This document shows, piece by piece, positions 1 through 33,582 of a stretch of 33,582 bases of DNA. The stretch spans positions 130,144 to 163,725 of the forward strand of contig MEVA01000006.1 of the NCBI GenBank assembly GCA_001772625.1, given 5' to 3'. The translations under genes were made by a program, and so were the position numbers. Position 1 is the first letter of the stretch. The number at the start of each line of letters is the position of its first letter. Source of the DNA: a candidate division WWE3 bacterium RIFCSPHIGHO2_01_FULL_42_13. Its GTDB lineage: Bacteria > Patescibacteriota > WWE3 > UBA101185 > UBA10185. The notes beneath the pieces were generated by a model, which searched no databases, was not told where the DNA came from, and was given only the letters and a program-made list of their open reading frames with translations.

Positions 1-161
1 CCCTCTTCAATTATTTCAACTTTATCTCCCAGTTCTTTTTGAATAATTCCGGTAAATCTCGTTTCGCTATCATATCTACTTCCTGCAGGCACGGGAATCT
101 TTCCGAATACAAGCGAGTCGCCGAAAAGCAATATCCTTTTTGCATCTTTGTTAACAATCAT
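1..161 (-). CDS. SGNH/GDSL-family hydrolase, N-terminal fragment (runs off window)
   Basis: Reverse complement translates MIVNKDAKRILLFGDSLVFGKIPVPAGSRYDSETRFTGIIQKELGDKVEIIEEG; contains GDSL block (FGDSLVFG). Not in ORF track because truncated. Confidence 0.75.
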   Translation of the reverse strand, partial: MIVNKDAKRILLFGDSLVFGKIPVPAGSRYDSETRFTGIIQKELGDKVEIIEE

Positions 162-165
162 TGAG

Positions 166-660
166 TTAATTATAGTTCAAAAACCCATGTTTTTTAAACT
201 CTTCCAAAACATGTCTTAGGTTTTCCGTCTGTCCCTCGAACACAAAATGTTTTTCTATTTCTTCAGGCCCTACCCATTTAATTTGTTTTAGTTCACTTTC
301 CTGTGGTCTTATTTCCTTATGATCACCCGTAAATAATGCTAAAAACTGCTCCTTAACCTGCCCCTTATACATAGATTTTCCTTCTTCCTTTTCGTGTTTA
401 ATTAAATCGTCCGGAAAGTTATATTTTAAGCTAAAGGGAACTCTAAATAAAATTTCAAATTTAGTTGAGCCTAATTCTTCTTTAAGTTCACGCGTCACGC
501 ATTCTTCTACGGATTCGCCTTCATCTACCCCGCCACCCGCCAAGCCCCACTGGTTTTCGTCGTACCTTGATTTTCGGACTATCAAAAAGTTTCCGTTTTT
601 GTCCATAACATAAACATCTACACCTTTTCGATATGGAAGATTTTCGTATTCTGGAAGCAT
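166..660 (-). CDS. NUDIX hydrolase
   Basis: NUDIX box-like GGGVDEGESVEECVTRELKEELG; TAAAAT about 7 nt upstream of ATG. Confidence 0.9.
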   Translation of the reverse strand: MLPEYENLPYRKGVDVYVMDKNGNFLIVRKSRYDENQWGLAGGGVDEGESVEECVTRELKEELGSTKFEILFRVPFSLKYNFPDDLIKHEKEEGKSMYKGQVKEQFLALFTGDHKEIRPQESELKQIKWVGPEEIEKHFVFEGQTENLRHVLEEFKKHGFLNYN

Positions 661-735
661 AAAGTTGATTTTAGCACTAAATTATTGACCGCACCCCACA
701 AGTGACATATAAATTCTATGAGGAAGGAGTAACCT

Positions 736-960
736 ATGGAGGTCATCTGTAAATCAGAGAAAGACGCTAAGGAGCTGATGGGCTTGTTCACGACTTGGAG
801 TTCGAGGATGGGCGTTTTTTTAACTGGCCCTGAGAAGACGATTTTGAAGCCTGCTAGTGGGAGTGAGAACGGCTTCTTAAACTTTTTCTCAAACATTGGC
901 ACGCATGCGCCGCACATACAGCTTGTAAAAGGTGTTGAGGGACAGTATGCGAAGCCTTAA
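736..960 (+). CDS. hypothetical 74-aa protein
   Basis: Strong SD (gaggaaggagtaacct-ATG); followed by hairpin GTCGGGGGTT/AACCCTCGAC at 965-994. Confidence 0.6.
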   Translation: MEVICKSEKDAKELMGLFTTWSSRMGVFLTGPEKTILKPASGSENGFLNFFSNIGTHAPHIQLVKGVEGQYAKP

Positions 961-1142
961 TCGAGTCGGGGGTTGTCCTTACGAAACCCTCGACCTCCGA
1001 CTTTACCAGTACACGGCGGATTAGGTCAAATCCAGCTTACGTGCTATACTTCTTCCCGCGATCGTCCGAAATGGATTTAAGTGAGCCTTTACTACCAGCT
1101 TTAGCCCTTTTATCAATTTTGCACAATCCAAACTAAATAAAA

Positions 1143-2402
1143 ATGTACGAAAGAAGAAATTCAGTAGGAAATAGGTATGGCAATAACTCCAGAAGTGGCG
1201 GTCATAGTAGGTATGGCGGTGGAAGCGGTGGTGGCAACAGATACAGCAGAAATGACAGGGGCAGAAGAGGACAAGGTGGAGGTGGTGGACGTTTTAGTGG
1301 CGAAAAGATAAGTCATAATAGATATGTTGCTAAAGCACAAGATGTGGGACACAGCACAACTTATGTTACCGATATAAAATACTCCGACTTTGATTTAGTT
1401 CAGCTTTTAAAAACAAACTTAGTTAAGAAAAATTATATTTATCCAACAAAAGTACAGTCTCAAGCAATTCCTAATGTTATTGCTGGAAATGATATTTTAG
1501 CAACAGCAAGTACAGGTTCCGGAAAAACAGCGGCTTTTCTTATCCCAATTATAAACCGTGCTATGAAAGATAAGACTACTAAGTGTTTGATTATCACCCC
1601 AACCAGAGAACTTGCCGGTCAAATAAAAAATGAATTTGATTTATTTGCATTGGGGGCTGGGTTAAGACGGGTTCTTGTTATTGGCGGCGAAAATATCCGC
1701 AGACAAACATATGAATTAAGAGATAACCCGCAATTTATAATTGGAACACCGGGAAGACTTAAAGATTTGTTTGAAAGGAACCATTTGAAACTAGGACTTT
1801 TTAACGTGGTTGTTTTAGACGAGGTGGACAGAATGTTAGACATGGGATTTGTAGCCGACATAAAAATGCTAATTTCAAAACTTAATCAAACAAGACAATC
1901 CCTGTTTTTCTCCGCAACAATGACTTCTGCGGCCGAACAAATTGCCAATTCACTGCTTACGGAGCCGGTTAAGATCACAACAGAGGCCCAATCCCCTATT
2001 AAAAACGTGGAGCAGGACGTTGTAAAAGTAACAGGTCAGGGAAAAGTTGAAACTTTACACGGACTACTCATAAAAGATGAGTTTAGAAAAGTTTTAGTGT
2101 TCTCAAAAACCAAAAGAGGTGCAGATAGTTTAACTAAAGAACTTCAAACTAGAGGCTTTAAGGCCGACACAATTCACGGAAATAAGTCACAGCATAAAAG
2201 ATCAAAAGCCTTAGCTTCTTTTAGAAAAGGTGAAATTAAAATTCTTGTAGCAACAGACGTTGCAGCCCGCGGAATAGACGTACCCGACATTACGCACGTT
2301 ATAAACTACGATGAGCCGGCGACTTACAGCGACTACATTCACAGAATTGGCAGAACCGGAAGAATTGGTAAAAAAGGCGTTGCTTTAACTTTCGTAAGAT
2401 AA
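1143..2402 (+). CDS. DEAD-box RNA helicase (RhlE-like) with Gly/Arg-rich N-terminal extension
   Basis: ATASTGSGKTAAF, PTRELAGQ, VLDEVDRMLDMGF, SAT, HRIGRTGRIG motifs; N-terminus RYGGGSGGGNRYSRNDRGRRGQGGGGGRF. Confidence 0.95.
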   Translation: MYERRNSVGNRYGNNSRSGGHSRYGGGSGGGNRYSRNDRGRRGQGGGGGRFSGEKISHNRYVAKAQDVGHSTTYVTDIKYSDFDLVQLLKTNLVKKNYIYPTKVQSQAIPNVIAGNDILATASTGSGKTAAFLIPIINRAMKDKTTKCLIITPTRELAGQIKNEFDLFALGAGLRRVLVIGGENIRRQTYELRDNPQFIIGTPGRLKDLFERNHLKLGLFNVVVLDEVDRMLDMGFVADIKMLISKLNQTRQSLFFSATMTSAAEQIANSLLTEPVKITTEAQSPIKNVEQDVVKVTGQGKVETLHGLLIKDEFRKVLVFSKTKRGADSLTKELQTRGFKADTIHGNKSQHKRSKALASFRKGEIKILVATDVAARGIDVPDITHVINYDEPATYSDYIHRIGRTGRIGKKGVALTFVR

Positions 2403-2405
2403 CTT

Positions 2406-3368
2406 TTACGAACTAAGATAGGGTTTAACTAAATCCGCTACCTGCTCATAATTATCCGTGTCCATTAATTGTTCCCTCAACTTATCGGCACCGCGAAATG
2501 ATTTTACATAAACCTTAAAAAATTTCTTCATCACATCAAATTTAAGATTTTCTTTGTAGGTATCACAGTAAAGTTTTGTGTGCTTCAAAAGCAGTTTTAG
2601 ATACTCTTGGGTAATATGTTCTGTTGAGACCTTTTCAAACACCCAAGGATTTAAAAATACTCCTTTGCCAATCATAACTCCATCAACTCCGTACCTTGTA
2701 TGAGCCATTACAGCCTCCTCGTAGCTTGTAATATCGCCATTTCCCACAACAACTGTATCGGGAGCAATCTGATCACGCAGTTTTACAACCTTTTCTATTT
2801 CGTCCCAATGAGCCGGAACTTTTGATTGCTCCTTTGCCGTTCTACCGTGAATTATTAGCGCAGAAAGCTTTTGTTCAAGTAGAAACTCTGCCCATGATTC
2901 TGTAACTATGGCGCTCACTCCTATGCGAGTTTTAACACTTACTGGAAGTCCTCCTGCGCCATCTTTTGTAGCAGAAATTATTTCACCGGCAAGGGTTGGG
3001 TTTTTAATATGTGCTGCCCCGGAACCAATTCTTAACACTCCCCTGTCAGGGCACCCCATGTTTATATCAATTCCGTCAAAGCCCAACTCTTTTACAAGTT
3101 TAGCTGCGGCATAAAAATTCTTAGGATCAGTTCCCCATACTTGAGCAACAATAAAATGCTGCTTTTCAGAAAACTTAAGTCTTGGAATGGTTCTATCGTA
3201 GCCTTTAGAAAATAAAGCTTCTGTATTTGTAAATTCTGTGAAAAGAACATCGGGCTTGGCCGTTTCTGAAATCATTTCTCTAAAAACAAAGTCTGTAACG
3301 CCATCTAAGGGTGCCAAAGTCAAAAAAGGCTTGTTATCAAGTTTTAGTTGTTGCCAGAAGTTTGTCAC
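2406..3368 (-). CDS. dus: tRNA-dihydrouridine synthase
   Basis: APLDGVTDFVFR, GFDGIDINMGCPDRGV, VKTRIGV, IIHGRT, GNGDI motifs; GTG start 6 nt after TAAAAT. Confidence 0.95.
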   Translation of the reverse strand: MTNFWQQLKLDNKPFLTLAPLDGVTDFVFREMISETAKPDVLFTEFTNTEALFSKGYDRTIPRLKFSEKQHFIVAQVWGTDPKNFYAAAKLVKELGFDGIDINMGCPDRGVLRIGSGAAHIKNPTLAGEIISATKDGAGGLPVSVKTRIGVSAIVTESWAEFLLEQKLSALIIHGRTAKEQSKVPAHWDEIEKVVKLRDQIAPDTVVVGNGDITSYEEAVMAHTRYGVDGVMIGKGVFLNPWVFEKVSTEHITQEYLKLLLKHTKLYCDTYKENLKFDVMKKFFKVYVKSFRGADKLREQLMDTDNYEQVADLVKPYLSS

Positions 3369-3377
3369 TTGGCTATT

Positions 3378-3791
3378 TTACGCCAACATCTCAATAAGGG
3401 GTAATATCCTAGGATTAATAAACTTGTCCGGTATTTCGTAGAAATCAAACCACTTCCACTCAGAAAACTTGTCGGGTTCAGTAAGTTTTGCGTCTTGGTT
3501 TGTAGTGCAGTAAAAGACAAAAAGAGCATCGCCTTTTTTGGCACCCTCAACCTCGCCCAAAAACTTACCAATCTTTAAATCTGTGATACCTGTTTCCTCA
3601 AGCGCTTCCCTTCTAAGATTATCTTCAACACTTTCGCCTGCGGTGCATCTTCCGCCTGGCGTTGTCCAGACTGATATCTTTTTGAATTTATCGGGCGTGT
3701 AATGCCGCAACCCTAAAAGAATCTTATCGTTTTTAATAATTACTGCCGAAGTACACGTATGTTTGTTACCAATTTTATTTAGTTCTTTCAT
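3378..3791 (-). CDS. NUDIX hydrolase
   Basis: GGRCTAGESVEDNLRREALEETGI NUDIX box; start at 3791 (MKELNK) avoids the large overlap with pyrH implied by the 175-aa ORF. Confidence 0.85.
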   Translation of the reverse strand: MKELNKIGNKHTCTSAVIIKNDKILLGLRHYTPDKFKKISVWTTPGGRCTAGESVEDNLRREALEETGITDLKIGKFLGEVEGAKKGDALFVFYCTTNQDAKLTEPDKFSEWKWFDFYEIPDKFINPRILPLIEMLA

Positions 3792-3796
3792 GGATT

Positions 3797-4510
3797 TTAA
3801 CTCACCAAAGTCCCAAGCTTTAGTAAACCTTTGTTTAACGCTTTCCCGAGCAAATGTATTTTGTTTGCGCTCATAATTAAAATAGGAATATTGTATTTTT
3901 GACACAAGGCAAAGGCTGTTCCGTCCATAACATTAATACCTTTTTCAAGCGCCTCTTTATATGAGAGTTTTGAATATCTTTTTGCGTTTTTGTGAACTTT
4001 TGGATCTTTGTCGTACGCCCCATCAACATTTGTGGCTTTAATAATAAGGTCACACCCTATTTCACAAGCTCGCAAGGCTGCAGCTGAATCTGTGGTGAAA
4101 AACGGGCTACCAACACCACCAGCAAAAATCACAACCCTACCCTTATCTAAATGCCGTAGCGCGCGGCGTCTTATGTACGGCTCTGCCAAAGATTCCATTC
4201 GGACAGCAGTAAGCATTCGGGTCTGAATACCTTCCTTCTCCATTGATTCTTGAAGCGCAAGCCCATTAATAACTGTTCCAAGCATTCCCATATAATCAGC
4301 GACTGCCCTATCTATATTCATGCCCTCCGTAGACCGGCCTCTAAAAATGTTTCCCGCGCCAATTACAATTGAAAGTTTTACTTTATTATTTTTCTTTATG
4401 GAAACTAGCTCTTTTGCGATTTTTATGTAATTTGGAAAATGGATGCTTTGGGTATCGGAACCAAACAGCTCCCCGCTAAACTTGATTATGATGTTTTCGT
4501 ATTTTGCCAT
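3797..4510 (-). CDS. pyrH: UMP kinase
   Basis: IIKFSGELFG, GAGNIFRG, DYMGMLGTVINGLAL, TTDSAAALRACEIGCD motifs. Confidence 0.95.
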   Translation of the reverse strand: MAKYENIIIKFSGELFGSDTQSIHFPNYIKIAKELVSIKKNNKVKLSIVIGAGNIFRGRSTEGMNIDRAVADYMGMLGTVINGLALQESMEKEGIQTRMLTAVRMESLAEPYIRRRALRHLDKGRVVIFAGGVGSPFFTTDSAAALRACEIGCDLIIKATNVDGAYDKDPKVHKNAKRYSKLSYKEALEKGINVMDGTAFALCQKYNIPILIMSANKIHLLGKALNKGLLKLGTLVS

Positions 4511-4543
4511 TGGTTTAAGGGGAATATATCACAGAAAGCTAGC

Positions 4544-6364
4544 TTATGCGTTCTTGGCATTTCTCTGCGCTCGCCTTCTCATATCCGCATTCAAAATCTT
4601 TTTTCTAAGCCTTAAGTTTGTAGGGGTAATTTCAAGCAGCTCATCATCCTCAATAAATCCAAGTTTTTGTTCTAAACTCATTTCTGTTGCTGGTGGAATA
4701 AAAATCACATCTTCTCCAGCTGATCTATTATTTGTAAGTTGTTTCTCACGGCAAACATTTAACTCAATATCTTCGTCCCTCCCGTTAACTCCTACAATCA
4801 TACCCTCATACACTGGAACTTGGGGTTCAACAAAAACTGGACCTTTTTCATGAGCACCAACCAGCCCGTAGGTAATGGATTTTCCGGTGTGGGAAGCAAT
4901 TAGCACACCTTTTCTTAACTTTTGAAATTTTGGGCCCATTTTCTGATTTTTTAAAAAGATGGAACTTATAACGGTTGTTCCTTTGGTTAAAGTAAGTAAA
5001 GTTCCTCTTAGACCAAGAAGTCCACGGGTGGTGATTTCAAAAACAAGTCTAGTTGACCCATCGTGAATTTGCTCCTGACTAATAAGCCCGCCCCGTCTTT
5101 TGCCAACTTCGCTTTTTACAGCACCAACGTATTCTGAATCAACATCAACTGTTAGCTCCTCAACTGGTTCCATTTCAATGCCATCAATAACCTTTGTTAT
5201 AACAGTAGGCTTACTTACTTCAACTTCAAAACCTTCCCTTCTTAAAGTCTCCAAAAATACAGACAAGTGAAGCTCCCCTCGCCCTGATAAAACATATTTT
5301 CCATCTTCGGAAATTTTAAATTTCATGGCTACATTTGTTTGCAGCTCTCTTTTGATTCTTTCAAGAATTTTTGTACCGGTTAAAAGATTTCCTTCCGTTC
5401 CTCTAAATGGCGAGGTGTTAGGCCCAATTGTTATAGCTAAAGTTGGTTCCTCTACTTTAATAGTTGGGAGGGCTTCTGGTGTTGCCGGATCGGTAACTGT
5501 ATCCCCAATGCTTGCCGTTTCAATTCCCGTTAGTGTAATAATGTCCCCTGCGATTCCAATCTCAGCTTCGACTCTTCCCAAACCCTGGTTCACATAGACT
5601 TTTTCAGCTGTCGACTCTTTTTTGGTGCCATCTGGCTTAATTACAGTAACTTCCTGCCCTGACTTTACTTCACCTCTTTTAATCCTTCCAATAGCGTATT
5701 TTCCTTTGTAACTGTCCCAATCAAGGGCCGTAACAAGCATTTGAAAGGCTCCCTCATCAACTTTTGGCTCGGGGACGTTATTTATAATTGCCTCAAAAAT
5801 GGGTGCAAAGTCAGCGGGCGCGTTAGGATCAGCAGGAACCTTATTCCAAGCTTTTCCAGCCTTACCCCAAGCGTAAACTACCGGAAAGTCCAGCTGATCC
5901 TCATGGGCAACAAGTTCGAGAAATAGGTCTGAAATCTTCGAAATAGTGTTATCTACAAGCGAGTTTGGCTTATCGATTTTATTTACAATCACAATGATCT
6001 TTAAATTTAACTCCAGTGCCTTTTTCAAAACAAATTTGGTTTGTGGCATTGGACCTTCTTGTGCGTCAACCACTAAAAGTGCGCCGTCTGCCATATTCAA
6101 AGTTCGCTCAACCTCACCACCAAAGTCAGCGTGTCCTGGAGTATCAATAATATTTATTTTTGTTCCTTTGTAAGATACAGCAATGTTTTTTGCCAAAATG
6201 GTAATTCCCCGCTCCCTTTCCTGATCGTTTGAGTCCATAATCAAGTCTTGATGCATAAAAGCTTCATTTTCGCGGAAAGTTTTAGATTGTTTTAGTAAAC
6301 CATCAACAATGGTGGTTTTACCGTGGTCAACGTGCGCAATTATAGCTACATTTCTGAGTTTCAT
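4544..6364 (-). CDS. typA: Translational GTPase TypA/BipA
   Basis: AHVDHGKTTIVDGLL, RERGITI, DTPGHADFGGEVER, NKIDKP; full-length 606 aa. Confidence 0.97.
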   Translation of the reverse strand: MKLRNVAIIAHVDHGKTTIVDGLLKQSKTFRENEAFMHQDLIMDSNDQERERGITILAKNIAVSYKGTKINIIDTPGHADFGGEVERTLNMADGALLVVDAQEGPMPQTKFVLKKALELNLKIIVIVNKIDKPNSLVDNTISKISDLFLELVAHEDQLDFPVVYAWGKAGKAWNKVPADPNAPADFAPIFEAIINNVPEPKVDEGAFQMLVTALDWDSYKGKYAIGRIKRGEVKSGQEVTVIKPDGTKKESTAEKVYVNQGLGRVEAEIGIAGDIITLTGIETASIGDTVTDPATPEALPTIKVEEPTLAITIGPNTSPFRGTEGNLLTGTKILERIKRELQTNVAMKFKISEDGKYVLSGRGELHLSVFLETLRREGFEVEVSKPTVITKVIDGIEMEPVEELTVDVDSEYVGAVKSEVGKRRGGLISQEQIHDGSTRLVFEITTRGLLGLRGTLLTLTKGTTVISSIFLKNQKMGPKFQKLRKGVLIASHTGKSITYGLVGAHEKGPVFVEPQVPVYEGMIVGVNGRDEDIELNVCREKQLTNNRSAGEDVIFIPPATEMSLEQKLGFIEDDELLEITPTNLRLRKKILNADMRRRAQRNAKNA

Positions 6365-6376
6365 GACAGTAGGATT

Positions 6377-6664
6377 TTACACGACATTTGAAGAATCACT
6401 AGGGGTAAACGCCAGTACCAAGGTTTCCTTTTCAGGCCGTGAAAGCCTTTTTAGTATAGCTTCTCGTTTCATAGCTTCGCTGCGGGAAGAAAAGACCTCT
6501 TTATATACAAGTTTAAAGGAGGAGAAGTATTTCATATACTTTGCTGACTTTGGCCCGCGCTTTTTGTGCTCTTCCAACCTTTTCTTAAGATTCTTTGTCT
6601 GGCCAATGTAAAAAGTGTTTGCGGATGTGAGTAAGATGTAGACGGTGAAAGGTTGGGTTTTCAT
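6377..6664 (-). CDS. GIY-YIG nuclease domain protein (UPF0213/YhbQ-like)
   Basis: VYILLTSANTFYIGQTKNLKKRLEEH; TACAAT 8 nt upstream of ATG. Confidence 0.9.
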   Translation of the reverse strand: MKTQPFTVYILLTSANTFYIGQTKNLKKRLEEHKKRGPKSAKYMKYFSSFKLVYKEVFSSRSEAMKREAILKRLSRPEKETLVLAFTPSDSSNVV

Positions 6665-6682
6665 TACGACTGATTGTACAGT

Positions 6683-6964
6683 TTAATCATCGTGATGGGT
6701 AAATAGACTTTTATCTTCATCGTCTAATGAGAATTTTTCAAGCTGGACTATTTTTGCTGATTTTCTGTATTCCTGGGGTACTACAAGCAAAGCCTCATCT
6801 TTTGTATTTAAATCCACTACAATCCAGGCTTTGTGCTCTCCATCTGAACATCCCCAATCAGCATTTGTCATAAAGTGAGAACCTGTTTTAAGAAAAGTTT
6901 TAACCGCACGCTCGCAGGCAAGCTTAGTACCTTCATGAGGAGCTTCAATTAAAAATCTGCTCAT
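6683..6964 (-). CDS. hypothetical 93-aa protein
   Basis: Intact ORF in a colinear run of minus-strand genes; TATACT upstream. Confidence 0.7.
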   Translation of the reverse strand: MSRFLIEAPHEGTKLACERAVKTFLKTGSHFMTNADWGCSDGEHKAWIVVDLNTKDEALLVVPQEYRKSAKIVQLEKFSLDDEDKSLFTHHDD

Positions 6965-7041
6965 AGGTAGATAATAGTATATATTTGCAAAACAGCAAAG
7001 AGGGGTGAATCAGGGCTTAAACTTATTGGAGTTTGATTATA

Positions 7042-7587
7042 TTATAACTTTGTGTGCTCTGAAAGCTTTACTCTAACAGACTCCGCTATGGTTGATGTGC
7101 TTACATAAGTTAAAACATCAATATCTGGAGCATAAAGCTCAATCATATCAAGATCAGGTCGGTCAAAAATTCTTGCTCCTTTAACTTTCTTACCGGCAAG
7201 CATTTCTTGCTTAAGTTTGGCGTATTTTTCTGGTGGCAAATAAAAATCTGCATCGCCCACTTGGTGGCGGTACGGATCTGGTCTTCTAATGTAAAGATAG
7301 GAATAAGTTTGTTCTGGAACATCGCCTTTGGCTGGTATAACTATTGGCTCCAAAAGTCGAAAGTACTTCTGCTTCATATTGTCTGATTCTTCAGTCAGTT
7401 CTTTTCGAATGTTTGTGAGAGTTTCATATTCATCGTCATACTGGCAGAAAATACCCATGTTTTCGGCGTTTGCGAAATACTTGCCAAATGACTGTTTGCA
7501 GAGCCTGTAGGATTCAAAATGAACATGCTCAATGGCTTTTAGTAGTTCGTCTTTGGTTTTGATTGGGCTGAATCTGTACAGCTTCAT
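7042..7587 (-). CDS. hypothetical 181-aa protein
   Basis: Intact ORF with TAAAAT upstream of ATG; no family recognised. Confidence 0.75.
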   Translation of the reverse strand: MKLYRFSPIKTKDELLKAIEHVHFESYRLCKQSFGKYFANAENMGIFCQYDDEYETLTNIRKELTEESDNMKQKYFRLLEPIVIPAKGDVPEQTYSYLYIRRPDPYRHQVGDADFYLPPEKYAKLKQEMLAGKKVKGARIFDRPDLDMIELYAPDIDVLTYVSTSTIAESVRVKLSEHTKL

Positions 7588-7652
7588 AATATATCGTCAT
7601 TTTACTATAAATAGAGCACGAATCAGAGAAGGAAGCTTGATATAATCTAAAA

Positions 7653-8204
7653 ATGACTAAATACATACTTCATGGTGGTAATGCTCAACACCAAGATCCA
7701 AGAAACGACGAATTCTTCAAGGAAATTCTAAAAGACGCTCCGATAAACGCTAAGGTTTTATTAGTACATTTTGCAGGCAGGCCCGAAAAAAGTGAAATAA
7801 ACAAAGAAAGAGATACTGCCCACTTTGAAAAGGTTAAAGAAGATCGAAATTTAACCTACGAGATTGCAAATGAAGAGACTTTTCCAGCTCAGATACTAAA
7901 TGCGGATGTAATTTATCTTGGTGGCGGTACGACCACAAGGTTACTTGAAACTATAAAGAAATTCACTAATCTAAAAGAATTATTTAACGGAAAGATCGTT
8001 GCCGGAGAATCTGCCGGGGCAAATGTTCTATCTGCTTTTTCCTACAGTAAGTCTGGAGGTGGAGTTCTTCAAGGTCTTGGTATGGTTCCGGTTAAGACAA
8101 TCCCCCATTATAAGGGCGAGCATAAGGAAGATCTTGATGAAATACCTGGGGATTTAGAAACGTTGCTGCTTCCGGAATACGAGTACAGGGTTTTTAACAT
8201 ATAA
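7653..8204 (+). CDS. Peptidase S51-like (dipeptidase E family)
   Basis: IYLGGGTTTRLLE and nucleophile elbow GESAGANVLS; TATAAT 6 nt upstream of ATG. Confidence 0.85.
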   Translation: MTKYILHGGNAQHQDPRNDEFFKEILKDAPINAKVLLVHFAGRPEKSEINKERDTAHFEKVKEDRNLTYEIANEETFPAQILNADVIYLGGGTTTRLLETIKKFTNLKELFNGKIVAGESAGANVLSAFSYSKSGGGVLQGLGMVPVKTIPHYKGEHKEDLDEIPGDLETLLLPEYEYRVFNI

Positions 8205-8213
8205 AAACTTGAT

Positions 8214-8242
8214 TTGACAAAACCTCCGCCGTCCCCTATCTT
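8214..8242 (+). promoter_or_regulatory. sigma70-type promoter of the T-box transcript
   Basis: TTGACA (8214-8219), 17-nt spacer, TATCTT (8237-8242); predicted TSS about 8249-8251. Confidence 0.75.
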
Positions 8243-8249
8243 ACCACCT

Positions 8250-8504
8250 AGTGTATTTTAAAAGCGTTGAACGGGAGACGCCTGAGTTTACAGGCCCTAG
8301 TGGTCCCGGGAGCTGGTAGAGCGAACACCACAGTAAGTAGCTTTATCCGGAAGTTGGCCGTTACCTTCCAACAGGATACCACTGCTAAGTCAAGTATCCA
8401 TAAAGTCTTCTGCAGAGATGCAGAGGTAATAAAGAGGTGGCACCACGGATTACCGTCCTCTATTTCTATCAGGAAATTATCCTGCTGGGGATGGGGATTT
8501 TTTT
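8250..8504 (+). ncRNA. T-box riboswitch leader (transcription attenuation type)
   Basis: Antiterminator GAGG-[TGGCACC]-ACGG-ATTA-CCGT-CCTC (8434-8460) with the canonical 7-nt UGGNACC bulge; Stem III-like hairpin CTTCTGCA-GAGA-TGCAGAGG (8407-8426); competing terminator CCGTCCTC (8453-8460)/GGGGATGG (8487-8494), then T7 at 8498-8504. Stem I only partly resolved. Confidence 0.85.
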
Positions 8505-8537
8505 ATCCCTTAAAAACAATTCAAATAAAGGAGAGAA

Positions 8538-9875
8538 ATGCGCACTAATATAGCAGATGTGACCAACATCGTGTTAGGGGAAAAGTATCAAAGCAAGCTG
8601 GGAATGTTACGATCCTTGTCGGCGTTGTTAAGTCCGGAAGAGATCCGTAACCGGTTACCAGAAAGTATGATTGCTGAAGCTTCTAAGGTTAGTCTTGGAG
8701 AACTTGATGGGAAAGTGAAAAATCGAAAAGATCTTTCCTTCATCGAGGCACTTGGAGGCATGCTTTATGTAGTCTATGCAACCAACAATCTGGTCAGAAA
8801 TACTTTGGCTCCAAGTCTTGGTTACGACGAGGCAATTGCTAAAGGTTCGTACTTCTTGACCTTAATGGCCGCAAAAGAATCGTTTGTCGGTCTGACGGAT
8901 CATGAAGTGGCGGGGCTTGTTGCAGCAAGTCAATTGGACATTGTCTACTTCCCAAAGCTTGAGTCTGTCTTTGAGACAGCGGGGATGGGTGCCGATAGGG
9001 GTTGGGGGTCAAAGGACATCAAAACTATCAATATCTCGACCCTTTCGGCGTTTGTTATTGCCAGCCTGGACCTGTATTCGATGAAGCACGGTTCCTACGG
9101 CAATACGACTAAAGTGGGTTCGACTGATGTGCCGGAGAAGTTCGGTGCAAACATTGTGCTTGCTGATCCAGACCAAATCCAAGAACTTTTGGATGAGACG
9201 AAATTCTGGTTTAGTGACGCGCATTCGGTGAAGACCTTGCACTACTTGTCGCATCTTTTGATGGTGGAGACGATCAACCATGTGATCGGCCCAATGACAG
9301 CGCCGGTCTCCAAGGAAACCAAGCTTTACAAGGTTCTGGGTGTAAATCAAAACGTTCACCCGAAGGTAATAGCAAAAGCCTACGCTTTTTTGCATAGGCT
9401 GGGTTTAGTTAATCTGGGAGGGGTGGTAGCTTTAGGTGGAGTTGATGTTAAACCAAATGCAACCAAATCTAATAGCCCTTCTTGGTTTAAGGAGCATTCC
9501 TACTTGGACGAGCTTTCGCCTACGGCAACTGTAGTTAGTATGGCCGCGGGGCAACAGTTCTTGGGAACCGAAGTTGTTGATGCGGGCACTTTCGGTCTCA
9601 CTATCGATGAGGAAACTCTTAAGGTGAGAAATGAACTTGCCGTTTTACTCAAGGCGGATGAAGAAGCATTACGCGGCGGGCCTCTAGCAGAATATCTTGC
9701 CTGCAATGTGGCCTTGGTACTATCCGCTACTGACTTAGAAAGGGGATTAGATTACAAGGCGGGGCTTCGTGCTAATTTTCAACGAGCCCTAGCTTCAATC
9801 GAGAATGGTGATGCTTTAGCCACCCTCGATAACTATGTGCAAAAGACTGGGGGAAAAAGAGTTAGCTGGTTGTAA
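8538..9875 (+). CDS. divergent TrpD-family (anthranilate phosphoribosyltransferase-like, glycosyltransferase family 3) protein
   Basis: TINISTLSAFVIA...KHGSYGNTTKVGSTDVPEKFGANI and NHVIGPMTAPVSKETKLYKVLGVNQ match the TrpD layout; SD aaaggagag; about 100-aa N-terminal part differs. Confidence 0.75.
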   Translation: MRTNIADVTNIVLGEKYQSKLGMLRSLSALLSPEEIRNRLPESMIAEASKVSLGELDGKVKNRKDLSFIEALGGMLYVVYATNNLVRNTLAPSLGYDEAIAKGSYFLTLMAAKESFVGLTDHEVAGLVAASQLDIVYFPKLESVFETAGMGADRGWGSKDIKTINISTLSAFVIASLDLYSMKHGSYGNTTKVGSTDVPEKFGANIVLADPDQIQELLDETKFWFSDAHSVKTLHYLSHLLMVETINHVIGPMTAPVSKETKLYKVLGVNQNVHPKVIAKAYAFLHRLGLVNLGGVVALGGVDVKPNATKSNSPSWFKEHSYLDELSPTATVVSMAAGQQFLGTEVVDAGTFGLTIDEETLKVRNELAVLLKADEEALRGGPLAEYLACNVALVLSATDLERGLDYKAGLRANFQRALASIENGDALATLDNYVQKTGGKRVSWL

Positions 9876-9897
9876 GTAAGCTTTAGATAAAAAGCAA

Positions 9898-9935
9898 GGG
9901 CGTATACAAGTATTTCATTGTATGCGCCCTTTTTG
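9898..9935. terminator. bidirectional intrinsic terminator between convergent genes
   Basis: GGGCGTATACAA-gtatttca-TTGTATGCGCCC followed by TTTTT; A-rich on the other side. Confidence 0.85.
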
Positions 9936-9952
9936 TATTCCCTCACTTTCTT

Positions 9953-10771
9953 TTAGAGATGTATGATGGTTCCAATTACCGTTGCGACGAGTAACCATCT
10001 CAGGATGGCGGCTATCAGGATAGCAGGTATGAAGTTTACAACCTCAAAGTCATCCCTTAAACCTGCAACCTTAATGCCCATAGCCATAATCAGAACGCCT
10101 CCAGCGGCGGTCATTTCATCGACAACCTTACGTCCTGCTAAGCAGGCATCCATCACTTCCTTGCGTGTAATGTTACCGTAGGTGTTTTCGAAAGTACACC
10201 CATCTGGAAGAAAGAATGGTCCAAGAAGCCATCCCAGTAGGGAAAAGGTGGTTTGGAAGGCCAGTATCGGGAGAAAGGACCAAAGCACCCCCCGACCCAT
10301 CGTCAAAGCGAGGAAGAAAGTTGCCACGCCATCAAAGACCCACTTGGTCTCAATTAAGTTTGTTTGGCCGGCAACCCTTTCAAGAATGGGGCCCATGATA
10401 GCCAAAGGTCCAACAACTGAAATCACAGTCGCTGTTACTAAGGCATCTACAAACTTACGTGTATCTTCCTTCTTGGCGACTCTATTCTTAAACCACTCCG
10501 CCAACTTGTCAATTTTAGGTGCAATCCCTATCCATTGTCCGAGTAGCACCCCAAAAACAATGGAGATCAGCACAATTAACGGATTGACTGTGCCGAGGAA
10601 AAACATTACACCAATTGGAATTGCTGTGAGACCCAGGGCTAGATATGCCTGGTTTTCATAGTTTTTTCCATGAAGCCATCGTTTAAGTCCAAGCCCTAAA
10701 AGGGCTGTTGCTATGACGATCGCTACGTCGATTAGCGTGCCCCTCATGGGCTCAAGCCATGTCCATAACAT
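9953..10771 (-). CDS. DUF554/YqgA-like multi-pass membrane protein
   Basis: MRGTLIDVAIVIATALLGLGLKRWL..., AIMGPILERVAG..., MTAAGGVLIMAMGIKVAGL; SD ggaggttaac-ATG. Confidence 0.75.
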   Translation of the reverse strand: MLWTWLEPMRGTLIDVAIVIATALLGLGLKRWLHGKNYENQAYLALGLTAIPIGVMFFLGTVNPLIVLISIVFGVLLGQWIGIAPKIDKLAEWFKNRVAKKEDTRKFVDALVTATVISVVGPLAIMGPILERVAGQTNLIETKWVFDGVATFFLALTMGRGVLWSFLPILAFQTTFSLLGWLLGPFFLPDGCTFENTYGNITRKEVMDACLAGRKVVDEMTAAGGVLIMAMGIKVAGLRDDFEVVNFIPAILIAAILRWLLVATVIGTIIHL

Positions 10772-10794
10772 GTTAACCTCCTACGTTTTCTGAG

Positions 10795-11832
10795 TTAAGG
10801 TAGGCGCATAAGGTGCATTGCGCTCCGGGTTCTTTCCACTGTTGCAGCCGCAAGTTCACGTGCGCGTGCTGTTCCAGATGAAAGCACATCCATGGTATCG
10901 AGATTTTTTTTGGCATCTGCGCGCCGTGCGCGGATCGGTTCGAGAAATGATTCCAAAGCTACGATTAGCTTCTTCTTCACTTCAACGTCTCCGACTTTGC
11001 CTTTTTTGTAGCGGTCCTTAAGGTCCGCAACCTCTTCCACATTTGTGTTGAACGCATCGTGGTAGATGAAGACAGGATTGTCTTCAACAGTGCCTGGCAC
11101 ATCGGCACTTGTGCGTTTTGGATCGGTAAACATGCCCATGACGAGGTTTTTCACTGTTTCGGGGTCGTCTTTGAGATTGATCGCATTCCCGGCGGACTTG
11201 GACATCTTTGCCTGTCCATCGACGCCAACCAAGCGGCCTACATCGCCTATCAAGGCGTTGCATCTGTTAAAGGTTGGGCCGTACAGTTTGTTGAAAGCGC
11301 TTGCAATTCGATTGTTGTCGCGAAGGTGAGGAGCTTGGTCTTCACCCACGGGTACTAGGATAGAGCTTTTCACTTGATTTGGATCGTGAGAGACAAACAG
11401 AATGTCTGCCGCCTGGCTCACAACGTAGGTCATAAAGCCGACAGTTGCCGACTTTTTCAAGTGCTTCCGCTCTTCCCTGATGGTAGGATTACGTTCCATC
11501 CAGGTGAATGGGGTAACCATACCAAGGTAAACCGTGAGTTCTGTAAGTTCCCTCACTTCACTTTGAAGGACAAAGTGCACGTTAGATCTGGTGGGATCGA
11601 GCCCAACCGAGACCCAGTCAAGCACAACGTCCTCAACAGCCTGCACGATAAGGCCCGGATTTTCCGCGTGGGTTGTTAAGGCCTGGATATCCGCAATCAG
11701 GAAAAAGCACTCGTACTCGTCCTGCAACGGAATCCATTGCTTTAACGCACCAACGTAATGACCAAGGTGCAGTGGTCCTGTAGGGCGAATGCCTGTTAGG
11801 AGCCGCTTTAAACTTTTACTCTTGTCATCCAT
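10795..11832 (-). CDS. trpS: Tryptophanyl-tRNA synthetase
   Basis: TGIRPTGPLHLGHYVGAL (HIGH region), GEDQAPH, KMSKSAGNAI (KMSKS). Confidence 0.95.
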   Translation of the reverse strand: MDDKSKSLKRLLTGIRPTGPLHLGHYVGALKQWIPLQDEYECFFLIADIQALTTHAENPGLIVQAVEDVVLDWVSVGLDPTRSNVHFVLQSEVRELTELTVYLGMVTPFTWMERNPTIREERKHLKKSATVGFMTYVVSQAADILFVSHDPNQVKSSILVPVGEDQAPHLRDNNRIASAFNKLYGPTFNRCNALIGDVGRLVGVDGQAKMSKSAGNAINLKDDPETVKNLVMGMFTDPKRTSADVPGTVEDNPVFIYHDAFNTNVEEVADLKDRYKKGKVGDVEVKKKLIVALESFLEPIRARRADAKKNLDTMDVLSSGTARARELAAATVERTRSAMHLMRLP

Positions 11833-11884
11833 ATCTACCTCCAGTAGATTTCTAGATTATCAAAGATCGCGAATAAAATGTTAC

Positions 11885-11920
11885 AAAAAAGGGACTATAA
11901 ACAGTTATGTGTATAGTCCC
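11885..11920 (-). terminator. intrinsic terminator of tRNA-Trp
   Basis: Minus strand GGGACTATA-loop-TATAGTCCC-TTTTTT, between tRNA-Trp and trpS. Confidence 0.85.
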
Positions 11921-11926
11921 TCTCAG

Positions 11927-11999
11927 TACGCGCGGCGAGACTCGAACTCGCAACCTGCGGTTTTGGAGACCGCTACTCTGCCAATTGAGCTACGCGCGC
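11927..11999 (-). tRNA. tRNA-Trp (CCA), no encoded 3' CCA
   Basis: GCGCGCG TA GCTC AATTGGCA GAGT ... GCGGT CTCCAAA ACCGC ... GCGAG TTCGAGT CTCGC CGCGCGT A; genomic sequence then continues CTG. Confidence 0.95.
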
Positions 12000-12130
12000 A
12001 TTCTAAACCAGACTAGTTTCGCATTGTTTAAATATTTGTGCAGGATTTGCTTTAGCGGGAGCTAGGCTAGTTACCAGTGCATCATAGCTTATAATAATAC
12101 CAGTGTCTAGTGTGTAGTATAATGGGGTTT

Positions 12131-12967
12131 ATGAGTCGTTTAAGTGATGCTTTGGGCACAAATCGTACATTGATAGGTGCGCTCCATTTTCCTCCTTTAC
12201 CCACTTTTGAGGGATTTACCTCCTTAGAAGAGGTTTTAGAGTTTTCTTTAAAGAACGCAGAAAAACTTGAAAAGGCTGGATTTGATTCAATCATTGTTGA
12301 AAATAACTACGATCTTCCCCATTTAATAAAAGTTGGCCCAGAAACAATTTCAGTAATGAAGTATTTAACAAAAGAAATTATGAAACAGGTTTCAATTCCG
12401 ATTGGAATTTCAGTTTTATGGAATTCTTTTGGGGCAGCTTTTGAAATTGCCAAGGAAACAAACGCAAAGTATATTCGGGTTCCGGTTTTTGTAGATCGGG
12501 TAGAGACCTCATACGGTAAAGTAATCGGAGAGCCGGAAAAAGTTATTGAAGTTAGAAAGAATCTAAACGCCGATGACGTCCTTATCCTTGCAGATATTCA
12601 AGTTAAGCACTCAAAACTTTTAAATGTTAGGCCAATCAGCGAAGCGGCAAAAGAGGCTGTAGAAAAAGGGGCGGATGGACTTATTGTTACAGGAAATTGG
12701 ACAGGTGACTCACCAAAAATGGGAGACCTTAAGCAAGTACGGCTAGCTTCGGGAAAAGATTTTCCTATTATTGTAGGAAGTGGCGCCACGAAAGAAAATA
12801 TTAAAAGTCTTATGAGTGTTGCAACCGGAGTAATAATTGGAACAGATCTGAAGGAGTTTGATGTAGCTTCCCGCGAGAAGCATGTAAATCTTGTTGGTCC
12901 ATATACACCAATTAGCGAAAAAAAAGCTAAGGAATTTGTTGAAGCATTTAGACTTGCAACTAAATAA
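12131..12967 (+). CDS. BtpA-family protein
   Basis: IGALHFPPLPTF..., DSIIVENNYDLP, GADGLIVTGNWTGDSP, VGSGATKENI; ATG at 12131 lies 7 nt after TATAAT (12118-12123). Confidence 0.85.
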   Translation: MSRLSDALGTNRTLIGALHFPPLPTFEGFTSLEEVLEFSLKNAEKLEKAGFDSIIVENNYDLPHLIKVGPETISVMKYLTKEIMKQVSIPIGISVLWNSFGAAFEIAKETNAKYIRVPVFVDRVETSYGKVIGEPEKVIEVRKNLNADDVLILADIQVKHSKLLNVRPISEAAKEAVEKGADGLIVTGNWTGDSPKMGDLKQVRLASGKDFPIIVGSGATKENIKSLMSVATGVIIGTDLKEFDVASREKHVNLVGPYTPISEKKAKEFVEAFRLATK

Positions 12968-12979
12968 TCTTAAAAATGG

Positions 12980-13008
12980 AAAGACAGTAGCGAGCCACTA
13001 CTGTCTTT
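12980..13008. terminator. bidirectional hairpin terminator
   Basis: AAAGACAGTAG-cgagcca-CTACTGTCTTT perfect 11-bp stem between convergent genes. Confidence 0.8.
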
Positions 13009-13021
13009 AACCAAAATCTAT

Positions 13022-13696
13022 TCATTTCTGCATCCCTATAACAAGAAACCCGTTGGTTGTTTCCCCATTTTCTATCAGAAGCTGCTTTCTGAAGAACTCA
13101 TTGGCAAGTCTGTTATTCGACCAAGGGAACTTAGCGTACAGGAATTGTTTGTATTGACCAATGCGAACAAAAGTCATTTTATTAAACCCCTCCTTTCCAG
13201 CTACTATCGCCTCCCCAATTTTGCGAATGCTTTTAGGAATTTTGTGCTCCCAACTAGGATATACTCTGGTGCTTAGTTTCAGTAGGCCCAAATACATGAT
13301 TGGGCTTTGTGTGTGAAGCGCCATTAGATCATAAGTTTCGGCAACCAAAGCTTTCTTCATCAAAAAGCTGCCAATACCTAGGCCTTGAAATTCTGGAAGC
13401 ATAGCGATCCCAGTTAGATACACACCGTTACAGATGTCTGTAAGGTTTTTAACTGCCGCGAAGGCAATTGCGGTTTTGTTCTTGGTCAAGACAAAAGCCC
13501 GTGTTTGGCCAGTCAGTATGTGCTCTTTAATTTCGGTACCGCCCTTTTCTTTGCCGAAGCCTTCAGATGCAACATAGGATAGTTCCGTAACCAGATTAGT
13601 TCTTGTTCCGATAGCATCTTCGGGGTCCCAAATCGTTACAAGTTCAAACCCATCCAACTCTGTACTGACGGATCCAAGATTTCGCCATTTGCCCAT
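13022..13696 (-). CDS. GNAT-family N-acetyltransferase
   Basis: LTGIAMLPEFQGLGIGSFLMKKAL acetyl-CoA binding motif; SD gagaggagctaaa-ATG. Confidence 0.8.
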   Translation of the reverse strand: MGKWRNLGSVSTELDGFELVTIWDPEDAIGTRTNLVTELSYVASEGFGKEKGGTEIKEHILTGQTRAFVLTKNKTAIAFAAVKNLTDICNGVYLTGIAMLPEFQGLGIGSFLMKKALVAETYDLMALHTQSPIMYLGLLKLSTRVYPSWEHKIPKSIRKIGEAIVAGKEGFNKMTFVRIGQYKQFLYAKFPWSNNRLANEFFRKQLLIENGETTNGFLVIGMQK

Positions 13697-13784
13697 TTTA
13701 GCTCCTCTCGCCTTTTATTTAGCAAACCTTGATGTTACGGCTGATAGTATCACCAACGGGTATGGGTTACAAGTAATGAATAGA

Positions 13785-13820
13785 GAAACGGCGATTCTGA
13801 TTTCTCAAAACCGCCGTTTC
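13785..13820 (-). terminator. hairpin terminator
   Basis: GAAACGGCG/CGCCGTTTC inverted repeat just 3' of the 13835-14878 gene. Confidence 0.65.
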
Positions 13821-13834
13821 CGCCTTGAAATTAA

Positions 13835-14878
13835 CTATGCTGTCACATCCTTTTCTGGTTCGTGTTTCGGAACAAGTATGGTTGCGCCAACAAGGAAAGC
13901 CAAGCCAAGAATATTTAAGAGAATTACCTCGCTTCTTACCTCCTGCAGAAACAGGTAACCTAAAGCAAAGCCTGTAATTGAACCAACGGATGCATTCACA
14001 ACTCCGACAACGGTTACAGGTCTAAACACCTTGGCCCAGGTAATCAGGTGATTGTTGACCCACCCAAAAAATTGCTGTGTAAGGATTAGTACAACACCCC
14101 AGATCTCCACAGCTCCTTGCAGGCTGAAAACCTTATCAACGATTATGTTGACGAATTGGGTAAATCTTCCCAAAACTGCCGTTGCAACTATGGCAAAAAT
14201 TACGCCAACAACGGCAAGATAGATCATCCGCAGGTTGGCGTACTCAACACTATCGGTGGATGTTCTTCCAATCTGGTCCAAGTGCTCCCTGAATGCCCAG
14301 AATACCGCCGAGGCGGCAAGTAGAGCAATTGCCTCAAATCCTATGTCGGTGATGTTCCCGGACCTCATAGATATTAGGCCCAAGCCCAGGAGGGCACATA
14401 AAAGCGGCAACAACAGTGCCCCAACCTTTACCAGCTTTCTTATCAGAACATCGCCCAGCGCGATTATGATAAGTGGTAGCACGGCGTTGATCGGTACCGC
14501 TATTGTGCTAGTAGAGGTTTGATAGACATACAGGAAGAGGCAGACTGCAGCTGCAGCGGCTACTGCACTGAGGAAAGCGTTACGGTGCATAATCCACCAT
14601 TTTGCCTTATCAAACTCGTCGCGCTTTTTGGGTTTGAGAAAAGAAGGCAGACCCCAAACTGCTTGAGCGACCACTCCAACTGCAAGAAAAGCCAAAACGC
14701 TTACAATCCTGTCTGTGAACTCTCCCGATCTTGGGGCAAACATATTGTGGGCGATCTCCACGCTTATCGTGCTGGATGCCCCGTTAAGCAAACCCGCGAC
14801 GAGCAGTACGAAGAAAATCACACCTTTGAGAGGTTGTTCCTTAAGCGACTCAAACGTGCTTCCAAGTCTTTTTATCAT
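13835..14878 (-). CDS. EamA/DMT-like transporter
   Basis: About 10 hydrophobic segments, SVGSITGFALGYLFLQEV near the C-terminus; SD aaaaggagaaaa-ATG. Confidence 0.75.
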   Translation of the reverse strand: MIKRLGSTFESLKEQPLKGVIFFVLLVAGLLNGASSTISVEIAHNMFAPRSGEFTDRIVSVLAFLAVGVVAQAVWGLPSFLKPKKRDEFDKAKWWIMHRNAFLSAVAAAAAVCLFLYVYQTSTSTIAVPINAVLPLIIIALGDVLIRKLVKVGALLLPLLCALLGLGLISMRSGNITDIGFEAIALLAASAVFWAFREHLDQIGRTSTDSVEYANLRMIYLAVVGVIFAIVATAVLGRFTQFVNIIVDKVFSLQGAVEIWGVVLILTQQFFGWVNNHLITWAKVFRPVTVVGVVNASVGSITGFALGYLFLQEVRSEVILLNILGLAFLVGATILVPKHEPEKDVTA

Positions 14879-14956
14879 TTTTCTCCTTTTGAGTGCCGAC
14901 GAATATTTGGGTCATCATATATGAGTCTGAAGAGGGAGTCAACGAGGGTAGTTATT

Positions 14957-14985
14957 TTGGCTGAGCATATGGGTCTAGAGTTACC
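14957..14985 (-). repeat. intergenic element copy A (TTGGCTGAGCAT-NNN-GGTCTAGA on + strand)
   Basis: ttggctgagcatatgggtctagagttacc; about 10 nt 3' of the 116-aa gene. Confidence 0.85.
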
Positions 14986-14995
14986 TTAACCCTTG

Positions 14996-15346
14996 TTAGT
15001 TAGATAGAATCAGCACAAAAGTTAGTAGATAGAGAATCCCCCATCCAACTGTCCACCCAACAAGTGTAAAAGATTCTTTGTATTTCTTTTCCCAAAATAA
15101 CATTCCTGCCCGTCCCAAAACTAACAATCCGGAAATAACGGCCGAGATTACAAATAGAAGAAGCATGAGCATAGGTGCATAAAAGTTCTCAGAACTGTCA
15201 CTAAAATTGGGGGCAACAAAATTGAAGAAAAGAGAAATCAAAATAATGTAGGAGACAAGGCCGCTAGCTTGGAGAAAGGCTAAAAATGGGGCTGATAGTT
15301 TTTTAAACACTGTGTGCATTTTATCATGGAGCAAAAGTTGGTCCAA
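14996..15346 (-). CDS. 116-aa membrane protein, hypothetical
   Basis: Three hydrophobic segments; intact ORF. Confidence 0.7.
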   Translation of the reverse strand: MDQLLLHDKMHTVFKKLSAPFLAFLQASGLVSYIILISLFFNFVAPNFSDSSENFYAPMLMLLLFVISAVISGLLVLGRAGMLFWEKKYKESFTLVGWTVGWGILYLLTFVLILSN

Positions 15347-15366
15347 ACACTGAGGTTTGAACCAAC
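15337..15366 (-). terminator. intrinsic terminator of HNH gene
   Basis: Minus strand GTTGGTTCAAAC-ctca/gt-GTTTGGACCAAC followed by TTTTG. Confidence 0.75.
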
Positions 15367-15368
15367 TC

Positions 15369-15689
15369 TTACAATCTTGAATTTTCCACGTGCGTTACAT
15401 ATTCGAGATTACTAACACACGCATTTTCCCGTTTGTGGTCCTTGTGATGTACAAGAGTACCCTTAGGTCGTGGGCCAAGAAATGCCTCAGCAACTAGAAT
15501 GTGGATCAAAGAGATTTTTCTTTTGAGGTTTCCCTCTGCGTCTCGTCCACGTAAGTCAACAAACGGATATTCGCCGCCCCGGATAGAATAAAGCCTTTTT
15601 AGAATTGGTACGCGAATACCTTGTACTCTTCCCAAGTTACTTATTTTGTAGCCAGGGAAGCCTAGAATATCTCTCCACTCTTCCTGCAC
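15369..15689 (-). CDS. NUMOD4/HNH endonuclease
   Basis: EEWRDILGFPGYKISNLGRV (NUMOD4) and LVHHKDHKRENACVSNLEYVTHVENSR (HNH); GTG start with SD gaggagg. Confidence 0.85.
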   Translation of the reverse strand: MQEEWRDILGFPGYKISNLGRVQGIRVPILKRLYSIRGGEYPFVDLRGRDAEGNLKRKISLIHILVAEAFLGPRPKGTLVHHKDHKRENACVSNLEYVTHVENSRL

Positions 15690-15806
15690 TTTGGGCCTCC
15701 TCGATATTAGGTCTTATAGGAAACTAGCAAAAATGGGGTTTAAAATCAATCTTATTGTCAGGATAATAACGAGACATTGAAATATTGTTATGCAATAATA
15801 GACGTT

Positions 15807-16865
15807 ATGAAAGCAAAATCATTCGCCGCACCTTCCGCAGATAAACCCCTTGAATATTATGAATTTGAACGTCGTGAGCCCACACCTACCGATGTAGAGC
15901 TTGAAGTCCATTACTGCGGGGTTTGCCATAGTGATCTACACACTGCGCATGGAGACTGGGGTGAAATCGAATATCCATGCGTGCCTGGCCACGAAATCGT
16001 AGGAATTGTTACACGAGTTGGCAGTGCAGTTACAAAATTTAAGCCGTGGGATCGTGTTGGTGTGGGCTGTATGGTTAACAGTTGCCGTGAGTGTGAAGCT
16101 TGCAAGAGGGGTTTTGAAAACAGCTGCTTTAATGAACATGGGCCAGTATGGACATATAGCTCGAAAGACCCAATCGATGGTAGCGATACAAAGGGCGGTT
16201 ACTCAACCATTATGGTGGCACCAGAACACTTTGTGTTGCCTTTGCCCGATTCTCTTGATATGGCTCATGCTGCACCCCTACTTTGTGCTGGCATTACTAC
16301 CTACTCTCCGCTTATGCGTTGGAAGATTGACCCAGGTATGAAAGTTGGAGTTATTGGGCTTGGGGGCCTTGGGCACATGGGTGTTAAATACGCTAAGGCA
16401 ATGGGTGCTGAAGTGTGGGTAATTAGCTCATCTCCAGAGAAAACCGAACAAGCTAAATCTTACGGAGCGACAGGTGTAATTGTATCGACATCCAAGCAAG
16501 ATATGGAAAGTGCTGCGCATAAATTTGATTTCTTGCTCGACACTATCCCAAAAGCTCACGATTTGGAAGTTTATCTTCAACTACTAAATGTTCATGGCGT
16601 ACTTTGCCTAGTAGGGCCAATTGAGGCTATGCCAGGTTTTCACTCTGGTAGCGTTATAAATGGCCAGAAATCTATTGCAGGCTCAGGTATAGGAGGAATA
16701 AAAGAAACTCAGGAAATGCTTGAGTATAGTGCTAAGAATAATATTCTTCCTGAAATCGAAATTATCAATATACAAGACATTAACAAAGCGTGGGAGTCTC
16801 TTAAGAACAGGCAGATGGCAAAGCGCTACGTGATAGATATGAAGAAATCTTTTCCATCGATTTAA
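15807..16865 (+). CDS. zinc-dependent NAD(P)-dependent alcohol dehydrogenase
   Basis: GVCHSDLHTAHGDWG, VPGHEIVGIV, CRECEACKRGFENSC, GLGGLGHMGVKYAKAMG. Confidence 0.95.
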   Translation: MKAKSFAAPSADKPLEYYEFERREPTPTDVELEVHYCGVCHSDLHTAHGDWGEIEYPCVPGHEIVGIVTRVGSAVTKFKPWDRVGVGCMVNSCRECEACKRGFENSCFNEHGPVWTYSSKDPIDGSDTKGGYSTIMVAPEHFVLPLPDSLDMAHAAPLLCAGITTYSPLMRWKIDPGMKVGVIGLGGLGHMGVKYAKAMGAEVWVISSSPEKTEQAKSYGATGVIVSTSKQDMESAAHKFDFLLDTIPKAHDLEVYLQLLNVHGVLCLVGPIEAMPGFHSGSVINGQKSIAGSGIGGIKETQEMLEYSAKNNILPEIEIINIQDINKAWESLKNRQMAKRYVIDMKKSFPSI

Positions 16866-16867
16866 AA

Positions 16868-16893
16868 TTGGCTGAGCATACGGATCTAGAACC
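16868..16893 (-). repeat. intergenic element copy B
   Basis: ttggctgagcatacggatctagaacc, 3' of the 2'-5' RNA ligase-like gene. Confidence 0.85.
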
Positions 16894-16926
16894 TTCTGAG
16901 CCCATAATTGTGGACAGAGTTAAAAT

Positions 16927-17493
16927 CTACTTTATATCAAATTCTTCAATGTGTATCCAATCGTCCGGATTCTCAGTGCCTGGTACTATCACCAACTTTG
17001 AAGCTTCAAACGAAATATCTTTTGGAAGTTCTATTGCAGAAGTTATCCTTTTCCGCTCTTCCATCGTCTGATTTCCATATATAAGGCTCATATGTGGCAT
17101 AAAAACATTGTCGTCTGCTAGATATATTTCTTTTGCCAGCGTATATAAATCCATAAGTTCAGCCGTAGCCTTCACCCTGATAAATACAGATTGAAAATAA
17201 TTAGCACCAAAGGAAACTTCACCGAGGGAAATCAGAATCGGTTTCAGTTTTGAAGCCAAAAGCTTTGCCTTTTGCTTTACAGTTTCTAAATCCGAAAAAA
17301 CATTATTCAGAAGAGTTATATGAGGTTCAAAATTTGGGCTGTTATGTTTTTCACTCAAATTCGTAATAACCTTCTGTAATATTTCACCAACCCTGGCAGG
17401 TGGAACTAAAAACAAAAAGTATGGCTTTTCATCTTTTGTAGATTTTTTAATCGGTATGGAAAAATTATACAATGAATTCTTTTGGCTGAGCAT
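16927..17493 (-). CDS. 2'-5' RNA ligase superfamily protein
   Basis: Two HxT/HxS motifs (EPHITLLN, MPHMSLIYG). Start codon uncertain: annotated ATG lies inside element C. Confidence 0.8.
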   Translation of the reverse strand: MLSQKNSLYNFSIPIKKSTKDEKPYFLFLVPPARVGEILQKVITNLSEKHNSPNFEPHITLLNNVFSDLETVKQKAKLLASKLKPILISLGEVSFGANYFQSVFIRVKATAELMDLYTLAKEIYLADDNVFMPHMSLIYGNQTMEERKRITSAIELPKDISFEASKLVIVPGTENPDDWIHIEEFDIK

Positions 17494-17508
17494 GTCGGTC
17501 TAGAACCC
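17483..17508 (-). repeat. intergenic element copy C
   Basis: ttggctgagcatgtcggtctagaacc, 3' of the 133-aa gene. Confidence 0.85.
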
Positions 17509-17518
17509 CTCTATGGAC

Positions 17519-17920
17519 TTATTCCAGTAAGTCATTTACTGATTTACCTTTTTCTTTTAGCGTCTCTTCAAGTTTTCTCCCAGTGACTTCTATCTCCTCG
17601 TCATTGAATTTCTTTACCATCCCCTCTATACCGGAAAGCTTAATCAGGATTTTGTCAAAAATATAAGTTACAGTAAACCAAGTAACTATCCCGTAGAAAA
17701 TTGAAAGAAGAATATTTACCTCAAAGTATTTCAAATACACAAAAACGCTTCCCACGGCAATCATAAAATATACCAGTGATGTTGCTTTTCCAACAGACGA
17801 CTTATTGAACAAGTCACGAGATGTTCGTCGCAATTCCATTTCACGAAGCATTTTTGCTTCCGGATATTTCTTATCAAATTTTTCTTTCATTGATTCCATA
17901 GTTGTTGTTTCAATACTCAT
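17519..17920 (-). CDS. 133-aa hypothetical membrane protein
   Basis: Two hydrophobic segments; ATG 5 nt past element D. Confidence 0.65.
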   Translation of the reverse strand: MSIETTTMESMKEKFDKKYPEAKMLREMELRRTSRDLFNKSSVGKATSLVYFMIAVGSVFVYLKYFEVNILLSIFYGIVTWFTVTYIFDKILIKLSGIEGMVKKFNDEEIEVTGRKLEETLKEKGKSVNDLLE

Positions 17921-17925
17921 ACAAT

Positions 17926-17951
17926 TTGGCTGAGCATGCAGGTCTAGAACC
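17926..17951 (-). repeat. intergenic element copy D
   Basis: ttggctgagcatgcaggtctagaacc, immediately 3' of the 76-aa gene. Confidence 0.85.
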
Positions 17952-18182
17952 TTAGTTACAAGGATACGACATTAAAGGGTTTTCGATTTCCTCTGCCTCG
18001 TGCACAGGGTCCTCCCCAGTATGTCGTCGTATTATGTTCCAAGTGAATAATCTCTCAGCAAAGAAAGCTTCTTGCATATCGCAAATTAATTGCCTTTGCT
18101 TAGCATACAAGTTGTACGTGAGTAAGAAACTTAGCGTTAACAAAAGAGCGCTTACGATAAAGATCGTCTTAGTAGTAACCAT
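17952..18182 (-). CDS. 76-aa hypothetical protein with N-terminal TM segment
   Basis: TKTIFIVSALLLTLSFLLTYNLY; intact ORF in array context. Confidence 0.55.
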   Translation of the reverse strand: MVTTKTIFIVSALLLTLSFLLTYNLYAKQRQLICDMQEAFFAERLFTWNIIRRHTGEDPVHEAEEIENPLMSYPCN

Positions 18183-18244
18183 CCTGGTGACATTATGATT
18201 CCATTATGACTAAGATTCAAGGATCTTTTTCTATGGATGCTTAT

Positions 18245-18270
18245 TTCGGCTGAGTACTAGATCCAAAACC
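18245..18270 (-). repeat. intergenic element copy E (diverged)
   Basis: ttcggctgagtactagatccaaaacc, 3' of the 69-aa gene. Confidence 0.65.
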
Positions 18271-18273
18271 CAT

Positions 18274-18483
18274 CTATTTTAGTATTTTGTTTCCAATAGC
18301 CTCGGCGTCTTCACCCTCTTCTTTGATTGCTGTATCTAGGCCTATGAATGTATTGTTGTACATTTTTGTGCCCCTCCCACGATCTAGAATTCCCACACTT
18401 CCCATCCTCTTATCTTTTCCTAACAACAGATTGATCTTTATTTTTACGCTTTCTATAAGGTTAGCATTAAGCATGTTGCTCAC
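18274..18483 (-). CDS. 69-aa hypothetical protein
   Basis: SD gggaggtgagcaac-ATG. Confidence 0.55.
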   Translation of the reverse strand: MSNMLNANLIESVKIKINLLLGKDKRMGSVGILDRGRGTKMYNNTFIGLDTAIKEEGEDAEAIGNKILK

Positions 18484-18489
18484 CTCCCA

Positions 18490-18906
18490 TCAAAATATGT
18501 CATCTAAAGGACTTTTTTCCATAACTTCTTTAATCTTGTCTGGTAGTTTGTCTACAGCAGCAGCTATAATTTTGGTTTTTTCTACTTCTGCACCTGATGT
18601 CTTTTCCGCCAGTCTGTGATAAACCGATTCTAATGTTGTGAAAGCACCGTGAATAACCCTTTCTTTTATTTTCATTTTCTCAATGTAAAGTACGCCTGAG
18701 GTTATGACTAACAGCAATCCAATAGTTGCAATAAAGTATGACTTAGGGTCTTTCCCGTCAAATAATATAAGTGTTTTTCCTAATAATAACGACCCGCCGA
18801 TATATGTAATGGCTCCAATGATCCCAACATTTTTAATTGCCTTTTTCAAATCCACACATTTGTTATACAAGTAAATTCTAATTTTAGCAATTGTTGTTGA
18901 GTACAT
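18490..18906 (-). CDS. 138-aa hypothetical membrane protein
   Basis: Two hydrophobic segments, intact ORF directly downstream of tRNA-Gln. Confidence 0.65.
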   Translation of the reverse strand: MYSTTIAKIRIYLYNKCVDLKKAIKNVGIIGAITYIGGSLLLGKTLILFDGKDPKSYFIATIGLLLVITSGVLYIEKMKIKERVIHGAFTTLESVYHRLAEKTSGAEVEKTKIIAAAVDKLPDKIKEVMEKSPLDDIF

Positions 18907-18921
18907 TTTTTATGAGTATTC

Positions 18922-18995
18922 TGGCTGGGGGACAGGGATTCGAACCCCAGTATTCAGGTCCAAAACCTGACGTCCTACCACTAGACGATCCCCCA
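18922..18995 (-). tRNA. tRNA-Gln (UUG)
   Basis: TGGGGGA...TCAGG TTTTGGA CCTGA...GGGGTTCGAATCCC TGTCCCCCA G CCA. Confidence 0.95.
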
Positions 18996-19056
18996 ATGCG
19001 TTGGAATTATATCAAAGTTTAGCCGTTTTTAAGCATTTATAGTAGAATTTGGGCTG

Positions 19057-19740
19057 ATGGCACCGCAAAGATTAAAGTTAAGAGTAAAAGAAACCTCGTG
19101 GTTAAATCATAGGGTTTTGCAAGTTGTTTTTGAACTTTTAGAACCAAAAGAAATAAGTTTTATTCCAGGCCAGCATATAAGCGTTATTATTGGCGATGTA
19201 ACCCGTCCTTACTGTCTTTCCTCTGACTGCAGGGTTGGCGGCGAAATTGCAATTTCCGTTTCCGCAGCTCATGAAGGCTTAGGGTCTAACTTTTTGCGAA
19301 GCCTTAAAGTTGGAGACGAAATAGAAGCATTAGGCCCCCTTGGAAGATTAAAACTTGCCCAAGTTCACAAGCCCAATATTGTTTTCATTGGAACAGGCAC
19401 TGGGGTATCCCCTATGGTTTCGATGCTAACAGAACTTAACCACCAAAAAGTTCAAAGCAGCATTACACTTTACTTTGGCTTAAGAAATAAGGGCGATATG
19501 TTTTTTGAGAAAGAGTTGGAAAACCTCAAGACTCTACTTCCTAACTTTGATTACAAATTTGTTTACTCCGAACCAAAAGAAGGTTGGGATGGGTTAAGAG
19601 GCTATGTTACTGATGTTGTGGACGGGGTTATTGATGCTCAAAATACTCAATATTACGTGATTGGACATAAGGGAATGGTTTTTGATGTGATTCATAAACT
19701 AGTTACAGGTGGTGTTGCGGAGGAGAACATCATCAGATAG
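19057..19740 (+). CDS. FAD/NAD(P)-binding oxidoreductase (ferredoxin reductase-like)
   Basis: FIPGQHISVII, RPYCLSS, FIGTGTGVSPMVSML; TAGAAT 8 nt before ATG. Confidence 0.85.
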   Translation: MAPQRLKLRVKETSWLNHRVLQVVFELLEPKEISFIPGQHISVIIGDVTRPYCLSSDCRVGGEIAISVSAAHEGLGSNFLRSLKVGDEIEALGPLGRLKLAQVHKPNIVFIGTGTGVSPMVSMLTELNHQKVQSSITLYFGLRNKGDMFFEKELENLKTLLPNFDYKFVYSEPKEGWDGLRGYVTDVVDGVIDAQNTQYYVIGHKGMVFDVIHKLVTGGVAEENIIR

Positions 19741-19772
19741 CTCTGACAATGTCCTCCTCGCGTTAATCAGTG

Positions 19773-20156
19773 CTACTCCTGCGCTATTTCTAGACCGCGT
19801 TCGTAGAAAAAGGTTTTGATATCGTTTGTTCCCCCTTCCCTTTCTACCATGTACACGTTGATATGAAACTTACCGCGGCGCTCGTGAAGCTGCTTGAGCA
19901 CAACATAGACGGGAAGCCTTGAATACCGGCTGTATTTTGGGCGTTTCCCAAGTCGCTTCCTGCGGCGGAGCTGGACTTTGCTAACAACCCGCGCACCAAC
20001 CTTAAACTTAAAAGGTTGTGCAGGAAGCAGTGAGCATTCAGCAGCCTGTTTTTTAGCTGAATTTCCTCCCCTTTCGCCTCTTTTTGCGCGAAACTCTTTC
20101 TTGCAGATTTCGCAAAAGTAGATGGTGGGTCTTATCTTGCCAATCGCTCGATCCAT
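19773..20156 (-). CDS. 127-aa basic hypothetical protein with one CxxC
   Basis: CEICKKEFRAKRGERGGNSAKK...QLRRRKRLGKRPKYSRYSR; SD gggagagtaaacgcc-ATG. Confidence 0.65.
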   Translation of the reverse strand: MDRAIGKIRPTIYFCEICKKEFRAKRGERGGNSAKKQAAECSLLPAQPFKFKVGARVVSKVQLRRRKRLGKRPKYSRYSRLPVYVVLKQLHERRGKFHINVYMVEREGGTNDIKTFFYERGLEIAQE

Positions 20157-20251
20157 GGCGTTTACTCTCCCGGCCCTTAGGCCACTAGTTTATTTATTAG
20201 CGAGATGAATATATCAAAATTTTATTAAAAAGTGAAATGCTACAGGTTTAA

Positions 20252-20328
20252 TGGTGGGCGGTGTGGGATTTGAACCTACGACCTTTCGGATGTAAACCGA
20301 ATGCTCTAACCAGCTGAGCTAACCGCCC
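20252..20328 (-). tRNA. tRNA-Val (UAC)
   Basis: GGGCGGTTAGCTCAGCTGGTTAGAGC...TTCGG TTTACAT CCGAA...ACCGCCC A CCA. Confidence 0.95.
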
Positions 20329-20363
20329 TCGCAGTGTAGATTCTATCACAGCTGTAACTGGTT

Positions 20364-20999
20364 TTATTCGCAACTAAAGAGTTGCAAACAATTGGTTTTA
20401 TCCTCGCCCTCAAGCCCCGCACAAGTTGCGCACATCATAGCGTTATCTAATCCGGAATTTTCCATCATGGCTGCAAAGTCGATAAATTCAACATCAGAAG
20501 GAGGTGTAAACATTCTGTTATCTACAACCCAACCTCTACAATCATATTCCACATTGTCTTCAAGGTTAGCAACTGGGTTTGTAGTTGAGTTGGTATTAGC
20601 GTAGCTATCTGTGTCAAAAGCCGATTTATCAAGATCTAACTCCATCTTAATTCCCTGCTCCATTGCAGAGCCCCAGTAGTAAGCGATTTTACCATCTTGA
20701 ATTATGGAAGTGGTCATAGTTTCTTCGTCAGTTAAAGTTGTGTCAAAATCACCTCTTACCTTTTGACCGCCGTTAGCAACATAAACTGTTCCAGCAGTCA
20801 TCATTGTTTCATCAGCGTATGAAAATTCACACTGCATGTCTCGACCCGATTTTAGAAGGCCAGCAATACCGCCTGTAAATGAAGTTGTGCCAGAGCCTTC
20901 CAGCCCCGAAGATGTTTGTGTTTGAGATCTGCTATATAAAAAGTAACCGCCCCCACCTAAAACTAATACTGCTATGAGAATAAGAATAAGTTTTGACAT
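20364..20999 (-). CDS. membrane-anchored secreted protein, hypothetical
   Basis: MSKLILILIAVLVLGGGGYFLYSR anchor; TATACT 6 nt upstream of ATG at 20999; Cys-rich C-terminus. Confidence 0.75.
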   Translation of the reverse strand: MSKLILILIAVLVLGGGGYFLYSRSQTQTSSGLEGSGTTSFTGGIAGLLKSGRDMQCEFSYADETMMTAGTVYVANGGQKVRGDFDTTLTDEETMTTSIIQDGKIAYYWGSAMEQGIKMELDLDKSAFDTDSYANTNSTTNPVANLEDNVEYDCRGWVVDNRMFTPPSDVEFIDFAAMMENSGLDNAMMCATCAGLEGEDKTNCLQLFSCE

Positions 21000-21045
21000 G
21001 AAATCAGTATAGCAGAACTTGGAGGAATGCAAGTTGTTTATAAAC

Positions 21046-21073
21046 AAAAAGCGGCTCTTTACGAGTCGCTTTT
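21046..21073 (-). terminator. intrinsic terminator
   Basis: AAAAGCGGCTC-tttac-GAGTCGCTTTT; T-run on minus strand. Confidence 0.8.
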
Positions 21074-21128
21074 CTCACATTTAAGATTGGTTTCATGCCC
21101 AACCACCCGCTATCAGGTTGTGTTTCTG

Positions 21129-21521
21129 TTATTTGTGTCCACTCATCAAGCCAACGATCAGAAGAGCTGCACCGTAGATCATCTGGACTTGATTCCAAGA
21201 GTTGCCATCCAGAGCCGTGTAGAGAAGGTACGGTCCAAGGATAAAGGCGACTGTGACAGCAACTTTGACTACGATGCCAAGGGCACCCAAAACTCCTAAG
21301 GGAGAGAACAGTAGCAATTTGAAAATTTCCTTGCTAAGTCCCGAATCATTTCGACGGCCTTCGATGTAGGCATAGACAGCCATCCCCAAAGCTACGACCG
21401 ACGTGGCAATATTGGCCCAAAAGAGAAGTTGTGTAGAAGCGAGATACGTTTGAGCCAGCCCTTGCCCCCGGACGAAGTGTTCCCATCCAAAGTATGCTAG
21501 CGCTAGAATTGAACCAAGCAT
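21129..21521 (-). CDS. 130-aa membrane protein, hypothetical
   Basis: Four hydrophobic segments; SD aaaggagggc-ATG. Confidence 0.75.
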   Translation of the reverse strand: MLGSILALAYFGWEHFVRGQGLAQTYLASTQLLFWANIATSVVALGMAVYAYIEGRRNDSGLSKEIFKLLLFSPLGVLGALGIVVKVAVTVAFILGPYLLYTALDGNSWNQVQMIYGAALLIVGLMSGHK

Positions 21522-21635
21522 TTATGCCCTCCTTTAGGCTAAGATTGGTTTCGGCTGTGATTATAAATCAAATTCACTGTGGCGTCAAGACTATAGGATC
21601 GTAGAGCGAATGGTTTCTAGTGTTATACTGTAAAG

Positions 21636-22715
21636 ATGGACGAGAATTTGGCTAAACTGCAGGAAATCGGATCTGCCCTTGCAAAGCTAGTTGACGGAAA
21701 TGACTTAACAGCAGACGAAGCCACAAAGCTTTTTCAAACAATATTTACCTATGACACAGAAGGTTACCACCTAGCTATGGTTATGGGCGCAATTCATGCA
21801 AAAGGTGAAACTTCAGACGAGCTTTTAGGTTTTTACAATGCAGTTAGCGCCCTGGCAGTGAGGTTGAATACAAAATTAGATCCAGATAAGGTTATTGATC
21901 TATCTGGCACGGGAGGTGGGAGTTTTAAAAGTATAAATGTAAGCACAGCAGCCTCTTTTGTTGTAGCGGCGGCTGGTTACACAGTTGCAAAGAACGCTTA
22001 TTGGGCAGTAACAAGCCCAACGGGTAGCGCTGATGCCTTTGCTGCCTTTGGAGTTGATATATCAAAGCTTTCTAAGGAGCAGGTTGAGCAGGCGCTAACA
22101 GAAGTTGGAATCTGTCCAATCTTTGTAGCCTTTATTAGTCCTGGACTTGCCAACAGGGCAAAGATATCCGGGAAAATATTTAGAGAACGACAGCTTAGAG
22201 TAAGATCGCCCTTCCACCTCGTTTCAAATGTATTTTCACCCCAAACCATGAATTATCGAGTTTATGGTTGCTATTCAGAAAGATACCTTCAGGTTTTGGC
22301 CGAACTTTTTATGAAACTGGGATTTAAGAAATCTTTAACTATGTGGGCGGAAGTTGGAATGCCAGAATTTTCTAATGTTGGTAAAACTATTGTATTGGAA
22401 CAGGTTGGAAAAGAAATTAAAAGGTATGAGGTTACCCCGAAGGATTTAGGAGTTAAAGAAGCCAAATTAGATGACATTAAAACAGGAGGAAAGGAACAGA
22501 ATATCGCGGATTTTACTAATATATTAAAAGGAGAAGAAACCGGACCAAAGGCTGATTTGGTGGCAATTAATGCTGGAGCTGCTCTGTATGCATTAGGAAA
22601 TGTTGAGACTTTAAAAGAAGGGACAGAAAAAGCTAAGGAATTGTTGTCGCAGGGTAAAGCGTACGAAGTGCTTGAGAAATTAGTTACTGGGTTTGGTAAC
22701 CCAAGTTCACTATAA
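21636..22715 (+). CDS. TrpD-family (anthranilate phosphoribosyltransferase-like) protein, paralog 2
   Basis: DLSGTGGGSFKSINVSTAASFVVAAAGYTVAKNAYWAVTSPTGSADAFAAFGVDI; TATACT close upstream of ATG. Confidence 0.85.
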   Translation: MDENLAKLQEIGSALAKLVDGNDLTADEATKLFQTIFTYDTEGYHLAMVMGAIHAKGETSDELLGFYNAVSALAVRLNTKLDPDKVIDLSGTGGGSFKSINVSTAASFVVAAAGYTVAKNAYWAVTSPTGSADAFAAFGVDISKLSKEQVEQALTEVGICPIFVAFISPGLANRAKISGKIFRERQLRVRSPFHLVSNVFSPQTMNYRVYGCYSERYLQVLAELFMKLGFKKSLTMWAEVGMPEFSNVGKTIVLEQVGKEIKRYEVTPKDLGVKEAKLDDIKTGGKEQNIADFTNILKGEETGPKADLVAINAGAALYALGNVETLKEGTEKAKELLSQGKAYEVLEKLVTGFGNPSSL

Positions 22716-22722
22716 GAAATCT

Positions 22723-22798
22723 TGGTGGGGAGGGAGGGAATCGAACCCTCATAGCCGGTTTTTCAGACCGGTGCCGTGACCAACTTGGCTACCGCCCC
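22723..22798 (-). tRNA. tRNA-Phe (GAA)
   Basis: GGGGCGGTAGCC...CCGGT CTGAAAA ACCGG...GAGGG TTCGATT CCCTC CCTCCCC A CCA. Confidence 0.92.
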
Positions 22799-22864
22799 AT
22801 AAATCCTTAAAGTACGCGGGAATTATATAAGAAATTAGGTTGTGGTGAAAGGTAGAGAGCAAAA

Positions 22865-22915
22865 GCCCTGCAAACGTCTTTCGACCTCACAGGGCGGTTT
22901 AGCTTCGTAATTATA
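22865..22915 (-). promoter_or_regulatory. putative tRNA-Phe promoter -10 and structured leader hairpin
   Basis: TATAAT (22910-22915, minus), then GCCCTG...GTC-GAAA-GAC...CAGGGC-TTTTG hairpin at 22865-22895. Confidence 0.5.
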
Positions 22916-22952
22916 GCAAATAGAGTAAATAGATGCTACAATGTGTATTGTA

Positions 22953-23516
22953 ATGATAAAGCTTTACTGTTATGTTGACGAAACTGGTCAAGATACTGCA
23001 GGAGAATTATTTTTAGTTGCCGTTGTGTTAAAAGAAGCTCATGAAGTGGATTTTCTTGAGAAAAGACTTGAAGAAATAGAAGCAGAGACTGGGAAAAAGC
23101 AACTAAAGTGGAAGAAAGCAAGTAATAAGATTAAGAAAAGCTACCTAAAAGAAATCTCCCAACTCAAAGAACTCAAACAAACAGTCTACTATTCTATTTA
23201 CCGTTCTTCGAAAGAGTATTCAAAGCTCACATCTTTAACTATTGCAAAGACTGTCCTATCCAAAGGCTTGGATGACTACTCTGTTCATATAATCATTGAT
23301 GGACTTAATAATAAAGAAAGAGAAATTGTAAGAAGCGAACTTAAAACGCTGAGAATTAAGTATGGAAAGATTCGCGGTATGAGGGATCAGCAAAGCGTAT
23401 TCTTACGCTTAGCGGATGCAATGGCCGGCTTCTTGAGAGATATTGCAGAAGAAAAACTATATACAAGTGAATTTGTTATTAGCTTCAAAAATTCAGAGAT
23501 TCTAGTTGAAAACTAA
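22953..23516 (+). CDS. DUF3800 domain protein
   Basis: YCYVDETG near N-terminus and RLADAMAGFLRDIAEE near C-terminus. Confidence 0.8.
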   Translation: MIKLYCYVDETGQDTAGELFLVAVVLKEAHEVDFLEKRLEEIEAETGKKQLKWKKASNKIKKSYLKEISQLKELKQTVYYSIYRSSKEYSKLTSLTIAKTVLSKGLDDYSVHIIIDGLNNKEREIVRSELKTLRIKYGKIRGMRDQQSVFLRLADAMAGFLRDIAEEKLYTSEFVISFKNSEILVEN

Positions 23517-23658
23517 AACCAGGTTGTCTAGACCTGGTAACCCAGCATTGTTAAGAGGCTGGCTGACCCTATTTCCTGTTGGAACAGCGACCATACGGAC
23601 GTTTTCGAGTAATTGCAATATATCATTTTGTGAAAAAGAATTCAAGAAGACTTAAACT

Positions 23659-23733
23659 TGGAGCGACGGACCGGATTCGAACCGGCGACCTCTTCCTTGG
23701 CAAGGAAGCATTCTACCACTGAACTACCGTCGC
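23659..23733 (-). tRNA. tRNA-Gly (GCC)
   Basis: GCGACGG...CTTCC TTGCCAA GGAAG...CCGTCGC T CCA. Confidence 0.95.
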
Positions 23734-23757
23734 AAACACGACTCATTTTACCACAGG

Positions 23758-24003
23758 CTAATGCTTCTTTAGGAGCTTGCTCAGTGAAATTCCGGCCCAA
23801 ACCACGTTTAGAATAAGTATTGGCGTTGACCCTATAAAATAGGAATGTACAGCTAAGCTCACCGACCCAAGCAAGTTCAAAAGAAAGTAGATTTTGGAGT
23901 CTTCGGCCACCTTATTTGTCGCATCTATATAAAATCCAACAAGTAATAAGCCAAGACCTATCCAACCAAGAATGTTGTAGAAAAACTGGTTAAAAATCAC
24001 CAA
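23758..24003 (-). CDS. small membrane protein resembling CBU_0592 family
   Basis: LGWIGLGLLLVGFYIDATNKVAEDSKIYFLLNLLGSVSLAVHSYFIGSTPILILNVVWAGIS. Confidence 0.65.
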   Translation of the reverse strand: MVIFNQFFYNILGWIGLGLLLVGFYIDATNKVAEDSKIYFLLNLLGSVSLAVHSYFIGSTPILILNVVWAGISLSKLLKKH

Positions 24004-25736
24004 CTTCCACCTCCCCCACCGCCACCTCCGCCTCCGGAAAATCCACCTGAAAACCCGCTACTAAATCCTGAAGAACTTCTAGTTGAGCTCATGGCAACCG
24101 CGCTACTAACAGAAGAATTGAAGCTATTCATTAAGTACAAATACGAAAATGTATTAAAGTTATCCGACTCAAGCCATTCGGGTTTAGCAAGTTTTAAGTC
24201 CTTAAATCTATCAAGCCAAATCTTTTCAACGCCTAAAGCAATCGCGTACGGCAGCAGCTTCTCAAAAAACATTTGATTTTGAGCTTGAAACTCAAGCTGT
24301 TTGTCCTGCGAGCGAACAAAGTTTCTCATTGATTCAATAGTTGCCCACGAAAGAGCACCACTTTCTGTTCGCCTGGACGACTTTGAACCTAAATACGCAA
24401 CTAGCGCCAACAATGGGTTAAAAAAGAAAAATGCTAAAACAAACACAATCATCCACTTCTCACGAACTTTATACGGATCTTCCGCAAACTGCTCATCTCC
24501 AACCAGTTGTTTCGCTGCCTCTTTGTAAGTTGTTTCAAGTTTTGTGGCAAAACCAACCCGTTTACCCAAAGATTCAAGCGAAACTACCTCCGCCCCTTTA
24601 AAAATTGAATCAAGTAAATATTTTTCGTACTTTAACAAATCGCTCCCCTCCCATTCACGAACCTTAACCAGTGAAAACTTTGGTTTTTTAATAATCACAC
24701 CACTTTCTTCGGAAGTAATTTTTATAAAACCTTTTTGTGCAATTTGAATTAGGGTTGCTGTAATATCCCGAATGTCGCCTTTTTTATCGTATAAAACACC
24801 AACCTCACCAGCAGTTAAACTTCTACCTGAATCTGTTTTTGGAGGATCAAACCATGCGGCAACAACCTTTTTCTCATTTGGCTGTTTTTTAAGCCTTGGC
24901 CAGATTCTAAAGAAAAGAAAAGCCGGAAGTAGAATATAAAAAATTAACCATCCGATGAAAATCAAAATTCCAATAATTGTCTCCCACAAACTTGAAAAAT
25001 CTCTTACTGGCTCCAACACTTCAACTATACGAGTTGGAAAGCTTTCAACTATTGTTAAACCCTCCCCCGGTTCAAGTTGTCGCGGCGACTTGAATTCGAG
25101 AGCATTTCTTGCCGGTAAGGTAATATCGCAATACCTCTCTGTTGACCCGAGAGTACCTATATAACAAATACCGCTTACAGCAGAATCTAATCTCTCGCTG
25201 TCGGGCAAAATTACAGTTGCGCTACTTTCGTAAATAGGAACTTCCCACCCGTTTCCCGTAACGTTCCAATAAATTTCGTCATGGTCAGTAAAATAAGTTA
25301 AAGCACCGGAAAGTGTGTACTTGATTACATAAACATGAGTTCCCGTTATTGTTGCATTCGGGTCACCTACTTTTAAGTTTATTTCTGCGGAAGTTGAATT
25401 ATCTTGAAACATATACGGTCGGCCAAGTTCGTCTGTAACTGAAATTTCTGAAGCAAGCATTCTAAAATCCTTGCCGTCTTGATTTGTTTTAGTTAAGGGA
25501 ATTTCACGAAAGATTCCGTGTCGGGAAAATGGAAAATAGTAATGGATTATTTCCGTAACATTAACTGTGCCATCACTATTTACAACAATGTCGCTGTGAA
25601 ATGAATCTATGACTTCTACGATGCTTGGGGCTGACTGGGCGTACGCTGGCTTGTTTAACAAAGTTGGAGATAGGGCGAAAGCTAGAGCGAAAGCAAGTAT
25701 TGAGAAAAGTGAAATCTTAAAAAGTTTTCTAGCCAT
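23997..25736 (-). CDS. DUF2207 domain-containing membrane protein
   Basis: Signal peptide, SFHSDIVVNSDGTVNVTEIIHYYF, Gly-rich C-terminus SGGFSGGGGGGGGGGSW; TAATAT 6 nt before ATG. Confidence 0.9.
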   Translation of the reverse strand: MARKLFKISLFSILAFALAFALSPTLLNKPAYAQSAPSIVEVIDSFHSDIVVNSDGTVNVTEIIHYYFPFSRHGIFREIPLTKTNQDGKDFRMLASEISVTDELGRPYMFQDNSTSAEINLKVGDPNATITGTHVYVIKYTLSGALTYFTDHDEIYWNVTGNGWEVPIYESSATVILPDSERLDSAVSGICYIGTLGSTERYCDITLPARNALEFKSPRQLEPGEGLTIVESFPTRIVEVLEPVRDFSSLWETIIGILIFIGWLIFYILLPAFLFFRIWPRLKKQPNEKKVVAAWFDPPKTDSGRSLTAGEVGVLYDKKGDIRDITATLIQIAQKGFIKITSEESGVIIKKPKFSLVKVREWEGSDLLKYEKYLLDSIFKGAEVVSLESLGKRVGFATKLETTYKEAAKQLVGDEQFAEDPYKVREKWMIVFVLAFFFFNPLLALVAYLGSKSSRRTESGALSWATIESMRNFVRSQDKQLEFQAQNQMFFEKLLPYAIALGVEKIWLDRFKDLKLAKPEWLESDNFNTFSYLYLMNSFNSSVSSAVAMSSTRSSSGFSSGFSGGFSGGGGGGGGGGSW

Positions 25737-25757
25737 GAAGTAATATTACCAGCCTTT

Positions 25758-25843
25758 TGGTGGGCGAGACAGGACTTGAACCTGCACGGGTTTTACCCCA
25801 CAACGACCTCAACGTTGCGCGTATACCATTCCGCCACTCGCCC
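25758..25843 (-). tRNA. tRNA-Leu (GAG)
   Basis: GGGCGAGTGGCGGAATGGTATACGC...CAACG TTGAGGT CGTTG...CTCGCCC A CCA; long variable arm. Confidence 0.95.
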
Positions 25844-25890
25844 TCGATCTTATGGCCTTCCAGCACGGGAATTTTACCACAGCAAAGACT

Positions 25891-25977
25891 TGGTGCCAGA
25901 GGCGGGACTCGAACCCGCACTCGCTTGCGCGAACTGCCTTCTGAAGACAGCGAGTCTGCCAATTCCTCCACTCTGGC
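25891..25977 (-). tRNA. tRNA-Leu (CAG)
   Basis: GCCAGAGTGGAGGAATTGGCAGAC...CTGTC TTCAGAA GGCAG...CTCTGGC A CCA; long variable arm. Confidence 0.95.
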
Positions 25978-26018
25978 TGATGTCGTTGCTATTATAGCGT
26001 AAAACCAAACACTTGCTT

Positions 26019-26048
26019 AAAAAAAGACTCCCACAAGGTGTGAGAGTC
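26019..26048 (-). terminator. intrinsic terminator of the 47-aa ORF
   Basis: GACTCTCACA-cct-TGTGGGAGTC followed by TTTTTTT (minus strand). Confidence 0.85.
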
Positions 26049-26072
26049 TAATGAAACCAACTCATTTAATTT

Positions 26073-26216
26073 TTAGCAGTCTCTTTTCATTCTTTTCTTT
26101 CTCTCAGGTAGACCGTTGGCGTGATTTATGCCGTTAATCTGAGCTTGCCCGCGTCGAATTTCCTTTCCGTTGAATTTGGGTGGTTTGCCGCTCTTCTTTT
26201 TTGCAGTTTTTGCCAC
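26073..26216 (-). CDS. 47-aa very basic small protein (not in ORF track)
   Basis: SD aaaggaggcatt-GTG; MAKTAKKKSGKPPKFNGKEIRRGQAQINGINHANGLPERKKRMKRDC*; strong terminator downstream. Confidence 0.7.
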   Translation of the reverse strand: MAKTAKKKSGKPPKFNGKEIRRGQAQINGINHANGLPERKKRMKRDC

Positions 26217-26285
26217 AATGCCTCCTTTGATGTAGTCTCAGCAGCAATAGTAACAAACCTTTATCCAATTTAGTACAATTAAATG

Positions 26286-27149
26286 ATGGCTTTAGTGTTT
26301 GTAGTTTTGTCTGCAGTTTTTGCAGGGCTTAATCTTCCTGCCCTTAAATACGGCCTAACTGAGCTTTCGCCAGTATTGCTCATGTTAATAAGGTTTGCCG
26401 CCGCAACCCTTGTTATCTGGCTTATTTATCGCCCAAAAATTCAAAAAACTGCACTAAAAGCCTCCTTTTTATCAGCAGGAGCGCTCTTGTTAATTATTTT
26501 AGGACTTAGTCTTTCGACAATTTCGTATGTTCAGGCAATCCTTGCTTTTATTCCTGTTGCGGTGGGACTGGGCGCTCACCACCTACTTGGCGAAAAGCAA
26601 ACTTTAAAAAGCATTGCTGGCATTCTTTTGGGATTGGGCGGCACGCTTTTTATAATTTTCGAAGTGAAAATTAGCGGAACAAATGGGCATCAGTTAGTTA
26701 TTGGCAACCTTCTTGTTTTCTTTTCGGCAATTCTTTCGGCGCTTTATATTGTTGAGTGTAGGAAATTAAGTAAAACTATTTCTTCAATCGATTTAACATT
26801 TAACCAGTTTGTAGCAACAACTTTTGTTTTTATATTGGGCATGTTTGCGATGGCTATTTTAGGGAAGCCACTTGTTGTATCCGAAACTACTAATGTAAGT
26901 TTATATTCGTTGATTTATCTAATTATTTTTGGAACAGTTTTGATGTTTTTCTTTTACCAAAAGGGGATTAAACAAACAAACGCGTATGTGGTGGGTTTGA
27001 GCCAGTATTTGCAACTTCCGGTTGGGGTTCTGTCCGGAGTCATTCTTTTTAGCGATAAGATCTCGCCGGTTTTTATTTTGGGAACAGGGCTAATTTTGGC
27101 CGGTTCATTAATTGGAACTTTTAATCATTTATCCAACGAGAAATCTTAA
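26286..27149 (+). CDS. DMT/EamA-family transporter
   Basis: About 10 hydrophobic segments; TACAAT 6 nt upstream of second ATG. Confidence 0.9.
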   Translation: MALVFVVLSAVFAGLNLPALKYGLTELSPVLLMLIRFAAATLVIWLIYRPKIQKTALKASFLSAGALLLIILGLSLSTISYVQAILAFIPVAVGLGAHHLLGEKQTLKSIAGILLGLGGTLFIIFEVKISGTNGHQLVIGNLLVFFSAILSALYIVECRKLSKTISSIDLTFNQFVATTFVFILGMFAMAILGKPLVVSETTNVSLYSLIYLIIFGTVLMFFFYQKGIKQTNAYVVGLSQYLQLPVGVLSGVILFSDKISPVFILGTGLILAGSLIGTFNHLSNEKS

Positions 27150-27196
27150 AAATAAAACGTGCCCAGCGGAGTTTTGGATTTCTCTCTGCCGGGCAC
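27149..27196 (-). terminator. intrinsic terminator
   Basis: GTGCCCGGCAGAG/CTCCGCTGGGCAC then TTTTATTTTT on minus strand. Confidence 0.8.
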
Positions 27197-27217
27197 TATT
27201 AAAATTACTACCGTTCC

Positions 27218-27754
27218 CTAGCCATTTAAATCATCTTGGCTGAGGTTGATCCATTTCATTTCGATGACAACTACATCCCCAAATTCGCAACGCGCTTGAA
27301 AAACTCCGTGAGGCGACACCAAATCTATGGTGCCCTCTTTCCCGTCCATGGGGTTGAGGGGGGTTAGAGAGTCGCATTGGGGCTCCACCGGAATAGCAGC
27401 ACTGCCCTCGTGGTACTCACCACTTACTGCGTAGTGAATCCAGTAAGCACCCGTCATCGCGTCCCCTTCAAGAGTGTAGCTCAAGTGAAGGACAAGTTCC
27501 CGCCCCCCATCTTGCAAGAAAATGTTAACTACCGGAGCATTCATGCTGGCTGTTAGATTTTGGTCGCAACTAGCTCCTTTTACCTCGAGTTCAGTATAAG
27601 CTGTGAAAGCACCTCCACCGCAGTTTGTAATGGCAGCCGGCAGTGTGGTGGGTATTGCTGTAGGTTCCAAGACTGCAGCAGGTGTGCTGCAGGCACCCAA
27701 GACGAACCCTATAAGAACTAAAACCGAACTAAGGTGGTTACGATTTGTTTTCAT
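27218..27754 (-). CDS. putative lipoprotein, hypothetical
   Basis: Lipobox-like LGACST after hydrophobic leader; SD aggagaag-ATG. Confidence 0.75.
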   Translation of the reverse strand: MKTNRNHLSSVLVLIGFVLGACSTPAAVLEPTAIPTTLPAAITNCGGGAFTAYTELEVKGASCDQNLTASMNAPVVNIFLQDGGRELVLHLSYTLEGDAMTGAYWIHYAVSGEYHEGSAAIPVEPQCDSLTPLNPMDGKEGTIDLVSPHGVFQARCEFGDVVVIEMKWINLSQDDLNG

Positions 27755-27862
27755 CTCTTCTCCTAGATTAGTTGTTGCTAAGGTCTTGAAAGACCGATTT
27801 GTAGATTTAACTGTGGTTAGGTTAACATGTTATAGGGTATAATACAAACTTGTTTGTATGGT

Positions 27863-27937
27863 TGGTGAGGGCGGTGAGAATCGGACTCACGACAAGCTGG
27901 TTAAGAGCCAGCTGCTCTACCACTGAGCTACGCCCCC
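27863..27937 (-). tRNA. tRNA-Lys (CUU)
   Basis: GGGGGCGTAGCTCAGTGGTAGAGC...GCTGG CTCTTAA CCAGC...GTGAG TCCGATT CTCAC CGCCCTC A CCA. Confidence 0.93.
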
Positions 27938-27972
27938 TCAAAGCAAGGGAATGATATCAAACTTGTCTTGTA

Positions 27973-28839
27973 TTAGAAACCTAAAAGCGGAGAAAGGGCT
28001 TTTTGGAAGTTTCTTATATCGGCTGCTGTAAAGACTGAATTCTGTAGAGTGCACTGTTCAGGTATGATTCCATCAACCAGTTCGTAATATAAACTCATGG
28101 AATCGTTTATTTTAAAATCATGTTCATTAACAAGTGACCTGGGGTTCGCAATATCCCTTTCTGCGGGCAAAACAAAGACAGTATGAAGTTCTGCAGCAAT
28201 TTCAAGTTTGTCCGAATTTTCGAGAAGTTCCTCAAAACCTTCCAAATCTAGGTTTACTTTAGCCATTTCTTTAACAGTTTCTATAACATTTTCCAAACTC
28301 TCTCTAAAATCTACCTGCTGCTCGTAAGTTCGAACATCTAAGGTTGCCATTTTTACTTCCGCAAGTCCCGTTATTACCATTTTGTGTGTGGAAGTATCCT
28401 CCCGGATGTCAATTAAATCTGGGTTTCTTAAATGTCCAACGGCTTGTGTGAGAGCCTCCGGAGGATTTTTATAAATTTTGAGAATCTGAAGCGATAATTC
28501 GGACGGTTCTCTCTGTTCTCTGAGTTTGTACTCCGTGCTTGCCAGTGATTCAAAGATTTCTCCTGTTGCAATGTGCTTTTTATCCTCAAGAGTGGGTTTC
28601 GGTTCCTTCCTTCTTGCTTTAAACTCGCCGTCAATTCTTATATCCTCCTCGATTCTTTCAATAAGGTCGCCGGGCATAACGTCAATAATTTCTCGCTGCT
28701 TTTCTTTTCTTTGTTCAAAAGCTTCATGAGATTCGTTTTCCATCGGAGAGGATTTTTCAACAGTTTCTTTTAAAATTTCTTGAACGGAGCCCGTTGAGGC
28801 TTCCGTTGGTAACGTTTCAGCTGAAGATAAAGTTGTCAT
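27973..28839 (-). CDS. 288-aa acidic hypothetical protein
   Basis: Intact ORF; start overlaps the stop of the upstream 132-aa gene. Confidence 0.75.
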   Translation of the reverse strand: MTTLSSAETLPTEASTGSVQEILKETVEKSSPMENESHEAFEQRKEKQREIIDVMPGDLIERIEEDIRIDGEFKARRKEPKPTLEDKKHIATGEIFESLASTEYKLREQREPSELSLQILKIYKNPPEALTQAVGHLRNPDLIDIREDTSTHKMVITGLAEVKMATLDVRTYEQQVDFRESLENVIETVKEMAKVNLDLEGFEELLENSDKLEIAAELHTVFVLPAERDIANPRSLVNEHDFKINDSMSLYYELVDGIIPEQCTLQNSVFTAADIRNFQKALSPLLGF

Positions 28840-29234
28840 TTCAATCCTGCTTTTAATTCAGCAAAATTCTTAAACACAATTGCTTTTTCGCTGGCGAGTT
28901 TGTGTAAGTAAGAGGACCTAACTCCCTCTTTGATCGCGAGAATTATTTTTTTGCCAAAAAGTTTTGCCCAGTGAATTTCAAAAAGAAGGCCGGGACTTAA
29001 AACGCTGCTGTTCAAATACACAAATATGCCGTCTGCTTTTCTTATTTCCCTGGCCGGTATGGAAAATCTTGAGTGCAGAGAGTGGCCTTTGTTGTTCCAG
29101 TTTTGGACGTCGCGGGCAAGAAGAAAGGTTTCATGGCCAAAAGACTCTAAAATATCCGAAACTTCGAGAAGTTCGTCTTTTAGCTGAGCCTTATCTTTAA
29201 TGTTGGAATACTTATAGGATATAAATATGCGCAT
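28836..29234 (-). CDS. nucleoside 2-deoxyribosyltransferase-like / TIR-like fold protein
   Basis: MRIFISYKYSNI...EIRKADGIFVYLNSSVLSPGLLFEIHWAKLFGKKIILAI. Confidence 0.6.
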   Translation of the reverse strand: MRIFISYKYSNIKDKAQLKDELLEVSDILESFGHETFLLARDVQNWNNKGHSLHSRFSIPAREIRKADGIFVYLNSSVLSPGLLFEIHWAKLFGKKIILAIKEGVRSSYLHKLASEKAIVFKNFAELKAGLK

Positions 29235-29280
29235 TTCACTGGTAAGGATAGCAGAAATGTGGTTGGAAATAAAACTGTGC

Positions 29281-29775
29281 CTATGCCGCTCGTATTTTGT
29301 CTATAATCCTTGTTGTTGATTGTAGTGTATCGTAAATATGGGTAATTTTCTTTGATTTTATGCCCAGAATCTGTAGCTTTTCATCCTTTAGTTGATTTTG
29401 GTAGGCAAACCCCCTGCCAAAGGTTACCAATACTGGGTTTAATAACTCATACATATGTTTATAAAAGGCGTCAACCACAGGAGACGGATTCGATATTGGA
29501 TAAACAAAATCTACATAATCACAGGCGGCAATTATTTCCATCCTCTGCGCTAAAGGTATAACTGGCCTTTCAATACCCTTGTATGCCGAAACTCTTTCGT
29601 CCGATTCTATCCCTACAATTAGGTAATCGCCCTGCTTCTTTGATTTTTTAAGAAACTCAGCTTGCCCGATATGGAATAGGTCAAAAACTCCATGGGTTAA
29701 AACAACATCTTTTCTATTTTCTTTTAGCTGATTTGAAATTTGTGTGATTATGTCTTGGGTGAGTATACAGCCCAT
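29281..29775 (-). CDS. cytidylyltransferase-like nucleotidyltransferase
   Basis: LTHGVFDLFHIGQAEFLKKSKKQGDYLIVGIESDERV (HxGH-like HIGQ). Confidence 0.9.
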   Translation of the reverse strand: MGCILTQDIITQISNQLKENRKDVVLTHGVFDLFHIGQAEFLKKSKKQGDYLIVGIESDERVSAYKGIERPVIPLAQRMEIIAACDYVDFVYPISNPSPVVDAFYKHMYELLNPVLVTFGRGFAYQNQLKDEKLQILGIKSKKITHIYDTLQSTTRIIDKIRAA

Positions 29776-29789
29776 AGATAGAGTATATA

Positions 29790-30263
29790 TTATTTCTCTA
29801 AGTTTTCTAGTAATTCTTCTGGCTTTGTGTAAAGGAGGACCCAGCTTGTCTCTTTAAATCCGAGCCTTTTGTAAAAGGAGATTGGAAATTCGTTGGTGCT
29901 GCTTGCCAAAATCTGCACTCCTGTAACCTTGTATTTTTTCATTGCTTCCTTTAGTCTTGCGGTTGAAAGTTTTCTATAAAGCCCCTTGCCTTGGTATTTC
30001 GGAAGTATAAACACGGCGCCGTCCACCATATGATTACCGTCAAAATGCGGTTTAATCGCACCCCATGTAGCACCAACCATCTCCCCATCAACTTCAGCCA
30101 AGAGAAATAAATCGGGTTGTTTTTCATACATGTAACTAACTATTTTGACTCCGTTTTCGTCGGACCAGTGCTCCCATTTATATGCATCATTAAAAGCTGA
30201 GGCCCAGACTTTTCCTACTGCGGAAAGTTCTTCTTTTGTAACTTTACGGATTTTTACTTGCAT
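29790..30263 (-). CDS. GNAT-family N-acetyltransferase
   Basis: VDGAVFILPKYQGKGLYRKL; SFYKRLGF. Confidence 0.88.
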   Translation of the reverse strand: MQVKIRKVTKEELSAVGKVWASAFNDAYKWEHWSDENGVKIVSYMYEKQPDLFLLAEVDGEMVGATWGAIKPHFDGNHMVDGAVFILPKYQGKGLYRKLSTARLKEAMKKYKVTGVQILASSTNEFPISFYKRLGFKETSWVLLYTKPEELLENLEK

Positions 30264-30269
30264 TTTGGT

Positions 30270-30346
30270 TGGCGCCCCCTGAGGGATTCGAACCCCCGAC
30301 CCCTTGTTCCGAAGACAAGTGCTCTAGTCCGCTGAGCTAAGGAGGC
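30270..30346 (-). tRNA. tRNA-Arg (UCG)
   Basis: GCCTCCTTAGCTCAGCGGACTAGAGC...CTTGT CTTCGGA ACAAG...AGGGGGC G CCA. Confidence 0.95.
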
Positions 30347-30422
30347 ACGGCGTCGGTATTATATAGTTAAACTCAAATAAACTACAATTGACGCTTGGCC
30401 AGATTAAATATACCATCAAAAA

Positions 30423-30866
30423 GTGAAAAAACTCTTACCCGTACTAATAGTTTTGGGCATTTATCTAGTTTTAGGCCTTTTTATATACTTTTCTGTTTTT
30501 GCGAACAGGCTTGTTGAGGTTAAAGATCGTGAAAAGGAAGTTACTACAGAAGAAATGGAAATTCACCCGGCAAGTGTTGATCTTATTGTTGAAAATGGCC
30601 CTGCAACTTCAATCTACCACGCGCAACTAACTAACAAAGACACGGTTATGGAACTCCTTGAGTATCATCTGAAGAACAGCGGCTTTACATTCACAAAAAC
30701 TGATTATACCTACGGAACTGTCCTTGATACGGTAAATGGGTACAGCGCGCCGGACGGCTATATGTGGCAAGTTTTTGATGATGATTCGGAAATTACCTAT
30801 GGTTTAAATGATGTGCTGATAATAGATGGCCACACTTACACTATTCGTGCTGGGGAACTTCAATAG
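30423..30866 (+). CDS. DUF4430-like membrane-anchored protein
   Basis: GTG start; N-terminal TM; VLDTVNGYSAPDGYMWQVFDDD... Confidence 0.7.
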   Translation: MKKLLPVLIVLGIYLVLGLFIYFSVFANRLVEVKDREKEVTTEEMEIHPASVDLIVENGPATSIYHAQLTNKDTVMELLEYHLKNSGFTFTKTDYTYGTVLDTVNGYSAPDGYMWQVFDDDSEITYGLNDVLIIDGHTYTIRAGELQ

Positions 30867-30870
30867 GGTT

Positions 30871-32364
30871 TTAGTACCCGAGGCTTCTTATATCTTTCAA
30901 CCCACCTGTTGGCATAAGATAAATTCTCACTAGCACTTTTTCGCCCCTCCTAATTTCCATTACCGGATCGTGGTTCTCGCCCCAATACACTGATTTTTCC
31001 TGCAGGAAAGGCGGCGAAAAACTTTGCGGGGAGTTTACAGATACGTAATAGCCGGCGTTATTCGTATCTTTTGGTTTCGTGACATAAAATCTTGAAATTG
31101 AGTCGCGCTCATTTGTCGAATAATACTCAACATCGCTTGCGTTTATTACAGACCCTATTGTTTCCCATTGCCTATTATATGGAAATCCAAAAAGACTTAA
31201 GTGGAAAATTGGAGTTGGCTTGTTTAATGTCCAAATTAAAAATTTTTCATCTTCCCATGGATATTCGGTTGTATTATTTACAAAAACTGTATGCGAAAGG
31301 AAGAATGTAAATACAAACAAGATCATAAGACCCAAAACATTTAAGATTTTCCCAAATTTTGGCTTAAGCACTTTTATTACCTGCTCCTCAATTACTGTAA
31401 TTCCAAGGGCCACCAAAATTGTTATTGGCAAAACGTAATTATAAATGTGGGTCCCGGGAACTGAAGTAATAACTTCCCATACAAACAAAGGAAACGCTGC
31501 CCACATAACTATTGGCCAGATTTTCTTAAATTTAATTAGAGAGGTTGCAGAAAGCCCTGCGTAAATATAAAACATAAGTTTTGGGTTATACACTTTAAAG
31601 GTCACAATTGAACTTGAGATCTTGCCTTCACCTCCGCTAAGTCTATTTAGCCAGTAATCTTTAGTGGCTTCTGAAATGCTAAAAACGTATGGAACAAAAA
31701 ATATCGAAAGCAGCCCAAGAAAAATTAATCCCGAAAGTAAAATATGTTTTATCTTAACCTTCCCTTCCAGTTTTTTACCGTCAGCATCCTCTTTAAACCA
31801 TCTCACTAAAATGTATAAAACAAATGGCGCAATAAACCCTCCGTCATAATGTGCAAGAATTGAAAGCGCCCAGAAAATTGCCCCAATGTACCAACCTTTA
31901 ATTTTCCACCTTGCGTCTTTTATAGTTAATGAAAAAAAGTAAAGTGCCAAAATGCAAAAAAGAAGAGTAAAAGCCTGATATTGAACAAGTCTTGAAAACG
32001 CCACGAAAAATCCGTTCATGGCCATAAAAAGTGAAGCATAAAGCGTGGTTTTCTCATCAAAGTGAAGTTTTACGAACTTATAAAAGAAGTAAACGGCTAA
32101 AATCCCTGCAATCGCAAAAGGCAATCGCATCACAAACTGATTTAAGTAGTCTGAGCTAAAAATTTGCATTGCGTAAGTAACTAAAAACTGAACGGGACCT
32201 TTTCTTTGCTCCATTAGAAATTGCAGACCTGTTTGGCCCACGTCAGGTAAAAATAAAGCCTTTATCTCATCCCCTTGATAATCCGAGTAACCCAAATTTA
32301 CAAGTCTTAACCATAAGGTAACGAATATCAAAAATAGTAATGGCAACGCCTTAATTTTTAGCAT
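30871..32364 (-). CDS. glycosyltransferase family 39-like membrane protein
   Basis: LWLRLVNLGYSDYQGDEIKALFLP (acidic loop after TM1), multi-TM. Confidence 0.8.
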   Translation of the reverse strand: MLKIKALPLLFLIFVTLWLRLVNLGYSDYQGDEIKALFLPDVGQTGLQFLMEQRKGPVQFLVTYAMQIFSSDYLNQFVMRLPFAIAGILAVYFFYKFVKLHFDEKTTLYASLFMAMNGFFVAFSRLVQYQAFTLLFCILALYFFSLTIKDARWKIKGWYIGAIFWALSILAHYDGGFIAPFVLYILVRWFKEDADGKKLEGKVKIKHILLSGLIFLGLLSIFFVPYVFSISEATKDYWLNRLSGGEGKISSSIVTFKVYNPKLMFYIYAGLSATSLIKFKKIWPIVMWAAFPLFVWEVITSVPGTHIYNYVLPITILVALGITVIEEQVIKVLKPKFGKILNVLGLMILFVFTFFLSHTVFVNNTTEYPWEDEKFLIWTLNKPTPIFHLSLFGFPYNRQWETIGSVINASDVEYYSTNERDSISRFYVTKPKDTNNAGYYVSVNSPQSFSPPFLQEKSVYWGENHDPVMEIRRGEKVLVRIYLMPTGGLKDIRSLGY

Positions 32365-33582
32365 AATAAATTGAAAGCTCGTCCATCGCTCTTGTTACTG
32401 CAACAAATGCTTTTTTAGCTTCCGTAAAGTTTTTAGCCTTACTTGGATTTAAGCCCAATATATACACTCTACCAAATTCCAATCCTTTGCAGTTTTCAAA
32501 CTCTGTTAAGTAAACCGCACGTGGGAGGTAATGAACGCGCTCAGATTCCCGCAGCTTTATAAATTTTTCTTTAGGTAGTTTAAACTTAGCTAAAACCCGT
32601 TCGGCCTGTTCATAATAGTCTTTACCAAAACAAATAATTCCAATGCTTTTATCAAGCGTGATAATGTCATTTTTAACATCTTCAGAAAACGCATCCATAA
32701 CGTCGTTATTTGCTACAAATTGCTTTATAACCGGCTTAGGCCCCATTCTTTGAATTGGCTTTGGCAGGTACTTCTTAGTGTATCTGGCAAGTAAAGTCTT
32801 CGCATACTCAATTATGGGTTTTGTGCTTCTGTAATTTGTGTCCAGGATAAACATATTCGCCTTTTTTGCCCCCTCTACAAGCTCAAAAATGTCTTTCCAG
32901 TCTTTTAGGCCCTCTTTGCCATAAGACTGATTCAAATCGCCCAAAATGCAAAATCTGCCTCCCTGAACCAGCTTTTTAAGCACAAAATACTCCAAAACAC
33001 CAAAATCCTGCCCCTCATCCACCACGCAGTACTCAAATTGCCTAAATTTCTTAAATCCTATCAATTCTACGTAAATGGCAAGGTATAAAAGGGCTTCCAG
33101 GTACCCAAACTCCTCCCCAGCCTTAATCTTGTACTCTTTAGACAAAGCATTTAGCGCCTCTGTTCTTATTGAACTTCTAATACCAGATAACCGCTTAATT
33201 ATCCTATTCATGGTCTTCACATTTTCAATAAACAGTTTGCTTCGTGGGTGGTTTGGATTTTCTTTAATATATTCTTGCTGAAATCTTTTTTCCTCTTCCA
33301 GGTCCTGAATTGCTTCGGTGTAATTTCTTCTAACCGGTTGGTAAGGATCGTATACAAATCCTCCAAAACTTTCGTACTCTGGTTTGGCAAATAAATCCTC
33401 TAATAGTTTTTGGTATCGTTTATGAGTTTGTTCAAGCCGCCTTCTTAATTTTAGTAGATCTTTGAGTTCGAAAGATGACACATCGGAATTTTTATCTAGA
33501 TTAAATTTTGTGGAAATTTGCTCGAAAAAAAGAATTCTATATAAAACATCACGAATTGTTCCGTAATTAATATTAAAAATTC
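32351..33582 (-). CDS. UvrD/HelD-like superfamily 1 helicase, C-terminal portion (runs off window)
   Basis: VVDEGQDFG, LGDLNQSY, NYRSTKPI, ENCKGLEFGRVYILG, VAVTRAMDELSIYY; frame stays open past 33481 to the window edge (NINYGTIRDVLYRILFFEQISTKF...). Confidence 0.88.
   Translation of the reverse strand, partial: IFNINYGTIRDVLYRILFFEQISTKFNLDKNSDVSSFELKDLLKLRRRLEQTHKRYQKLLEDLFAKPEYESFGGFVYDPYQPVRRNYTEAIQDLEEEKRFQQEYIKENPNHPRSKLFIENVKTMNRIIKRLSGIRSSIRTEALNALSKEYKIKAGEEFGYLEALLYLAIYVELIGFKKFRQFEYCVVDEGQDFGVLEYFVLKKLVQGGRFCILGDLNQSYGKEGLKDWKDIFELVEGAKKANMFILDTNYRSTKPIIEYAKTLLARYTKKYLPKPIQRMGPKPVIKQFVANNDVMDAFSEDVKNDIITLDKSIGIICFGKDYYEQAERVLAKFKLPKEKFIKLRESERVHYLPRAVYLTEFENCKGLEFGRVYILGLNPSKAKNFTEAKKAFVAVTRAMDELSIYYAKN

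Follow-up and report, generated by a model that had tools for sequence, protein, structure and literature searches.

T-box riboswitches were placed by a 2008 survey in Firmicutes, Actinobacteria, Chloroflexi, Deinococcus-Thermus, and Proteobacteria. According to PMC7583486 (section 6.2), transcriptional T-boxes are generally said to need a long Stem I carrying an elbow-binding module, and T-boxes without that module are mostly translational. Tryptophan T-boxes have been described before trp genes of Firmicutes and Chloroflexi (trpE, trpB-like in Dehalococcoides) (PMC2494555). A literature search that covered few subscription papers and no bioRxiv preprints returned no paper linking T-box riboswitches to CPR, Patescibacteria, or Parcubacteria.

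We analyzed a stretch of 33,582 nucleotides (the window; contig MEVA01000006.1, positions 130,144 to 163,725) from a candidate division WWE3 bacterium, in which a T-box leader precedes a TrpD-like gene; coordinates below are window positions, on the + strand unless stated. Like the class I transcriptional T-boxes of RF00230, the leader has a K-turn, a specifier loop, a Stem II S-turn, a Stem IIA/B pseudoknot with an F-box, and a Stem III, followed by an antiterminator with a UGGN bulge and a competing intrinsic terminator. Unlike them, it has a Stem I of only ~52 nt that lacks the distal double T-loop module (IDTM), carries an extra hairpin, scores below the Rfam cutoff, and belongs to a CPR host. 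The lack of an IDTM is shared with the translational class II T-boxes of Actinobacteria (intermediate or ultrashort Stem I; PMC7583486, PMC7778990), as is, in related patescibacterial leaders, a specifier in the apical loop of Stem I. In contrast to class II, the window leader has a terminator and no sequestrator of the ribosome binding site, the related leaders serve many amino acids, and the phylum is different. Finally, the leader resembles the tryptophan T-boxes of Firmicutes and Chloroflexi (PMC2494555) in its UGG specifier and Trp-related target, but here the regulated gene is a solitary TrpD-like one, and TrpB and TrpC were not found in the genome. Altogether, we consider the leader very probably to be a shortened variant of a transcriptional, tRNA-Trp-sensing T-box, with tRNA binding, sensing of charging, and read-through as inferred steps.

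Anatomy of the leader

The initial annotation proposed a T-box at 8214-8538, and the covariance model bears this out: in an Rfam scan of a 381-nt stretch in E-value mode, positions 8258-8463 matched RF00230 over model positions 1-219 with 65.8 bits and an E value of 3e-14. RF00230 was the sole Rfam family found within 8180-8560 in this mode, and at genome scale the match to the leader had an E value of 1.2e-14. The match is significant, although it lies below the Rfam gathering score of 93 bits, and a scan of the window at that threshold returned tRNAs only and no T-box. This T-box was the only one that RF00230 found in the genome (641,607 bases, 87% complete). Folding of the whole leader compared with shuffled sequence gave a weak signal (z of -1.72 and -0.76). 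The T-box had been called complete, a description that needs qualifying, as the distal, tRNA-elbow-binding part of Stem I is absent. The promoter, Stem III, antiterminator, and terminator already annotated were each recovered at, or within one base of, their original positions, while Stem I with its K-turn and UGG specifier, the Stem II S-turn, the IIA/B pseudoknot, and the hairpin at 8374-8399 are additional.

A candidate sigma-70-type promoter lies at 8214-8242, with TTGACA at 8214-8219, a 17-nt spacer, and TATCTT at 8237-8242 (10 of 12 consensus matches). A generic promoter scan performed at chance level (2 found, 2.2 expected), but TTGACA-like sites occur at similar positions just 5′ of homologous leaders, and this recurrence makes the promoter more credible. 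The shortened Stem I (8263-8314) was delimited by the RF00230 alignment and by compensatory changes. Its base pairs AGC with GCU (8263-8265/8312-8314) and is followed by a UUGA/GGA K-turn, a middle stem (8272-8276/8304-8308), the specifier internal loop, and a 5-bp apical stem (8280-8284/8291-8295) closed by a 6-nt loop, which leaves no room for an IDTM. On its 3′ side, the specifier loop reads CCUAGUGG (8296-8303), ending in the triplet UGG (Trp) at 8301-8303.

Stem II (8315-8347) has 8 bp and an S-turn formed by GAA (8323-8325) and AGUA (8336-8339). The pseudoknot that follows (8348-8372) consists of IIA (8348-8350/8358-8360) and IIB (8353-8357/8368-8372) and contains the F-box CCGUUA (8358-8363). 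The hairpin between IIA/B and Stem III (8374-8399, GGAUAC...GUAUCC) has no counterpart in the Rfam model, to which it aligns as an insert, and its outer stem covaries. Stem III (8407-8426) pairs 8407-8414 with 8419-8426 around a GAGA loop; the motif on its 5′ side is AAGUC where RRRNG is expected, so that the last base is not G, and the AA on its 3′ side is present.

The antiterminator (8433-8461) comprises helix A1 (8433-8437/8457-8461), the bulge UGGCACC (8438-8444), and helix A2 (8445-8448/8453-8456). Its 3′ strand is shared with the hairpin of an intrinsic terminator (8453-8504), which can form as 8453-8460/8487-8494 or as 8458-8468/8486-8496, the latter being the more stable register by minimum free energy, and is followed by seven T residues (8498-8504). 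Antiterminator and terminator are thus mutually exclusive. The terminator hairpin has a free energy of -19.0 kcal/mol versus -8.6 kcal/mol for the antiterminator, the balance expected if the off state is the default and the antiterminator needs a ligand to hold it. A chance terminator was considered and rejected. Downstream, a Shine-Dalgarno sequence, GGAGAG (8530-8535), lies outside the terminator hairpin, which ends at 8496, and the TrpD-like gene (8538-9875; 445 amino acids, Glycos_transf_3 family) has its start codon at 8538.

Homologous leaders, the specifier, and the presumed tRNA ligand

Relatives of the TrpD-like protein were found in candidate division WWE3, another patescibacterium, Azambacteria, Uhrbacteria, and one Woesearchaeon, and the gene is rare, occurring in 4 of 380 sampled patescibacterial genomes. 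A T-box lies directly 5′ of it at all 10 bacterial loci with readable upstream DNA, namely the window, three WWE3 loci (G010, G019, and G033, the first two from the same family as the window genome), and six loci from other Patescibacteria (L099, L101, and L103 to L106). No T-box was found upstream of the archaeal homologue (L100). In L098, a tRNA-like stretch with paired acceptor arms and a GCCA end, which ARAGORN rejects, lies between T-box and TrpD-like gene (3350-3457).

We compared these ten leaders together with one before trpS (L022) and one before a tRNA-Trp gene (L084). At six positions of helix A1, standard pairs occupied 68 of 72 cells; the outer positions vary among AU, GC, CG, and UA. 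Helix IIB covaries (GUUGG/CCAAC, UUGCUU/AAGCAA, GCGG/CCGC, GCUGG/CCAGC, GCUGU/ACAGC, and GCUAU/AUAGC), as does the middle of Stem I (CGGGA/UCCCG, UAGGA/UCCUA, GCGGA/UCCGU, and AGGGA/UCCCU). Hand delimitation of the arms favors pairing, but their placement followed the known T-box plan, with no free search. For 11 of the 12 leaders, a script detected a terminator hairpin built on the 3′ strand of the antiterminator, and separate inspection revealed one in the twelfth, L022. Homologous leaders lacking compensatory changes would have spoken against a T-box; instead, the antiterminator covaries and competing terminators recur. The tryptophan T-boxes of the phylum have three lengths of Stem I, all of them seen with the TrpD-like gene: the Uhrbacteria leaders (L104 to L106) have a long Stem I, the window leader has a shortened one, and in L099, L022, and L084 it is ultrashort and carries UGG in its apical loop.

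The presumed ligand, a tRNA-Trp with anticodon CCA, is encoded at 11926-11999 on the - strand. It has G1-U72 and A73, and its gene lacks the 3′ CCA that most other tRNA genes of this genome encode. The UGGC bulge expects G73, and C opposite A does not make a standard wobble pair, so that the only tRNA-Trp found in the window genome is mismatched to the bulge; the same A73 mismatch, again without an encoded CCA, recurs in G019. The tRNA-Trp of most relatives has G73; at six other loci, a C or U of the bulge stands opposite it, and U opposite G73 has been recorded for tryptophan T-boxes (PMC7778990). Because a tRNA end with A73 no longer fits UGGC, the leader could descend from a T-box and keep its hairpins, yet have escaped tRNA control and now act as a constitutive attenuator. 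We regard this as unlikely, since the leader retains an intact specifier, bulge, pseudoknot, and antiterminator, and covariation among species persists in these elements. Moreover, the genome is 87% complete and may lack a further tRNA-Trp gene with G73; G033 has two tRNA-Trp genes, both with G73.

Alternatively, the T-box might work but take its specifier from a shifted frame, GUG or GGU, and so read tRNA-Val or tRNA-Gly. The sequence GUGGUCC is invariant in the four WWE3 leaders, so that GUGGU in those four alone leaves the frame unfixed, and the specifier is followed by U in the window leader. The base after a specifier is usually a purine. The more distant leaders speak against a shifted frame: they read A(A/U)UGG(G/A) and share only UGG, the tRNA-Trp codon, with the WWE3 sequence. 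This triplet stands at the specifier position of all 10 TrpD-like leaders and is all that they have in common there. Moreover, the genome's own tRNA-Val genes have A73 and tRNA-Gly has U73, no better suited to UGGC, the gene context is that of tryptophan, and a U likewise follows UGG in L122, the leader of a trpE-like gene. We therefore think a Val or Gly specificity very improbable. A translational T-box, in which an alternative hairpin hides the ribosome binding site, is scarcely credible, for although a short Stem I without an IDTM is typical of translational T-boxes according to PMC7583486, the hairpin here ends at 8496 and is followed by T7, GGAGAG lies beyond it, and the homologous leaders repeatedly show terminators followed by T-runs.

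The reading of the leader as a T-box is based on its sequence and fold, on homologous leaders with compensatory changes, and on the conserved specifier and overlapping terminator. For a transcriptional switch sensing tRNA-Trp, RNA polymerase would start just 3′ of 8242 and transcribe the leader, and the UGG of the shortened Stem I would pair with the anticodon, CCA, of tRNA-Trp. As this Stem I lacks its elbow-binding end, the pairing would be helped by Stem II and the IIA/B pseudoknot. Were the tRNA uncharged, its 3′ end would pair with the UGGC bulge and hold the antiterminator (8433-8461), allowing read-through into the TrpD-like gene; were it charged, the terminator would form and transcription would end at the T-run (8498-8504). 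Since uncharged tRNA would permit read-through, the TrpD-like enzyme would be made when tryptophan is short.

The TrpD-like target and its neighborhood

The TrpD-like protein belongs to the Glycos_transf_3 family (PF00591; 73.9 bits, above the gathering cutoff of 27) but fails the TrpD model TIGR01245, with 90 bits against a cutoff of 199.05. Like the anthranilate phosphoribosyltransferase TrpD of Sulfolobus (1gxb), to which we aligned it, it keeps the KT(I/V)N-ST, KHG, GS-DV-E, and DE(L/V)SP motifs. Unlike that enzyme, it has VET in place of GIRT, so that the Arg, which we take to be involved in anthranilate binding, is replaced by Glu. A search for TrpB and TrpC (indole-3-glycerol phosphate synthase, IGPS) in five WWE3 genomes carrying the TrpD-like gene found neither, with 14 of 14 controls positive. 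Given the missed TIGR01245 cutoff, the change of the anthranilate-binding Arg to Glu, and the failure to find TrpB and TrpC, the target is evidently not an ordinary TrpD. A second TrpD-like gene in the window (21636-22715) passes the TrpD cutoff with 252 bits and has no T-box; the two proteins share only 31 identities in 138 residues.

The target had been annotated as a lone, divergent TrpD-like protein. Its membership in the TrpD family stands, but it represents a sporadic TrpD-like subfamily that tends to adjoin BtpA-family, TrpRS, and tRNA-Trp genes. In the window, trpS, encoding tryptophan--tRNA ligase, lies nearby on the - strand (10795-11832) without a T-box of its own, and a BtpA-family gene follows on the + strand (12110-12967). 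The latter accompanies the TrpD-like gene at most homologous loci, where its copies were recognized by likeness, the family name resting on a profile match for the window copy; comparison of BtpA with the PDB gave marginal TIM-barrel matches only. A tRNA-Trp gene lies within several other TrpD-like loci, and a TrpRS gene is present in L099 and, to judge by the sequence, also in both L101 and L104. Some loci add an EamA-type transporter gene, a PLP decarboxylase-like gene, or an AstE/AspA-like gene, the last of which neighbors the TrpD-like gene in L100, L101, and L104. Separately, high-scoring T-boxes precede genes that look AstE/AspA-like in L002, L004, and L007, with an apparent Tyr specifier in L002. 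The position of the TrpD-like gene suggests a role for the enzyme in tryptophan supply or salvage.

T-boxes in other Patescibacteria

A T-box in a CPR-like genome was initially thought unusual, a view that the wider sample contradicts. In a phylum-wide sample of 287 genomes, and with strict filters that make the count a lower bound, RF00230 at an E value of 1e-6 or less identified T-boxes in at least 80, only 9 of them above the Rfam cutoff; at an E value of 0.01 or less, 25 of 57 genomes of relatives were positive. T-boxes thus appear widespread and under-annotated in Patescibacteria.

Leaders with an ultrashort Stem I precede serS (AGC, two cases), glyS (GGC, three), aspS (GAC, two), ileS (AUC, two), and trpS (UGG, one), and the specifier agreed with the downstream aminoacyl-tRNA synthetase, as named by NCBIfam, in 10 of 10 cases checked. 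This agreement indicates that related genomes make use of this type of switch. Clear terminators were found in L020, L021, L022, L025, L084, and L127 and can be read in the L118 and L099 sequences. None was seen in L016, L017, L024, or L030, which may be translational. Hairpins like that at 8374-8399 occur in many patescibacterial T-boxes, often with an internal loop of UNU/GAG or UC/CAAG. For comparison with canonical T-boxes, we scanned viral contigs with the exact T-box core AGGGTGGTACCGCG; because the 56 matches were mostly chance-like, the hairpin cannot be called peculiar to Patescibacteria.

Other tryptophan leaders, with a long Stem I and a UGG specifier, stand before genes that look trpE-like by sequence only (L121 and L122). 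In several genomes, a T-box is followed directly by a tRNA gene: tRNA-Trp in L084 (1215-1548; UGG) and tRNA-Tyr in L229 (UAC). T-boxes also precede tRNA-His in L213 and, with a weak antiterminator, in L019, and tRNA-Arg in L115, L117, and L189. These tRNAs match, or seem to match, the specifier. In L084 and L229, the tRNA starts ~15 nt or less from the terminator T-run, which leaves little space for a separate tRNA promoter. Our literature search found no report of T-boxes before tRNA genes.

We think it reasonably likely that Patescibacteria hold a large and largely unannotated set of T-boxes, many of them terminator-type leaders that lack an elbow-binding module and carry an added hairpin, and that this set would regulate aminoacyl-tRNA synthetase genes, an uncharacterized tryptophan-linked gene set around the TrpD-like enzyme, and, in some genomes, cognate tRNA genes. 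These leaders would test the rule, as given in PMC7583486, that transcriptional T-boxes require the elbow-binding end of Stem I, thought to be needed for speed. The Rfam cutoff hides most patescibacterial T-boxes, with 9 of the 80 positive genomes passing it. CPR bacteria lack most amino acid biosynthesis, and to our knowledge little is known of gene regulation in them. A sensor of tRNA charging that is common in the phylum would give a direct handle on the genes that answer amino acid starvation, here a TrpD-like enzyme.
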